Shown piece by piece: positions 1 through 64,000 of a DNA stretch of 64,000 nucleotides. Both the position numbers and the translations under genes were made by a program. Every line of letters starts with the position of its first letter. The first letter of the stretch is position 1. This DNA is from Acidomonas methanolica (GTDB lineage: Bacteria; Pseudomonadota; Alphaproteobacteria; Acetobacterales; Acetobacteraceae), in NCBI RefSeq assembly GCF_004346035.1, contig NZ_SLZN01000001.1, forward strand, positions 310,001 through 374,000. The letters run 5' to 3'. The notes under the pieces were generated by a model that did no database searches, was not told the DNA's origin, and saw only the letters and a list, made by a program, of their open reading frames with translations.

Positions 1-1075
1 CCAACCTGAGCCCCGCCGCGCCGGCGACAGCCGCCGCCACGATGCCGCGCGGCGCGATCCAGCCGACGAAGACCCGCTCCTGCCAGGTCAGCTTCGTCCC
101 CAGCGTGGAAAAGAAGATCGCCAGCGGCCGCACCACGCAGAGCACCAGCACCGTCAGCCCCAGAATGGGAAAGGACAGACGGGCCAGCACGCCCCGGTGC
201 AGATCCGCCGTCAGCAGGATGAACAGCACCGAAACGAACAGGACGACCAGCGATTCCTTCATCCGCCGCAATTCGGACAGGCCGGGCACATGCAGATTGG
301 TCAGCGCCATGCCGAAGACGGTCGCCCCGACGAGCCCGGCGCCCTCCATGGTGAGATTGCACAGGCTGAAAATCACCAGCGCCAGCGTCAGGAGCAGCGG
401 CGTCTTGAGGCTTTCCGGCATCAGGTCGCGCCGGAAGAGCTGGTTGACGCAGTAAGCTGGCAGGATTCCGGCGGCGACGGACACCACCGTCGAGGACACC
501 ATGTCCGGCAGGATCTCCGTCACCAGCGTCCCCGGCCCCTCCGCCGCGCGCACGGTGACGAACTGCAAAACCACCGCCGCGAGAATCGCGCCGATCGGAT
601 CGTTGATGATCGCCTCCCAGCGCAGGAAGGCGGCCACGCGCGGCTTCAACTTGTTGTGACGCAGCAGCGGCAGCACGACGGTCGGCCCGGTCACGGTGAT
701 GATCGCGCCGAACAGCGCCGCCACGCCCCATTCCAGATGCGCCACATAATGCGCCGCCAGCGTGCCGAGCGCCCAGTTGATCGGCAGCGCCAGCAGGGTC
801 AGCCGCACGACTCCCTCGCCCGCCTCGCGCAACTGCCGGAAATCCAGCAGCAACCCGCCCTCGAACACCACGATCGCCACCACCAGCGACACCACGGGCC
901 GGAAGAGCCAGCCCAGCGACGCGGAAGGATGCAGGATGTTCAGCCCCGGCCCCAGGATCAGCCCGAGCGCGAACAGCAGCACGATGGCCGGCAGGCGGAA
1001 GCGCCATGCCACCCATTGCGCGGCGATGCCCGCGCCCAGGGTCGAGAGAATGCCGATCAGGATGTCGAAGGCCAT
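1..1075 (-). CDS. Cation:proton antiporter, CPA1/NhaP type (3' end outside window)
   Basis: An inner-membrane sodium or potassium/proton antiporter. The visible 358 residues are a chain of hydrophobic segments. The motif TGPTVVLPLLR is followed by EAIINDPIGA, which matches the ND ion-binding motif of the CPA1 family. The ATG at 1075 starts a first membrane helix (MAFDILIGILSTLG). The C-terminus, including any cytosolic TrkA-type domain, lies beyond the window start, so the ion and full length cannot be judged. It is transcribed leftward downstream of the rRNA methyltransferase gene with a gap of about 100 bases and could share its transcript. Family assignment is firm; substrate is not. Confidence 0.85.
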   Translation of the reverse strand, partial: MAFDILIGILSTLGAGIAAQWVAWRFRLPAIVLLFALGLILGPGLNILHPSASLGWLFRPVVSLVVAIVVFEGGLLLDFRQLREAGEGVVRLTLLALPINWALGTLAAHYVAHLEWGVAALFGAIITVTGPTVVLPLLRHNKLKPRVAAFLRWEAIINDPIGAILAAVVLQFVTVRAAEGPGTLVTEILPDMVSSTVVSVAAGILPAYCVNQLFRRDLMPESLKTPLLLTLALVIFSLCNLTMEGAGLVGATVFGMALTNLHVPGLSELRRMKESLVVLFVSVLFILLTADLHRGVLARLSFPILGLTVLVLCVVRPLAIFFSTLGTKLTWQERVFVGWIAPRGIVAAAVAGAAGLRL

Positions 1076-1173
1076 CTGTTCAGGCTGTGTCCTGCTATGA
1101 TGAACGGAGTGAGCGTGTCACGGAATTGAGCATAGACGCTCCGAGTCGCGCCTCCCAATGCCGAAACGAGATT

Positions 1174-2469
1174 TCAAGGTCGGTCGCTCCGGCGCAAGAT
1201 CGCGGCGAAGAACCCGTCCGTCCCGTGGCGCAGGGGAGTCAGCGCGATACGCGCGTGGTCCCGTTGACATTCCGGCACCGCCTCGGCCCCGGCGGCCTCG
1301 GCCGCGAAATCCGGCCGCCGCTCCAGGAACGCGGCGACCTGCGCACCATTCTCCGCCTCCAGCACGGAACAGGTCGCATAGACCAGCCGACCGCCCGGCT
1401 TCACCAGCCCGGCGGCGCGATCCAGGATCTCCGCCTGCTTGATGCGCAGCTCCGCGAGATCCTGTTCCGTCAACCGGATGCGCGCATCGGGATTGCGCCG
1501 CCACGTCCCGGTTCCGGAACAGGGCGCATCCACCAGCACACGGTCGAAGCTCCCGGCCCGGCGCTTCACCCATTTGTCGCCCGCTTCCAGCAGATGCCGC
1601 TCGACATTATGCACCCCCGCCCGGCGCAGGCGCTTCACCGCCCCCTCCAGACGCGGCGCGGAGACGTCACACGCCGCGATCTGCCCGCGATTTTCCATCG
1701 TCATCGCAATCGCCAGCGTCTTGCCCCCCGCTCCGGCGCAGAAATCCAGCACCCGCTCGCCCGGCCTCGCCCCCAGCGCGGCCACGACGATCTGGCTCCC
1801 CTCGTCCTGAATTTCGACCAGCCCGTCACGGAAACACGCCGCCGCCGTCACCGGCTGCCGCCCGTCCAGCCGCAGTCCCCAGGGCGACAGCGGGGTGGGC
1901 GCGGCCATCAGCCCCTCGCGCGCCAACGCCGCGCGCGCCTCCTCGCGGGAGCCCTTGAGCAGGTTGACGCGCAGATCGAGCGGCGCGGCGGCTTCCATCG
2001 CCGCCATTTCCGCTTCGAGCCCCTCTCCGAAACTTTCCTCCAACGCCGGACCGAGCCAGTCCGGATATTCCAGCCGCACCGGACGCGGCATGGCGGCCTC
2101 GGTCAGCAGATGGCCCGCCAGCCCCGCCAGAGCCGCGTCCTCCCGCGCCGTCAGCGCATCCGGGGCGTAGCGCGCGCCGCCGAACAGCGCCCGCACCGCC
2201 TCGACGCTCTCGCCGCCCAGAATCATCGACGCCCCGCAGAGCAGGCGCGGCGACCCGCCGCCGGGCACATCGCGCAGATGCCAGTGCAACCGCCGCCAGC
2301 GGCGCAGCACATCCCAGATCAGCGTGGAAATCGCCCGTCTGTCTCCGCCGCCGATATAACGGCGTTCGCGGAAGAATGCATTGGCCGCCGCATCCGCCGG
2401 GCGGCGCGGGGCGTTCTCGATGGCGACGAGCAGGTCGATGGCGGCGGCAAGGCGGGCAGCGGGAGTCAT
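1174..2469 (-). CDS. rsmB: RsmB/NOP-family rRNA (cytosine-5) methyltransferase
   Basis: A class I SAM-dependent RNA m5C methyltransferase of 431 residues, about the usual size for RsmB. An N-terminal helical region (about residues 1-140, the place of the NusB-like domain in RsmB) is followed by the catalytic domain. The SAM loop is VLDFCAGAGGKT, the catalytic cysteine motif is VDAPCSGTGTWRRNPD, and the second NOP cysteine is in YATCSVLEAENG. RsmB methylates C967 of 16S rRNA in Escherichia coli; the exact position modified here is inferred only from the family. It lies about 70 bases downstream of guaB on the same strand. Confidence 0.85.
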   Translation of the reverse strand: MTPAARLAAAIDLLVAIENAPRRPADAAANAFFRERRYIGGGDRRAISTLIWDVLRRWRRLHWHLRDVPGGGSPRLLCGASMILGGESVEAVRALFGGARYAPDALTAREDAALAGLAGHLLTEAAMPRPVRLEYPDWLGPALEESFGEGLEAEMAAMEAAAPLDLRVNLLKGSREEARAALAREGLMAAPTPLSPWGLRLDGRQPVTAAACFRDGLVEIQDEGSQIVVAALGARPGERVLDFCAGAGGKTLAIAMTMENRGQIAACDVSAPRLEGAVKRLRRAGVHNVERHLLEAGDKWVKRRAGSFDRVLVDAPCSGTGTWRRNPDARIRLTEQDLAELRIKQAEILDRAAGLVKPGGRLVYATCSVLEAENGAQVAAFLERRPDFAAEAAGAEAVPECQRDHARIALTPLRHGTDGFFAAILRRSDRP

Positions 2470-2538
2470 GCCCCCCGCCTAAAGCCTGCCGCCGCGTGCG
2501 GCAAGAGGCTGGCCGCCACCCGCCGGAAAGCCCCGCCT

Positions 2539-4799
<2,261 letters not shown>

Positions 4800-4808
4800 G
4801 ACACTGTT

Positions 4809-4839
4809 ATCCCCAGATTCATGGAACAAGACTGGGGAT
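4809..4839. terminator. Hairpin between convergent genes
   Basis: ATCCCCAG at 4809-4816 pairs perfectly with CTGGGGAT at 4832-4839 around a 15-base loop. It lies between the stop of the deoxyribosyltransferase gene (4799) and the stop of gntK (4942), which converge. No run of T follows on either strand, so it may be a factor-assisted or bidirectional terminator. The position is the main argument. Confidence 0.35.
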
Positions 4840-4941
4840 GAGCCTGTGGGCAAATCGGAAATCGCGGGAACGAATCGGACGTTCATCCACGCAACCCCTT
4901 CCGTGAATTTTTTTGACGACCGTCGCCGGACGCCCGTCCCT

Positions 4942-5442
4942 TCAGGCTTCCGCCTCCAACCGACGCTCCACCGCCGCCGAAATCTCGTCCGGCGTCAATG
5001 TGCTGTCCAGCGAGATCACGTTCTCGTCCGGTCCCGGCACTTCCAGCGTCGCCAACTGGCTGGACAACAGGGTCGCGGGCATGAAATGGCCGGGGCGATG
5101 TTCCATGCGCTCGTGAATCAAGCCCGGGTCGGCATGGAGGTAGACGAATGTGACGTCGAGCCCCTCGCGGAGCGTTTCGCGATAGACCCGCTTGAGCGCC
5201 GAACAGGACAGCACGCCTCCGCTCCCCGCATGATCGGCCAGCCATTGATGGCATCGCCGCAGCCAGGGCGCCCGATCCGCGTCATTGAGCGGTATCCCGT
5301 TGTGCATTTTTTCGACGTTCTCAGGCGGATGCAGGGAGTCCCCCTCCTGGAAGGGCCAGCCGCACGTTTCGGCGAGCCGCATGGCGACAGTGCTTTTGCC
5401 ACTGCCGGAGACTCCCATGACCACAAGAAGATGCGGTGTCAT
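4942..5442 (-). CDS. gntK: Gluconokinase
   Basis: Phosphorylates D-gluconate to 6-phosphogluconate, feeding the pentose phosphate pathway in the cytosol. The 166-residue protein is of the small GntK/IdnK P-loop type. The Walker A motif GVSGSGKST is near residue 10, and the substrate region FQEGDSLHPPENVEKM is characteristic of gluconokinases. It is the last gene of the minus-strand pentose phosphate cluster, 7 bases after rpiA, so it is almost certainly co-transcribed. In acetic acid bacteria gluconate formed by periplasmic or cytosolic glucose oxidation enters metabolism at this step. Confidence 0.95.
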   Translation of the reverse strand: MTPHLLVVMGVSGSGKSTVAMRLAETCGWPFQEGDSLHPPENVEKMHNGIPLNDADRAPWLRRCHQWLADHAGSGGVLSCSALKRVYRETLREGLDVTFVYLHADPGLIHERMEHRPGHFMPATLLSSQLATLEVPGPDENVISLDSTLTPDEISAAVERRLEAEA

Positions 5443-5449
5443 TTTCGGA

Positions 5450-6148
5450 TCAGGGCACCAGTCTCTGCACGCCGCCCGTGCCCGCCACCAGCACTTCCGA
5501 CGTCATGCCGAGAAAGAGCCCGTGATCCACCACGCCGGTAATGGCAAGGATCGCGCGACTCAGGGCCGCGGGATCGTCGATGCCGGGATAATGACAATCG
5601 AGAATGAGGTTGCTGTTATCGGTGACGAACAGCTTGTCCCGCACCATGCGCGGCTTCGCCGCCTGCGCGCCGGTCTCGGCGAGAAGCCGCGCCGCGCGCT
5701 CCCACCCCCAGGGCACGACCTCCACAGGCAGCGGCGCGTGCGTGCCCAGCCTGTCCACGAGTTTGGACTCATCGACGATGACAACGAAACGGCGGCAGGC
5801 CGAAGCCACGATCTTCTCGCGCAGCAAGGCGCCGCCCAGCCCCTTGACCAGTTCGAGCGTCCCGCGCTCCACCTCATCGGCCCCGTCGATCCCGATATCG
5901 AACACCGAATGGGCGGCGAAATCGGTCATCGGAATGCCGAGTTCGCGCGCCTGCACGTCGCTCGCCTCGGAGGTGGCGATCGCCTCGATCCTCAGCCCCT
6001 CGTTCTTCACGCGCTCACCCAGCGCCGCGATCATGAACCGCGCCGTGCTGCCCGTGCCGAGGCCGACGATCATGCCGTCCTCGACATAGGTGACGGCCCG
6101 GCGAGCCGCCTCCTCCTTGAGCCGCGCCACGTCCTTTTCATCGCTCAT
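5450..6148 (-). CDS. rpiA: Ribose-5-phosphate isomerase A
   Basis: Interconverts ribose-5-phosphate and ribulose-5-phosphate. The 232-residue length is typical. Motifs seen are VGLGTGSTARF (phosphate-binding GTGST loop), IDGADEVE with the catalytic DGADE block, KGLGGALLREKIVA containing the active-site Glu and Lys, and a following VVDESKLV. The start overlaps the end of pgl by 11 bases, showing translational coupling in the cluster. Assignment is firm. Confidence 0.96.
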   Translation of the reverse strand: MSDEKDVARLKEEAARRAVTYVEDGMIVGLGTGSTARFMIAALGERVKNEGLRIEAIATSEASDVQARELGIPMTDFAAHSVFDIGIDGADEVERGTLELVKGLGGALLREKIVASACRRFVVIVDESKLVDRLGTHAPLPVEVVPWGWERAARLLAETGAQAAKPRMVRDKLFVTDNSNLILDCHYPGIDDPAALSRAILAITGVVDHGLFLGMTSEVLVAGTGGVQRLVP

Positions 6149-6911
6149 CGGAAAGATCCTCCGCCGCCGCCCTGTCGATTACGAATGTCATGGTCCCCTC
6201 CGTCGTGACGCGGCTGGAAGGAAGGGACGCGTCATCCCCGCGTCGAACCCGCTTGAGCATGGCGGCCTTCTCGGAACCCGTCAGCAAAAAAACCACATGT
6301 CGGCTCGAGTGAATAGCCGGATAGGTCAGCGTGATCCGCACATGCGGCGCGTCATCCGGCACACAGGTCGAAACCCAGCGCCGCGTCTCCTCGAGCACCG
6401 GCTGGCGCGGGAAAAGCGACGCCGTATGGCCGTCCGGCCCGATGCCCAGCATCACGACATCGAAAAGCGGCCGTCCAGACTCGAATGTCTCCGCCCCGTA
6501 CAGCTTCTTCAATTCCGCCTCATAGGCGGCGGCGTCCGCCTCCGGCGACCCGCCCGTAGGCACGGGATGCAGATTTTCCGGCGGAACCGGCACATGCGAA
6601 AAAAGCGCCTCGCAGCTCATGTGATAATTGCTGTCCGGATCATCCGGCGGGACATGGCGCTCGTCGCCATAGAAAAACTGGCACTTCTTCCAGGGAAAGC
6701 GCGCGACATACTCCGGCCCGGCCATGACCTCAAGCAGCCTCTTCGGCGTCGTGCCGCCGGAAAGGGCCAGAACGAGAGGTCCGTCTTCCTTGTCGAGCGC
6801 CGACTGCATCAGCCATGCCGCCATGGCGTGCGCGACCGCATCGTCATCTTCCAGAACGATAATCCCGGCGGTGGTCACGTCATGCCCCACCCCCTCGTCG
6901 ATGGTCATCAT
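6138..6911 (-). CDS. pgl: 6-phosphogluconolactonase
   Basis: Hydrolyses 6-phosphogluconolactone to 6-phosphogluconate, the second oxidative pentose phosphate step. The protein has the DevB/NagB fold: LALSGGTTPKRLLEVM and FFYGDERHVPPDDPDSNYHM are the substrate-phosphate and catalytic segments, with IGPDGHTASLFP as the third signature. I chose the ATG at 6911 (257 residues) over the longer frame opening at 6989. Its product begins immediately before the conserved fold, it lies 11 bases after the upstream stop, and the extra 26 residues are unlike the family. A second in-frame ATG follows directly at 6908. Confidence 0.94.
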   Translation of the reverse strand: MMTIDEGVGHDVTTAGIIVLEDDDAVAHAMAAWLMQSALDKEDGPLVLALSGGTTPKRLLEVMAGPEYVARFPWKKCQFFYGDERHVPPDDPDSNYHMSCEALFSHVPVPPENLHPVPTGGSPEADAAAYEAELKKLYGAETFESGRPLFDVVMLGIGPDGHTASLFPRQPVLEETRRWVSTCVPDDAPHVRITLTYPAIHSSRHVVFLLTGSEKAAMLKRVRRGDDASLPSSRVTTEGTMTFVIDRAAAEDLSDER

Positions 6912-6921
6912 ACCCCCGGCC

Positions 6922-7761
6922 TCATTCCCTTCCGGGCGCGCGTGGCAGGACGAAATCCCGCATCGCCTTCGCCCAGCCGTCGTCATCATTCGGCGCCGTC
7001 ACGAAATGCGCGTGTTGCCGAACGTCCTCTTTTGACTGCCCCATGGCGATGGCCAGCCCGGCCTCGCGCAGCATCGGCACGTCATTGCTCATGTCTCCGA
7101 TGCAGGCGACTTCCGACAGGTCAACGCCCAGTCGCGCCGCCAGCGCCTTCGCCGCGTAACCCTTGTTCGCGTCCTTCTGCGTGATATCGAGATAGTAATC
7201 AGAGGAGCGATGCACGCTCGCCACCCCCTGCAAGAGCGCGCCCAGCTCGCTTTCCAGCCGGACGATCAGCGGATAATCCGCGCTCGCCCCGGTGATCTTC
7301 CCTACCCCTTCGAAATAGGGACGGAAATCCGGCACTTCCTTGGCCGCCACACGCACGGAATGCTCTTCATGGATGACGTAGGGCGCGGCACGATCCAGCA
7401 CCAGCCATTCATGCCCGCGAAACAGCCAGGTATCGACGCCATGCACATGCAGCACGTCGAACGCCGCCGACGTCGCATCCGGGGGCAGAACGAGACTGCT
7501 CAGGATCGTTCCGTCCGGCGCGACGATCAGCCCGCCATTCAGCGCGGCCGACGGCGTCTCCAGTCCGAGCCCCCGCAAATACTGCGTCATGCCCTCGACG
7601 GCGCGCGAACTGACGAGACACAGCGCGATCCCCGCCTCATGCAACGCCTTCGCCGCCGCGAGAACCGCAGGCGTCAGCGCCTTGTCCTTGCCGATCAGAG
7701 TCCCGTCCACATCGGACACCACCAACCGCACCGTGGCGGCGGGATTTTCCCGGCCCGTCAT
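6922..7761 (-). CDS. Cof-type HAD-IIB phosphatase
   Basis: A haloacid dehalogenase-superfamily sugar phosphatase of 279 residues. Motif I is VSDVDGTLIGKD, motif II is SSRA, and motifs III/IV are KGYAAKALAARLGV and IGDMSNDVPMLREAG. It has the large IIB cap domain. The start overlaps the zwf stop by four bases (ATGA type), and pgl starts 11 bases after it, so it is embedded in the pentose phosphate operon. That placement suggests a phosphosugar substrate or a damage-control role within this pathway, but the substrate cannot be read from the sequence. Confidence 0.88.
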   Translation of the reverse strand: MTGRENPAATVRLVVSDVDGTLIGKDKALTPAVLAAAKALHEAGIALCLVSSRAVEGMTQYLRGLGLETPSAALNGGLIVAPDGTILSSLVLPPDATSAAFDVLHVHGVDTWLFRGHEWLVLDRAAPYVIHEEHSVRVAAKEVPDFRPYFEGVGKITGASADYPLIVRLESELGALLQGVASVHRSSDYYLDITQKDANKGYAAKALAARLGVDLSEVACIGDMSNDVPMLREAGLAIAMGQSKEDVRQHAHFVTAPNDDDGWAKAMRDFVLPRAPGRE

Positions 7762-9308
7762 CGTTCCAGCGCCAGCCAGCGCCGCCCGGACCGCGCCAGC
7801 AATTCATCGGCCTCGCGCGGCCCGTCCAGCCCGGCGGGATAGAAGCAAAGCGGCGCCGTATCACTCGCCTCCGCATCCAGCGCGGGCTGCACCACGCGCC
7901 AGCCCCCCTCGATCGTATCCGCGCGCTGGAACAGCGTCTGGTCGCCGATCAGGCAATCATAGATCAGCGTTTCATAGCCGGTGGTCGGCCCGTCATTGAA
8001 CCACTCGGCGTAGTCGAACTTCATCCGCACGCCGCCCAGCTTCACCGACGGCCCCGGCACCTTCGCCGAGAATTGCAGCGTCACGCCTTCGGTCGGCTGG
8101 ATATGCAACACCAGGATATTGGGAGTCAGCTTCTCCACCGGCGTATCGCGGAACAGCGCGAACGGCGCCTGCTTGAAGTGGATCGCGATCTCCGTGCGCC
8201 GCGTCCGCAGCCGCTTGCCCGTCCGCAGATAGAACGGCACGCCCGCCCAGCGCCAGTTATCGACGGCAAGCTTCATCGCGACATAGGTCTCGGTCTGGCT
8301 GCCCAGCGCGATGTCCTTTTCCTCGCGATAACCGCGCAGAGCCTCGGCTTCCTCGCCCACGCCGAAGGAGCCGCTGACATATTGTCCACGCACCATGTTC
8401 GACAGCTTCACGGGCTGGATCACGCTCAGCACCTTGGCCTTCTCGTCACGCACCGCATCCGCGTCGAAGGAGGCCGGAGCCTCCATCGCCGTCATGGTCA
8501 GAAGCTGCATGAGATGATTGGGCACCATGTCGCGGATCGCGCCGGTGCCCTCGTAGAACCGCCCGCGCTTTTCGACGCCCACCGTTTCCGCCGCGGTGAT
8601 CTGCACGTGGTCGATATTCTGCCGGTTCCACAGCGGCTCGAAAATGCCGTTGGAGAAGCGCAGGGCCATGATGTTCTGCACCGTCTCCTTCCCGAGATAA
8701 TGATCGATACGATAGATTTGCGACTCGTCGAGTGAATGAAGCAGCCGCGCATTCAGCGCCCGCGCCGATTCGAGATCGGAGCCGAACGGCTTCTCGATGA
8801 TGACCCGGCGATAGACGCCGTCCTCCTCCTTCGCGAGTCCGCTCGTGCCGAGATGATCGACAATCGTGCCGAAGAACTTGGCCGCCACGGCGAGATAGAA
8901 GACCGCGTTGCGGGCCTCCACCTTTTCCTTCAGCGCCTCATAGGTGGAATCTTCCTCGAACGATCCACGCAGATAGCTGATATTCGCCGTCAGCCGGTCC
9001 CACACATCCTGCCGCAGTTCCGTCGCATTGGTCCCGCGCTTGCTGACGAAGTCGCCGATGAAATCACGGAACTGCTGGATCAGCCCCTCATCCGTCATCT
9101 CCGCCCAGTCCACCACGATGATTCGGAAATCCTCGTTGATGAGACCGTTGCAGGCGAGATTATAGATGGCGGGCATCAGCAGCCGCTTGGTGAGATCGCC
9201 GCCGCCGCCGAAGATCACGAACGCCCCCGGCGGGGCCGCGGCAAGGTCCTTCGACTTGCTCTGCGCACCGGGCGACGGGGAGAGCGCGGATGCGAGAAGA
9301 TCGACCAT
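7758..9308 (-). CDS. zwf: Glucose-6-phosphate 1-dehydrogenase
   Basis: Oxidises glucose-6-phosphate to 6-phosphogluconolactone with NAD(P)+. It has 516 residues, slightly longer than usual because of about 25 extra N-terminal residues rich in Ser and Ala. The coenzyme loop is FGGGGDLTKRLL, and the active-site signature is RIDHYLGKETVQNIM with the catalytic His. YETLIYDCLIGDQTLFQR near the C-terminus is also conserved. The ATG at 9308 follows a GAGGTT ribosome-binding site. It overlaps the HAD phosphatase start by four bases and lies about 85 bases downstream of gnd. Confidence 0.97.
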   Translation of the reverse strand: MVDLLASALSPSPGAQSKSKDLAAAPPGAFVIFGGGGDLTKRLLMPAIYNLACNGLINEDFRIIVVDWAEMTDEGLIQQFRDFIGDFVSKRGTNATELRQDVWDRLTANISYLRGSFEEDSTYEALKEKVEARNAVFYLAVAAKFFGTIVDHLGTSGLAKEEDGVYRRVIIEKPFGSDLESARALNARLLHSLDESQIYRIDHYLGKETVQNIMALRFSNGIFEPLWNRQNIDHVQITAAETVGVEKRGRFYEGTGAIRDMVPNHLMQLLTMTAMEAPASFDADAVRDEKAKVLSVIQPVKLSNMVRGQYVSGSFGVGEEAEALRGYREEKDIALGSQTETYVAMKLAVDNWRWAGVPFYLRTGKRLRTRRTEIAIHFKQAPFALFRDTPVEKLTPNILVLHIQPTEGVTLQFSAKVPGPSVKLGGVRMKFDYAEWFNDGPTTGYETLIYDCLIGDQTLFQRADTIEGGWRVVQPALDAEASDTAPLCFYPAGLDGPREADELLARSGRRWLALER

Positions 9309-9392
9309 AACCTCAAACCTTCCGTAACTGACCGTCCGAAACAGCGCCCCGATCGCGGGCCCGACAGCCCGCCGGACCGGGACGCCGGGGAC

Positions 9393-10388
9393 TCATTTCT
9401 TCTCGACGTGACCGCCGAAGCCGAAACGCATCGCCGAAAGCACCTTCTCGGCGTAATTATTGCCCGTGCGCGACCGGAACCGCGTGAACAGCGCCGCCGT
9501 CATGACGGGAACCGGCACGCTCTCCTCGATGGCCGCCTCGATCGTCCAGCGCCCCTCGCCGGAATCGGCGACCTGCCCCGAGAATTCGCCGAGCGATTCA
9601 CTCTTGGCCATGGCGTCGGCCGTCAGATCGAGCAGCCAGGAAGCGACCACCGAGCCGCGCCGCCAGACCTCCGCGATATCCGCCATGTTGAGGTCGAAAC
9701 GCTGATCGGCGGGCAGCACCTCGGAATTCTTCGACTTCATGACGTCGAACCCTTCCGCGAAGGCCTGCATCATTCCGTATTCGATGCCGTTATGCACCAT
9801 CTTCACGAAATGGCCGGACCCGGCGGGGCCGCAATGCAGATAGCCTTCCTCGGCGCGCGGATCGAGGCCCGCCCGATCCCGCCCCGACGTGCGCTCCACA
9901 TCGCCCTTGCCGGGCGCCAGCGCCTTGAGGATCGGATCGATATGGTCGGTCGCGTCCTTCGTGCCGCCATACATCATGCAATAGCCGCGCTCGAGCCCCC
10001 AGACACCGCCCGACGTGCCGACATCGACGTAGTGAATGCCCTTCTCGGCGAGCTGATGCGCACGACGGATGTCATCCTTGTAATAGGTGTTGCCCCCGTC
10101 GATCACGATGTCATCCCTGCCGAGCAGCCCGTTCAACTCCTGCACCGCCGCCTCGGTGATCTCGCCCGCCGGCAACATCACCCACACGATCTTGCGCGCG
10201 GCGGTGATCTTGCTCACGAGATCGGCCACGCTGTCCGCCTTGACGGCGTGGCCCGCCTCGGCACGATCATGCGTTTTCTCGACCGCCTCCGCGCTGCGGT
10301 CGTACAGAACGACGTCATGACCATGACGCGTGAGACGCACCGCGATGTTTCCGCCCATGCGGCCGAGGCCGATAATCCCGATCTGCAT
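9393..10388 (-). CDS. gnd: 6-phosphogluconate dehydrogenase, decarboxylating (short form)
   Basis: Converts 6-phosphogluconate to ribulose-5-phosphate and CO2. The ATG at 10388 gives 331 residues, the length of the short bacterial form rather than the 470-residue Escherichia coli type. The dinucleotide motif is [31 protein letters not shown] is the substrate signature, and [19 protein letters not shown] contains the catalytic Lys, His, Asn and Glu. The open frame extends upstream to 10481, but those 31 residues precede the Rossmann start and are not family-like. In Gluconobacter the equivalent enzyme prefers NAD+; that is known of the family, not seen here. Confidence 0.95.
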
Positions 10389-10502
10389 CTTTTCCTCCCG
10401 ACATCCCCTGACGGAAACGTCCCCATTATCTTCATATCGAAGCTCGTCGCGCCGGACCCGTTTGCCGGCGCGAGGCTTCAAGACTCTTTCAGGCCCGCTG
10501 CG

Positions 10503-13361
10503 TCAGACGGCCTTGCCGATCGCCTCGGACAACGCTTTCAGCCCGGCTTCCAGCGGGCCGGAAATATGCACACGCAACGCCCGGCGTCCCCGCTCGGAGA
10601 GCACGTCGAAATCGCCCCTCGCCTGCGCCGCCTTGACGATGCCGAAGGTGAATTTCTCGTCCGGCACCGGGAGATCGGCCGCGTCGTCCGCCGTCACCTG
10701 GAGGAATACGCCCGAAGCCGGACCGCCCTTGTAGGCCTGCCCTGTCGAATGCAGGAAGCGCGGCCCGAACTCTGCGGCGGTAGCGACATGGAGCGCGTCG
10801 CGCAGCTTCAGCCGCAGCGCCTGAATCCATGAACGCGACGTCTTGTCCCGCTCGATATAGGCGAGCAGCGCCACATAATCCCCCGCCTTGGCGCGGTGGA
10901 AATGCGCCTTCAGGATCGAGACGGCATCCCCGTCGCCCACGGCCTTGGCGTTCGCGTCGTCGGCATAGAAGCTGAACACGCCATCCTTCGCGAAAGGCGC
11001 TTCCGGCGGCAGCGACCCGGTCTCGTTGAACGCGGCGGTCAGCTTGCGCGTCTCGACCTTGCTGGCCTCGACATCCGGCTGGTCGAACGGATCGATCTCA
11101 AGGATCGACCCCGCGACGGCGGTGGCGAATTCCCAGTGGAAGAACGCCTGCGCCACCTGATAGGTGTCGGTCAGCGTGATCGTCACGACGGGCTCGCCCG
11201 CCGCACGCAGCGCCTCGATCGCCGCCTCCTGCGCCGCGTCCTCGGCGCCTTTCAGGCGGACATAGGCGAAGACGCGATCCTTGCCATAGACGCCCGGGCC
11301 GCCGAGCGTCTCGTCATCGATGGGAATGAGGCCCCTGCCGCGCTTGCCGGTCGATTCCGCCAGAAGCTGCTCCAGCCATGCGCCGAGATCGCGGATCGCG
11401 GGAGACGTCACGAACGTCACCTTGTCACGCCCGAACGTCTTCGCCGCGACGCCGAGAATCACCCCGAGCTGAAGCGCGGCGTTTTCCGCCGGCGGCACGC
11501 TCGCCGCCGATTCCTTGACGGCATACAGCGCGCTGCCCAACAGCTTGCGGAGGTCGATCCCCGCCGCCGCCGCAGGCACCATGCCGAAATTCGACAGCAC
11601 GGAGAACCGTCCGCCAATCCCGCCCAGACCATGGAAGATCTTCCAGAAGGAACATTTCCTGGCCACTTCCTCCATCTGGGAACCCGGGTCCGTCACCGTG
11701 ACGAAATGTCCGTCCGGCGCATGACCCAGCGCTTTCTCGGCGGCGACACGGAAATGGGCCTTGAGGATGTTCGGCTCGAGCGTCGCACCTGATTTGGACG
11801 ACACGACGAAGAGCGTGGTCTTGAGATTGATCGCCTTCTCGAAGGTCGCGATCTCCTGCGGATCGGTGCTGTCAAGCACACGCAGACGCGGAAAGCCGGG
11901 CTGGCGCCCGAATGTTTCCGCGAGCACTTCCGGACCGAGGCTCGAACCGCCCATGCCCAGCAGCAGCACGTCGGTGAAACCCCTCTCCTTCACCTCGCGG
12001 GAAAAATTCTCCAGCTCGGCGATATGGGCCAGACGGTCCTCGACCACATCGAGCCAGTCCAGCCACTTCGCCTCGCCGTTCCCGGTCCAGACGGACGCGT
12101 CGCGCGCCCAGAGCCGACGGAGCTTGCCTTCCTTGCGCCAGTCCTCGATCGCGGCCTCAACGGCCGCTTTGAGCTCCCCCGGCAGGCGCGCCTCCTGCGC
12201 GATCAGCTTGTCCCCAAGGATGGCTTTCTGTTTGGCGGCCACAGCGCCCAGCAGCTTGTCGAACGCGTCCACAAAGGCGGCGCAGCCTTCGACGACCAGC
12301 TTCTCCGTCACCGCGCCGAGATCGAGACCCAGACGCGCCTGCTCGTCGATGACGTGACGCGCGCCCGCGACATCCTCGGTCAGACTCTCGCGCGGCGTGC
12401 CGTGATCGCGGAACGCGTCGAAGGTCGCGGGCGGGATGGTGTTGACCGTCTCCGGTCCGATCAACTCCTCGACATAAAGCACGTCGGAGAAAGCCTTGTC
12501 CTTCGTGCCCGTCGACGCCCAGAGCAGACGCTGCGGCCGCGCCCCCGCCGCCTTGAGCTTCGCCCAGCGCTCGGTCTTCATCACGTCGAGATAGTGTTGA
12601 TAGGCCAGCTTGGCATTGGCGATGGCGACCTTGCCGCGCAGCGCCTTCAGCGCCGCGGCGTCCTTGTCCCCGGCCGCCACGCGCGCGTCGATCTCGCCGT
12701 CGATCTTCCCGTCGATGCGGCTGACGAAGAACGAAGCCACCGAGGCGATCTTCGAAATATCCTCGCCTTTGGCGTGGCGTGTCTCCAGACCGGCCATATA
12801 GGCTTCCAGCACGGCCTTGTAGGCGTCGAGCGAGAACAGCAGCGTGACGTTGACGTTGACCCCTTCGGCGATCGCGGCCTGGACCGCCGGCGCGCCCTCC
12901 CGGGTGCCGGGGATCTTGATCATGAGATTCTCGCGATCCACCTCTTTCCACAGGCGGAGCGCCTCATGGATCGTGCCTTCGGTGTCGAAGGCGAGGTAGG
13001 GCGAGACCTCGAGGCTGACATAGCCGTCCACCCCCTTGGTGGCGACGTAGACGGGATGCAGGACCTTCGTGGCGTCCTGAATGTCGGTCACGGCCAGCTT
13101 CTCGTAAAGCTCGCCCGCCGACAAGGTCTCCCTGGCCAGCAGTTCTTTCATCTGGGCGTCGTAATCCGTCCCGTATCCCATCGCCTTCTCGAAGATGGCG
13201 GGATTGGAGGTCACTCCCTTGAGTCCGTCTTCATCGACCAGTTTCCGCAGACTGCCGTCAGCCGTGTAGGAGCGCTGGATGAAATCGAGCCAAGGCGACT
13301 GGCCGAAACGTTCAAGCGCCTTGAGCGGATTGGTCGAACCTTTGTTCTGTTCGGCGTCCAT
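10503..13361 (-). CDS. tal-pgi: Bifunctional transaldolase / glucose-6-phosphate isomerase
   Basis: A 952-residue fusion. The transaldolase domain (about residues 1-365) has QSPWLDFIQRS, LKGVTSNPAIFEKAM, the Schiff-base lysine in LMIKIPGT, and LLWASTGTKD. The isomerase domain (about 400-950) has the sugar-phosphate loop LLGMGGSSLGPEV, VVSSKSGATLEPN and FVTVTDPGS. Transaldolase joins the non-oxidative branch to fructose-6-phosphate, and the isomerase returns it to glucose-6-phosphate, so one polypeptide closes the oxidative cycle. Such fusions are known in acetic acid bacteria and a few other lineages. It sits between tkt and gnd on the same strand. Confidence 0.96.
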   Translation of the reverse strand: MDAEQNKGSTNPLKALERFGQSPWLDFIQRSYTADGSLRKLVDEDGLKGVTSNPAIFEKAMGYGTDYDAQMKELLARETLSAGELYEKLAVTDIQDATKVLHPVYVATKGVDGYVSLEVSPYLAFDTEGTIHEALRLWKEVDRENLMIKIPGTREGAPAVQAAIAEGVNVNVTLLFSLDAYKAVLEAYMAGLETRHAKGEDISKIASVASFFVSRIDGKIDGEIDARVAAGDKDAAALKALRGKVAIANAKLAYQHYLDVMKTERWAKLKAAGARPQRLLWASTGTKDKAFSDVLYVEELIGPETVNTIPPATFDAFRDHGTPRESLTEDVAGARHVIDEQARLGLDLGAVTEKLVVEGCAAFVDAFDKLLGAVAAKQKAILGDKLIAQEARLPGELKAAVEAAIEDWRKEGKLRRLWARDASVWTGNGEAKWLDWLDVVEDRLAHIAELENFSREVKERGFTDVLLLGMGGSSLGPEVLAETFGRQPGFPRLRVLDSTDPQEIATFEKAINLKTTLFVVSSKSGATLEPNILKAHFRVAAEKALGHAPDGHFVTVTDPGSQMEEVARKCSFWKIFHGLGGIGGRFSVLSNFGMVPAAAAGIDLRKLLGSALYAVKESAASVPPAENAALQLGVILGVAAKTFGRDKVTFVTSPAIRDLGAWLEQLLAESTGKRGRGLIPIDDETLGGPGVYGKDRVFAYVRLKGAEDAAQEAAIEALRAAGEPVVTITLTDTYQVAQAFFHWEFATAVAGSILEIDPFDQPDVEASKVETRKLTAAFNETGSLPPEAPFAKDGVFSFYADDANAKAVGDGDAVSILKAHFHRAKAGDYVALLAYIERDKTSRSWIQALRLKLRDALHVATAAEFGPRFLHSTGQAYKGGPASGVFLQVTADDAADLPVPDEKFTFGIVKAAQARGDFDVLSERGRRALRVHISGPLEAGLKALSEAIGKAV

Positions 13362-13467
13362 GTGCTTCTCTCCTCGGAGCGAAGGCGGGCAGACGCCCGC
13401 CTCAACAGTGATCCCTTGCGGGCTGCAAAACCTGTCCGGACCGGGACGACCGCCCCGCCAGAAACGA

Positions 13468-13495
13468 AACCGGGCCGCGATATCGCGGCCCGGTT
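13468..13495 (-). terminator. 28-bp perfect palindrome after tkt
   Basis: A perfect inverted repeat centred on GATATC between 13481 and 13482, with GC-rich arms, starts four bases after the tkt stop codon. On the minus strand it is followed by GGTTTCGTTTC, a weak T-rich stretch. It could be an intrinsic terminator, or an mRNA-stabilising or processing hairpin that sets tkt and tal-pgi at different levels. The palindrome is certain; its function is inferred. Confidence 0.6.
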
Positions 13496-13499
13496 CTCC

Positions 13500-15617
13500 T
13501 TATTTCCGCGACGCCTGCGCCTTCGCGGCTTCGTAGACTTTTTCCGGCGTAAAGCCGAACTTCGTCAACAGATCCTTGAGCGGCGCCGAAGCACCGAAGG
13601 TACGCATGGCGATGATCGCGCCGCCGGAGCCGACATAACGGTCCCAGCCGAAGGGCGAGGCCTGCTCGACCGCGACGCGGCCCTTCACCTCGGGCGGCAG
13701 GACGCTGTCCCTGTAGGACTGGTCCTGCGCCTCGAAGAGATCGAAGGACGGGAAGGAGACGACGCGCGCCTTCACGCCTTCCGCCGTCAGCTTCTCATAG
13801 GCCTGCACGACCAGCGACACCTCGGAGCCCGAAGCCATCAGGATGACGTCCGGCGTCCCCTCGCAGCTCGCCAGCACATAGGCGCCCTTCGCCAGCCCCT
13901 CGGCGGAGGCATATTTCGTCCGGTCCAGCGTCGGGAGATCCTGACGGCTCAGGATCAGCGCAACCGGGGTATGGGTCTCCGGCATGATCGTGCGCCACGC
14001 CGCCGACACCTCGTTGGCATCCCCCGGACGGATCGTCGTCATGCCCGGCATGGCACGGAACTGCGCGAGCTGCTCGATCGGCTGATGCGTCGGACCGTCC
14101 TCACCCACGCCGATGGAGTCGTGGGTGAAGATATAGATCACCGGCACTTCCATCAGGGCCGAAAGCCGGATGGGGTTCTTCATATAGTCGGAGAAGATGA
14201 AGAAACCCGAGCAATAGGCGCGCAGCCCCGAAAGGGCGAGACCGTTGCTGATCGCCCCCATCGCATGCTCGCGCACGCCGAAATGGAGGTTGCGCCCCGC
14301 ATAGCTACCGTTCCAGTGTGCCGGCTGGAAGGACTTCACCCCCTCGAAGGTCAGATTGGTTTTGGTCGAGGGCGCGAGATCGGCGGCACCGCCGAGCAGC
14401 CACGGCACGTTCTTCGCGACCGCGTTCAGCACCTTGCCGGAACTGGCGCGCGTCGCAACGCCCTTGGGATCGGCATCCCACGTCGGAATATCCTTGTCCC
14501 ATCCCTGCGGCAGACGATGGGCGAAGATATCCTTCAGCTCGGCGGCTTCCTTCGGATATTCCTTCTCGTAAGCGGCGAATTTCTCATACCACGCCTTGCT
14601 GGCGGCAGCGCCGCGCGCGCCCAGCCCTTCCTGGAAATGCGCCTGCACGCCGTCGGGCACGAAGAACGGTTCGAGCGTCGGCCAGCCATAGGCCTCCTTC
14701 GCCCCCTTGATCTCGGCGTCGCCGAGCGGCTCGCCATGCGCCGCCGCCGTGCCCGCCTTCTTCGGCGCGCCATAACCGATGACCGAGTGCAGGATGATGA
14801 GGCTCGGCTTGTCCTTCACGGCCCGCGCGGCCTCGAATGCCTTGCTGATCGCATCGACATCATTCGCGTCCAGCACCGACTGGACATGCCATTTGTAGCC
14901 TTCGAAGCGCTTGCCCACATCCTCGGTGAAGGCGATGTCCGTGGACCCTTCGATGGAAATCCGGTTGCTGTCATACACCCAGATCAGCTTGCCGAGTTCG
15001 AGATGACCGGCGATGGACGCGGCCTCGGAGGCCACACCTTCCATCATGTCGCCGTCACCGCAGAAGGTATAGGTGTGATAGTCGAAGAGGTCATAGCCGG
15101 GACGGTTGTACGTCGCGGCCAGCCATTCCTCGCCCATCGCGAAGCCGACCGAATTGCCGCAGCCCTGCCCGAGCGGCCCGGTGGTCGTCTCCACGCCCGC
15201 CGTATGGCGGTATTCCGGATGACCCGGCGTCTTCGAATCAAGCTGTCGGAACTGCTTGAGATCGTCCAGGGTCAGAGAGGGGGCGGGCAACACCTTCCCG
15301 TCCCTCACATCGCGCACGCCGGCGAGATAGATCGCGGCGTAAAGCAGCATCGACGCATGGCCGACAGACAGCACGAAACGATCACGCCCCGGCCAGAGCG
15401 GATTGGCGGGATCGTATTTCAGCTCGCGCTGCCAAAGCGCATACATGGCCGGGGCCAGCGCCATCGGCGTGCCCGGATGGCCGGAATTGGCCTTCTGGAC
15501 GCCATCCATGGACAGGGTGCGGATCGTGTTGATGGCAAGCTGTCCGATATCGGTCGCCGCGCCGGATGAGCCGCCGACATCGGCGCCATGAACGGCAAAA
15601 CTGTTGATGGAACGCAT
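13500..15617 (-). CDS. tkt: Transketolase
   Basis: Thiamine-diphosphate enzyme that moves two-carbon units between pentose, triose and hexose phosphates. The ATG at 15617 gives 705 residues and has GGAGG eleven bases upstream; longer starts at 15677 or 15698 lack a convincing site. Motifs seen are KANSGHPGTPMALAP (His near the active site), GHASMLLYA, FCGDGDMMEGVASEAASIAG with the TPP-binding GDG, and FTHDSIGVGEDGPTHQPIEQ. It is the first gene of the cluster, so its upstream region (15618-16330) probably carries the main promoter. Confidence 0.96.
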   Translation of the reverse strand: MRSINSFAVHGADVGGSSGAATDIGQLAINTIRTLSMDGVQKANSGHPGTPMALAPAMYALWQRELKYDPANPLWPGRDRFVLSVGHASMLLYAAIYLAGVRDVRDGKVLPAPSLTLDDLKQFRQLDSKTPGHPEYRHTAGVETTTGPLGQGCGNSVGFAMGEEWLAATYNRPGYDLFDYHTYTFCGDGDMMEGVASEAASIAGHLELGKLIWVYDSNRISIEGSTDIAFTEDVGKRFEGYKWHVQSVLDANDVDAISKAFEAARAVKDKPSLIILHSVIGYGAPKKAGTAAAHGEPLGDAEIKGAKEAYGWPTLEPFFVPDGVQAHFQEGLGARGAAASKAWYEKFAAYEKEYPKEAAELKDIFAHRLPQGWDKDIPTWDADPKGVATRASSGKVLNAVAKNVPWLLGGAADLAPSTKTNLTFEGVKSFQPAHWNGSYAGRNLHFGVREHAMGAISNGLALSGLRAYCSGFFIFSDYMKNPIRLSALMEVPVIYIFTHDSIGVGEDGPTHQPIEQLAQFRAMPGMTTIRPGDANEVSAAWRTIMPETHTPVALILSRQDLPTLDRTKYASAEGLAKGAYVLASCEGTPDVILMASGSEVSLVVQAYEKLTAEGVKARVVSFPSFDLFEAQDQSYRDSVLPPEVKGRVAVEQASPFGWDRYVGSGGAIIAMRTFGASAPLKDLLTKFGFTPEKVYEAAKAQASRK

Positions 15618-16330
15618 GAGATTACTGGCCTCCGAAAAAGCTGCCGCATTAAGGGGCGGCACGGATACGCTCGTCATTCTGGTGCACCCGTCCGTCACCG
15701 TCGCCCGCCAGATTCCCGCAATTTCCGCGGAGCAGCGAATGAAATGATTGGGACAAGCGATAAACTCAAAATTTACTTAACATTTTTGATATAAGGACAT
15801 ATCCAGTCTGATGATAATGCTTTACCCGCATTATGGAAGCGTCGAATTTCTCACGTGTGCGAGACCGCGCCGCCCGCCCGTCCGGGGAGCGCCGCCAGGA
15901 ACCACGACCGTAAACTCAAAAACGACGAGAAATCGTTTATATTTTTGTATGGATGGCCGCTTTCCGCATCACATCCATATCGACCGGGAACCCGTTCCGG
16001 GGCGCGCCACGCGCCCATCCACGCTCCGAGTTCCCTCCCTCAGCGCGGCTTGACGGCAAACGCCTCCGCGCCGCTCCGGTTTCGACGCGTCCTCCCGAAA
16101 ACCGCCCCAGCCGGACGATAAAAAAACCGTAACGCGCCGCAGGGCCGCTTCGGCGCGTCCGGAGACGGCGAGTCGCACCTCATCCGCACGATACAGGTCA
16201 CAAGACAGGTATCGTCCTGACACGCGAAGGGTTAAGACACCTCGAAAAATGGCGGCCGCTGCCTCGGGACAGTGCGAGACAGCGCCAGATTTCGAGATCG
16301 CGCCAGAGAAACTGGCTGAGGAGACATGTC
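15618..16330. other. Gene-free region between tkt and the ankyrin gene
   Basis: About 710 bases with no convincing coding frame. The first 350 bases contain AT-rich patches that stand out against the GC-rich surroundings. An 11-base direct repeat TAAACTCAAAA occurs at 15761-15771 and again at 15911-15921, exactly 150 bases apart. AAACGA (15920-15925) and TCGTTT (15933-15938) form a small stem followed by a T-rich stretch. ACGATAC (16188-16194) and GTATCGT (16209-16215) form an inverted repeat. The region must hold the divergent promoters for tkt and the ankyrin gene and could hold a small RNA; neither can be proven by eye. Confidence 0.5.
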
Positions 16331-16849
16331 ATGACCGATCAGCCCTCCCCCCCCGCCGGCCAGTTCACGCTGGAACAGATCACCGCGCTCTTCCTGGACG
16401 CCGCGCGCCATGGCGATCTCGATATGCTCGCCCAGTTTCTCGACGCGGGCATGGACATCAACGCCACCGACAGCCGTGGTTACACGCCGCTCATCGTCGC
16501 CACATATAATGGAGAGGCCGAAGCCGCCCGCCTGCTGCTCGAACGCGGCGCCGACCCCGATCTCGGCGACGCCAAGGGCGCGACCGCCCTTTCCGGCGTC
16601 GCATTCAAGGGCAATGAGGAGATGGCGCGCCTGCTGCTCTCTTTCGGCGCGGAGATCGATCGCCCGAACCATGCCGGTCGCACCCCCCTGATGTTCGCCG
16701 TCATGTTCGGCCGTTACGACATGGCGAAGCTGCTGGTCGAGGCGGGCGCGAACCCCGACCGGCCGGATTCCGAGAGGCAGTCGCCCCGCAGCATCGCGGA
16801 AAGCCAGGACCGGGCCGATCTTTTCCCCGCATCGGGAACCGCGCCATGA
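16331..16849 (+). CDS. Ankyrin-repeat protein
   Basis: A 172-residue soluble protein with about four ankyrin repeats. Successive units contain ARHGDLDMLAQFLDAGMDIN, RGYTPLIVATYNGEAEAARL, GATALSGVAFKGNEEMARLL and GRTPLMFAVMFGRYDMAKLL. There is no signal peptide, so it is likely cytosolic and protein-binding. The ATG at 16331 has GAGGAGA six bases upstream. It overlaps hisC by four bases and is therefore co-translated with it; a link to histidine synthesis is not obvious and may be only an operon accident. Confidence 0.85.
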   Translation: MTDQPSPPAGQFTLEQITALFLDAARHGDLDMLAQFLDAGMDINATDSRGYTPLIVATYNGEAEAARLLLERGADPDLGDAKGATALSGVAFKGNEEMARLLLSFGAEIDRPNHAGRTPLMFAVMFGRYDMAKLLVEAGANPDRPDSERQSPRSIAESQDRADLFPASGTAP

Positions 16850-17907
16850 GCCGTCTCTGGAACCGTCGCGTCGCCGGGCTCGAACCCTATGTCCCAGGCG
16901 AGCAGCCCAAGGCCCGCGATCTGCTGAAGCTCAACACCAACGAGCTTCCCTACGGCCCCAGCCCGCGCGCGCTCGCGGCCCTGCGCGAGAGTTGCACCGA
17001 CACGTTGCGCCTCTATCCGGACCCGACCTCCCTCGCGCTGCGCGAGACCATCGGTCATGCCTATGACGTCACGCCGGATCGCGTCTTCGTCGGCAACGGA
17101 TCGGACGAGGTGCTGGCCCACGCCTTCCGCGGCCTGTTCCGCGACGACGCCCCCGCCCTGTTCGCCGACGTGACCTATGGATTCTATCCCGTCTATTGCG
17201 GCCTTTTCGACCAGCCCTTCGAGACGATCCCGCTCGGTGAGGATTTCCGCATCGACGTACGGGCGTACGACCGCCCGTGCGGCGGCATCGCCATTGCCAA
17301 TCCCAACGCCAATACCGGAATCGCCCTGCCCGTCGCGGAACTGGCATGGCTCGCCCGCGCCCGGCCCGATTCGACGCTGATCGTGGACGAGGCCTATGTC
17401 GATTTCGGCGCCGACTCCGCCATCCGCCTCACCCGCGACCATGACAACGTCCTCGTCGTGCAGACCCTCTCCAAATCCCGCGCGCTGGCCGGATTGCGCG
17501 TCGGCTACGCCATCGGCCATCCCGATCTGATCGAGGGGCTGACCCGCGTGAAGGACAGCTTCAACTCCTATCCGCTCGACCGTCTCGCGCAGATCGGCGC
17601 GGCCGCCGCCATCGCCGATTCGGCATGGCTCGCCGAAACCACCGGCCGCGTGATCGCCACGCGCGAGGCGCTCGTCCGGGCGCTCGCGCAACGCGGCTTC
17701 CAAGTTCTGCCGTCCTGTGCCAATTTCATCCTCATGCGTCATGCGACGCATTCGGCAGCCAGCCTCCAGCTGCGCCTGCGCGAGCGGGATATCATCGTGC
17801 GCCGTCTGGGCATGCCCCGCATCGCGGACTGGCTTCGCCTCACCATCGGCACGGATCGCGACAGCGACCGCCTTCTCGCGGCGCTCGACGACATCCGCGT
17901 CAACTGA
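16846..17907 (+). CDS. hisC: Histidinol-phosphate aminotransferase
   Basis: PLP-dependent class I/II aminotransferase of 353 residues that converts imidazole acetol phosphate to histidinol phosphate. LKLNTNELPYGPSPRA is the HisC N-terminal signature. The nucleotide GNGSDEVLAHAFR and the block LIVDEAYVDFG contain conserved cofactor-binding residues, and TLSKSRALAGLRVGYAIG carries the PLP lysine. Some members also act on phenylalanine or tyrosine precursors. It is separated from other histidine genes in this window. Confidence 0.92.
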   Translation: MSRLWNRRVAGLEPYVPGEQPKARDLLKLNTNELPYGPSPRALAALRESCTDTLRLYPDPTSLALRETIGHAYDVTPDRVFVGNGSDEVLAHAFRGLFRDDAPALFADVTYGFYPVYCGLFDQPFETIPLGEDFRIDVRAYDRPCGGIAIANPNANTGIALPVAELAWLARARPDSTLIVDEAYVDFGADSAIRLTRDHDNVLVVQTLSKSRALAGLRVGYAIGHPDLIEGLTRVKDSFNSYPLDRLAQIGAAAAIADSAWLAETTGRVIATREALVRALAQRGFQVLPSCANFILMRHATHSAASLQLRLRERDIIVRRLGMPRIADWLRLTIGTDRDSDRLLAALDDIRVN

Positions 17908-17988
17908 CCGCCGGACCGGCGGCAAGCCGCCCGGCGGGATTCAGGCCGTGCCGCGACGACACAACAATAGAGATCTTTCAAGGACATC

Positions 17989-18276
17989 ATGCGCGCCTAT
18001 ACCGGACAGTTTTCCGACAATCAGCCGATCCGCCGCAATCATGCGGAAAAGGAGAAGCAGTTGCGTGACCTCAAGGAAACGCTGGCGGCGATGAAGCCCC
18101 AGACCTCCCCGGCCCTGCGCGAAAGCGTCCAGCGCCGCATCCGCGAACTGGAGAGCGAACTCCGCGCCGCCGAACGCCAGAAAACCGAACGCGCCGCCGA
18201 GCGGAACGCGCAAGCCGCGCCCTCTTCCCCGACCACACCCCGCCGGCCGCGTCGCCCGGCCTTCCGGTCGGAATAA
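17989..18276 (+). CDS. Small basic coiled-coil protein, unknown function
   Basis: A 95-residue protein I do not recognise. Residues about 20-70 are charged and heptad-like (KEKQLRDLKETLAAM, then RRIRELESELRAAERQKTER), predicting a single coiled coil. The C-terminal 25 residues are rich in Pro, Arg and Ala and likely disordered. There is no signal peptide or membrane segment. It starts 81 bases after hisC, with a purine-rich AAGGA a few bases before the ATG. It is convergent with the glycosyltransferase gene. Its high charge and clean start support a real gene. Confidence 0.6.
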   Translation: MRAYTGQFSDNQPIRRNHAEKEKQLRDLKETLAAMKPQTSPALRESVQRRIRELESELRAAERQKTERAAERNAQAAPSSPTTPRRPRRPAFRSE

Positions 18277-18327
18277 CGTCACCGGGCAGCACTCCGGTAT
18301 CGCCCGTCGGACCGCGGGGCCGAATAC

Positions 18328-19128
18328 CTACCCCGCCAGCGCCTCCGCCCGGCCCCAGTCCTCGCCCATCATCCGCAGGCGGAGCGGGTGGAGCCCGTCG
18401 CTCTCACGCAGCACGTAGAACACGCTGTCCCGGCCGCTGCACCCGCCGGGCCGATGCTGCAGGAAATCGAAGACCATGCGATCCGCCGTCATGAAGGTCG
18501 GGTCGCCGGGCATCGGCGTCGTCCAACGCGCCAGGACGTCCGGCACGCGCGTCTTGTCGATCATCAGACAGTTCGGATCGACGAAACCGCCCTGGCTGTC
18601 GGCGAACACCCCCTGCCCCGGCCCGACCGATTCCCACCGATCGACGCAGACCGGCCGATGGGTACGCGGATGCACGAACCACCGCCACGCCCACGCCCAT
18701 TCCCGCCCCTCGATCGCCGTCACCAGTCCGGCGAGATGATCGGGACGCCACCAGTTGTCATCGTCTAGATACGCCACGAGCGGCGCATGCGCCATGAAGC
18801 TCAATATCGCCCGCAGCGCCCCGCCGTCCCGAGCCGCCGTCACGCCGCCATGCCGCGTGGAAGTGGAATATCCCGGCCACAGAAGCTGCACCGTCCATTC
18901 CGGTGGAGACATCCGGCACGCCGCCGCGACCGTCCGGAGCGCCGCGCCCTCGTCAGCGGGCGCCTGATCGACACCGATCAGAATCTGCACCCGGCCGACC
19001 CCTTCCTGACGAAAGATCGAGACGAGCGCCTGGAACAGGCTCGGCCGCAACAGGCTCGGCATCACCACCGCCACGTCATACGGCGTGGCGGTCGCTTCCG
19101 CCCCGAAAGTGAATAGGCCCGGCTGCAT
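18328..19128 (-). CDS. GT-A family glycosyltransferase (family 2-like)
   Basis: A 266-residue nucleotide-sugar transferase-like protein. The N-terminus VAVVMPSLLRPSLFQALVSI matches the opening strand of family 2 enzymes, and VAYLDDDNWWRPDHL contains the DxD metal-binding motif. There is no membrane segment, so it is probably a soluble cytoplasmic enzyme, perhaps acting in polysaccharide or protein glycosylation. No other sugar-transfer genes flank it: the neighbours are a small unknown gene and a divergent aminopeptidase. Donor and acceptor are unknown. Confidence 0.75.
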   Translation of the reverse strand: MQPGLFTFGAEATATPYDVAVVMPSLLRPSLFQALVSIFRQEGVGRVQILIGVDQAPADEGAALRTVAAACRMSPPEWTVQLLWPGYSTSTRHGGVTAARDGGALRAILSFMAHAPLVAYLDDDNWWRPDHLAGLVTAIEGREWAWAWRWFVHPRTHRPVCVDRWESVGPGQGVFADSQGGFVDPNCLMIDKTRVPDVLARWTTPMPGDPTFMTADRMVFDFLQHRPGGCSGRDSVFYVLRESDGLHPLRLRMMGEDWGRAEALAG

Positions 19129-19215
19129 CTCCTTCCCATAGCACCGCCCGCACCCCGCCGAAACGCCTTGCTCTCGCCCTCATCCCGTTCCATGTGATGA
19201 GAAGAGAACGACGTC

Positions 19216-20487
19216 ATGACAGAAGAGAGTTTCGCCCCCATGTCCGAGCCCAACGATACCCCGGACCCCGTGCTCCTCGACCGCCTTGCGGAAGTGGCCG
19301 TCCATGTCGGGCTGAACCTCCAGCAGAACCAGCAACTCATCATCACCGCCCCGCTCGACTCCGTGCCGCTCGTCCGGCGCGTCACGGAGCATGCCTACCG
19401 CAAGGGGGCAAGCCTCGTAACGGCTCTTTATACCGACGACGTCGCCACCCTCGCCCGTTTCGAACACGCGCCGGACAGCGCCTTCGACGCCGCCTCCGGC
19501 TGGCTCGCGGATGGCATGGCCGACGCCTATCGCAACGGCGCGGCCCGCATGGCCATCACCGGCGGCGATCCGACCCTGCTGAGCAGCCAGGACCCCGCCC
19601 GCGTGGCCCGCGCCAGCCGCGCGGCCTCGGCGGCGAATCGTCCGGCAATGGAGGTCATCACCGCCTTCGCCACCAACTGGAACATCATCGCCTATGCCGG
19701 CCGGGCCTGGGCGAGCCAGGTCTTCCCCGATCTCGCGCCCGCCGCCGCGCTGGCCACGCTCTGGGACGCCATCTTCGCCGCCTCCCGCGTCACCGCCGCC
19801 GATCCCATCAGCGCCTGGCGCGACCATAATCGCGATCTGCACGCCCGCGCCGCCTATCTCAATGACGCGCGCTTCCACGCCTTGCACTTCACCGGCCCCG
19901 GCACCGACCTCACCGTCGGGCTCGCGGACGGCCATGCCTGGGCGGGCGGCTCGGAACACACGACGAACGGCATCGAGTGCAATCCCAATATCCCGACGGA
20001 AGAGGTGTTCACGACTCCTCATTGCCGCCGCGTCGAGGGCCATGTGTGCAGCACCAAGCCGCTCTTCCATCAGGGCACGCTGATCGACGGAATCCGCGTC
20101 CGCTTCAGCGAAGGACGGATCGTCGAAGCCCATGCCACCCGCGGCGAGGATGTCTTCCGGCGGATCCTCGAAACGGATGACGGCGCGTCGCGCCTCGGCG
20201 AGGTCGCGCTCGTCCCCCATTCCTCGCCGATCTCCCGGACCGGCATCCTCTTCCGCAACACGCTCTTCGACGAGAACGCCGCCAGCCACATCGCACTGGG
20301 TCAGGCCTATACAAAGTGCCTGCTCGATACGGACGGCCAGGACGCCGCCACCCTCGGAGCGCGCGGCGCCAATGAAAGCCTCATCCATATCGACTGGATG
20401 ATCGGCTCGGCGGAGATCGACCTGGACGGTCTCGACATGAACGGCAACGCCACCCCGCTGATGCGCGGCGGCGAGTGGGTCCGCTGA
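19216..20487 (+). CDS. M29 family aminopeptidase
   Basis: A metal-dependent aminopeptidase of the AmpS/PepS/AmpT family, 423 residues, cytosolic. The conserved metal-site segments are visible: NIPTEEVFTTPHCRRVEG, then LGEVALVPHSSPIS, and NESLIHIDWMIGSAEIDLDG at the C-terminus with the His and Asp ligands. The ATG at 19216 is used here; an internal ATG at 19240 also has a purine-rich stretch upstream and would remove eight residues. It is divergent from the glycosyltransferase gene and followed by two small genes with short spacing. Confidence 0.9.
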   Translation: MTEESFAPMSEPNDTPDPVLLDRLAEVAVHVGLNLQQNQQLIITAPLDSVPLVRRVTEHAYRKGASLVTALYTDDVATLARFEHAPDSAFDAASGWLADGMADAYRNGAARMAITGGDPTLLSSQDPARVARASRAASAANRPAMEVITAFATNWNIIAYAGRAWASQVFPDLAPAAALATLWDAIFAASRVTAADPISAWRDHNRDLHARAAYLNDARFHALHFTGPGTDLTVGLADGHAWAGGSEHTTNGIECNPNIPTEEVFTTPHCRRVEGHVCSTKPLFHQGTLIDGIRVRFSEGRIVEAHATRGEDVFRRILETDDGASRLGEVALVPHSSPISRTGILFRNTLFDENAASHIALGQAYTKCLLDTDGQDAATLGARGANESLIHIDWMIGSAEIDLDGLDMNGNATPLMRGGEWVR

Positions 20488-20508
20488 TCCGTGCGCAGGA
20501 GAGACAAC

Positions 20509-21030
20509 ATGCCCCGCCTTCTTCCCGCCGCCGGTCTCGCCGTGCTGGCCGCCATCCTGCCGGTTTCCGCCCGTGCCCAAATCCCGGATCAGGCCCCGAA
20601 TCAGGCCCAGGAGCAACCGCCGCAGCTTTCCGAGCAGATGCGCGCCGATCTCGCCCAAGGCATGGCCTACCGTCTGCCCGACGATTTTTTTCCCCGCGCC
20701 CGCGCGACGCTGCAAGCGCTCCAGGCCTCCGGCATCCAGCCTCCCGACTCGACCGGAATGAGCCTGAATCAGACCATCACCGCGATGGATTCGATCCCCG
20801 GCCTGCAAAACATCCTCGCCATGCATGGCTTCACCACGGAGACCTTCGTCATGGGGATTACGGCCTTCGGCATGACTCTGGCCGCCACCAACGGACAGAA
20901 GCTTCCCGCTGGCTTTCCCGCGCCCAATCCAGCCAATATCGCACTCTTCAAATCCCATCCGCAGGACGTGACCGCGCTCATGCAGGCCATGGGCACGCCG
21001 CCCGGGAACGGCGAACAGACGGCTCAGTAA
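20509..21030 (+). CDS. Secreted protein of unknown function
   Basis: A 173-residue protein with a clear Sec signal peptide (LLPAAGLAVLAAILPVSARA) and probable cleavage before QIPDQ. The mature part begins with a Gln/Pro-rich linker and then a helical domain with several Met and Phe residues. The ATG at 20509 has AGGAGA eight bases upstream, whereas the frame opening at 20491 has none. It lies 21 bases after the M29 aminopeptidase gene and 6 bases before the next gene, so the three probably form an operon. I do not recognise the family. Confidence 0.65.
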   Translation: MPRLLPAAGLAVLAAILPVSARAQIPDQAPNQAQEQPPQLSEQMRADLAQGMAYRLPDDFFPRARATLQALQASGIQPPDSTGMSLNQTITAMDSIPGLQNILAMHGFTTETFVMGITAFGMTLAATNGQKLPAGFPAPNPANIALFKSHPQDVTALMQAMGTPPGNGEQTAQ

Positions 21031-21036
21031 CGCGTC

Positions 21037-21462
21037 ATGACAGATATCCGCCTCGATCCCGACGCATTGCCCGTGATCGACATCGTCGCCCTCGCCCAGG
21101 AGGGTGCGTTGCTCCGGGCCGAGCATGACACACCGCCCGACGGCATTCCGGCCTTCGTGACCGCCGCCGGATGGCGAATGCTCTGCGCGCGATACGGCGG
21201 CGACGATCCGCATGACCTGCTCACCCATCTCGGCAAAGCCGTCCACCGTCTGCTCGCCCACGCCGCGCAGAGCTATGCGGCGGAACACCGCGCCGGCCAG
21301 GCCGCGCCAGCCAGTTTCTCCTGCCCGAGCGACCTGTTCGAGGATAACGGCACGCTGCACATCGCTTTTCTTCGTGACACCACTCATCCGGTCATCTGCA
21401 GCCTGATCGGTACGAAGGACCACATCCGCGACCTGATGGAGACCCCCTTCCGCGACGACTGA
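21037..21462 (+). CDS. Conserved-looking hypothetical protein
   Basis: A 141-residue acidic protein without signal peptide or membrane segment. It has a helical N-terminal half and a C-terminal beta-like part (GTLHIAFLRDTTHPVICSLI). It begins six bases after the preceding secreted protein gene and ends in a stem shared with the convergent fliJ gene. I do not recognise a family, and codon use resembles that of the neighbours. It may work with the upstream aminopeptidase, but only the gene order suggests that. Confidence 0.55.
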   Translation: MTDIRLDPDALPVIDIVALAQEGALLRAEHDTPPDGIPAFVTAAGWRMLCARYGGDDPHDLLTHLGKAVHRLLAHAAQSYAAEHRAGQAAPASFSCPSDLFEDNGTLHIAFLRDTTHPVICSLIGTKDHIRDLMETPFRDD

Positions 21463-21480
21463 CCGCAGGCGGAACGGTCA
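21460..21480. terminator. Short stem joining two convergent stop codons
   Basis: TGACCG at 21460-21465 pairs with CGGTCA at 21475-21480 around nine bases. The first TGA is the stop codon of the rightward gene and the last TCA is the stop of fliJ on the minus strand. There is no T-run, so termination would need a factor. The layout is neat but the stem is short. Confidence 0.3.
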
Positions 21481-21897
21481 AGCCTTTCCGCCCTTGCGCC
21501 AGAGATCGTCCAGTCTTTGTTGCTCGCGGCGTTCCTCTTCCCGGCGCGCCTCCTCCCGCTGCTGCGCCATCAGCGTTTCCACGACCTCGAGCGCCGCCTG
21601 CGCCTCCATGAACGCAACCTGCGCCACTGTCCTGTCCAGCGCGGTCTGCCGGGCGACATCGCGAGCGGCCAGGATCGCCTTGCGGCCGATCGGCAACCAC
21701 CGGCCGAACGCCTCCACCGCGCCGTCATCGTCACATTTCAGCGCATAATCATACTCGTGCTGCATCGCCGCCGTGGCCTGCGTGACAGCCGCATCGGCCT
21801 CCCGCTCATGAGCGGCCGCCTGCGCGAGACGTTTTCGGGCCTCCGCCATATCCTGCTGCCGCAGACGCAACAATGTGGCGAGTGGCGTTCGCTTCAT
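21478..21897 (-). CDS. fliJ: FliJ-like flagellar export stalk protein
   Basis: A 139-residue protein that is almost entirely coiled coil: charged, Ala- and Gln-rich, with no Pro in the helical part. It ends in a strongly charged EEARREEERREQQRLDD segment. FliJ proteins are short antiparallel coiled coils that sit in the pore of the FliI hexamer and help chaperone cycling in flagellar type III export. Sequence identity in this family is low, so the call rests on size, composition and the four-base overlap with fliI directly upstream. Confidence 0.7.
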   Translation of the reverse strand: MKRTPLATLLRLRQQDMAEARKRLAQAAAHEREADAAVTQATAAMQHEYDYALKCDDDGAVEAFGRWLPIGRKAILAARDVARQTALDRTVAQVAFMEAQAALEVVETLMAQQREEARREEERREQQRLDDLWRKGGKA

Positions 21898-23267
21898 GGA
21901 ACCGGCGTCCCGAAGATCGAGGCCAGATCGGAAAACGCGCCCGCCAATGTCGAAACGTCGTGACGATCCTGACTCAGGAAGCGCTCCAGACGCGGCATTT
22001 TCTCGATCGCCTCGTCAACCAGAGGGTCGCCGCCCATTTTATAGGCGCCGAGCCGAATCATGTCCGCCATATCCTGATACGTCGCCAATATCCCCCTCGC
22101 GCGCCGGGTCAGCGCATTTTCTTCGGGCGTATTGCATCCGGGCACGCTGCGGGACAACGACCGCAGAACGTCGACCGCAGGATAGCGACCCTGCTCGGCG
22201 ATCCGCCGATCCAGAACGACGTGACCGTCAAGGATACCGCGCACCGCATCGGCGACCGGCTCGTTCTGATCGTCCCCCTCGACCAGAACGGTAAACAATC
22301 CAGTAATCGATCCGGCCTTTCCTCCCTCGTCCGGAACCCCAGGACCTGCCCGTTCAAGAAGCATGGGGAGCGTGGCGAAGACCGACGGCGGATAGCCTCT
22401 CGTCGCCGGCGGCTCTCCCATGGAGAGGCCGATTTCGCGCAGGGCAAGGCAGAACCGGGTGACGCTGTCCATCAGCAGAAGAACGGATTTGCCCTGGTCG
22501 CGAAAATATTCCGCGATCGCCATCGCGGCATAAGGCGCTTCCCGCCGCATGAGCGGCGGGGTGTCCGACGTTGCGACCACCACGACGCTGCGACGGAGCC
22601 CCTCTTCTCCCAGATCGTCCTCGATGAACTCCCGCACCTCGCGACCCCGCTCGCCGACCAGCGCGATAACCGCGACGTCACAGGACGCCTGCCGCGCGAG
22701 CATGGAGAGCAGCGTCGATTTACCGACGCCGGACCCTGCGAACAACCCGAGGCGCTGCCCTTCCCGACATGTCGTGAACGCGTCGAGCACCCGCACTCCG
22801 AGCGAGAGACGCGGACCAAGACGCGCCCGCTCCGTCGCATTGGGAGGAGCGCACCGTACCGGACGTCGCCTTCGTCCAAGGCCGAGACGCTCCCTGCCGT
22901 CCATCGGACGCCCGAGCGGGTCCACGACCCGCCCCAGCCAGCCATCGTCGACCGGCAGGCCGACGGGCAGAAAATCATACGTCGCCGCACTGCCCGGCCC
23001 TATGCCGTCGAGCGGCCCGAACGTCATCAAGAGGGTTTCAGGTCCGCGAAATCCCACAACCTCCGCGAGCACTTTTCCCTCATCGCGACAATGAAGAGTC
23101 AACCTGTCACCAATGCTGAGCAGCGGGGTCACGCCGGTGACAGACACGGCCAACCCCGTCACGTCCCGCACCTTGCCGCGCGCTTCATAGAGCGAAAAAT
23201 CCTGAAAAATAGAGAGAAAGCGGGTCATTCTCTCCTGAATATCCTGAAGGCTTCGCATCTGTTCCAT
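21894..23267 (-). CDS. fliI: Flagellum-specific ATP synthase
   Basis: The ATPase of the flagellar type III export gate, 457 residues, related to F1 beta. Walker A is GLFAGSGVGKSTLLSML, and the Walker B region is SVLLLMDSVTRFCLALREIG. The DELSEED-equivalent C-terminal domain follows. LVGERGREVREFIEDDLGEE is a FliI/YscN-type signature. The N-terminus is taken from 23267, though an internal ATG at 23258 is possible. It overlaps fliJ by four bases and is divergent from ctrA across 143 bases. Other flagellar genes are not in the window. Confidence 0.92.
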   Translation of the reverse strand: MEQMRSLQDIQERMTRFLSIFQDFSLYEARGKVRDVTGLAVSVTGVTPLLSIGDRLTLHCRDEGKVLAEVVGFRGPETLLMTFGPLDGIGPGSAATYDFLPVGLPVDDGWLGRVVDPLGRPMDGRERLGLGRRRRPVRCAPPNATERARLGPRLSLGVRVLDAFTTCREGQRLGLFAGSGVGKSTLLSMLARQASCDVAVIALVGERGREVREFIEDDLGEEGLRRSVVVVATSDTPPLMRREAPYAAMAIAEYFRDQGKSVLLLMDSVTRFCLALREIGLSMGEPPATRGYPPSVFATLPMLLERAGPGVPDEGGKAGSITGLFTVLVEGDDQNEPVADAVRGILDGHVVLDRRIAEQGRYPAVDVLRSLSRSVPGCNTPEENALTRRARGILATYQDMADMIRLGAYKMGGDPLVDEAIEKMPRLERFLSQDRHDVSTLAGAFSDLASIFGTPVP

Positions 23268-23410
23268 GGGATGCAGCCTAATCCATGAATCTTGCCAGAA
23301 GCCTAACGGAACCCGCAGGGAAAAAAATAATCTCGCAGTGATGATTTTTTAGGTTGTCTTATACAACCAAGAGTAGTAACCATTGGTCAACAAGATCAGA
23401 GGTTGCATTC
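23268..23410. promoter_or_regulatory. fliI/ctrA divergent regulatory region
   Basis: Between the divergent starts lie several regulatory-looking elements. GGTTGT (23352-23357) and ACAACC (23363-23368) form an inverted repeat. TAACCAT at 23377-23383 matches seven of eight positions of the Caulobacter CtrA half-site TTAACCAT. GAATC at 23287-23291 is a GANTC site, the target of the CcrM methyltransferase that controls the Caulobacter ctrA promoter. Together they suggest autoregulation and methylation control, but each motif is short and could arise by chance. Confidence 0.4.
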
Positions 23411-24133
23411 ATGCGTATCCTTCTCGTCGACAGCGATCACACCGCTTCCGCCAGCCTGATCCAGATCCTCCGGACCAACGGCCTCGCCGTGGATCACACC
23501 GCTTCCGGCCGCGAGGCCCTGGAGATCATGAGGCATTATCAGTACGATGCCGTGATCATCGAACTTACGCTCGACGATATCGAGGGGTACACCGTCATCC
23601 GCGATGCACGTCTGGCGCGCATTTCGACGCCGATCCTCGTGCTGACAAACCTCTCCCGACCCCAGGCCAAGATCAAGGCCTTCGCCCTGGGCGCGGATGA
23701 CTACCTCACACGCCCCTTCGACACGGCAGAACTCATCGCGCGACTTCAGGCCATTCTGCGCCGCTCACACGGCCTGAGCGCAGCCCAGATCGTGGTGGGG
23801 CCGTTAATGATCGACCTCAATGCGAAACAGGCCCTCGTGAATGGCGATCCGGTTCATCTCACCGGCAAGGAATACGCAATTCTGGAGTTGCTCGCGCTTC
23901 GGCGCGGCTCGGTTCTGACGAAGGACGCTTTTCTCAACCATCTGTATGGCGGCATCGACGAGCCGGAAATGAAGATCATCGACGTCTTCATCTGCAAGCT
24001 CCGGCGCAAACTGCAACAGAAAGGAGCGGGCTCACTGGTCACAACCGTATGGGGACGAGGCTACATCCTGCGCGAGGAGCCTGTCATGACAAAGGCCACG
24101 CCTCATCAGGCGATGTCATCTCTCTCAGCCTGA
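23411..24133 (+). CDS. ctrA: CtrA-type cell cycle response regulator with substituted phosphoacceptor (E51)
   Basis: An OmpR-type regulator of 240 residues. The C-terminal winged helix (about 120-225) matches Caulobacter CtrA closely: LTGKEYAILELLALRRG, then FLNHLYGG, IIDVFICKLRRKL and TVWGRGYILR. The receiver (1-115) is atypical. Caulobacter CtrA is phosphorylated on Asp51; here codon 51 is GAA, glutamate. The acidic pocket reads D7-S8-D9 instead of E-D-D, and the conserved lysine of the KPF loop is Arg101 (TRPF). Thr79 is kept. The ATG at 23411 aligns exactly with the CtrA start. This suggests a receiver that is not switched by phosphorylation. The gene is divergent from fliI, and its 3' end overlaps thiD by nine bases. 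Confidence 0.9.
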   Translation: MRILLVDSDHTASASLIQILRTNGLAVDHTASGREALEIMRHYQYDAVIIELTLDDIEGYTVIRDARLARISTPILVLTNLSRPQAKIKAFALGADDYLTRPFDTAELIARLQAILRRSHGLSAAQIVVGPLMIDLNAKQALVNGDPVHLTGKEYAILELLALRRGSVLTKDAFLNHLYGGIDEPEMKIIDVFICKLRRKLQQKGAGSLVTTVWGRGYILREEPVMTKATPHQAMSSLSA

Positions 24134-24961
24134 AGGAAAATCAGCCGGATCAATCCAGTCACGCGGACCAATGACGATCGCCTCATGCGCCATGGGGCCG
24201 GCCACCCCGCCTCCGAGCGGTGAAGCCGCCATGATAGCGCCGCGGACAAAGCGCCGCGCAAGGGACACGGCCTCGACCAGCGTATACCCTCCCGCCAAAG
24301 CCGTCGCGATACCGCTCGACAGGGTACACCCTGTCCCATGGGTCGCCCGTGAAATGATCCTTTCGCTCTCGAAGGCAAAACACGCCTCGCGCGTCAGCAG
24401 GACATCAGTCAGCAGCTGGCCGTCGAGATGACCGCCCTTGATCAAAACCGCATGTGCGCCGACTTCAAGGAGAGTCTCAGCAGCCTTCTTCATGCCGCCC
24501 GGATCGCGAATCGTAAGTCCGGTCAACGCCTCCGCCTCGGGAATATTCGGCGTCACCAGCGCGGCACCGGGAACAAGCGCATTCAGAAGAAGTGCTCTGG
24601 CTGAGGGATTCATCAGGCTGGCGCCGCTGCTGGCCACCATAACCGGATCAAGGACATAGGGAATCTCGGAGTGAGCGGTTATAATCTCCGCAACCGCTCC
24701 CATGACCGCCGTATCTGGCAACATGCCAATCTTGATCACATCCGCACCGAGATCGTCCAGCACGCACTGCATCTGCAAGGCGACAAAATCCGGTGGTACC
24801 GGAACGATACCTGAAACACCCAGGGTGTTCTGCGCGGTCAGGGCAGTGATCGCCGTCATGCCAAAGCCGCCAAAAGCCACGACTGTCTTCAGATCAGCCT
24901 GTATCCCGGCCCCTCCACCGGAATCACTGCCCGCAACGATCAGAACACGACCCGGCTTCAT
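24125..24961 (-). CDS. thiD: Hydroxymethylpyrimidine/phosphomethylpyrimidine kinase
   Basis: Phosphorylates HMP and HMP-phosphate for thiamine synthesis; 278 residues, ribokinase fold. [20 protein letters not shown] is the N-terminal substrate motif, KGGHLDG sits mid-protein, and [19 protein letters not shown] is the C-terminal anion hole with the catalytic aspartate position region. It starts three bases after glmM ends, so the two are co-transcribed. No TPP riboswitch is expected or seen because the gene is internal to a transcript. Its end overlaps ctrA on the opposite strand. Confidence 0.94.
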
Positions 24962-24964
24962 CGT

Positions 24965-26326
24965 TCAGGCCGGTGTCAGCGCCCGAATCGCATCGCACAT
25001 ATAGGAGACGCTCTGCTCCACGAGAGCGGGATCATCCGCTTCGACCATCACACGAATCAAGGGCTCCGTCCCACTCGCCCGCAGCACGAGACGCCCATGC
25101 CCGTCGAGCAGCGCCTCGATCTCCCGTCGTGCCTCTTCCAGCATGGACGTGCCGAGCGGACTCGCTCCACTGTAGCGAATATTCCGCAACATCTGCGGAT
25201 ACGGGTTGAAAACCCGGCAAATCTCGCTGGCTGGCCGGTCCGATTCCACCAAAACGGCAAGAACCTGCAACGCGGCGACAAGTCCGTCTCCCGTCGTGGC
25301 GTAATCGGACAACACGACGTGGCCGGACTGCTCGCCCCCGAGATTGGCCCCGACTTCACGCATCTTCTCGACGACATAACGATCGCCCACCGCCGTGCGC
25401 AGCAATGTCACACCATGTTCGGCGAGAAAATGCTCCAACCCGAGATTGGACATAACGGTCGCAACAACGGCGTTGGTCCGCAACTGCCCTCGTGCAATCC
25501 ACGACTTCCCGATCAACGCAAGGATCTGGTCCCCGTCGATGATTCGACCGTGTTCGTCACTGATGATGACGCGATCCGCATCGCCGTCCAGCGCAATGCC
25601 CAACTGCGCACCATGCTGCACCACCGCCGCACATAGGCGCTCGGGAGCCGTCGAACCGCAGTCGAGATTGATGTTGATACCATTCGGCTCGCAGCCGATC
25701 TTCACCACATCCGCCCCAAGTTCCCACAACGCGGTAGGCGCCACGCGATAGGCGGACCCGTTGGCGCAGTCGATCACGATCTTTATGCCATCGAGGCGCA
25801 ACCCACGCGGAAACGACGCCTTGGCATTCTCGACGTAACGCCCTGCGGCATCATTCAGACGGGACGCACGCCCCACCTCCGATGGCGCGGCCAAGCGATC
25901 GGAGAGATCCTCGCGCATATAGGCCTCGATCTCACTTTCCGTCGTGTCGGAGAGCTTGAATCCGGTCGGGCCGAAGATCTTGATGCCGTTATCTTCAAAC
26001 GGATTATGCGAGGCCGAAATCACTACGCCAAGATCGGCGCGAAGCGAGCGGGTCAACATGGCAATCGCTGGGGTCGGCAATGGCCCAACCTGCGTCACAT
26101 CCATGCCTGCCGAAAGAAAACCGGAAATCAGCGCGGATTCGATCATATAGCCGGAAAGCCGCGTATCCTTGCCAAGAATAACCCGTTGCCGATGTCCTTC
26201 CTTCCGGAACCGCACGCCGACAGCCTGCCCCAGACGTTGCGCGACATCGACAGTCATCGGCGCCTGATTCGACGTCCCTCTGATACCGTCCGTGCCGAAC
26301 AGCTTTCTGGGTTTGCTCCCGTTCAT
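24965..26326 (-). CDS. glmM: Phosphoglucosamine mutase
   Basis: Interconverts glucosamine-6-phosphate and glucosamine-1-phosphate for UDP-GlcNAc synthesis, and so serves both peptidoglycan and lipopolysaccharide. It has 453 residues. [18 protein letters not shown] is the N-terminal signature, [19 protein letters not shown] carries the phosphoserine, and [10 protein letters not shown] is the metal loop. [15 protein letters not shown] is the C-terminal phosphate-binding loop. It lies 99 bases downstream of ftsH, the same gene order (ftsH-glmM) as in many proteobacteria. Confidence 0.96.
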
Positions 26327-26425
26327 TCTACAAACACTCCGCCCTCGAAAAGCGACAGTTCAGTCGCCGCCGCCCCACTTCCTGTCAATACCAGACTGCG
26401 GGAAAATCTCCCGCAGCCATTCCGA

Positions 26426-28345
26426 TCAACCCAGTTGCGGAGCGGCGTCGAGGCCGCCGGTTCCCGCGGCGCCGGGGCGTGTCGTCGGGACGGAAGCACG
26501 GCGGTTTTCCGGTGCGGGATCGTCCACCACCACACGCTCGATCACCTCGCCACGAATGACCTTGCCGATCTCTTCGCCCGTCAGCGTCTCGAATTCCAGC
26601 AAAGCCTTGGCCAGACGATGCAGGTCATCAATGTGCGCCAGCAGCAACGAATGTGCCGTATTATAAGCCCCATCAATCAGTTGCTTGATTTCACGGTCAA
26701 TTTCACGCGCCGTCTGCTCGGAGACGTTCTTGTTCTGCGTCACCGAATGACCGAGGAAGACCTCCTGCCCATTATCGCCATAGGCGATCATGCCCAGAGT
26801 CTCGCTCATGCCCCATTCGGTAATCATGCGCCGCGCCTGATCGGTCGCCATCTTGATGTCGCCGGATGCGCCCGTGCAAACATTGTCGGCACCGAAGATC
26901 AACTCCTCCGCCGCCCGGCCTCCCATGGCGAGCACAAGCTCGGCCATGCATTTGGCCTTGCTTTTCGAATAACGATCGCCCTCCGGCAAACTCATCACCA
27001 GCCCCAGCGCGCGACCACGCGGAATGATCGTCGCCTTGTGAACTGGATCGCAACCCGGCGTTAATATGGCGCACAACGCATGGCCGCCTTCGTGATAGGC
27101 CGTCATGCGCTTCTCCTCGTCACTCATGACGAGAGAGCGTCGCTCGGCTCCCATCAGAACCTTGTCCTTGGCGTTCTCGAACTCCTGCATGGCGACGGTG
27201 CGCTTGCCCAGCCGCGCGGCCAGAAGCGCCGCCTCGTTCACAAGATTAGCCAGGTCCGCGCCGGAGAAGCCCGGCGTGCCGCGCGCGATCACCTTCGGAT
27301 CGACGTCACTGGCCAGCGGCACCTTCCGCATATGCACACGGAGAATACGCTCACGCCCGAGCACATCCGGATTCGGCACCACGACCTGCCGATCGAACCG
27401 TCCCGGACGCAGCAACGCGGGGTCCAGCACGTCAGGTCGATTGGTCGCCGCAATGAGGATGACACCCTCATTACTCTCGAACCCGTCCATTTCGACCAGC
27501 ATCTGATTCAGCGTCTGCTCACGCTCGTCGTTTCCGCCGCCGAGCCCGGCGCCACGATGACGGCCCACAGCGTCGATCTCGTCGATGAAGATGATGCATG
27601 GCGCGGCTTTCTTGCCCTGTTCGAACATGTCCCGCACGCGGGACGCGCCCACGCCGACGAACATCTCCACAAAATCCGAACCGGAAATCGTGAAGAAGGG
27701 CACGTTGGCCTCACCCGCGATCGCCCGTGCAAGCAAGGTCTTGCCTGTGCCGGGCGGTCCGACGAGCAACGCGCCCTTGGGAATCTTGCCGCCGAGCCGG
27801 GTGAATTTCTGCGGATCTTTCAGAAAATCGACGATTTCCTGCAATTCGGCCTTCGCCTCGTCAATCCCCGCGACATCCTCGAAGGTGACGCGACCCTGCT
27901 TCTCTGTCAGCAGCCGCGCCCGCGACTTGCCGAACCCCATCGCGCGCCCGCTTCCCGACTGCATTTGACGGAAAAACAGAATGCCGATCCCCAGCAACAT
28001 CAGCACGGGGAGATAATTCAGCACGTAACGAAGGAATGGACTGCCCTCCGCCTCCAGCGGCTTGGCGACGACCTCGACATGGTGATCGGTCAAACGCGAA
28101 ATCAGCGTGGGGTCCTGCGGCGCATATGTTTCGAAGGAGGTACCGTCCGTCAGCGTCCCGGAAAGATTCTGATCCTGCACCACCACCGAGCGGACACGCC
28201 CGTTATCGACATCGGTGACGAAGTCGGAATAGGCGAGTTGCTGGGACGCATGCTGCCCGGCGCCTGGCTGAAACGCCGTGAACAGCAGCATCAGCAGCAC
28301 GATGATGACGACCCACAGCGCGAGATTACGGCCAAAATTATTCAT
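26426..28345 (-). CDS. ftsH: ATP-dependent zinc metalloprotease FtsH
   Basis: Membrane-anchored AAA+ protease that degrades misfolded membrane proteins and short-lived regulators. The ATG at 28345 gives 639 residues. Two membrane segments (about 5-25 and 100-120) flank a periplasmic domain. Walker A is [16 protein letters not shown], Walker B is [11 protein letters not shown], and the second region of homology ends in [18 protein letters not shown]. The zinc site is HEGGH rather than the usual HEAGH, which still fits HExxH. The distal tail ends in Pro/Thr/Gly-rich residues. It lies between tilS and glmM, an order common in proteobacteria. Confidence 0.96.
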
Positions 28346-28476
28346 CACAGTCTCTATCTTTGCTCGTGCGGTCTGACCGGCTTTCCCCGGACGATAACGC
28401 GACACTCCTTAACATAAGCATAATGGCGCGTGATCCCACCCTCTTGCGCGCGATTTCATGTCGCGACTCCACTCTT

Positions 28477-29670
28477 TCACCAAAAAGCTCCGTCCAGCGC
28501 CGCTGCCGGAGGTGAAAAAACGAAGCGCGGCTCGTCATCCTTTCCCGACGGTCGCCGGAATTCATCCCCGCACTCCAGTACCGGCAGGCTCCGCCGCACC
28601 ACGGCAGGCGTGTCCTGTCCCGTCAGCCGATATCCCGCCGCGGCGATCATCCAGCCGCGCGCCTGGCCGCCGGGATCGCTCAAACGCCAGCGCCCGTCCC
28701 ATAATGCCCCGTCTCGCGCAACACAGGGCTCCTGCACGGCAGAGGGTTCGCGGCACAAGATCCACCCCGCTCCCTTTCGGACCAGCATCGCGCCGCCCAG
28801 CGTCACCGGATGTGGCGCCGACACCAGTCGCACCATCACATTGAGCGGCACCGGATGTTTCCCGCTCCCGACCACACGCCAAAGCTCCGCCAGGAGATCC
28901 GCTTCAGGCAGCGCCGACGGCAGGCGAAAGAATCCCGCCGGATCGAACGCCACTGAAAGCGCCGCCTCCGCAAGCACCTCCCGCCGCTTATTGCGCTCCC
29001 GCCCATATCGTGCACCCAGAGCCGCCAGAGTCCTCCGTTCGGGAGGTGGAAGATCCTCACGCCACCTGACGCGCTCGAAACGCCGGTTCCGATTCGACGG
29101 GTCCTCGATCCAGTCTACTCCTGCCTTCCGCAACGTCGCACGCAATCGGTCCGGCTCGATATCCAGCAACGGCCGCAGCACACGCACGCCGCCCCGCTCG
29201 CTGAATCGCGCCATCCCCGCGAGCCCTCGCGGCCCACTGCCCGCGCGACGCCGGATCGCCACAGTTTCGATCTGGTCGGAACGATGATGCGCCAGCAACA
29301 GGTCGAGCGCCCCGAGTCGCTGACAAGCTGTCGTCAAGGCGGCATAGCGGGCCTCTCGCGCGCTTTCCTGAATGGCGCCATCCCGCCTCAGCCCCGACAA
29401 TGTCAGGACATCCGCCTTCATGCCGAAGCTCCGGACGAGGCGAGCCGTCGTGGCCGCCTCGTCCGGGGCCTCCGCGCGCAAACCATGATCGACGATCAAC
29501 GCCACCCCGCCGGAACGCCATTTGGACACCAGCAAGGCAAGGCAAAGACTATCCGCTCCGCCCGATACCGCAACCGCAACCGGATATGCCGAATCCGGTG
29601 GCGGAAACGGCCCGAATGGCCGCATCAACGCGGCAAATTCTTCCGCGCCGATTGGCGCGGCGATGCTCAA
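28477..29670 (-). CDS. tilS: tRNA(Ile)-lysidine synthase
   Basis: Modifies C34 of the tRNA-Ile with CAU anticodon to lysidine so that it reads AUA; an essential function. The 397-residue protein has the PP-loop VAVSGGADSLCLALLVSKW near residue 30, then VDHGLRAEAPDEA and LLLAHHRSDQIETVAIRR (the conserved HHxxDQ-ET signature). The C-terminal half is less conserved. It overlaps the cpoB start region's stop side by four bases, so it is coupled to the cpoB gene on the same strand. It is followed by ftsH after about 130 bases. Confidence 0.93.
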   Translation of the reverse strand: MSIAAPIGAEEFAALMRPFGPFPPPDSAYPVAVAVSGGADSLCLALLVSKWRSGGVALIVDHGLRAEAPDEAATTARLVRSFGMKADVLTLSGLRRDGAIQESAREARYAALTTACQRLGALDLLLAHHRSDQIETVAIRRRAGSGPRGLAGMARFSERGGVRVLRPLLDIEPDRLRATLRKAGVDWIEDPSNRNRRFERVRWREDLPPPERRTLAALGARYGRERNKRREVLAEAALSVAFDPAGFFRLPSALPEADLLAELWRVVGSGKHPVPLNVMVRLVSAPHPVTLGGAMLVRKGAGWILCREPSAVQEPCVARDGALWDGRWRLSDPGGQARGWMIAAAGYRLTGQDTPAVVRRSLPVLECGDEFRRPSGKDDEPRFVFSPPAAALDGAFW

Positions 29671-30509
29671 TGACAGCCGGCACGCGCCCGGAACGAGGCC
29701 GCGGCCGCCTTCACTCTCGAGGCGGGGCTGGGAAAATCAGCCTTCAATTGGTTCAACGCCTCGCAGGCGGATTTCTTGTCCCCGAGCGCCAGCATCGAAG
29801 CCGAAACCCCGAGCAACGCCTCCGGCGCGCGCGGGGAGCGCGGCAGACGCTTGTAAGCGTCATAATAGGCGAGCGCCGAATCCTGATAACGCTTCTGCCC
29901 CGCAAGAGACTGGGCCAGAAGAAACTGGGAATCCATCCTTCCCTGCTGTGTCTTCGCGGTTTTCAGCGCCTGCTGCGCATCGCTCTGCGCCGTCGCATAA
30001 TCCCCGGCGCGCAAGGCTCCCTGCCCGTCTTTCAAAAGTTCAAGCGCGGTTTTCGTCTTATCGGTCGACGGCGCGGGCGCAGACACGGGACCTGCGGCCG
30101 CCGGGGGGGAAGCGCCGCCGCCATTCTGCGCGGCGAACTGCATGTCGTCGATCTTCTTGGAGAGCGCCGCGTTCTGTGTATGGACTTCGTTCGTCAACTG
30201 GTCCAGCTCGCCGCGCATGTCCCGCACCTGGGATTCGAGCTGGCTGACGCGGTCGAGCAACTGCGCCGTCAGATCACCGTTTCCGCCGCTCCCGGACGGC
30301 GCGGGCGCTGGCGCGGCCACGGCATTGCCGCCCCCGGCCGCCTGCAACTGGCTGAGTTGCTGACTGAGCTGCTGAATCTGATTCTGCAACGCGATCCCTT
30401 CGCGGCTCGTGACCTGCGCCCGCGCCTGACTGCCCCAGCCAGCCGCGAAAACCGACATCGCCCCCGCGACGACCAGACTCCGATAACGACAGGACACCCT
30501 TCGACGCAT
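29667..30509 (-). CDS. cpoB: Tol-Pal system protein CpoB (YbgF)
   Basis: Periplasmic coordinator of the Tol-Pal machine with peptidoglycan synthesis during division. The ATG at 30509 (280 residues) has AGAGG upstream and opens a signal peptide ending in QARAQ. A coiled-coil segment follows (about 35-110, LQNQIQQLSQQLSQLQ and LLDRVSQLESQVRDMRGEL), then a Pro/Ala linker. The C-terminal TPR-like domain contains AGDYATAQSDAQQAL and QKRYQDSALAYYDAYK. The order pal-cpoB is conserved across proteobacteria. A terminator hairpin stands between pal and this gene. Confidence 0.92.
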   Translation of the reverse strand: MRRRVSCRYRSLVVAGAMSVFAAGWGSQARAQVTSREGIALQNQIQQLSQQLSQLQAAGGGNAVAAPAPAPSGSGGNGDLTAQLLDRVSQLESQVRDMRGELDQLTNEVHTQNAALSKKIDDMQFAAQNGGGASPPAAAGPVSAPAPSTDKTKTALELLKDGQGALRAGDYATAQSDAQQALKTAKTQQGRMDSQFLLAQSLAGQKRYQDSALAYYDAYKRLPRSPRAPEALLGVSASMLALGDKKSACEALNQLKADFPSPASRVKAAAASFRARAGCH

Positions 30510-30551
30510 AGCCCGACCTCTTTTCACGACGTTTCGTGAGATACGAGATAT

Positions 30552-30591
30552 CAGATAAAACAAAACCGGCCGACGCATAAGCGTCGACCGG
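30552..30591 (-). terminator. Rho-independent terminator after pal
   Basis: On the minus strand a GC-rich hairpin (bases 30591 down to 30566, stem of about ten pairs with one mismatch and a four-base loop) is followed by TTTTGTTTTATC. It lies between the pal stop (30630) and the cpoB start (30509), so cpoB must be expressed by read-through or from its own promoter. The structure has the classic form of an intrinsic terminator. Confidence 0.8.
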
Positions 30592-30629
30592 CCTCGTTCA
30601 TATCAAACCGTGTGTGACGATCTTCGGTC

Positions 30630-31109
30630 TTACTTGACCGAGGTGATCGCGTTACGGTTCTGCGCCCAGGCCTGCTCGTCATCGCCATCGGCGGTCGGGC
30701 GGTCCTTGCCGTAAGAAATGGTGCTGATACGGGAGGCAGCCACACCCTTCGCGACCAGATAGTCGCGCGCGGCATTGGCGCGACGCTGGCCGAGAGCGAT
30801 ATTGTATTCTTCCGTGCCGCGATCATCGCAGTTACCGGCGATCAGCACGCTGACCTGCGGGTATTTCGCGAGCCAGGCCGCCTGCTTGTCCAGCGTCGCC
30901 TTGGCGTCGTCGGAAAGCGTGTTTTCGTTGAACGCGAAGAACACGCGATCACCGACATTCGCCACCAGATCGGCTTCGCTGCCCGGAGCCGGACCCGTTT
31001 CCTGGGCCGTTGCACCCGTGCCCGTCGAAGCACCTGTGTTATTATTGTCGCTCGAGCATGCCGCCAGCACGAGCGCGAGACCGACTGCGCCGATAAGCTT
31101 GAAATTCAT
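30630..31109 (-). CDS. pal: Peptidoglycan-associated lipoprotein Pal
   Basis: Outer-membrane lipoprotein of 159 residues that binds peptidoglycan through an OmpA-like domain and contacts TolB and TolA. The lipobox is LVLAAC, with lipidation predicted on the cysteine. The OmpA-like domain spans about 50-158, with VLIAGNCDDRGTEEYNIALG and LGQRRANAARDYL. The ATG at 31109 has AGGG nine bases upstream; the longer frame would need a TTG at 31118. A gap of about 280 bases separates it from tolB, so it may have its own promoter. Confidence 0.96.
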   Translation of the reverse strand: MNFKLIGAVGLALVLAACSSDNNNTGASTGTGATAQETGPAPGSEADLVANVGDRVFFAFNENTLSDDAKATLDKQAAWLAKYPQVSVLIAGNCDDRGTEEYNIALGQRRANAARDYLVAKGVAASRISTISYGKDRPTADGDDEQAWAQNRNAITSVK

Positions 31110-31387
31110 CTTTGCCAACCCTGATTACAGCCCCGATCCGGAGCCAGGAAGCTAGAACCTTTTTGTTTACTGGTCGCGTCGTCGTTTTGCTTGAGCGCTC
31201 CATGAAAGGAACGCAGCACGCTTGCGAAGTGCCGAAGACCACGTCTCGCCTTACTCATTCGCAGGACCAGCGGTCAAGCGCATTGATCACTGGAATGCCC
31301 CAAATGTCCCGCTTTTCATTTCAATTTCAAAAATAGTGCTTTCCGCGCCACAGTCACGGCGTGATCATGACAAAAAAGCAACATTTT

Positions 31388-32800
31388 TCAGGTATTGAGC
31401 GGCGACCATGCCGGGTCCGATGCGCCTGTGCTCGTGCGGAGCGGACGCTCGTTGAAGCCGGTGATGTCGATCATACCGAGTCCCGACGAGAACCCCGCGC
31501 CGCCGGCCCGCGCCGCGGACTGACGGCAGAAGGCGAGCACGCGTCCGTTCGGGCAGAAACTGGGGCTGTCGATGGTGAACCCCTGGGTCAGGATACGTTC
31601 GCCGCTCCCGTCAGGCGCCATGACGCCCAGGGAGAACTGACCGCCGGAGAGGCGCACAAACGCGATCTGGTCACCGCGCGGCGACCACACCGGCGAGCCG
31701 TAACGCCCGTTCCCGTAGGAAATCCGCTGTACGCCATCGCCAGAAGCGCTCATGACGTAAAGCTGCGGACTGCCGCCCCGGTCGGAGTTGAAGACGATCC
31801 GGCTGCCGTCCGGACTGAAGCAGGGACTGGTGTCGATCGCACCCGAATTGGTGATCTGCCGCTTCGAGCCTGACGCAAGATCGAAGATGAAGATGTCGGA
31901 CCCCGCCCCGCGCGTCGCGGACAGCACGACCTGACTTCCATTCGGCGAGAAACGGGGCGCAAAGGAAATGCCCTGGAACTCGCCCAACATCCGCTGCGCG
32001 CCCGACGCCAGGTTGAACAGATAGACGCGCGGGCGGTCATTGGCATAGGAGAGGAACGCCACCTGATCCCGCACCGGGTTGAAACGCGGCGTCAGGGTCA
32101 GCCACTGGCCGGAGGTCAGGATACGCTCATTCGCCCCGTCATAATCCATGATGGCCAGGCGGGTGATCTGCCGATGACGCGGACCTGTCCGGGCGATATA
32201 GGCGATGCGCGTGTCGAAATAGCCCTTCTCGCCCAGCATCCGCTCATAGACGACGTCGCCGATGATATGGGCGATACGACGCCAGTTCGCGCTCGACGCC
32301 GTATAGGCCGTGCCCTGCAACTGCTGGCCCGTCAGCACGTCCCATAGCCGCATCTCGACGCGTACGGACCCCGACCCGGCCGCCAGGCCGGCGACGAGTG
32401 CCCGTGCGCCCTGCGCCTTGAGTGCCGCGAAATCCGGTACGCCGGTCACACCGGCCTGACCCGGCAGAACCTTGAAGAGCCCCGTCGATTCGAGGTCGGC
32501 CGCGACCACCGAGGAGATCTGATCGCCCAACCCCTCGCCGAAGCTCGGCACGACGATCGGAATCGGAGCGTTCCGCGCCTGATCGACCGTGATTTCGGCC
32601 TGTCCCTGATCGGACGGCGCCGTCTGCGCCAGGGCGCTCAGCGGCGTGGCCAGCAGACCGCCCGCCATCGCGCCGCCCAGCAGGCCGCGCCGCGACAAAC
32701 CGGCCCCCGAGAAGCCGGAAAAGGAGTCGCGCAACGCCTGCGCGGTCGAATCATCGAGAATCGGCAAATCTTCGGAACGCATCGTCGAACGCACTTTCAT
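31388..32800 (-). CDS. tolB: Tol-Pal beta-propeller protein TolB
   Basis: Periplasmic protein of 470 residues that shuttles between Pal and TolA. Mature region: N-terminal TolB domain (about 65-190) and a C-terminal six-bladed WD40-like propeller with repeated units such as FSPDGSRIVFNSDRGGSPQL and WSPRGDQIAFVRL. The leader is unusual: about 35 hydrophilic residues, then LSRRGLLGGAMAGGLLATPL, which resembles a twin-arginine signal rather than a plain Sec signal. The chosen ATG at 32800 has a weak site (CAGG); an in-frame ATG at 32782 would shorten the tail but keep the twin arginine. It starts 25 bases after tolA. Confidence 0.93.
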   Translation of the reverse strand: MKVRSTMRSEDLPILDDSTAQALRDSFSGFSGAGLSRRGLLGGAMAGGLLATPLSALAQTAPSDQGQAEITVDQARNAPIPIVVPSFGEGLGDQISSVVAADLESTGLFKVLPGQAGVTGVPDFAALKAQGARALVAGLAAGSGSVRVEMRLWDVLTGQQLQGTAYTASSANWRRIAHIIGDVVYERMLGEKGYFDTRIAYIARTGPRHRQITRLAIMDYDGANERILTSGQWLTLTPRFNPVRDQVAFLSYANDRPRVYLFNLASGAQRMLGEFQGISFAPRFSPNGSQVVLSATRGAGSDIFIFDLASGSKRQITNSGAIDTSPCFSPDGSRIVFNSDRGGSPQLYVMSASGDGVQRISYGNGRYGSPVWSPRGDQIAFVRLSGGQFSLGVMAPDGSGERILTQGFTIDSPSFCPNGRVLAFCRQSAARAGGAGFSSGLGMIDITGFNERPLRTSTGASDPAWSPLNT

Positions 32801-32825
32801 CCTGATGAAGGCAAGTATGAGCCAA

Positions 32826-33821
32826 TTATGGCCGGAATAGGAACTTCAACTCATGGGTCTGACCCAACAAGCGGGCCGGAATCGGCAGTTTCGCGCAAGC
32901 CGGGCTGAGCACCGCGTCGCGCGCGCGCTCGGCCAGCGCGCGATAGACGGGATCGCTGCTCGCCCGCGCCTGCGTATCCGGCGCGAAGCGCGCCAGGCGC
33001 GCCACGCCGGACGCATCCACCGTCACGATGAGATGCGCGCTGAAACTCGCATAGTCCCGCGCCGCCGTATCTTCCGAATAGCACCGCCGCACGGAGCCGC
33101 CGATCATCCTCTGATCCGCGGCGCTCAAGGCGCGCGTGATGTCGCCGTCCGGCACGCCGCCGCCCTTCGGCGCCCCGCCCTGGTCCGGATTGGCGCGGGC
33201 CTTCGGCGCATGGGTCTGCTTCTGATCGGCGCGGAACTTCTCCAGCGTCGCCAGCAGGGAGTGCGAATCAGGCGCTGCGTTCTTCGTCTTGTTCGGCTGC
33301 GTGATGTGCGAGAATTGCGGCGTCTCCGGAAGTTGATCCGTCTTCTGCGTCTGCGGTTCCGGCGGCGTCACGGCCTTTGACGGCGAGGGCGGCGCGGGTT
33401 TCACCGGCGCGGCCCTCAACGGCTCGGCGTTCTCGTCCATCACCTTGGGCGGCAGCTTCATCTCCGGCAGCGGCACGGGCTTGCTCTCCGCCGGTGGCGG
33501 CACGGGCGGCGGAGGCGGAGGCGGCGGAGGCGGTTCCGCCACCGGCTGCGGCAGGGGAGGCGTCGGGGAAGGCGGCGCCTCCTTCGGCACCTGAGCCGGC
33601 GCGGGGGACGGAGTCGGGGCGGGCTTTTCCGCCTTATGCGGATGCGCGGGGGGGCCCGATTTCTCGAATTCCATCTCGATCGGCGGCGATTCGGGCGGTT
33701 CAGGCGGCTTGACGGCCGGAAGCCGGATCAGCAGCCATCCCACGAACAGCACATGCGCGGCGAGCGACGCGCCAAGCGCCCGGCGGAATCGCCGTTGATC
33801 CGAAGGACGGGAACGCACCAC
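32826..33821 (-). CDS. tolA: Tol-Pal energy-transducing protein TolA
   Basis: Inner-membrane protein of 331 residues that spans the periplasm and couples proton flow through TolQ/TolR to Pal and TolB. One N-terminal membrane helix (ALGASLAAHVLFVGWLLI, about 15-35) is followed by a very Pro/Glu/Lys-rich segment with a run of about ten prolines. The C-terminal globular domain (about 235-331) ends in SPACAKLPIPARLLGQTHEL. Context (tolQ-tolR-tolA-tolB) makes the call secure although the middle domain is low-complexity. Confidence 0.93.
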   Translation of the reverse strand: MVRSRPSDQRRFRRALGASLAAHVLFVGWLLIRLPAVKPPEPPESPPIEMEFEKSGPPAHPHKAEKPAPTPSPAPAQVPKEAPPSPTPPLPQPVAEPPPPPPPPPPVPPPAESKPVPLPEMKLPPKVMDENAEPLRAAPVKPAPPSPSKAVTPPEPQTQKTDQLPETPQFSHITQPNKTKNAAPDSHSLLATLEKFRADQKQTHAPKARANPDQGGAPKGGGVPDGDITRALSAADQRMIGGSVRRCYSEDTAARDYASFSAHLIVTVDASGVARLARFAPDTQARASSDPVYRALAERARDAVLSPACAKLPIPARLLGQTHELKFLFRP

Positions 33822-33838
33822 CGCGCGAGCCCCCGGAC

Positions 33839-34279
33839 TTACTGCGGCGCCGAAGGCGGCTGCTGCGCGAGCAGCGCCACATGGGTGAACCCGCCGGAGG
33901 TGATACGCCCCATCACCTCCATGACCTCGCCGTAATTGACATGCGCGTCCGCCCGCACGAAGACCCGGTGCGCCGGATCATTCTGCGACAGCTCCCGGAG
34001 CTTGTCCACGAGCTGGTCCGCCGACACCTGATCGTCGCCAAGATAGAGCGAGCCGTCCGCCTTCATCGACACGGTGATCGGCTTCGTATCCGCGTTCAGC
34101 GGGCTCGCATCCGTCTTGGGCAGATCGACATTGACCCCGCTGGTCATCATGGGTGCCGTGACCATGAAAATGATGAGCAACACGAGCATCACGTCCACCA
34201 TCGGCGTGACGTTGATCTCCGACGCCATCCGATGCCGACGACGGCCGCGCGGCGAGCCTCCTCCTGCCGACATGCCCAT
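33839..34279 (-). CDS. tolR: Tol-Pal proton-channel protein TolR
   Basis: ExbD/TolR-family protein of 146 residues. One membrane helix (about 22-42, INVTPMVDVMLVLLIIFMVT) contains the conserved aspartate needed for proton passage. The periplasmic domain continues with TSGVNVDLPKTDASP and VFVRADAHVNYGEVM, both family signatures. It starts seven bases after tolQ and is followed 17 bases later by tolA, so it belongs to the same transcript. Confidence 0.95.
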   Translation of the reverse strand: MGMSAGGGSPRGRRRHRMASEINVTPMVDVMLVLLIIFMVTAPMMTSGVNVDLPKTDASPLNADTKPITVSMKADGSLYLGDDQVSADQLVDKLRELSQNDPAHRVFVRADAHVNYGEVMEVMGRITSGGFTHVALLAQQPPSAPQ

Positions 34280-34285
34280 GGCGCT

Positions 34286-35005
34286 TCAGCTCCGCTCTTC
34301 GGACTGGCGGGACAGGATCGCGGCGAACTCGGTGCCGAAAGCCTCCAGCCGTTCCGCGAAATGATCCACCGCCGCGGAAATCACGTTATAGGCGATATAG
34401 GCCGGAATCGCCGTCACGAGGCCGATCGCAGTGGCGAACAGCGCCTCGGAGATGCCCGGCGCCACGACGGAAAGATTGGTGTTGTGCATGGCGGCGATCG
34501 CACTGAACGAGTGCATGATGCCCCAGACCGTGCCGAACAGCCCGACGAACGGCGCAACCGGGCCCACCGTCGCGAGGAACACGACGCGGCGGTTCACCCG
34601 TTCGATCTCGCGCGTGACGGTGATGTTGATCGCCCGGTCCACGCGATCCCGCACGCCGCCGCGCGCCAGATCGACGCCGGGAATCCGCGCCGAGCGGCGC
34701 CACTCGCCCATGGCCGCGCCAAACACCGCCGCCAGAGGATGAAGCGGCTTCGCGCCGTCCGAATCATAAAGATCGTCCAGACTCCCGCCGGACCAGAACC
34801 GGTCCTCGAATTCCGTCGCCTCGCGGTTGACCCGGCGGAACAGGAAAAATTTCTCCACGATCACGGCCCAGACGAAAATGCTGCACCCGACCAGTCCGAT
34901 CATCACCAACTTGACGACGATCGACGCATGAAGAAACAGCCCCAGTGGCGAAAGGCCGGCCGCGGCCACTGCCCCCAGGGCGCTTGAACTCACCGTTTGA
35001 TCCAC
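34286..35005 (-). CDS. tolQ: Tol-Pal proton-channel protein TolQ
   Basis: MotA/TolQ/ExbB-family protein with three membrane helices that forms the proton-driven motor with TolR. The GTG at 35005 (239 residues) is preferred because AGGAG stands six bases upstream. The frame opening at 35047 adds 14 hydrophilic residues with no site. Helix 1 is [20 protein letters not shown], and the later pair is in [20 protein letters not shown] and [20 protein letters not shown]. It is the first gene of tolQRAB and follows ybgC by about 115 bases. Confidence 0.95.
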
Positions 35006-35121
35006 GCTCCGCTCCTGTCCCGAACCCTGGTGCGGGCCTCCCCGCACATCGCAAACATTCTCGACCGCTCACGCCGCGGCGCGACACTCCATCGCATTTC
35101 GCGCCGCGCCGGGGAAGATGG

Positions 35122-35547
35122 TCACGCCGTGCGACACGCCAGTTTTGTCACCAGATCGCGCCATTGCGGCGGAATCGCGGCCGGTTTCATGCTGTCGATC
35201 GCGATGGAGGTCAGCTCGATCGCGATCGTCGTGCACACGACGTTACCCCGCGTAATATTCCGGAACTGTTGCGCCAGACGGAGGCGAATCGGGGACATGT
35301 CCACCAGGCTGGTTTCGATCTCGATCTCGTCGTCGAGCCGAACGGGCGCGAGATACCGGATATCCGCATGCCGCACGACGAAGGCAAGACCCTCATCCCG
35401 CGCCAGATCGACCACCGACGCCCCGACCGACCGGATCGCCTCCGTCCGCGCCCGCTCGGCAAAGGCGAGGTAGCGCGCGTGATAGACGACGCCGCCGGCA
35501 TCCGTATCCTCGTAATAAACACGAAAGACGATGCGATGCGTCCCCAT
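35122..35547 (-). CDS. ybgC: Tol-Pal-associated acyl-CoA thioesterase YbgC
   Basis: Hotdog-fold thioesterase of 141 residues. The active-site signature is VYYEDTDAGGVVYHARYLAF, with the catalytic Asp and following His. Members hydrolyse short-chain or malonyl acyl-CoA and sit in front of tolQ in many Gram-negative bacteria, where they may link phospholipid metabolism with envelope maintenance. It lies four bases after ruvB, so the ruv and tol groups are joined in one transcript. Confidence 0.93.
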   Translation of the reverse strand: MGTHRIVFRVYYEDTDAGGVVYHARYLAFAERARTEAIRSVGASVVDLARDEGLAFVVRHADIRYLAPVRLDDEIEIETSLVDMSPIRLRLAQQFRNITRGNVVCTTIAIELTSIAIDSMKPAAIPPQWRDLVTKLACRTA

Positions 35548-35550
35548 GGG

Positions 35551-36591
35551 CTATTCCTCCTCGTCGCGGAGTTGCGACAGCAGATCCGCCTGGCTGGCGG
35601 GCGGCGCGAGGCCGAGGTGACGCCAGCCGCGCTCGCCCAGCATCCGGCCCCGCGACGTCCGCAGAACCAGCCCCTCCTGAATCAGATAGGGCTCGATCAC
35701 ATCCTCCAGCGTGTCCCGCGCCTCCGCCAGGGCGGCGGCCAGCGTCTCGACGCCCACCGGGCCGCCGTGATGATGCTCGGCGATCCGCAGGAGATAGCGC
35801 CGGTCCATCGCGTCCAGTCCGAGCGCGTCCACCTCCAGCCGCGTCAGGGCCGCGTCCGCCATCTCCCGCGAGATCGCGCGCTCAGCGGGCGCGCCGACCG
35901 ATGCGAAATCCCGCACGCGCCGCAACAGCCGCCCGGCGATGCGCGGCGTGCCGCGCGACCGGCGAGCGATCTCCTCCGCCCCCTCCGGCGTCAGGACCAT
36001 CCCCAGCTTGACCGCCCCGCGCGAGACGATCAACCGCAATTCCTCCGGCGTGTAGAACACCAGTCGCAGGGGAATCCCGAAGCGGTCCCGCAGCGGCGTC
36101 GCCAGCAGCCCGGCCCGCGTGGTCGCCGCGACCAGCGTGAACGGCGCGAGGTCGATCCGTACCGAGCGCGCCGCGGGACCTTCGCCGATGATCAGATCGA
36201 GCTGGAAATCCTCCATCGCCGGATAGAGCACCTCCTCGATCGCAGGCTGGAGACGATGGATCTCGTCGATGAACAGCACGTCGCGCGGCTGGAGATTGGT
36301 CAAAATCGCCGCCAGATCGCCCGCGCGCTGGATCACCGGCCCGGATGTGGCGCGAAATCCCACCCCAAGCTCGCGCGCCACGATCTGCGCCAGCGTCGTC
36401 TTGCCCAGACCGGGCGGCCCATGCAGCAGCACATGATCCAGCGCCTCGCCCCGCGCCCGGGCGGCCTGAATGAATATGGCGAGATTTTCCCGGCTCGCCT
36501 TCTGCCCGGTGAAATCGTCGAGCGTCTGCGGGCGCAACCCCGCCTCGGCGGCATCCTCGGACTGACGCGCCCCGTCCATCACGCCGCTCAT
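35551..36591 (-). CDS. ruvB: Holliday junction branch migration DNA helicase RuvB
   Basis: AAA+ motor (346 residues) that drives branch migration with Ruv[13 protein letters not shown] is the N-terminal signature, Walker A is [16 protein letters not shown], Walker B is [12 protein letters not shown], and the sensor 1 region is [10 protein letters not shown]. The winged-helix C-terminus contains [17 protein letters not shown]. It overlaps ruvA by four bases in the usual ruvC-ruvA-ruvB order. Confidence 0.97.
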
Positions 36592-37187
36592 CGCGCCAGA
36601 TCCTTCAGCGCGAGACGGATCACGGCATCGAGCGACGCGCCGTCATGCTCCGCCAGCACGCGGCTCAGCACGGGCCATGCTTCCGCCCTGCGGAATCCGA
36701 GCCCCGCCAGGGCCAGCAGCGCATCCGTCTCCACACTCGCGCCCACCGGAGCGGAAACCGGCGCCGAAACCGCGCCGCCCGGCATTTTCGCGACCTTGGA
36801 TCTGAGTTCCGTCAGAATCCGCTCCGCCAGCCGCGCGCCGACGCCCTGCGCCCGCGTCAGCCCCGTCTTGTCCCCCGCGCTGAGGATCATCACCAGATCG
36901 CCCGGGCTGCACACCGAGAGAATCGCCAGCGCGACCTTCGCCCCCACCCCCTGCACCGTGGTCAGGAGCCGGAACCACTCGCGCTCCTCCCCTGTCGCGA
37001 AACCGAAAAGCTGGATCGCGTCCTCGCGCACCACGGTCTCGACCAGCACGCGCGCCGTCTCCGGCGGCGTCGGCAGGACGGAGAGCGTACGGGTCGAGGC
37101 GGATACGACATAACCGACGCCGTTGACGTCGATCAGACACCGATCCGCCTCGACCTGCCCCACGAACCCCGTCAACTGCCCGATCAT
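36588..37187 (-). CDS. ruvA: Holliday junction DNA-binding protein RuvA
   Basis: Tetrameric junction-binding subunit of 199 residues. Domain I (about 1-62) begins [20 protein letters not shown]; helix-hairpin-helix motifs occur in [19 protein letters not shown] and [16 protein letters not shown]. The acidic/Ala-rich linker [15 protein letters not shown] precedes domain III (about 155-199), which contacts RuvB. Four-base overlaps on both sides with ruvC and ruvB show translational coupling. Confidence 0.96.
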
Positions 37188-37690
37188 GCCATCCGCCGCC
37201 CCTGCGCCACATGCGCCGCCGTCGCGCGATGATGCGCGTGACAGATCGCCACCGCCAGAGCATCCGATGCGTCCGCCCGACGAATCGACGCCCCCGGCAG
37301 CAGCCGGCGGACCATCATCTCGACCTGATCCTTCGTCGCCGCCCCGGTTCCGACCACCGCGCGCTTGACCGCCATCGCGCCATATTCGGCCACCGGCAGC
37401 CCCGCCAGCGCGGGCGCCAGCAGCGCCACGCCGCGCGCATAACCGAGCTTCAGCGTCGACGCCCCGTTCCGGTTGACGTAAGTCTCCTCGACCGCCGCCT
37501 CCGCGGGCCGATGCGTCTCGATCAGGGCGATCAGCCCGTCATGCAGCACGCGCAGACGATTCGGCACGGGCGCGTCGCCCTCCGTCGCGAGAACGCCGTC
37601 CGCGACATGACGGAGCCTGTTGCCGTCCACCTCGATCACCCCCCAGCCGGTGAAGCGCAGGCCGGGATCGATGCCGAGGAGCCGGATCAA
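37184..37690 (-). CDS. ruvC: Crossover junction endodeoxyribonuclease RuvC
   Basis: Holliday junction resolvase of 168 residues. The four acidic catalytic positions are visible: Asp in [15 protein letters not shown], Glu in [11 protein letters not shown], and the two aspartates in [39 protein letters not shown] is the conserved DNA-contact region. It overlaps yebC upstream and ruvA downstream by four bases each. Confidence 0.97.
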
Positions 37691-38436
37691 GCAGCGAGGG
37701 CCTGCGCCACGTCGTCGGGCAGGTCGAAATTCGCATAGACCGCCTGCACGTCGTCATTCTCTTCCAGAACGTCGATGAGCTTGAGCACCGCGCGCGCCTT
37801 CTCCTCGTCCAGCACCGTCGTCGTCTCCGGCCGCCATTCGATCCGCGCCGATCGCGGCTCGCCGAACCGCGCCTCCAGCGCATCCCGCACGGTGAAGAAC
37901 GATTCCATCGCGCAGGTGATCTCGTGACTCTCCGCGTCGGAGGCGACGTTCTCCGCCCCCGCCTCGATGGCCGCCTCCAGCATGTCGTCCTCGCTCCCGG
38001 CCGAGGCGGGGAAAACGATCACGCCCAGGCGCTGGAACATGAACGAGACGGAGTTCGTCTCGCCCAGCGAGCCGCCATGCTTGGAGAAGGCCGCGCGGAC
38101 GTCCGAGGCCGTGCGGTTGCGGTTATCCGTCAGCGCCTCGACGATCACCGCCACGCCCGCCGGGCCATACCCCTCGTAGCGGACCTCCACGTAATCCTCG
38201 CCTCCACCCGCGCCGATCGCCTTCTTGATGGCGCGATCGACCGTATCCTTGGGCATGTTCACCTCGCGCGCCGCCGAGAGGGCCGCCCGCAGACGGGGAT
38301 TGGAGGCCGGCTCCGGCAGGCCGGACCGCGCGGCCACGGTGATCTCCCGGATGACCTTGGCGAACTGCCTGGCGCGCCTGGCGTCCTGCGCGCCCTTGCG
38401 ATGCATGATGTTCTTGAATTGCGAATGACCGGCCAT
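37687..38436 (-). CDS. yebC: YebC/PmpR-family DNA-binding regulator / translation factor
   Basis: A 249-residue protein with the family opening [20 protein letters not shown], followed by [14 protein letters not shown] and [13 protein letters not shown]. These are standard YebC motifs. The family was described as transcriptional regulators (PmpR), and more recent work ties members to translation of proline-rich stretches; which applies here is unknown. Placement directly before ruvC is conserved in proteobacteria, and it opens the yebC-ruvCAB-ybgC-tol transcript. Confidence 0.95.
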
Positions 38437-38481
38437 GCCCGTCCTTCTCCTGTTGCGATCAAGCCCCCGCGGGGGCCGGTT

Positions 38482-41265
38482 TCAGGCCAGCCGGCCGTGA
38501 CAATGCTTGAATTTCTTCCCCGAGCCGCACGGGCACGGCGCGTTGCGCGGCGTTTCCGCCATCATGCCGTGCAGTTCCGCCTCGGTCGTCGCGCCGGGAA
38601 GCGTTCCCGTGACCGGCGTCAGAGGCACGCCGCCCGGCAGTTCGGCCGGCGTCACGCGCTCGAATCCGGGCGGCCCCGAAATCGTCGCGTACGGAGACTC
38701 GGCCCCGAAGGACGCCCCCGCGAACGACAGTTCCCCGCGCGGCGTGGCCGCCGCCACGTCTTCCGCGAGGACGGGCGGCGGCTCGTGCATCACCTGCAAG
38801 CGGGACATCGTGACCGTCACGCGGTTGCGCATGTCGTCCAGCATGACGTTGAACAACTGGAACGCCTCCTGCTTGTACTCGTTCAGCGGATCGCGCTGCC
38901 CATAGGCGCGCAGGCCGATGCCCTGGCGAAGCTGGTCGAGCGCATGCAGATGTTCCTTCCAGACGCCGTCGAAGGTGGTCAGCAGCACCTGTTTCTCGAT
39001 ATGGCGCATGATGTCGGGGCCGATATTGGCCGCCCGCGCCGCCTGGGCCTGGGCCGCGGCCTCCTCCGCGCGCTGGATCACCATCTCGGCGTCCATCCCG
39101 TCCTCGCTGGCCCAGTCCTGAACGGGAAGCCGGAGGTTCAGCAGCCGGAACAGGTCTTCCTCAAGCTCCGCGCTCTCCCAGGCCTCGGCGAAGGCCTTCT
39201 CGGGAATCCGCGCATGCACGGCCTCCTCGATCGCCTGCTCGCGCAATTCCTGAATGATGCCGGAGACATCGTCCATCGCCATGTATTCGCGGCGCTGGGC
39301 GTAGACCTCCTTCCGCTGGTCGTTCATGACGTCGTCATATTTGAGAACGTTCTTGCGCATGTCGAAGTTGCGGGCCTCGACCTTCTTCTGCGCGTTCGCC
39401 AGGCCCTTGTTGAGCCAGGGATGGATGATCGCCTCGCCCTCCTTGACGCCCATCTTCGTCCATAGCGACGCCATGCGCTCGCCGCCGTAGATCCGCATCA
39501 GATCGTCTTCCAGCGACAGGAAGAAACGCGACGCGCCCGGATCGCCCTGACGCCCTGATCGACCGCGCAACTGGTTGTCGATGCGGCGGCTCTCGTGACG
39601 CTCGGTGCCGATGACGAACAGCCCGCCGAGTTCCTTCACCTCGTGATGGTTGCGGGCGATCTCCTCGCGCAGTTCCAGCACCGCCGCCTCCTTGGCGGCT
39701 TCTTCCTCGATCGCCTCAAGCTGCTGGCGGATCAACATCTCGGCATTGCCGCCCAGCTTGATGTCCGTCCCGCGCCCGGCCATGTTCGTGGCGATGGTGA
39801 TCGCCCCCGGCGCGCCCGCCTGCGCGATGATCTGCGACTCCATCTCGTGGAGCCGGGCGTTCAGCACGCTGTGCTTCACCCCCCGCGACGTCAGCAGGCT
39901 GGACAGCAGTTCGCTCTTCTCGATCGAGGTGGTGCCCACGAGAATCGGCTGGCCGGTCCGGCCGATCTCCTGGATCAGATCCGCCACCGCCTCGAACTTC
40001 TCCTTCGCGGTGATGTAGACGGCGTCGTCCCCGTCCTTGCGCTGCACCGGCAGGTTGGTCGGAATCTCCACCACGTCCAGATTGTAGATCTCGGCGAACT
40101 CGTCCGCCTCGGTCATGGCCGTGCCGGTCATGCCGGAGAGCTTGGGATAGAGGCGGAAATAGTTCTGAAAGGTGATGGAGGCGAGAGTCTGGTTCTCCGG
40201 CTGGATCTCCACATGCTCCTTGGCTTCCAGCGCCTGATGCAGACCTTCCGAATAGCGCCGCCCGTCCATCATGCGGCCGGTGAACTCGTCGATGATGATG
40301 ACCTTCCCGCCGCGCACGATGTAATCGACATCGCGCTGGAAGAGCGTGTGTGCGCGCAGGGATTGCTGGACATGATGCATGACGGCGATGTTGTGCACAT
40401 CGTAGAGCCCGCCCTCATGCAGCACCCCGGCCTCGCGCAGGATCTCCTCGATCGTCTCGGAGCCGATCTCGGTCAGGATGACGGTGCGGAGCTTCTCGTC
40501 CTTCTCATAGACGCCTTCCTCGCGCACCAGCCGCGCGACCGCCTCGTCCACGGAACGGTAGAGATCGGAACTGTCCTCCGCGGGACCGGAAATGATGAGC
40601 GGCGTGCGCGCCTCGTCGATGAGGATCGAATCCACCTCATCCACGATCGCATGATAGAACGGCCGCTGCACCATCTCGGCCAGCGTGTATTTCATGTTGT
40701 CGCGCAGATAGTCGAAGCCGAATTCGTTGTTCGTGCCGTAGGTGATGTCCGCCGCATAGGCCGCGCGCCGGTCGTCATCCATCATGTTCGGTACGATCAC
40801 CCCGGTCGTCAGCCCGAGGAATCCGTAAAGCTGGCTCATCTCCTCGGCGTCGCGGCGCGCCAGATAGTCGTTCACCGTGACGACATGCACGCCCTTGCCC
40901 GCCAGCGCGCTCAGATAGACCGCCAGAGTCGCGACCAGCGTCTTGCCCTCGCCCGTCCGCATCTCCGCGATGCGCCCCGCATGCAGCACCATGCCGCCGA
41001 TGAGCTGCACGTCGAAATGCCGCATGCCCAGCACGCGGCGCGACGCCTCCCGGCAGACGGCGAACGCCTCCGGCAAGAGCTTGTCCTGCGTCTCTCCCGC
41101 CTCGAGACGCTGGCGGAACTCCACGGTCTTGGCCGCGAGCGCCGCGTCGTCCAGTGCCTGGATGGCGGGTTCGAGCGCATTGATCTCGGGCACGCGCCGC
41201 TGATACGCTTTCAGCGAACGTTCGTTGGAGGTGCCGAAAAGAGCGCGGGCAAGGGCTGCGAACAT
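38482..41265 (-). CDS. secA: Preprotein translocase ATPase SecA
   Basis: Motor of the Sec export pathway, 927 residues from the ATG at 41265 (AAGG six bases upstream). The longer frame to 41319 adds 18 unrelated residues. Walker A is in [34 protein letters not shown] precedes it, and [20 protein letters not shown] is the PPXD entry region. [19 protein letters not shown] is Walker B, and [13 protein letters not shown] is in NBD2. The C-terminus carries the SEC-C zinc motif [14 protein letters not shown] for SecB and lipid binding. It is divergent from the parvulin gene. Confidence 0.98.
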
Positions 41266-41552
41266 CTCAAACCTTCTGACGGGCGCGGGATTGGCGAAGG
41301 ACTGCCACGACACTCCCAAACACGGCCCGCCATATGCCGTCAGAGAGCTTCCGCGCGTGGATGGAGATAAGACCGCGCCCCCGTCCGGTCAACTGAACTC
41401 CCGCACTTCATGCCCCGTCCCGCGAAACACATCGGCGGAACGCGTCAAAAAAAGCAGGCCCGACACCCGTTCTTGAGCATGGCCGCCCTTGCTCCGGCGC
41501 GCCGGGTGCGTCATGGTGCGCGCCATCTCCCGATTTGCTAGAGGTAGAATTC
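41266..41552. promoter_or_regulatory. secA / parvulin divergent promoter region
   Basis: About 290 bases with no gene. It must contain the promoters for secA and for the parvulin gene. The frame between them on the plus strand has no ribosome-binding site, and I see no clear -35/-10 pair or secM-like arrest peptide. A run AAAAAAAG at about 41448-41455 is the only low-complexity element. Confidence 0.4.
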
Positions 41553-42494
41553 ATGCGGTTCACCCGCCCGGCCCTTGCCTGCGCCGCCCTGTTCACCAGC
41601 GCCCTCGCGTCCCTTCCTGCTCTTGCCGCTCCCGCTTCGGCCCCCACGGCGAAGAGCGCCGCCGCCGCGCCGGGAAAACCAGCCGCGCCTGAAAACATGA
41701 ATCCGCTGATCGCCTCGGTCAATGGACAGGACATCCATCTGGACGACGTGCGCAAGGCCGCCGTCAACCTGCCGCCGCAGGCCCGCCAGATTCCCCAGGA
41801 CACACTGATCGGGCTGCTGGTGAACCAGCTCATCGACCAGAAAGCGATCGAGATCGTCGCCCGCAAGGAAGGCGTCCAGAACCAGCCCGAGGTGAAGGAA
41901 GCCATGGAGCACGCCGCGAACACCGCGCTCCAGAACGCCTATCTTCAGCAGAAAGTCACCCCCCTGATCACCGACGCGGCGATCGAGGCGCGGTACAAGT
42001 CGGAATATGAATCCAAAAAAGGCGAAGTGGAAATCCACGCCCGTCATATCCTCGTTGCCACCGAGGCCGAGGCGAAGGACATCATCAGCCAGCTGAAGAA
42101 GGGCGCGGATTTCGCCACCCTCGCCAAGAAGCTCTCGACCGACAAGGGGTCGGGCGCCAGCGGCGGCGATCTCGGCTGGTTCAAGAAGGGCGACATGCTC
42201 CCCGCCTTCTCCGACGCCGCCTTCGCCATGAAGCCGAACACCATCAGCCAGACGCCGGTGAAGACGCAGTACGGCTATCATGTCATTCAGGTGCTCGGCT
42301 CGCGTCCCGCCCCGGTTCCGCCGCTGGCTCAGGTCAAGGACCAGATCCGTCAGGAACTGGTGCGCGAGGATGTCAGCAAGGTCGTCGCCCAGGCGAAATC
42401 CGAGGTGAAGATCGTCCACTACGACGCTCAGGGCAAGCCGGTGGCCGACACGCCCGCTCCGGCGGCCCCGGCAGCCCCGGCAGCCAAGCCGTAA
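41553..42494 (+). CDS. Periplasmic parvulin-type peptidyl-prolyl isomerase
   Basis: A foldase of 313 residues. It has a Sec signal (ALACAALFTSALASLPALAA) and an Ala/Pro linker. The N-terminal helical SurA-N-like region (about 50-150) has LIGLLVNQLIDQKAIEI. The rotamase domain (about 165-265) carries HARHILVATEAEAKDIISQL, GSGASGGDLGWFKKGDMLPA and YGYHVIQVLG. The Ala/Pro-rich tail may be flexible. Members help outer-membrane and secreted proteins to fold. AGAGG precedes the ATG at 41553. It is divergent from secA, which fits a secretion-related role. Confidence 0.9.
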   Translation: MRFTRPALACAALFTSALASLPALAAPASAPTAKSAAAAPGKPAAPENMNPLIASVNGQDIHLDDVRKAAVNLPPQARQIPQDTLIGLLVNQLIDQKAIEIVARKEGVQNQPEVKEAMEHAANTALQNAYLQQKVTPLITDAAIEARYKSEYESKKGEVEIHARHILVATEAEAKDIISQLKKGADFATLAKKLSTDKGSGASGGDLGWFKKGDMLPAFSDAAFAMKPNTISQTPVKTQYGYHVIQVLGSRPAPVPPLAQVKDQIRQELVREDVSKVVAQAKSEVKIVHYDAQGKPVADTPAPAAPAAPAAKP

Positions 42495-42545
42495 CCGTCC
42501 CGACGCCTGCAACAGGCACCTGTCGGGCCGCTTTCGGAACGACCC

Positions 42546-42574
42546 GCGGGAGGGGCTGGATTTTCCCCTCCCGC
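42546..42574 (+). terminator. Ten-pair GC hairpin between the parvulin gene and argJ
   Basis: GCGGGAGGGG (42546-42555) pairs perfectly with CCCCTCCCGC (42565-42574) around a nine-base loop. A weaker stem (CCCGAC...GTCGGG) lies just before it at about 42499-42527. No T-run follows, so intrinsic termination is doubtful; it may separate the two transcripts by another mechanism or stabilise the 3' end of the parvulin mRNA. Confidence 0.45.
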
Positions 42575-42638
42575 CATGCATTGTCATTCCCGCACGATCC
42601 GGCGCGCATCGCCGCCTAATGACGCAGGGAAGACCCGC

Positions 42639-43874
42639 ATGGCCAAGACTTTCGCCCCCTCGCCCCTCGCCCTTCCCCTGCCGCCGCTTGCGGCGCTCGC
42701 GGGGCTCCGCCTCGGCGCGGTGGAGGCGAATATCCGCTACAAGGGGCGGACGGATCTGATGCTGATGGAATTCGCTCCCGGCACCACGGTCGCGGGCGTG
42801 TTCACCCGCAACAAATGCCCCGGCGCCCCGATCGACTGGTGCCGTGCCCGGCTTCCGGGCGGTACGGCGCGCGGCCTGCTCGTGAACTCCGGCAACGCCA
42901 ATGTCTTCACGGGCCGCGCGGGGGTCGAGACGGTCGAGACCTCCGCCGCCGCCGCCGCGCGCGCCCTGGGCTGCGCGCCATCCGAAATCTTTCTCGCCTC
43001 GACCGGCGTGATCGGCGAAAAACTCCCGGCGGACCGTATCGTGGCCGCCCTGCCCGCGCTGACGTCCGCCTTGCGCATGGACGGGTGGGAAGCCGCCGCT
43101 CGCGCCATCATGACGACCGACACCTTCCCCAAGGCCGCCCGCCGCGAGGCCCGGATCGGCGACGTGACGGTCCTGATCCAGGGCATCGCGAAGGGCAGCG
43201 GCATGATCGCCCCGGACATGGCGACGATGCTCGCCTATGTCGCCACCGACGCCGCCCTCCCCGCCCCCGTGCTCCAGGCATTGCTTGAGGGCGGCGTGCG
43301 CGGCAGCTTCAACGCGATCACGGTCGATTCCGACACCTCCACCTCCGACACGCTGATGCTCTTCGCCACCGGGAAGGCCGGAAACGCCCCGGTCGGCGAT
43401 GCGCACGACCCGGCCCTCGCGGACTTCGCCGCCGCGCTGGGCGAAGTGCTGACCGAACTCGCCATCATGGTCGTGCGCGACGGCGAAGGCGCGAGCAAGA
43501 TGATGACGATCACCGTCAGGGGCGCGGTCAGCGACGGGTCCGCCCATCGCGTCGCCATGGCGATCGGCAATTCCCCGCTGGTCAAGACGGCCGTCGCGGG
43601 CGAGGACGCGAACTGGGGCCGCATCGTCATGGCCGTCGGCAAGGCAGGAGAACCGGCCGACCGCGACCGGCTCTCCGTCGCCATCGGCGGCACGGTGATC
43701 GCGGCGAAGGGCACAGTGGTCGAAGGCTATGACGAAACGCCGGTCATCGCCCATATGAAGGGGCAGGACATCGTCATCGAGGTCGATCTGGGCCTCGGCG
43801 ACGGGCGCGCCACCATCTGGAGCTGCGACCTGACCCATGGTTATATCGACATCAATGGCTCCTACCGGAGTTGA
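42639..43874 (+). CDS. argJ: Bifunctional ornithine acetyltransferase / N-acetylglutamate synthase
   Basis: Arginine synthesis enzyme that recycles the acetyl group from N-acetylornithine to glutamate. The ATG at 42639 (411 residues) has AGGGAAG upstream; the longer frame to 42576 has no site. GLRLGAVEANIRYKGRTDL is near the start. The autocleavage region KGSGMIAPDMATMLAYVATD contains the threonine that becomes the nucleophile of the beta chain. VNSGNANVFTGRAGVETVET is also conserved. It is followed four bases later by the oxygenase gene. Confidence 0.96.
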   Translation: MAKTFAPSPLALPLPPLAALAGLRLGAVEANIRYKGRTDLMLMEFAPGTTVAGVFTRNKCPGAPIDWCRARLPGGTARGLLVNSGNANVFTGRAGVETVETSAAAAARALGCAPSEIFLASTGVIGEKLPADRIVAALPALTSALRMDGWEAAARAIMTTDTFPKAARREARIGDVTVLIQGIAKGSGMIAPDMATMLAYVATDAALPAPVLQALLEGGVRGSFNAITVDSDTSTSDTLMLFATGKAGNAPVGDAHDPALADFAAALGEVLTELAIMVVRDGEGASKMMTITVRGAVSDGSAHRVAMAIGNSPLVKTAVAGEDANWGRIVMAVGKAGEPADRDRLSVAIGGTVIAAKGTVVEGYDETPVIAHMKGQDIVIEVDLGLGDGRATIWSCDLTHGYIDINGSYRS

Positions 43875-43878
43875 TCCC

Positions 43879-44604
43879 ATGACGAACGCCTCCCTGTCGT
43901 TCGAAGACGCCCTGAAACAGAACGGTTTCGCCTTCGTCCGCGCCGGGGAGATGGGGCCGCTGCTGCAACGTTTCGGCCTGGACGACTGGGACGGTTTCGC
44001 GGCGAGCTGGAACCGCCTCGGGCTGGACCGCTACATGGCCGACGGCGGACGCTATCGCCGCCGCCGCTACGCCACATGGTCCCTGCGCGAGAACGGCGAC
44101 ATCACCCGCAAGCGCCACCAGCCCCATTATCAAAGTCGCGATTACAATCTGCTGAATGGCGGAATCGAGCGCTGGTTCGGCCCGATCGAAGACAGGATCG
44201 GCGATCACCCGGCCTTGCGCGCGATCCTTCGTCTCGCCCGCGACGTAGCCACCGATCTCACGCCAGAGCCGGAGCGCCCCGAATCCTGGCATGCCGAGGT
44301 GCATCAGTTCCGCATCGAGGCCCGCCCGGACAACAGGGGCCACCCCACGCCCGAGGGAATGCATCGCGACGGGGTGGACTGGGTGTTCGTCCTCATGGTC
44401 GCGCGCGAGAACGTCCGCTCGGGCGAAACCACCATCCACGACCTGCAACGCCGCACCCTAGGCTCCTTCACGCTGGAACGACCGATGGACACCGCCATCG
44501 TGGACGATCACCGCGTCTATCACGGCGTCACCGCCGTCGAGCCGGTCGATCCCTCCCGCCCGGCCCATCGCGACGTCCTGGTCGTCACTCTTCGGCACGA
44601 ATAG
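43879..44604 (+). CDS. 2OG-Fe(II) dioxygenase of the BsmA/isoleucine-hydroxylase type
   Basis: A 241-residue oxygenase-like protein resembling the 2OG-Fe_Oxy_2 family, whose characterised members hydroxylate free aliphatic amino acids. The iron site is seen as His and Asp in GMHRDGVDWVFVL and the distal His in HRVYHGVTAVEPVD. The 2-oxoglutarate arginine is probably the one in RPAHRDVLVVT. The ATG at 43879 has CGGAG nine bases upstream and lies four bases after argJ, so the two genes share a transcript. The substrate is unknown; a free amino acid is a reasonable guess from the family and the neighbour. Confidence 0.8.
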   Translation: MTNASLSFEDALKQNGFAFVRAGEMGPLLQRFGLDDWDGFAASWNRLGLDRYMADGGRYRRRRYATWSLRENGDITRKRHQPHYQSRDYNLLNGGIERWFGPIEDRIGDHPALRAILRLARDVATDLTPEPERPESWHAEVHQFRIEARPDNRGHPTPEGMHRDGVDWVFVLMVARENVRSGETTIHDLQRRTLGSFTLERPMDTAIVDDHRVYHGVTAVEPVDPSRPAHRDVLVVTLRHE

Positions 44605-44666
44605 GAAACGCAAACCGGGAATGCGACGTTCCCGCCCCGTCCAGCAGACCAGGAGTCACCAAGCCG

Positions 44667-45257
44667 ATGCAGCCCGCGCGTTGCTTCCCCATTCTCGCCG
44701 CCCTCTTCCCCCTGTTGTCCACGCCCCTGTTATCCGCGGGACAAGCCGCCACGCGCCATCATGCGCACGGTGCAGGCGGCGCCTCGCGCGCCCAGCCGGT
44801 GATCCTCGCGGAACATCCGGGAACGGAACTCGACGCGCGGGCCCGAGAACTCAGCGCCGACGACCTGGCCGACGCGAAAGCCCATCATGACATGCCGACG
44901 GTGCTGATCGCCTCGGCGCCGCTCTCCGCCACACGCGGCGACATCGCTCTCTTCGTCCAGCTTCAATCCGCCCGCCTCTGCGGTTCGGCGGGTTGCTCCA
45001 CCTCGGTCTATCTGCGGCACGACACACAGTGGAAAACCGTTCTGGATTCGGTCAGCGGCAGAATCTCCATCCTGCCGACCAGCCATAAGGGCATGCGTGA
45101 CCTGCTGATCAGCGACAACGACAAATGGATCTGGAACGGATCGAGCTATCAGGACACGATGCCCGCCGCACCGATCGGCGACCTGCGCCAGTCCATCGAA
45201 GCCCATCAGAAAAGGGCCGATGCCAACGACCGGAAACCGGGCCGGAAACCCGATTGA
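44667..45257 (+). CDS. Exported protein of unknown function
   Basis: A 196-residue protein with a signal peptide (CFPILAALFPLLSTPLLSAG) and a His/Ala-rich mature start. The mature domain has a Cys pair (LCGSAGCSTSVYLRHD) and a beta-rich part with SDNDKWIWNGSSYQ, which recalls periplasmic beta-barrel or propeller-like small domains. I do not recognise the family. AGGAG stands about 11 bases before the ATG at 44667. It is 62 bases after the oxygenase gene and could be in its operon. Confidence 0.65.
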   Translation: MQPARCFPILAALFPLLSTPLLSAGQAATRHHAHGAGGASRAQPVILAEHPGTELDARARELSADDLADAKAHHDMPTVLIASAPLSATRGDIALFVQLQSARLCGSAGCSTSVYLRHDTQWKTVLDSVSGRISILPTSHKGMRDLLISDNDKWIWNGSSYQDTMPAAPIGDLRQSIEAHQKRADANDRKPGRKPD

Positions 45258-45367
45258 CAGCAGGGACCGGCGCGACCGAAGGTAACGGTGGCGCTATGTC
45301 CGCCGATCTCCGATGGGCACGCCGGGCGGCGCTTACGGGCGATCACCCATGACACGCCGCCGGAGCG

Positions 45368-46009
45368 TCAGTGTCGTCCGGCGAGCGTGCGGATCCGTTC
45401 CTCAAGCGCGGCGGCCTGCACGTCCGCATCCACCGTTCCGGCATAACGTCCCTGCGGGTCCATGATGACGATCCGCGGAGCGGGCCGATGGTAGCGCGCG
45501 CCGTCCGCCGCCGTGATCATCTCGTCGGGCACATGGAATTCCCGCGCCATGTTCTCGATCACGCGCGGCGCCGCCGTCAGCGGGCGCACCTCCGGCGCGG
45601 TTCCCAGCACGTAGCTCTTCAACCTGTCCGAATCATCATGCATCGGGTCCAGCGTGACCGCCAGCGCCGCTGCGGAAATATGCGCGGCGGCCAGATCATG
45701 CACCGTCTCGCTCATGACATTCAGCTTCGGCACACAGACCGAACGCGGGCAGGACGTGTCGAAAAACCAGATCAGCGTCCAGCGTCCGAGGAAATCTCCC
45801 TCCGTCACGGTGTCGTCGCTGACCGTCATGAGGCGATACGACCCGCCGATCTCGTTAGTCCCCGTGCGGACGGGCATCCCGAGACGATCGACCGCGCGAA
45901 AGGACAGCCAGCCGAGCGCGACGGCCAGCAGGACGGCGAAGAACAGCACGCGCCGGCCGGTCCATGGGGCGAACAGCTTGCGCTTCCAGTTTCCGTTGAA
46001 AAATCTCAT
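45368..46009 (-). CDS. SCO1/SenC-like copper/redox protein with CX4C motif
   Basis: A membrane-anchored thioredoxin-fold protein of 213 residues. One N-terminal helix (RRVLFFAVLLAVALGWLSF, about 19-38) anchors a periplasmic domain. GRWTLIWFFDTSCPRSVCVP is in the place of the SCO copper loop. Characterised SCO proteins have CxxxC; here the two cysteines are separated by four residues (C-P-R-S-V-C). The distal His that completes the copper site is probably the one in RYHRPAPRIVIMDPQG. SCO proteins load or reduce the CuA site of cytochrome oxidase, but no oxidase gene is nearby, and acetic acid bacteria mostly use quinol oxidases without CuA. Confidence 0.8.
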   Translation of the reverse strand: MRFFNGNWKRKLFAPWTGRRVLFFAVLLAVALGWLSFRAVDRLGMPVRTGTNEIGGSYRLMTVSDDTVTEGDFLGRWTLIWFFDTSCPRSVCVPKLNVMSETVHDLAAAHISAAALAVTLDPMHDDSDRLKSYVLGTAPEVRPLTAAPRVIENMAREFHVPDEMITAADGARYHRPAPRIVIMDPQGRYAGTVDADVQAAALEERIRTLAGRH

Positions 46010-46113
46010 CCCGTTCTTTCTTTTCCCGCCGCCTGGAAAGGCAGGATTTCAACATGCGTCCACGACGCGTCCCGTCACTGCGCCCCGGCGGTGCGCCCCG
46101 TCACTGCGCCGCG

Positions 46114-48864
46114 TCAGTGCGCCTCGGCCCAGTTCGCGCCGATTCCGGTCTCGACCTCCAGCTTCACCGCGAAGCTGGCCGCCCCTTCCATCTCGGCCTT
46201 CACCAGTGTCCCCAGCGCATCCGCCTGATCCTCGCGCACCTCGAACAGCAGTTCGTCATGCACCTGGAGCAACATCCGCGCGTCGAGACCGGATTCCGGC
46301 AGCACATGCGCCAGACGGACCATCGCGCGTTTGATGACATCCGCCGCGCCGCCCTGCAATGGCGCGTTGATGGCCTGCCGTTCGGCATAGGCGCGGCGGG
46401 CGCTGTTCTTCTCGCGAATCCCCGGCACATAGCAGCGCCGCCCGAAGGGCGTGGTGACGTAACCCTGCGCCCGCGCCTCCTCGCGCTTGCGTTCCATATA
46501 CTCGCGGATGCCGGGATAACGGGCGAAATAGGTGTCGATATACCGCCGCGCCTCGCCCGCCGGAATGCCCAGTTGCCGCCCCAGTCCGAACGCGGAAATC
46601 CCGTAGATGATGCCGAAATTGATCGCCTTGGCCCGGCGGCGGATGAGCGGGTCCATCCCCTCGATGGGAATGCCGAACACCTCCGACGCGGTGCGGGCAT
46701 GGATGTCCTGCCCCAGCGCGAAGGCCTCGCGAAGCTGGGGAATCTGCGCCACATCCGCCAGAAGCCGCAATTCGATCTGCGAATAATCGGCGGACAGCAG
46801 AACATATCCGGCCTCGGCGATGAAGGCGCGGCGGATGCGGCCGCCTTCCTCCGTGCGGATGGGAATGTTCTGGAGATTCGGATCGTTGGAGGAGAGTCGC
46901 CCGGTCGTGGTCGCCGCCATCTGGAAGGAGGTGTGAACCCGGCCGGTCTTCGGGTCCATCTGCTCCACCAGCGCGTCGGCATAGGTCGATTTCAGCTTGG
47001 CGAGTTGCCGCCATTCGAGAATCCGCGCCGGAAGCTCGTGCCCCGCATCGGCGAGTTCCTGCAGGACGGAGGAATCCGTTCCCCATGCCCCCGTCTTGCC
47101 GCGCTTGCCGCCGGGCAGACTCATCTCGTCGAACAGGATCTCGCCGAGCTGCTTGGGCGAGCCGAGATTGAAGCTCCGCCCGGCCAGTGTATGGATCGCG
47201 ATCTCCATCTCGCCCATCCGGGCGGCGAAATCGGCGGAAAGCCGCCGCAATTCCACGCCGTCCACCTTGATGCCGATCTGCTCCATCGCCGCCAGAACCG
47301 GCACGAGCGGACGTTCCAGCATCTCATAGACCGCGACGGATTTCCGCGCCCGCAAGCCCGGCAACAGCACATCGCGCAAACGCAGCGTCACATCCGCGTC
47401 CTCCGCCGCATAGTCGGTGGCGCGGTCCACCGGCACCTGCGCGAAGGGAATGCGATTGCGCCCCGTGCCGGTCACCTCGCCATAGGAAATCGGCTTGTGC
47501 CCGAGATGCAGCTCCGAGAGTTCGTCCATCCCCTGCCCGTGTTCCCCGGCGGACTGGGCGTAGGACAGCAGCATGGTGTCGTCGATCGGCGCGATCGTCT
47601 CGATCCCCGCATGCGCGAAGACGAGCAGATCGTATTTCGCGTTCTGGAAGATCTTCAGCACCGATTCATCCGCCAGAAGCGGCTTCAGCCGGTCCAGCAC
47701 CTGCGCCGGATCGAGCTGCCGTCCGGCCGGATGTTCGAGCGTACCTTCATGCCGCAGGGGGACATAGGCCGCCTTGCCGGGCGCGGTGGCCAGCGAAAGG
47801 CCGACCAGTGTCGCCACCCGTGCGTCCAGACTGTCCGTCTCCGTATCCAGTGCGAAACGCCCGGCCCGACCGGCCGCCTCGATCCAGCGATCGAGCGCGT
47901 CGAGCGTGGTGATCGTCTCATAGGGACCGAAGGTGGCCGCATCCCCGGGCGCATCCCCGGCCCCATCCCCGGAAACGGGCGCAGCCGGAACCGGAGCCGG
48001 AATTCCCGTCAGCCCCATGCGCTGGATGACGGAGTGGAACCCCATCCGCTGCAACCAGCCGAACAAGGCCGCAGGGTCCGGCGCCCGCACCGCCAGCGCC
48101 TCGACCGGCTCCGGCAGCGGCACGTCGCGAACCAGCGTCACCAGCCTGAGCGAAAGCCGCGCGTCCCCGGCATGCTCGATCAGCGCCTGCTGGCGTTTCG
48201 ACGGCTTCATGGTGGGCGCGGCGGCGAGAATCGCGTCCAGATCGCCATATTCCGCCACGAGTTGCGCCGCGCCCTTGGGACCGATGCCCGGCACGCCGGG
48301 CACGTTGTCGGTCGGGTCGCCCATCAGTGCCTGAACGTCAACGACCTTGCCCGGCGTCACGCCGAACTTCGCCAGCACCTCCTCCTCACGGATCGGCTTC
48401 TGCTTGATCGGGTCCAGCATCTCCACCTGCGGCCCGATCAACTGCATCAGGTCCTTGTCGGAGGAGACGATGGTGCAGCGGCCACCTTCCTTCTCCATCA
48501 CCGCCGCATAGGAGGCGATGAGATCATCCGCCTCCCAGCCCGCCAGTTCGATCCCCGGCACGCCGAACGCCGCCGTCGCCTCGCGGATCAGCGCGAATTG
48601 CGGGATCAGATCCTCCGGCGGTTCCGGGCGATTGGCCTTGTAACGGGGGTCGATCTCGTTACGGAAGGTCTTGCGCCCCGCATCGAAGATCACCGCCAGA
48701 TGGGAGCCGACATGTTCGCGCAGCAACCGCGCCAGCATATTGGTGAAGCCGAACACCGCATTGACCGGCGTGCCGTCCGGGCTGCTCATCGGCGGCAGGG
48801 CATGGAAGGCGCGGAAAATGAAGCCCGACCCGTCCACCAGCACCAGATGCGGCGCGTCACTCAT
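46114..48864 (-). CDS. polA: DNA polymerase I
   Basis: Repair and Okazaki-fragment polymerase, 916 residues from the ATG at 48864 (upstream frame to 49077 is unrelated in composition). The 5'-3' exonuclease domain (1-290) has LVDGSGFIFRAFHALPP and PGVPGIGPKGAAQLVAEYG. The 3'-5' exonuclease domain retains its acidic motif FALDTETDSL, so proofreading is likely intact. The polymerase domain has LLSADYSQIELRLLADVAQ, RRRAKAINFGIIYGISAFGL and LLQVHDELLFEV. It is monocistronic in appearance, divergent from the hydrolase gene. Confidence 0.97.
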   Translation of the reverse strand: MSDAPHLVLVDGSGFIFRAFHALPPMSSPDGTPVNAVFGFTNMLARLLREHVGSHLAVIFDAGRKTFRNEIDPRYKANRPEPPEDLIPQFALIREATAAFGVPGIELAGWEADDLIASYAAVMEKEGGRCTIVSSDKDLMQLIGPQVEMLDPIKQKPIREEEVLAKFGVTPGKVVDVQALMGDPTDNVPGVPGIGPKGAAQLVAEYGDLDAILAAAPTMKPSKRQQALIEHAGDARLSLRLVTLVRDVPLPEPVEALAVRAPDPAALFGWLQRMGFHSVIQRMGLTGIPAPVPAAPVSGDGAGDAPGDAATFGPYETITTLDALDRWIEAAGRAGRFALDTETDSLDARVATLVGLSLATAPGKAAYVPLRHEGTLEHPAGRQLDPAQVLDRLKPLLADESVLKIFQNAKYDLLVFAHAGIETIAPIDDTMLLSYAQSAGEHGQGMDELSELHLGHKPISYGEVTGTGRNRIPFAQVPVDRATDYAAEDADVTLRLRDVLLPGLRARKSVAVYEMLERPLVPVLAAMEQIGIKVDGVELRRLSADFAARMGEMEIAIHTLAGRSFNLGSPKQLGEILFDEMSLPGGKRGKTGAWGTDSSVLQELADAGHELPARILEWRQLAKLKSTYADALVEQMDPKTGRVHTSFQMAATTTGRLSSNDPNLQNIPIRTEEGGRIRRAFIAEAGYVLLSADYSQIELRLLADVAQIPQLREAFALGQDIHARTASEVFGIPIEGMDPLIRRRAKAINFGIIYGISAFGLGRQLGIPAGEARRYIDTYFARYPGIREYMERKREEARAQGYVTTPFGRRCYVPGIREKNSARRAYAERQAINAPLQGGAADVIKRAMVRLAHVLPESGLDARMLLQVHDELLFEVREDQADALGTLVKAEMEGAASFAVKLEVETGIGANWAEAH

Positions 48865-48986
48865 GCCCGGACTCTTCGATAACGGGCGGAAACAGGCGGA
48901 ACGGCAAAGGCGACTCCCGATATGGCAGGGCGGAGACTTTCGCGCGGGCCCTTGGCCCCGGCGCGTCTCCGGCGGATACTGCCCGG

Positions 48987-50018
48987 ATGATAGGCCTAAA
49001 CCCGCCGCTTTCAAAACGCACCCGATCCTTCCTTCGCCTGGTGTCCGCCGTCCTTCCCCTGCTCGCGGCCTGCACACGCGCCCCGACGGCCCCCCCGACG
49101 CCGAAGCCGGGCGAGGACGCGCTCATCCCGCCGGCCCTGACGCTCACCCTGTCGGACGGTGCGCATATTCCCGTCCGCGTCTGGCCTGCGCGCGCGTCAT
49201 CCGGGCCGGAGCCGCGCGCGGTGATTCTCGCCCTGCACGGCTTCGGGGACAGCCGCGACGCCTGGGAGTGGATCGCGCCGTCTCTCGCCCGCGCCGGTTT
49301 CGCCGTCTATGCGCCGGACCAGCGGGGCTTCGGCGCGGCGCCCGATCGCGGCGGCTGGGCCGGGACGCGCCGCATGGTGCAGGACGCACGGGAGGAAGCC
49401 GCGTGGCTCCACGCCCGCTTTCCGGCCCTGCGGCTCTATCTGGCGGGGGAAAGCATGGGCGGCGCGATCGCCTTGCGGGTGATCGAAACCCCTGGCGCGC
49501 CGCCCCTCGCCGGGACGATCCTCCTCGCCCCCGCCATCTGGCGCTTCGACTCCGCCACACGCGCCACGCTGGCTCTGATGGACGGGCTGGCCCCGCACTG
49601 GCGTTTCGATGCGCGGAATTCGCCCGTCCATGTGGTGCCGACCGACAATATCGCCGCCCTGCGTCGGCTCTATTTCGATCCGCTGACCCTGCACGGCGCG
49701 GAGCTTCACTCCCTGCGCGGTCTGGTCGATCTGATGGCGGCGGCCTTCGCGGACGCTCCCCATGCCCGCCCGCCGATTCTCGCCGTCTATGGCGACGCCG
49801 ACCAGCTCGTCCCGCCCGCCGCCACCGCCGCCTTCTGGCGCGCCCTGCCGACACAGGCGCGGCGCGACCTGATCCGCGGCGGCCATCACCTGCTCTTCCG
49901 CGACCGCGACGGCGCACGCGTCACGCGCGACGTCATCGCCTGGATCGAGCATCCCGACACCTTCCTCCCTTCCGGCGGCGACGCAGCCGCCGCGGCCTGG
50001 ATGGCGAGCCGACCTTGA
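48987..50018 (+). CDS. Lipoprotein alpha/beta hydrolase (lysophospholipase-like)
   Basis: A 343-residue hydrolase with a lipoprotein signal; the lipobox is LLAAC near residue 30, predicting attachment to a membrane. The catalytic core shows ALHGFGDSRDAWEWIAP (oxyanion region), the nucleophile elbow LYLAGESMGGAIAL, Asp in ILAVYGDADQLVPP and His in RGGHHLLFRD. The pattern fits monoacylglycerol lipase or lysophospholipase L2-like enzymes. It is divergent from polA with 122 bases between the starts. Substrate is not known. Confidence 0.85.
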   Translation: MIGLNPPLSKRTRSFLRLVSAVLPLLAACTRAPTAPPTPKPGEDALIPPALTLTLSDGAHIPVRVWPARASSGPEPRAVILALHGFGDSRDAWEWIAPSLARAGFAVYAPDQRGFGAAPDRGGWAGTRRMVQDAREEAAWLHARFPALRLYLAGESMGGAIALRVIETPGAPPLAGTILLAPAIWRFDSATRATLALMDGLAPHWRFDARNSPVHVVPTDNIAALRRLYFDPLTLHGAELHSLRGLVDLMAAAFADAPHARPPILAVYGDADQLVPPAATAAFWRALPTQARRDLIRGGHHLLFRDRDGARVTRDVIAWIEHPDTFLPSGGDAAAAAWMASRP

Positions 50019-50218
50019 GGGAATGATTGTCCTTCATTCGGAAAGGCGCTCGTCATTCCGGAAAGAATCGGCAAGGCGATCCACACTCCTTCGCACAACC
50101 CGATTCTGTCCTATGCGGCTGCGGCGCAGGAACGAATGGGCCAACTTTCCCTTTGGGCGTCGTCCCGCCCGGAAGGGGGGTAGCGTCCGCCGCGAGGATT
50201 GGCTAAGAGAGGCGCATT

Positions 50219-50295
50219 GGACCCGTAGCTCAGCTGGATAGAGCGTCGCCCTCCGAAGGCGAAGGTCGCACGTTCGAATCGTGTCGGGTCCGCCA
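50219..50295 (+). tRNA. tRNA-Arg (anticodon CCG)
   Basis: A complete cloverleaf. The acceptor stem GGACCCG pairs with CGGGTCC. The D arm starts at GCTC, and the anticodon stem is TCGCC/GGCGA with loop CTCCGAA, giving CCG. The T arm is GCACG TTCGAAT CGTGT. The discriminator is G and the CCA end is encoded. CCG reads the CGG codon. The 200 bases before it hold no gene I can support. Confidence 0.97.
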
Positions 50296-50345
50296 GTTTC
50301 CCAAATCGACGGCTGTTTCCTGCGGGCGAAGCGGAGGCTGCTCCC

Positions 50346-50459
50346 ATGAGCGACACTGAACACGACCGCGCCGTAAGCGAAGCGCGACGCCGCCGACTGG
50401 GCGGCTTCTCCCTGCGTCTGCTGATCGAGTATCTCGCGCATCTGTTGCGAGGCGTGTGA
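50346..50459 (+). CDS. Possible 37-residue basic, amphipathic small protein
   Basis: A short frame with ATG at 50346, stop at 50459 and a GGAGG ribosome-binding site eight bases upstream. The product starts MSDTEHDRAVSEARRRR and continues into a C-terminal amphipathic helix (FSLRLLIEYLAHLLRG) of the kind that binds membranes or partner helices. It lies 50 bases after tRNA-Arg and is convergent with the histidine kinase. It is too short to judge by codon bias. I considered an anti-sigma NepR role because of the kinase next door, but the sequence does not resemble NepR. Confidence 0.45.
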   Translation: MSDTEHDRAVSEARRRRLGGFSLRLLIEYLAHLLRGV

Positions 50460-50468
50460 AACACTTTC

Positions 50469-52535
50469 TCAGCGCGCGCGGATCTCCGCCATGTTCGCAT
50501 GAAAGCACGCCCGCAACCCCTCCGGCGGATACTCCACCTCCGCCCGGCTCGTCCCGCCGAAGCCCGCGCGGATCAGCCGCGAGCCCAGCCCGCTACGCTC
50601 CGGGCAACTCACGACGGGGCCGCCATGCTCCTCCCAGGTCAGGGCAAGTTCGCCGTCCCGCACGACCCACCACACGCGCACGCGCCCGGTGGCGTTGGAG
50701 AGCGCACCATATTTGATCGCGTTGGTGCAGAGTTCGTGCAGCACGAGTGACAGCGCCGTGCAGGCATCCGCCCCCAACGCCAGATCCGGCCCGTCGATCT
50801 CCACCCGCGCCGCCATCCCCAATGCGCCGATAACCTGCCTGACCAGCCCGCTCAGCGCGGCGTCGCGCCATTCCTGCGAGAACAGCAAATCATGCGCCGC
50901 CGCGAGCGCCATCAGCCGCCGCTCGAAGACCGAAACCAGCGCCTTTTCGTTGGCGCCGCGCAGGGTCTGCCGCGCGAGAGCCTGCACGACGGCGAGCGTG
51001 TTCTTGAAGCGATGCGCGATCTCCCGCGCCACGAATTCGCGCTGCTCCTGCTCCCGCGCGATGGCCACCGCGGCCTGCAGACGATCGGCCACAGCCTCGA
51101 TGAAATTGACCTCGTCGATACTCCAGACATGGGGCTCGGCGTGATGCATGAAGAGCCCGCCTTCCAGCACGCCATGGAGCAGTACCGGGACGACCACGAA
51201 CGCGCCGATTCCGCAGGCGCGCAGAATCTCCCTCTGCGTCGCCGTCGCGACGGCGTCCGCGCGATCCACCACCAGGATTCGCCCCGCCTCCAGACTCGTC
51301 GTCATCTCGGCGAACGGTGCGAGATCATGACGCCCGGCCGTCGGTCTGACCCCTTCGCGCACCCATTCATGCGCCACGACGAACTGCCCGGACGGATGAT
51401 CCCCCGACGGATGATCACCGGGCGGATGATCGAAGGTGATGAGCCCGGTGCGCATCGCGTCGAGCGTCGTTCCCAGCAAAGGAATGCTCGCCTGCAAGGC
51501 AGCCTCGACATTCTCCGCCTCGCGCAGCACGTCGCCCAGCGTCACCAGCGCCTCGAGCCGGGCATTGGCCTCCTTCTCCGCCGTCACGTCCTGAAACGTG
51601 CCGACCATCCGGATGACGACCCCGTCCCGGTCCCGCACGAAGGCGCTGTCCCGCGCCAGCCATCGCGTTTCGCCGGTATCGGCGCGTTTCACGCGGTATT
51701 CCGCCGATCGCACCCCCGTCCCCAGCCGGCGGCTCACCAGAGAGGACGCCCGGTTGCGATCCTCGGGCACGATCCGCTCGATAAGGGTCCGCACGGAACA
51801 GGACTCGACCACGGGCAGGCCGAACAGGCGGCAGGTCAGGGCCGAGGGATAGGCGACGTTCCGCAACACGTCGATCTCGAACGTGCCGACGCGCCCGGCC
51901 GCGCTGGCCTCTTCCACCACACGATAGCGATGCAGGATGTCACGTTGTGCCGCGGCCAGCGCCTCCGCGCGCGCCTCGACCTCGGCGCTCACCCGCGCCT
52001 GAAGGACGAGGCAGTCCCTCTGATGCAGAATCAGCCGTCGCGCTTCCAGCAACCGCATCGCCTGCCGCGCCAGCATCCCCAGCCCGGCGCGCTGCTCCTT
52101 GCGCAGCCCGCCGGGGCGCGGCGCCGTGTCGAACACGCAGAACGAGCCCAGCACCTCCCCGTCCGGCGCGACGAGCGGTTCCCCGGCATAGAAGCGCAGG
52201 TTCGGCGTCCCGGTCACATAGGGATTGGTCCGCGTCCGCCCATCCAGAAGCAGATCTGGAATTTCCACGGCGGCGCGCGTCTCCACCACCCAGGCGCAGA
52301 CGGAATGCGCGACCGGCGTTTCCGCGCTCTCGAACCCCTGCCGCGCCTTGAACCATTGCCGCTGCCCCGTCACCAGGCTGATCAGGGCCGTGGGCGCGTC
52401 GCACAACATGGCGGCAAGCGCGGTGAGATCGTCGAATTCCTGCTCCGACGGCGTGTCGAGCACATGGTAATGTGCGAGCGTCTCCAGTCGCGCCAGATCG
52501 TTCACACGTGGTGTCGCCTCAGGCGGACGCAACAT
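50469..52535 (-). CDS. HWE-family sensor histidine kinase (GAF-PAS-GAF)
   Basis: A soluble sensor kinase of about 688 residues. Order: GAF domain (about 25-160), coiled coil, PAS domain (about 205-320, ending MVGTFQDVTAEKE), a second GAF (about 335-490), then HWE kinase and ATPase domains. The phospho-His box is FVAREIAHRFKNTLAVVQAL; the N-box is LHELCTNAIKYGALS; WEEHGGP supplies the W-x-E signature of HWE kinases. There are no membrane segments. The start is uncertain: in-frame ATGs lie at 52535, 52568 and 52577, and the last overlaps a TATAAT sequence. HWE kinases are typical of alphaproteobacterial light, stress and general stress signalling. Confidence 0.88.
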   Translation of the reverse strand: MLRPPEATPRVNDLARLETLAHYHVLDTPSEQEFDDLTALAAMLCDAPTALISLVTGQRQWFKARQGFESAETPVAHSVCAWVVETRAAVEIPDLLLDGRTRTNPYVTGTPNLRFYAGEPLVAPDGEVLGSFCVFDTAPRPGGLRKEQRAGLGMLARQAMRLLEARRLILHQRDCLVLQARVSAEVEARAEALAAAQRDILHRYRVVEEASAAGRVGTFEIDVLRNVAYPSALTCRLFGLPVVESCSVRTLIERIVPEDRNRASSLVSRRLGTGVRSAEYRVKRADTGETRWLARDSAFVRDRDGVVIRMVGTFQDVTAEKEANARLEALVTLGDVLREAENVEAALQASIPLLGTTLDAMRTGLITFDHPPGDHPSGDHPSGQFVVAHEWVREGVRPTAGRHDLAPFAEMTTSLEAGRILVVDRADAVATATQREILRACGIGAFVVVPVLLHGVLEGGLFMHHAEPHVWSIDEVNFIEAVADRLQAAVAIAREQEQREFVAREIAHRFKNTLAVVQALARQTLRGANEKALVSVFERRLMALAAAHDLLFSQEWRDAALSGLVRQVIGALGMAARVEIDGPDLALGADACTALSLVLHELCTNAIKYGALSNATGRVRVWWVVRDGELALTWEEHGGPVVSCPERSGLGSRLIRAGFGGTSRAEVEYPPEGLRACFHANMAEIRAR

Positions 52536-52575
52536 GATCTGACTCTTAGAGTGCTCGACACCGTCCATCCCCGGC

Positions 52576-52581
52576 ATTATA
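52576..52581 (-). promoter_or_regulatory. Perfect TATAAT -10-like element before the kinase gene
   Basis: On the minus strand TATAAT lies about 40 bases before the preferred start of the kinase. The -35 position (TGGCCT with a 17-base spacer) is a poor match, so an activator may be needed. It overlaps an alternative start codon at 52577, which argues for translation starting further in. Confidence 0.35.
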
Positions 52582-52731
52582 CAGACCGGATGACGCGCAG
52601 GCCACGTTTGATTGACGCCTTTTTCACAGCGGTCCCGAATTGGACATTCAGCGTCCTCCTGTCGCATAATCCCAACTCTGCGACAGAACGATATGATCGA
52701 GACTTTTCAATGACTAAATTTCGTCCGCATC

Positions 52732-54003
52732 ATGATTGAGCTGGGCCCCGGCGTCGTCGCGGCGAGTCGCATGACAGGCCGGGCGACAGGCTGGACAGGC
52801 GCCCTGGCGATGGTCATGGTCTGCGGCGTTCTTTCCCCGCCCGCCGCGGCGACAAGCCTGCGCGACGCCATCACGACCGCCTGGGGGCAGGACCCCAACG
52901 CCCGCTCGGCCCGCGTGGACGAGATGGCGGCCAGCCGCACGGCGCGCGACACGGATAGCTGGTTCCCGAGCGGCCCCATCCTGAACGGCCAGTATCAGGA
53001 CGACCATTTCATCGGCACGAATATCGGCTACACCACCTATCAGGGCACGATCATGCTCCCGCTCTGGCTGCCGGGACAGGGAACGGCGACCGTCAAGAAC
53101 GCGCTCGCCGACGCCGAAATGGCCCGCGCCACGCAGAAGGTCGCTCATCTCGCCACCGCCATCCGCGTGCTGGACGTCACCGGGACCGCCACCCTGCTCA
53201 GGCGCGAGCTGGACTCGCTGCGGACGGCGGACACGCTCCTCGCGCGCATCGAACACGACACGCGCCATGCCGTCGCCGTCGGCGAAAGTCCCACCACGGA
53301 CCAGGAAGCCGTCGCGGGCGAGAAAGCCGACCTCGACGCCCGGATCGCCGATACGGAGCAGAATATAGAAACCGCCCGCGCCGAACTCGGCACGTTGACG
53401 GGCAGCGAGGACATTCCAGACCTCATGGCGCTCGACGGCCATGTCCTCACGGCGCGCGGCGTGAAGCTGGACCCGGAGCACGACCCCCGCATCCTTCTCG
53501 CCGCCGCCGCGACCCGCGCGGCGCACGCGTCCTACGAGGTTGCCGCCCATTCCTACATACCCGCTCCCGAGGTCGGGCTGATGGTCACGAAACAGGGCCA
53601 GTACGGCAGCCCGTGGGACACGCAGGTGGGCGCGCAATTCACCGTCGCGCTGCCCAGCGCCGCGCGCAACACGCCGATGCTGATGAAACAGGCCAAGCTG
53701 GTTGGCCTGGCGGAACGCGACGCCGTGCTGGCCGAACGCAAGGTGCGGCTCGAATATGCCAGCACCCGCGCCCAGCTCGTCGCCGCCCTGAAACTGCTCA
53801 AGAGCACGCGCGCCAGCCAGGGCGCGCTCGACGACCGCGCCAACCAGCTCGACCATGCCTGGCGTGTGGGCGAAACCTCGCTGATCGAGGCACTCCGCGC
53901 CCGCCGCATGGCGCTCGACGCACAGATGCGCGCCGCGCGCGCCGAGGTAGTCTGGCGCGTCGCGCTGGTGCGGATGATCCTGATGGCGGACGAGCTTCCC
54001 TAG
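52732..54003 (+). CDS. TolC/CzcC-family outer membrane efflux protein
   Basis: A 423-residue protein of the outer membrane efflux family. It has a signal region (about 20-42, ALAMVMVCGVLSPPAAATS), then two long coiled-coil hairpins with repeats typical of TolC proteins (AITTAWGQDPNARSARVDEM and, in the second half, LEYASTRAQLVAALKLLKST). It is shorter than TolC (471), nearer to CzcC/CusC. No membrane fusion protein or RND pump gene follows, so it stands alone. The start may be the ATG at 52771 instead, since neither start has a strong ribosome-binding site. Confidence 0.82.
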   Translation: MIELGPGVVAASRMTGRATGWTGALAMVMVCGVLSPPAAATSLRDAITTAWGQDPNARSARVDEMAASRTARDTDSWFPSGPILNGQYQDDHFIGTNIGYTTYQGTIMLPLWLPGQGTATVKNALADAEMARATQKVAHLATAIRVLDVTGTATLLRRELDSLRTADTLLARIEHDTRHAVAVGESPTTDQEAVAGEKADLDARIADTEQNIETARAELGTLTGSEDIPDLMALDGHVLTARGVKLDPEHDPRILLAAAATRAAHASYEVAAHSYIPAPEVGLMVTKQGQYGSPWDTQVGAQFTVALPSAARNTPMLMKQAKLVGLAERDAVLAERKVRLEYASTRAQLVAALKLLKSTRASQGALDDRANQLDHAWRVGETSLIEALRARRMALDAQMRAARAEVVWRVALVRMILMADELP

Positions 54004-54108
54004 CAGGCTGTTCCGGACGCCGTTTTCCATCCCTTGTCGCCCTGTTTTCCACACCCCATGTTCTGCCCGTCATCCGACACTGCATCATCAGATACGGAGG
54101 ATCTGCAC

Positions 54109-54942
54109 ATGCGTTTTCGTCAAAGTGTCCGGTCCGGCGCCGCGATCGCCGCACTCATTCTCAGCGCAGCCGCGCTTCCGGCACAGGCACAGGAGGGTTT
54201 GCGCGTCATCGACGCCAGTGGCCATCAGATCGGCGTCCTGATCCCCTCGCCTGAAGCCGCGCCGATCTCCAGCCTCCCCGATACCGATCTTGCCGTTTTC
54301 GCTGCGCTCGACCGCATGATGGCGCGGGAAATGGCGATCATGGAAGCGGCCGACAACGAGATGGCGGCGCAATTGAACGCAGAGCGGCGCGCCATGCCGG
54401 TGGCGCAAGACCAGAGCGGCGACGGAAGCACGGGCCATGAGGGCGTCGCCTGGCAAACCTTCAGCGCGGTAAGCATCGGCGGGCGGGGCGCCTCCTGCAC
54501 CCGGACGGTCACCATGACGTCGAACGGCACATCCGCCCCTGTCGTTCATACGACCAGCACGGGAGGCAGCGCCTGCGCGGCGCTCCTCGCACCGGGCCCC
54601 GTGTCCACGCAATCCCCGCCTGAGCCGAGCCGGTCGGCGCTCCGGACGCTCATCCCTGCCGTGGACATGCGCGCAACCGGCTCCGACGAAGCGCGCTGTA
54701 TGGGGACAATGAGAATTGCAGAACTGGAAAGTGCGGGATTGACCGGGACGATGCGGGCCTTCGTGGGACGCGAGTGGCGGTTTTCCGCGATTTTCCGTGC
54801 CCTAACGACCCGAAGGCAATCGCATGCTGCCTCCTGGGCGAGACAGGGATGTTGCAGTGGAATGCGGACAACGGGACAACGTGCGTTGCAGCATGCGCGG
54901 AAAGATGAAGCGCCGTCTGAGAATGGTTTAGGGACGTCTTAA
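54109..54942 (+). pseudogene. Secreted host protein, probably interrupted by the prophage left end
   Basis: The ATG at 54109 has a perfect GGAGG eight bases upstream. Residues 1-27 are a signal peptide ending in PAQAQ. The next 150 residues look like an ordinary exported protein (HQIGVLIPSPEAAPISSLPD, a helical DRMMAREMAIMEAADNEMAA and a beta-like TRTVTMTSNGTSAPVVHTTS). From about residue 197 (base 54697) the composition changes to Arg, Ser and Trp-rich sequence without secondary structure. That change coincides with the proposed left end of the Mu-like element, so the frame probably runs on into phage DNA by chance to a stop at 54942. If the insertion model is wrong, it is simply a 277-residue protein of unknown function. 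Confidence 0.55.
54697..54904 (+). mobile_element. Probable left end of a Mu-like prophage, with repeated motifs
   Basis: The element would begin TGTATGGGGACAA at 54697, with 5'-TG as in Mu ends and CGCGC (54692-54696) as a possible target duplication. Within 210 bases there is a repeated pattern: GGGACAA at 54703 and 54873 is each followed six bases later by TTGCAG (54716 and 54886). A further TTGCAG lies at 54852, and GGAAAG follows at 54726 and 54899. Mu-type transposases bind several sites at each end, so these look like such sites. The right end is outside the window, so the boundary is inferred. Confidence 0.5.
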
Positions 54943-54958
54943 ACGGAGCAATACTGTT

Positions 54959-55717
54959 TTATTTGTCGGCGGATTGCTCATCCAGGCCGCTCCGAGGGTC
55001 ATATTCGATCTGCGGGACGGCGATGGGATGGACACGTCGGCTGGCGATAATAGTAGCGATGACCCTAGCCCGCTCTTTCGCGGCGGCTAGATCTATCGGT
55101 CTGAGGTATGAGCAATAAAGCACCATCGTCGACAGGTCGTTTTGGGTGACATAGGGCGAACCGCTCGCCGCGATCACCGCGCTCCACGCACACGCTTGAA
55201 GCATGTTGGACACAACTGCGCCGCCTCTGCCTCCGTCAGGATCGTGCCGGCCCGCAATAAAATCAAAAAGAATGTCATTCTGCGCCTTGTAGTCTCCTGC
55301 GAGCGCGTTGACGTATTGCCTAACAAATCTGTCCTGGTGTTGCATGCATCCCTTCATTCCTCCCCACGTATAGCATCTCCCTAGAAAGGCTTTTGCTTCT
55401 TCGGCGTATTTCTGGGCTTTGCCGGCATTGACTATAGGTGGAGAGTATTCGACCGTATCTTTATTCTGCGGTTCTGGCGCTACTGAAGGTGGATCGGACA
55501 GCGGCTGCGTTTCCGCGTGGCGGGGCGCGCCTTGGGACGTGGCTTGCGGCGGCGGCAAGAAGGGCAGCGGCTGTGGCGGCGCGGCTGCGACAGGCTTCGC
55601 GTGTTCGGACAGAAAAAATATAGCGAGCAGGAGCGGAGCGCCGATCACGACAAACGGCGCGACGATCATCATAGCCGAAAATTTCCTAATAAATTCAGAC
55701 GTTTGCTTCTTGCTCAT
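54959..55717 (-). CDS. Prophage membrane-anchored protein of unknown function (candidate moron)
   Basis: A 252-residue protein. One N-terminal membrane helix (MMIVAPFVVIGAPLLLAIFF, about 15-35) is followed by a Pro/Ala/Gln-rich linker (about 45-95) and a C-terminal helical domain with conserved-looking cysteines (FLGRCYTWGGMKGC, LQACAW, LYCSY). The domain would face the periplasm. It overlaps the repressor gene by four bases and lies downstream of it, so it would be expressed whenever the prophage is silent. Its base composition is less GC-rich than host genes. That position is typical of lysogenic conversion or superinfection-exclusion genes. I do not recognise the family. Confidence 0.65.
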   Translation of the reverse strand: MSKKQTSEFIRKFSAMMIVAPFVVIGAPLLLAIFFLSEHAKPVAAAPPQPLPFLPPPQATSQGAPRHAETQPLSDPPSVAPEPQNKDTVEYSPPIVNAGKAQKYAEEAKAFLGRCYTWGGMKGCMQHQDRFVRQYVNALAGDYKAQNDILFDFIAGRHDPDGGRGGAVVSNMLQACAWSAVIAASGSPYVTQNDLSTMVLYCSYLRPIDLAAAKERARVIATIIASRRVHPIAVPQIEYDPRSGLDEQSADK

Positions 55718-56421
55718 GAAAGCGCCTGCAATCTGTAGGCGACGCGGCCTATTATTGTGATGGTGTCGTCATCATCCGGTTGACCCCAGCGGAATTTTGT
55801 TATGGGGATTTCCTCGGGCGGATACCGATTGTTGTCAGAGATGATCTTGATCGTGCCCGTAGCGGTTGGGGAAAGCCGCTTGACCATCAGCATCCCATTG
55901 GAAACAAACAGGGTTACGGCGGCCAGCATTCTGCGGGGAGAGGTGTCAACGAGGACACGATCGCCCGTTGCGAGCGTCGGCTCCATACTGTCGCCGCGCA
56001 CCTTGAGGATGATCGTGTGCTTCGGCTGTAGCCCCAAATCCTCAAGAAAATGCCGCGAAATCGAGACTTGACGCGGCTGAGGCGTGTCAAGTCCCAGAGA
56101 ACCGTGACCGGCGCTGGCTTCCGCTTCGTCATAGACACGGACAAGAACTCCTTCGGGAGAGGAGTCACCCAATCGAGGGCTGTCGATGTCGGCGACACCG
56201 AAAATCAGCCATTGCGGCGACACGTCGCAGGCAGCCGCTAATCGGAGAGCTGTATCTACGCGGAGGGTGCGCCCCTTCAGATACTCGTTGAGAGAACTCT
56301 GGGAAATGCCGGAGTTCCGCACGACTGCGGTGTAGCCACCACCTTTTTCGACCGCAATCCGCACTCTTTCAGGGCCTCCCAACTCTTCCCAGTTCGGAAC
56401 CGGAACTGGGAAGTCAGGCAT
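55714..56421 (-). CDS. S24-family phage repressor (LexA/CI-like)
   Basis: The lysogeny repressor, about 235 residues from the ATG at 56421 (a GTG at 56430 is possible). The N-terminal helix-turn-helix is in GGYTAVVRNSGISQSSLNEY and LKGRTLRVDTALRLAAACDV. A linker holds a candidate Ala-Gly cleavage site in SAGHGS. The S24 peptidase domain has the nucleophile in VRGDSMEPTL and the general-base lysine in GMLMVKRLSP. RecA-stimulated self-cleavage is therefore likely. It is divergent from ner across the control region. Confidence 0.9.
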   Translation of the reverse strand: MPDFPVPVPNWEELGGPERVRIAVEKGGGYTAVVRNSGISQSSLNEYLKGRTLRVDTALRLAAACDVSPQWLIFGVADIDSPRLGDSSPEGVLVRVYDEAEASAGHGSLGLDTPQPRQVSISRHFLEDLGLQPKHTIILKVRGDSMEPTLATGDRVLVDTSPRRMLAAVTLFVSNGMLMVKRLSPTATGTIKIISDNNRYPPEEIPITKFRWGQPDDDDTITIIGRVAYRLQALS

Positions 56422-56430
56422 CGGACGCAC

Positions 56431-56644
56431 TCAACTCATATAATCGATTGTTAAATAAACCAAAAACCGGCTTATCCACAGATGTTCTTCTCAAAAGAAG
56501 TGGGAAACAACTTTTATAAGTTGTATCAGCTGAAATGTGCTGTATTCTCACGTTCGTTCCCTATCGAATTGTGGGCCTAGCGGAAGCTACGGCGCGGGGA
56601 TCAGAAAAAGGGCGGCAGCCACCGCCCGTTTGAGGAGGTCACTT
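56431..56644. promoter_or_regulatory. Prophage repressor/ner control region
   Basis: A rightward early promoter is likely with -35 TTGTAT (56521-56526), a 16-base spacer and -10 TATTCT (56543-56548). ACAACTT (56507-56513) and AAGTTGT (56518-56524) form a perfect inverted repeat that overlaps the -35, a good operator. A second inverted repeat CTTCT...AGAAG lies at 56487-56500. TTATCCACA at 56472-56480 is a perfect consensus DnaA box. GGGCGG (56610-56615) and CCGCCC (56622-56627) form a hairpin just before the AGGAGG of ner. Confidence 0.65.
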
Positions 56645-56962
56645 ATGGCACAAAAGCCACGTGAAATGCATCCGGGGATGCATGTGGAGGATATCCGCGC
56701 CGTGTTGCGCAAGAAGTGGGGCACGCTCCGGGCGCTTTCCATCCATCTCGGCCGGAATCCGAACGCGGTAACGCAGACACTTTCCACGCCCGGATATTCC
56801 GTGCCGGTCGAACTGGCGATTGCCGAGGAACTGGGCATGTCGCCTCATGAGGTCTGGCCTGCGCGCTTTCATCCGGACGGCACTCCTGTCTCGTTGCGGG
56901 TCGACCGGACTCCTACCGCCGCGATCGCTGTCGATCACCGTAGAAAAGAGGTCGCGGCATGA
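56645..56962 (+). CDS. Ner-like phage DNA-binding regulator
   Basis: A 105-residue protein of the Ner/Nlp (SfsB) helix-turn-helix type. The HTH is in KKWGTLRALSIHLGRNPNAV, followed by the recognition part TQTLSTPGY and SVPVELAIAEELGMSPHEVW, a Ner signature including the P-H-E-x-W motif. In Mu, Ner represses the early and repressor promoters during lytic growth. The AGGAGG site stands about seven bases upstream. It overlaps the ParB-like gene by four bases. Confidence 0.88.
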   Translation: MAQKPREMHPGMHVEDIRAVLRKKWGTLRALSIHLGRNPNAVTQTLSTPGYSVPVELAIAEELGMSPHEVWPARFHPDGTPVSLRVDRTPTAAIAVDHRRKEVAA

Positions 56963-57858
56963 ACGTCATCGAGATATCGCTGGCCGATATCGAGCTCGGC
57001 GACCGGCTGCGCGCCGTGGACGTCGATTGGGCGCAGGTGATCGCTGCCTCCGTTATGGAGCACGGGCAGCGGACGCCGATCGAGGTGCGCGAGCAGAAGG
57101 GGCGCGGGAAGAAGCCCTATGCGCTGATCGCGGGAGCGCATCGCATCCGGGCCGTATTCCTGGCAGGCCTGGACAGCATCTTCGCCATCGTGCTGAAGGC
57201 CGACGATCTTCAGGCGAAGCTGCTGGAGATCGACGAGAACCTGTGCCGCCGCGAATTGTCGGCGCTGGACCGGGCCGTATTCCTGGCCGAGCGCAAGCGC
57301 GTGTACGAGGAGCTGCATCCCGAGGCGAAGCATGGGGGCGATCGGAAGTCGGATCAAGCGCGCACGCTTGCACACTTGATCCCCTCCTTCACCGAGGCGA
57401 CTGCCCAGAAGCTCGGTGTCGACGCCAGCACTTTGAGACGCTCGCTGGCCCGGTTTAGCAGCATTTCGCCGGATGTGCGCGAAAAAATCGCGGGGACGTG
57501 GCTGGCCGAGAGCGGCTCGCAACTGGATGCGCTGGCCAAGGAGGTGCCGGAGATGCAGCGGAAGGTCGCGGATTTCGTCGTGCAGTGGCCCGGTGTTCGG
57601 CAGGTGAAGGAGATCGTCCGGCAGATCAGGAAGCTGCCCGTACCGCCGGAGCCGGGGAAGCTGGAGAAATTCCTCGCCTTCTTCCGCAAATGCGATCCGG
57701 AAGAGCAGCAGACGATCGTCGAGCATGCCGCAGGGCAGATGCCTGCCGTGGCATTCGAGGCGGCGTGGACGAAGGGCTCCGCGTATCAGCGGGAGATGAT
57801 CGTCGATTTCCTTGCGCCGCATCTGCCCGGATTTGTCCGGGAGAGTGAGGTTGCATGA
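56959..57858 (+). CDS. ParB/sulfiredoxin-fold phage protein
   Basis: A 299-residue protein with an N-terminal ParB-like domain (about 5-100). ISLADIELGDRLRAVD, GQRTPIEVREQ and LIAGAHRIRAVFLAGLD are the characteristic boxes, and ENLCRRELSALDRAVFLAER continues into the ParB helix region. A central helix-turn-helix (about 150-175) is in SFTEATAQKLGVDASTLRR. The C-terminal part is helical. Similar genes lie between ner and the transposase in Mu-like phages of alphaproteobacteria. A nuclease or DNA-binding role is inferred. It overlaps both neighbours by four bases. Confidence 0.85.
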   Translation: MNVIEISLADIELGDRLRAVDVDWAQVIAASVMEHGQRTPIEVREQKGRGKKPYALIAGAHRIRAVFLAGLDSIFAIVLKADDLQAKLLEIDENLCRRELSALDRAVFLAERKRVYEELHPEAKHGGDRKSDQARTLAHLIPSFTEATAQKLGVDASTLRRSLARFSSISPDVREKIAGTWLAESGSQLDALAKEVPEMQRKVADFVVQWPGVRQVKEIVRQIRKLPVPPEPGKLEKFLAFFRKCDPEEQQTIVEHAAGQMPAVAFEAAWTKGSAYQREMIVDFLAPHLPGFVRESEVA

Positions 57859-58130
57859 CGGAGGTCATGCAGGATGAACACCGGAATCGGGCCACGGCAC
57901 TGATGGTCGGGGAGTTCATTCGTGAAATTCGCGGGAAGCGAGGACTCACCCAGGGGCAGCTCGGCAGCCTGGTGGGGAAGGACGCTCCACTCATTGGCGA
58001 TTGGGAACGGGGGAAGTGCGGCATGCGGCTGACGTCGTTTCTCGATCTGATCTGGGCGCTCGATCTCTCCGCTGACGAGCTGATCGGGTTCCTGCAGGCA
58101 GATGGCGCTCTGCGGGCGGTGACGCCATGA
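57855..58130 (+). CDS. Xre-family small DNA-binding protein
   Basis: A 91-residue protein with one Xre helix-turn-helix: VGEFIREIRGKRGLTQGQLG, then SLVGKDAPLIGDWERGKCGM and LTSFLDLIWALDLSADELIG. It overlaps the ParB-like gene and the following fused gene by four bases each, so it is part of the early operon. It may be a second regulator of the phage early region. Function beyond DNA binding is unknown. Confidence 0.8.
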   Translation: MTEVMQDEHRNRATALMVGEFIREIRGKRGLTQGQLGSLVGKDAPLIGDWERGKCGMRLTSFLDLIWALDLSADELIGFLQADGALRAVTP

Positions 58131-59344
58131 CCCGGACGATCCAGTCGCGCGAGCAGCTCGATCTCCTCGACTGGCAGGGACCGGACACGGTGGTCGCCTA
58201 CGATGATGTGCTGATCCGGGCGAACAGCCGGGCTGGACGTCTGGCGCGGGCGATCTCGGTGACGCTCGACACCTGCGGGCGGTCGCGGCGCGATATTGCC
58301 GACCGGATGGCCGAGCCTGCGGAGTTTTCCTTCGCCGACGGCGAAATCCGCATGGCGCGGTTCACCGCCGCGTTTTACCGCGACCCGGAGGAGAGCAGCG
58401 CCGGCGGCCTGTTCGCCGCGATCTCCGACAGTCTCACGCATGCGCTGACGGCTGCGGATGCGCTCGTTGATCAGGGCATTCTCGCCTGCCAGACGATCCT
58501 CTCCCCGCTGGCGATTCCCGTGGCGCTGGCGGGAGCGGTTTCAGGGATGCTGTCCGAGGCGTCCGGGGTGTGGGACGCGCTGATCTCCGACAGCGCGCAA
58601 CCCGTGCAGGATGCTGCGTCGAGTGCGCAGGCGACGCTGGCGGCCGGGGTGACAGCGCCTGCGACCAACAGCGATACGACCTATGCGGATGCGGTGTCGG
58701 CAGCACTGGCCGGCGTCCCGGCCGCGCTTGCGAATGCCTCGGCCACCAGCGATACGGCGGCGATCGCGCCGAGCGCACAGGTGGCCGACGGCGTTACCCT
58801 GACAGCCGATCCGCAGGCCGTCACCACGGTGCTCCTCTCGGGGGCAGTGCAGCTCGGCGATGCGGCCGCCACGCTGTCGGACACCAGCACGGCGCCGTCA
58901 TCGGTGCTGGGGCTCGGGGTGATCGCGCGGCTCATGGCGGTGACGCAGGCCGTGGCGAGCGCTGCTTCCGTCACCTATGTCAGTCAACAGGATGCGATGA
59001 GCGGGCGCGATGCGCTGCTGGACGCGATCGACGCGCTGGGGACCGATATCGAGAACGCGGCGGCGCTCGGGGCCGCTTTCGCCATGTCCCGGATGTGGGG
59101 TGCGCTGCGCGATCTGCGCACTGCGGTGATCGCCGATTATTCGGACCGGATCGGACGCCTGCCGGCGGTGATCTCCGTGACGCTCGGCGCGCAGGTCAGC
59201 GCGTGGCTCGTCGCCTATGCCGTGGCGGGCGATGCGCCGTCGGATGTCGAGACGGTCATGGAGGATCTGGTGACGCGCAACGATCTGATTCACCCGGCGC
59301 TGGCGGGACCAGGCGCGCTCGATGTGCTGGACCTGACGTCGTGA
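58127..59344 (+). CDS. Fusion of a phage early protein with the C-terminal part of Mu gpN-type tail/DNA circulation protein
   Basis: A 405-residue frame that joins two unrelated parts. Residues 1-61 (LDLLDWQGPDTVVAYDDVLI, GRLARAISVTLDTCGRSRRD) resemble small early proteins of Mu-like phages. From about residue 70 (ADGEIRMARFTAAFYRDPEE) the sequence resembles the DNA circularisation/tail protein gpN after loss of its N-terminal domain, then a long Ala/Thr/Ser-rich helical region. The join lies at about 58310-58340. The early part is in frame with the tail part, so the deletion that removed the transposase to tape-measure genes has left an open frame. It overlaps the Xre gene and gpP by four bases. 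Confidence 0.7.
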   Translation: MTRTIQSREQLDLLDWQGPDTVVAYDDVLIRANSRAGRLARAISVTLDTCGRSRRDIADRMAEPAEFSFADGEIRMARFTAAFYRDPEESSAGGLFAAISDSLTHALTAADALVDQGILACQTILSPLAIPVALAGAVSGMLSEASGVWDALISDSAQPVQDAASSAQATLAAGVTAPATNSDTTYADAVSAALAGVPAALANASATSDTAAIAPSAQVADGVTLTADPQAVTTVLLSGAVQLGDAAATLSDTSTAPSSVLGLGVIARLMAVTQAVASAASVTYVSQQDAMSGRDALLDAIDALGTDIENAAALGAAFAMSRMWGALRDLRTAVIADYSDRIGRLPAVISVTLGAQVSAWLVAYAVAGDAPSDVETVMEDLVTRNDLIHPALAGPGALDVLDLTS

Positions 59345-60717
59345 GCGAAAGCGCCGCGTCGACCTCCTCCCGGCCGGTGACGGTGCGGATCGCCGGGCGC
59401 GTGCTGACGACATGGACCCACTGCGAGGTCGGCCGCGATCTGGCCGATATCGCCGGTTCGTTCCGCATCGAATATCTCGACGTGGCGCGCTCGGACGCGC
59501 TGCTCGGGGCGGATGCGGATGACGGCCTCGGCGAGATGGCGGCGATCCGCGATCGCGACCCGGTGGAAATCCTCGTGGCGGGCAAGGTGGTGCTGCGCGG
59601 ATGGGTGGACGACGTGCTCCTGCGCGCCGACGAGCATTCGGCCTCGGCGATCATCACCGGGAGGGACGTCACCGGCGATCTCGTGGACTGCTCCGTCAAT
59701 CCGATCGGGCCGGGCGAGTATCGCAATATCCGGCTGGAGAGCCTCGTGGGCACGCTGACGCAGCCCTTCGGGATCACGCTGGACCGGCAGGTGGAGACCG
59801 GAGCGCCGTTCACGCTGGTGGCGCTCGATCAGGGTGACACCGTGATGGGGGCGATCGAGAAACACACCCGCCAGCGCGGGGTCCTGGTCACGAGCGACGG
59901 CGTGGGCGGCATCGTGCTGACGCAGGGCGGCACGACGCAGGCGCCCGAGGCGCTGAGCTTTCCGGGCAATGTCCGCGCGATCGATGTCCGCATGTCGGGA
60001 CGCGGGCGCTATTCCGACGTCTATGTCAAAGGGCAGTTCAGAAGCCAGCTAAGACCGGCTCAAGCCACGCTTAAAGCGGGCTCCGCGCCACTGGAAGCGA
60101 TCCCGTCCCGGTCCGGCGCGTCCCCGTCGAATACCTCGGTCGAGGAGGCGGCGTCGTGCCGCTATGGTCACTGCGTGGACCCGGCGGTGACACGGTATCG
60201 GCCCCGCGCCTGGATGAGCGCCACGCAGTCGGGCGGCTCCGTCGCGACCCAGCAGAGCGGCAATCCCGCGCTCGATGCCGGCACGCGGGGACTCTCCGGC
60301 GTGCAGATCCCGGCATGGGCCGCCTATCATGGCGGCACGCGGCATATGCGGCGCAAGCGGACGAAGCCGCGCGAGGCGTCGGACCCGTGGACATTGCAGG
60401 ATCAGGCGCAATGGCGGATGCGCTCCAGCCGGGCGAACACCACGGCGCGGATCTATGTCGTGCCCTCTCTCGCCACCGCGTCCGGCGATCTCTGGCTGCC
60501 GAATCAGCTCGTCGCGGTGTCGGACAGCTATTCGGGGATCGACCAGACGATGCTGATCGGCGCGGTGACCTGGGCCGCAGCGCCGGAGGGATACGAGACG
60601 CGGATCTCGGTCGTCGATCCGGACGTCTACGATCTGACGGGAGACGAGGATCATCGCAAGCCGGGCGCGCGCAAATCACGCCATCTCACCGCGCGCTCGA
60701 TGCTGGGACGCGGCTGA
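59341..60717 (+). CDS. Mu gpP / phage baseplate hub protein (gp44 type)
   Basis: A 458-residue tail protein starting with GTG at 59341. TVRIAGRVLTTWTHCEVGRD and DIAGSFRIEYLDVARSD match the opening of Mu gpP, and later LEILVAGKVVLRGWVDDVLL-like and LESLVGTLTQPFGITLDRQV blocks follow the same fold as late-control D proteins. It forms the central hub below the tail tube. The last base overlaps the ATG of gp45 (TGATG). Codon use is like that of the other baseplate genes. Confidence 0.85.
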   Translation: MSESAASTSSRPVTVRIAGRVLTTWTHCEVGRDLADIAGSFRIEYLDVARSDALLGADADDGLGEMAAIRDRDPVEILVAGKVVLRGWVDDVLLRADEHSASAIITGRDVTGDLVDCSVNPIGPGEYRNIRLESLVGTLTQPFGITLDRQVETGAPFTLVALDQGDTVMGAIEKHTRQRGVLVTSDGVGGIVLTQGGTTQAPEALSFPGNVRAIDVRMSGRGRYSDVYVKGQFRSQLRPAQATLKAGSAPLEAIPSRSGASPSNTSVEEAASCRYGHCVDPAVTRYRPRAWMSATQSGGSVATQQSGNPALDAGTRGLSGVQIPAWAAYHGGTRHMRRKRTKPREASDPWTLQDQAQWRMRSSRANTTARIYVVPSLATASGDLWLPNQLVAVSDSYSGIDQTMLIGAVTWAAAPEGYETRISVVDPDVYDLTGDEDHRKPGARKSRHLTARSMLGRG

Positions 60718-61268
60718 TGGAGGACATTCACGATCACCTCGATCATCTGCATCAGCTCCTCCGCACGCAGATCCTGCGCGGGGTGGTGACGGCGGTGGAC
60801 GATACCGGCGCGTCGCAGATGCTGACGGTGCGAACGCATTACGGGATCGTCCGTGCGCAGGTGGAGTGGGCGCAGCCGTTCGGGTTCGGCTCGCACGTGC
60901 CGCTCGATGGCGCCGTCGTGCATGTGTTCGCCAATGGCGGCGATCCGTCCGACCTGGTCGCGCTGGTGGCGCATAATCCCTCCGTGGCGCGGATGGGCGA
61001 TCTGGCCGAGGGAGAGACGGTCCTGTACGACCGGCTCGGGCAGGCTGTCTATCTCAAGGCCGGCGCGATCGTGCAGGTGGATGCGGCGCAGCAGATGGTG
61101 GTGCGTGTGGCGGGGCAGCCCGTCTTGACGGTGACGGCGTCGGGCGTGCAGGTTCAGGGCACCATCACCGCTACCGAGGATGTCGTCGCCGGGCAGATCA
61201 GCCTGCAATCCCACGTGCATGGAAATGTCCAGCAGGGCGGCGATCTGACGGGCAAGCCGCAGGACTGA
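60717..61268 (+). CDS. Mu gp45 / phage baseplate spike protein
   Basis: A 183-residue spike protein. The N-terminal OB-fold region (about 18-95) has GVVTAVDDTGASQMLTVRTH and VVHVFANGGDPSDLVALVAH. The beta-helix-like C-terminal part contains YLKAGAIVQVDAAQQMVVRV and ITATEDVVAGQISLQSHVHG; the His pair in SHVHG resembles the metal-binding tip of membrane-piercing spikes. The 3' two thirds lies in an exact tandem duplication. The reading frame itself is intact. Confidence 0.88.
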   Translation: MEDIHDHLDHLHQLLRTQILRGVVTAVDDTGASQMLTVRTHYGIVRAQVEWAQPFGFGSHVPLDGAVVHVFANGGDPSDLVALVAHNPSVARMGDLAEGETVLYDRLGQAVYLKAGAIVQVDAAQQMVVRVAGQPVLTVTASGVQVQGTITATEDVVAGQISLQSHVHGNVQQGGDLTGKPQD

Positions 61269-61275
61269 CGGGGTG
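60918..61275 (+). repeat. 358-bp tandem duplication, copy 1
   Basis: This unit covers the 3' part of gp45 and a few bases beyond its stop. It is followed directly by copy 2, and by eye the two are identical along the whole length. Both ends carry GTGC, so a four-base microhomology probably generated the duplication by slippage or end joining. Confidence 0.9.
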
Positions 61276-61626
61276 GTGCATGTGTTCGCCAATGGCGGCG
61301 ATCCGTCCGACCTGGTCGCGCTGGTGGCGCATAATCCCTCCGTGGCGCGGATGGGCGATCTGGCCGAGGGAGAGACGGTCCTGTACGACCGGCTCGGGCA
61401 GGCTGTCTATCTCAAGGCCGGCGCGATCGTGCAGGTGGATGCGGCGCAGCAGATGGTGGTGCGTGTGGCGGGGCAGCCCGTCTTGACGGTGACGGCGTCG
61501 GGCGTGCAGGTTCAGGGCACCATCACCGCTACCGAGGATGTCGTCGCCGGGCAGATCAGCCTGCAATCCCACGTGCATGGAAATGTCCAGCAGGGCGGCG
61601 ATCTGACGGGCAAGCCGCAGGACTGA
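61273..61626 (+). pseudogene. Duplicated 3' fragment of gp45
   Basis: A frame of 117 residues that opens at a GTG (61273) four bases after the true gp45 stop and repeats its C-terminal two thirds exactly. It lacks the N-terminal trimerisation/OB part, and no ribosome-binding site stands before it. If translated it would be a tip-only spike fragment that could compete with the full protein in the trimer. Confidence 0.7.
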
Positions 61627-61633
61627 CGGGGTG
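61276..61633 (+). repeat. 358-bp tandem duplication, copy 2
   Basis: Second identical unit, after which the sequence returns to GTGC followed by unique DNA. Because the copies have not diverged, the event is recent or the sequence is kept alike by gene conversion; an assembly artefact is also possible. Confidence 0.9.
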
Positions 61634-61674
61634 GTGCGCTCTCGCACCATGACGCGCCCCGCGCCTGCCGGGCC

Positions 61675-62178
61675 ATGCTCGCGGGCATGGCGCAAATCCC
61701 CTTCTGCTCTCTGCGGCTCGGCGTCAATCCGGCGCTCGGCGTGCTCGATCTGGTCATCGATCCGATCGGCAACGGTCGCGGGCGCATGGCGATCGACCGG
61801 ACGCCCGCGACGCCTCTGCTGATCGCGCTGGGGACCGACCGCCGCGCGGATGCGGATGACGTGCTGCCCGAAATGATGACGGCGCCGGCAGGCGCGAGAC
61901 CGGGCCTGTTCGCGTATCGCGGATGGGCGGGCGACATCTGCCTGCCGGCGGAACAGCGCTATGGCTGGAAGGGGTGGCTGCTCGCGCGCGCGGGCAACAC
62001 GGAGGCGACGCGCGTCGCGGCGGCGGATTATGCCGCCCAGGCCGTCTCGCCGATCGCCGAGTATCATGGCGTGGAGATCGATACATCCGCGTCCTGGTAT
62101 GACCGCGCGCGGGGCATTCTTCAGATCACGGTCTCGGCCGCCGCTGTCCGGGTGGCGCAAAGGGTGACGGCGCTGTGA
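61675..62178 (+). CDS. Mu gp46-type baseplate protein
   Basis: A 167-residue protein (163 if the ATG at 61687 is used). FCSLRLGVNPALGVLDLVID precedes LLIALGTDRRADADDVLPEM, and QRYGWKGWLLARAG is a typical gp46 signature. In Mu this protein sits in the baseplate wedge next to gp47. It overlaps gp47 by four bases. A small hairpin GGTGCG-CTCT-CGCACC lies about 40 bases before the start. Confidence 0.8.
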   Translation: MLAGMAQIPFCSLRLGVNPALGVLDLVIDPIGNGRGRMAIDRTPATPLLIALGTDRRADADDVLPEMMTAPAGARPGLFAYRGWAGDICLPAEQRYGWKGWLLARAGNTEATRVAAADYAAQAVSPIAEYHGVEIDTSASWYDRARGILQITVSAAAVRVAQRVTAL

Positions 62179-63248
62179 CGGCCGCAATCCCCACCGTGCA
62201 GGCCCTCGCTCAGCGTTTCGCCGCGGGGCTGGCGCAGCAGACATTCACGGCGTCGGACGGCACGACAGTGACGCTCGACGCCACGGCGCCCTCCACGCTC
62301 GAACAGGCGCTCTCGATCCTGTCGGCGATGGCCGACAAGGAGGTCTATCTCTATCTGCGCGATATCGGCCTCGAGTTGATGGTCACGACGGCGACGGAAA
62401 ACGGGTTGCTGCCTCAGCACGCGGTGATCTGGGGCGTGCCGCGTCTGGGGGCGACCGCTGCTGTCGGGAATGTGGTGATCGCGGCATCCGGCGCCGTGCC
62501 TCTCCCTCAGGGCGCTCTGCTGACCGTCGACGGGTCGGCGCAATGGAGCGTCAATGTGGCGACGGAAATCGCCGCCGGCGCAACGGCGGAGGTCGCTGTC
62601 ACCGCGACCGTGGCCGGTCCAGCCGGCAATCTCGCCGCCAATACGGCGCTGACGTTCCTCTCGCCCGTGGCGGGCGTCCTGTCCGCGACGGTCGATCAGG
62701 ATGGCCTGGCGGGTGGAAACGCGATCGAAGCCGTCGAAAGCTGGCGCGCGCGGATCATCGCCGCGATCCGCAACCCTCCGCAGGGAGGATCGGCCTCTGA
62801 TTACGAGAGATGGGCTTCCGACGCGGGAGCGGCCTATGTCCGGGTTATCCCGTCCTGGATGGGGATCGGCACTGTCGGCGTCATCGTGGCCATGTCGGGA
62901 GGCGTGGCCGCTACGGCCGCGCAGATCGCCGTGATCCAGGCGTATATCGACGCGCGGCGTCCCGTGCGGGGCAACGTCATCGTGGCCTCGGCCATCATCG
63001 TGCCGCAGGATCTGACGATTGTCCTCAATCCCAACACGCAGGCAGCGCAGGCGGCCGTGACCTCGGCGTTGACGGCCTGGTATCTGGCTCAAGGGATCAA
63101 CCCGACCCTCTACGTTGCCGCGATCGACAGTCAGATCACGCAAGCGGCCGGTGCCACGAACACGCTCGTCAGCCCGACCGCGGATCAGACACTGGCCGCC
63201 AACCAGATGGCGGTCCTCGGAACCATCACCTTCGAGGTGCCCTCATGA
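62175..63248 (+). CDS. Mu gp47 / baseplate J-like protein
   Basis: A 357-residue wedge protein starting with GTG at 62175 inside the gp46 stop. IPTVQALAQRFAAGLAQQTF is the N-terminus. The central part has GTAxAL-type features (LPQHAVIWGVPRLGATAAVG and AAGATAEVAVTATVAGPAGN), followed by GGNAIEAVESWRARIIAAIR and PPQGGSASDYERWASDAGAA, the clear baseplate J signature. It overlaps gp48 by four bases. Confidence 0.92.
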   Translation: MTAAIPTVQALAQRFAAGLAQQTFTASDGTTVTLDATAPSTLEQALSILSAMADKEVYLYLRDIGLELMVTTATENGLLPQHAVIWGVPRLGATAAVGNVVIAASGAVPLPQGALLTVDGSAQWSVNVATEIAAGATAEVAVTATVAGPAGNLAANTALTFLSPVAGVLSATVDQDGLAGGNAIEAVESWRARIIAAIRNPPQGGSASDYERWASDAGAAYVRVIPSWMGIGTVGVIVAMSGGVAATAAQIAVIQAYIDARRPVRGNVIVASAIIVPQDLTIVLNPNTQAAQAAVTSALTAWYLAQGINPTLYVAAIDSQITQAAGATNTLVSPTADQTLAANQMAVLGTITFEVPS

Positions 63249-63835
63249 GCCGGACGCCAGGACAAATCCTCGCCGAATGGCTCAGTTTACTGCCCCACGG
63301 ATCAGCGTGGCCGCGCCAGATGCAGAGCAATCTGGCGGCGTTGCTGATGGCCGGAGCGATCGCGCGCGCGCAAATGGAGGCGGATATCGAGGCGCTCGAA
63401 CTCGAGATCAGCCCGCAGACCTCCACCTTGCTGCTGTCGGACTACGAGGCTGTGCTGGGACCGGATGCCTATGGCCGCGATATCGGCGCTCTTACAACCG
63501 CGCAACTGCAGGCCCTGCTCTTCAGCCGCTGGATCGCGCGGGGAGGTCAGTCGATCTCCTATTACGTAGCGCTGGGTGCGGCGATGGGCGTCACGCTGAG
63601 CATCTACGAGCCCGATCCGGCGGTCTATGGCGATTTCGTCTACGGGGATGGCTCTGTCTACAGCGATCCGCGCATCGATCTCTTCACGTGGGTCGTGACG
63701 CTGCCGAGTCCAGGGACGGACCTCGAGCCCATGATCACCGCAAATCGGCAGCCCGACACGCAGGTTGTTTTTGTTTACGTCGGCGGCACAGGCTTCGGCT
63801 CTTACGACTTCTCCAGCATCGCCTTCGGAAGCTAA
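63245..63835 (+). CDS. Mu gp48 (YmfQ)-type tail protein
   Basis: A 196-residue baseplate protein of the YmfQ/DUF2313 type. LAEWLSLLPHGSAWPRQMQS is the conserved N-terminus, and TAQLQALLFSRWIARGGQSI with YYVALGAAMGVTLSIYE follows. The C-terminal domain contains VVFVYVGGTGFGSYD. It closes the baseplate operon before the fibre region, as in Mu. Confidence 0.88.
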   Translation: MSRTPGQILAEWLSLLPHGSAWPRQMQSNLAALLMAGAIARAQMEADIEALELEISPQTSTLLLSDYEAVLGPDAYGRDIGALTTAQLQALLFSRWIARGGQSISYYVALGAAMGVTLSIYEPDPAVYGDFVYGDGSVYSDPRIDLFTWVVTLPSPGTDLEPMITANRQPDTQVVFVYVGGTGFGSYDFSSIAFGS

Positions 63836-63837
63836 GT

Positions 63838-64000
63838 ATGATGATTAGAAACCTTCTTCTGCTTATGATGCTCGTGGCCGCCTCGAGCGTAAATGCGTTT
63901 GGACAATCGTCGCCGGCCCCGATCGGGCCGCAAGGCGCTCCAGTGCCCATCGCCAGCGGGGTCAAATGGACGCCGGCGATGTGGGGGGCCGCGTTCCAGA
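63838..64000 (+). CDS. Start of a phage structural or exported protein (cut by window end)
   Basis: ATG at 63838, three bases after gp48. The visible 54 residues begin with a signal-peptide-like stretch (RNLLLLMMLVAASSVNAFG) and then QSSPAPIGPQGAPVPIASGV. In Mu this place belongs to the tail fibre gene. A secretion signal on a virion tail protein would be unusual, so this may instead be a cargo or moron gene. The rest is outside the window. Confidence 0.6.
   Translation, partial: MMIRNLLLLMMLVAASSVNAFGQSSPAPIGPQGAPVPIASGVKWTPAMWGAAFQ

Follow-up and report, generated by a model that had tools for sequence, protein, structure and literature searches.

The gene on the reverse strand between the prophage repressor and the left end of a Mu-like element in Acidomonas methanolica is very probably a cargo gene (moron) on the lysogeny side of that prophage. 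It was found in a 64,000-nucleotide stretch of the genome, referred to here as the window. A sequence-only reading had taken it for a candidate exclusion or defence gene and had proposed a homology search in prophages as a check. That search finds homologues in the same place, with the same four cysteine columns, in many other prophages, and the observation is therefore more than chance. The picture of a lysogeny-side gene next to the repressor, which recurs as cargo of phages and whose product is predicted to be exported or anchored in the membrane, is supported. What surprised us is the slot rather than the window copy: a bounded cargo position that is filled, from one prophage to another, mostly by nameless exported or membrane proteins.

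The gene and the Mu-like remnant that carries it

The gene is real, and its four-base overlap with the repressor gene, which had been noted from the sequence, is confirmed as ATGA. It had also been called the only gene between the repressor and the left end. This holds with the left end mapped to 54,697, since the 262 bases from the gene to that end are noncoding and no further gene lies between. The description of the product as having one membrane helix, a Pro-rich linker and a Cys-containing, putatively periplasmic domain was likewise borne out by the sequence. Residues 15–36 are the sole strongly hydrophobic N-terminal stretch of the 252-residue protein and are preceded by four Lys or Arg residues; 14 prolines fall within residues 41–90; and there are exactly four cysteines (115, 124, 176 and 202), all of them in the C-terminal domain, which is predicted to lie on the periplasmic side. 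The coordinates are collected in Table 1.

Table 1. Features of the element and of the gene under study, in window coordinates.
Feature	Position	Strand	Remarks
5 bp target duplication CGCGC	54692..54696		Second copy outside the window, immediately after the right end
Mu-like defective prophage, left part	54697..64000		Continues beyond the window to 70,670 (L065:6670)
Left end, noncoding	54697..54958		Repeated TCCC/TCCCG motifs, resembling transposase sites
Gene under study	54959..55717	−	252 aa, predicted exported/membrane-anchored, phrog_5882 relative
Helical domain codons (residues 99–226)	55040..55423	−	Four conserved Cys, predicted Sel1-like arrangement
N-terminal hydrophobic helix codons (residues 15–36)	55610..55675	−	From hydropathy
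Prophage repressor	55714..56430	−	HTH + S24 peptidase-like; its stop overlaps the ATG of the gene under study
Ner/Nlp-like regulator	56645..56962	+	First lytic-side gene; HTH_35, phrog_769
ParB-like protein	56959..57858	+	Mu-like early region; ParB_N, phrog_3264
XRE-type regulator	57855..58130	+	
Chimeric open reading frame	58127..59344	+	HTH regulator N-terminus, baseplate-hub C-terminus; marks the internal deletion
Retained tail/baseplate genes	59345..64000	+	Baseplate_J at 62175–63248

The 252-residue protein matched nothing above cut-off in Pfam and NCBIfam (a hit to the zincin peptidase family PF11667, E 0.13, was discarded as a chance match over the hydrophobic stretch), and among the PHROGs it matched phrog_5882, a group of unknown function (E 5.9e-8). 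The PADLOC defence profiles gave no match to the core domain (residues 88–252) and, over other family members, four stray matches, one member each, the best with E 0.011. No promoter-like site was found in 54500–57000, and an Rfam scan of 54000–64000 gave no match. The G+C content of the gene is indeed below that of the host, as had been pointed out (0.564, the host sequence within the window having 0.657), but this is not specific to it. The repressor gene is nearly as low at 0.577, so that low G+C is a trait of the module and not of this gene alone, and we dropped it as a sign of the gene's recent import. In 16 of 20 loci the family gene has a G+C content below that of its own locus.

We located the left end from a comparison of related prophages in the DNA that follows the repressor or its neighbour. 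These have a terminal layout in common, consisting of TCCC/TCCCG repeats and then a terminus of the type TGTCCC...CA; in the window, the 450 bp that follow the gene contain TCCC eight times, where the background has a mean of 1.45 (sd 1.45). When 25,117 downstream positions were scanned for the right end, a single one was found, 70,670, at which 10 of 12 terminal bases are repeated in inverted orientation. The element so delimited extends over 15,974 bp. Its termini are TGTATGGGGACA and TGTCCCGCTACA, which match at 10 of 12 bases when inverted, and CGCGC flanks both ends; it thus has the 5 bp target duplication and the TG...CA inverted ends by which we recognise a Mu-like prophage. The insertion target is a host open reading frame, which by codon arithmetic reaches a stop at the sixth codon past the right-flank duplication.

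Within the element the repressor and the side bearing nlp, parB and the next regulator are divergently oriented. The chimeric reading frame matches phrog_2345 at residues 7–63 and phrog_184 at residues 62–396, and the counterpart of its N-terminal part stands alone after parB in several other prophages; judged from these matches, it is the scar left by a deletion inside the element. Genes for transposase, head and lysis have been lost, and the repressor, nlp, parB, the regulator, tail and baseplate genes and a D12 methyltransferase gene at the right end are kept. Neither the C-terminal domain of MuA (PF09299) nor the Mu I protein has a match anywhere in the genome to which the window belongs. 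The element is a defective remnant of a Mu-like transposable prophage, not a working one.

The sequence-only reading had stated that the remnant lost its lytic genes and kept this one, and took the retention to suggest selection. The first statement is right as far as transposase, head and lysis genes are concerned, but the tail and baseplate genes, nlp, parB and the methyltransferase gene were kept as well. The second does not follow. With the deletion junction inside the chimeric frame, a single event spares both ends of the element whatever their value, and the tail genes have survived as well. That the gene is still present in this remnant is therefore no evidence of selection.

Two further observations concern the rest of the element. 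The last gene before the right end (L065:5681–6577, or 69681–70577 in window numbering) encodes a D12-class adenine DNA methyltransferase and is a second cargo gene, at the opposite end of the remnant. The tail and baseplate region contains a 300-base tandem duplication (60908–61207 and 61266–61565), the copies being 99% identical at a spacing of 358.

Distribution of the family and the slot behind the repressor

A profile of 13 sequences was searched against 397 Acetobacteraceae genomes, with at most eight first-look candidates scored per genome. Homologues are present in at least 20 of the 397 (the window's own genome counted) and in 18 of 102 genera, and 26 of the 27 family matches have uninterrupted frames, the exception being one copy in a tandem array. 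Identity to the window protein is mostly 20–30%. The four Cys columns are invariant over 23 aligned rows, phrog_5882 is matched by 21 of the 26 members of family set A3, and an AxA-like site follows the most hydrophobic N-terminal stretch, identified with no hydropathy cut-off, in 21 of 22 homologues. One other match (L008, in genome G079), which is absent from the matches of the 13-sequence profile search, was dropped because it aligns to residues 29–70, the Pro-rich linker, in an unlike protein.

Class-wide, a search with phrog_5882 found one genome among 385, the window's own, and a search with the A4 profile found two among 275, namely the window's own and a weak match with an internal stop. 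Beyond the Acetobacteraceae the family gene would seem, from these searches, to be rare or too divergent to detect; the relatives found there are in Rhizobium phage RR1-A, one Variovorax plasmid and one Microvirga plasmid. The RR1-A protein (RHXG_00016), like phrog_5882, is homologous to the family over the helical domain, and its gene is phage-borne, on the reverse strand between the tape-measure gene and gpU. It differs in lying in the tail module rather than behind a repressor, and in having no export signal as annotated. A pattern search with the core protein gave no match in genome contigs and, in viral contigs, only a record of the same prophage at 100% identity.

The surroundings were inspected in all 20 homologue-bearing genomes. 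In 15, the window's own included, the family gene stands directly behind a Mu-like repressor or its remains. At L047, L057 and L059 the repressor was assigned by its position next to nlp, at L058, a contig edge, a piece of it was recognised by eye, and 200 to 460 bases intervene between it and the family gene at L046, L048 and L063. In three further genomes (L050, L051 and L055/L124) the gene is an insert within a Mu-like prophage, on the opposite strand to the lytic genes, and in two (L049 and L062) no phage context was recognised; in 18 of the 20, then, it has a Mu-like prophage around it or a repressor next to it. The L055/L124 copy is about 7 kb from the transposase. All four interior insertions, that is those in the three prophages and in RR1-A, run against the lytic genes, and these copies can thus be expressed during lysogeny. 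In 11 of the 20 genomes the contig with the homologue also has an open frame for a Mu transposase domain, 4 to 17 kb away; the family gene is therefore largely cargo of fuller prophages and not a marker of remnants.

Two of the interior loci deserve mention in their own right. The L050 copy, between gemA and mor, directly adjoins a gene (L050:8823–10229) for a non-specific DNA/RNA endonuclease whose N-terminus resembles a signal sequence; this nuclease may be situated where phage DNA enters. At L051 (6390–12740, genome G135), eight tandem open family copies and one broken copy are present on the reverse strand in a Mu-like head module.

Retention in other decayed prophages had been named in advance as support, and one such case is L053, where the homologue is open, 54% identical to the window protein and beside a repressor cut to a short C-terminal piece. 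For this pair dN/dS is unusable because dS is saturated, and differences by codon position were taken instead: 0.37 at first, 0.29 at second and 0.71 at third positions. This is the signature of purifying selection acting on the family, and L053 is a better case of retention than the window remnant.

We sampled the slot between the repressor and the left end independently of the family, by searching the same 397 genomes with the ParB of the window. The 40 matches taken have E values up to 2e-12, a limit chosen after the list had been viewed, weaker matches resembling chromosomal ParB. At four of these loci (L120, L122, L123 and L125) no repressor was found, and 36 readable slots remain; at L057, L059, L121 and L124 we assigned the repressor from its position. 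By hand sorting, the family occupies 10 of the 36 slots and other genes 16, and nothing clear was seen in the remaining 10. The gene is thus optional, being present, absent or replaced at one site in related phages, which is what is meant by a moron. Frequent loss or frameshifting in related remnants had been set down as the outcome that would speak against the idea. Frequent frameshifting was not seen, but absence or replacement is common, in 26 of the 36 prophages.

The 16 other occupants comprise a single-TM family (four members), an exported family (three), a cytosolic family with an R-x4-H pair (three), another cytosolic family (two) and four singles; overall the slot has five families with two or more members, plus some singles. 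A strongly hydrophobic N-terminus is found in 18 of the 26 slot genes and an internal hydrophobic stretch in three further ones, L103 being borderline, and 10 of the 26 have the four-base repressor overlap. When ten of the non-family occupants were scanned, one scored above the Pfam cut-off, to a family of unknown function, and none matched a PHROG of known function. We read the slot as a lysogeny-side cargo position.

Among these occupants, L102, L104, L106 and L113 form a second single-TM slot family, 40–57% identical and with an invariant GLRDPQWGGH; L104, its sole scanned member, had no match in Pfam or the PHROGs. In the cytosolic slot proteins of L096, L099 and L107 the R-x4-H pair (R83 and H88) is invariant and presumably resembles the HEPN RNase motif. 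The structural model is poor (mean pLDDT 69.7); a fold search with it gave no match with E <0.2, and none of the 50 matches listed is a HEPN protein. A viral contig search with L099 gave no match.

Predicted fold of the C-terminal domain

The model of residues 88–252, calculated from 23 sequences, has a mean pLDDT of 87 and six main helices. Foldseek found no significant match to this core model (best E 0.33). VIA-align placed AlgK at the top (Z 9.2, rmsd 6.0, 103 aligned) and LpnE second (Z 9.1, rmsd 2.6, 91 aligned), followed by c5321, a second AlgK, LceB, an Oxalobacter Sel1 protein and the periplasmic domain of SflA; these top seven have Z values from 9.2 to 7.0, a size that, according to the program's own note, can occur by chance among helical proteins. 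We take LpnE and AlgK to be Sel1-like proteins. The Sel1 Pfam profile has no match in 26 family members at E up to 0.5. The likeness to LpnE, c5321, LceB and AlgK is in the predicted arrangement of helical hairpins, for which they are top-ranked among solved structures; the window domain differs from them in being short, and would correspond to about one to two repeat units. The predicted fold weakly resembles Sel1-like repeats, and a shared fold of this kind is no indication of function.

Possible roles of the gene product

The explanation that we favour overall, with something less than even confidence, is that of a cargo gene in the lysogeny operon, the product of which has a periplasmic partner-binding domain and acts in superinfection exclusion. 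In the lysogen, the protein would be produced from the transcript of the repressor. The helical domain would face the periplasm, held by two disulfides, and the window copy would be tethered to the inner membrane by its helix and the Pro-rich linker. The domain may bind a protein partner in the manner of Sel1-like repeats. Such a partner would most likely belong to the entry path of incoming phages, whether a tail or tape-measure protein that they eject or a factor of the host that they exploit, and its binding would stop the entry of incoming phage DNA. Exclusion is our first choice because the gene is on the lysogeny side, in a variable slot, and its product would be in the compartment that incoming DNA must cross; as an assignment of role on its own, it is a tentative one. 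The position and the kinds of occupant found elsewhere fit an exclusion or a lysogenic-conversion gene, and the family probably alters the envelope of the host, most likely so as to bar other phages.

Precedents for parts of this proposal can be cited. P22 SieA is a polytopic membrane protein, unlike the window protein. SieA is described as a prophage-expressed inner membrane block to DNA injection and occurs in three types that are <30% identical to one another (PMC10883804). SNIPE is a membrane nuclease that acts at injection (PMC13190303). In the B3-like transposable phage Fc02, which belongs to another host group, the optional accessory gene e4, of no assigned function, occupies the same kind of slot behind repc and is on the lysogen transcript (PMC9936078). 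In D3112-like phages accessory genes occur in fixed regions and some have been likened to morons (PMC4378225). Cargo beside a repressor is of a known kind, and the family and the set of occupants are undescribed as far as our searches reached; among the open-licence papers listed, we found nothing on the family or on the cargo of Mu-like prophages of acetic acid bacteria.

The main rival is a different service to the lysogen, in which the exported protein raises host fitness by lysogenic conversion, either neutralizing a periplasmic effector or wall-degrading enzyme as an immunity protein or modifying the envelope. PA5086 and the immunity protein PA5087, both of which we take to be Sel1-like and periplasmic, are among the structural neighbours of the domain, though low (Z 4.4 and 4.0). 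The array in genome G135, with its eight open paralogues and one broken, resembles a multi-specific immunity set, an exported nuclease is encoded next to one family copy, and the breadth of sequence noted above would also suit an immunity family. We nonetheless consider this unlikely: the neighbours of the copies that were inspected by eye include no recognisable gene for a secretion system or an effector, the slot carries other phage cargo elsewhere, and the association with Mu-like prophages or their repressors extends to 18 of 20 genomes. A very improbable role is that of an accessory to the lysogeny switch, a membrane sensor coupling an envelope signal to the repressor. The ATGA overlap and the recurrence of the family beside the repressor are what such a sensor would lead one to expect, but members of the family are also found at a distance from the repressor, both within prophages and in RR1-A, the family is missing from the slot in 26 of the 36 related prophages, and the cytoplasmic part of the window protein would amount to no more than about 14 residues.

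The gene could also be a hitch-hiker with no present function in the host, carried in a remnant so young that it has not yet decayed. The repressor, nlp, parB and the next regulator are open as well, no match to a Mu transposase was found in the host genome, and the junction of early gene and hub is explained by one deletion within the element. Against this stand the preservation of the frame and of the four cysteines across the family despite great divergence, and the excess of third over second codon-position differences to L053 (0.71 against 0.29). Conservation of this kind argues for a function in the family, not necessarily in the window copy, and for that copy we regard the hitch-hiker as quite unlikely.

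A broader form of the exclusion proposal is that the slot in Acetobacteraceae Mu-like prophages is an exchange site for single, lysogeny-expressed genes, mostly for exported or membrane proteins of undescribed families, each guarding the lysogen in its own way, with the window family contributing a new, disulfide-bonded periplasmic Sel1-like exclusion protein; this we consider less likely than not. If it is true, new exclusion or conversion genes could be found in transposable prophages by reading one bounded slot, from the repressor stop to the terminal repeats.

The exclusion proposal is directly testable with the homologue from Gluconobacter frateurii NBRC 3264, a culture-collection strain. 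This was the one homologue in a second set of 14 named loci, at least four of which are from genomes already covered. It has the four-base repressor overlap, an N-terminal hydrophobic stretch, the linker and similar terminal repeats behind it, and the C-terminal sequence HPIAVPQ-x2-YDP is common to this copy and the window protein.
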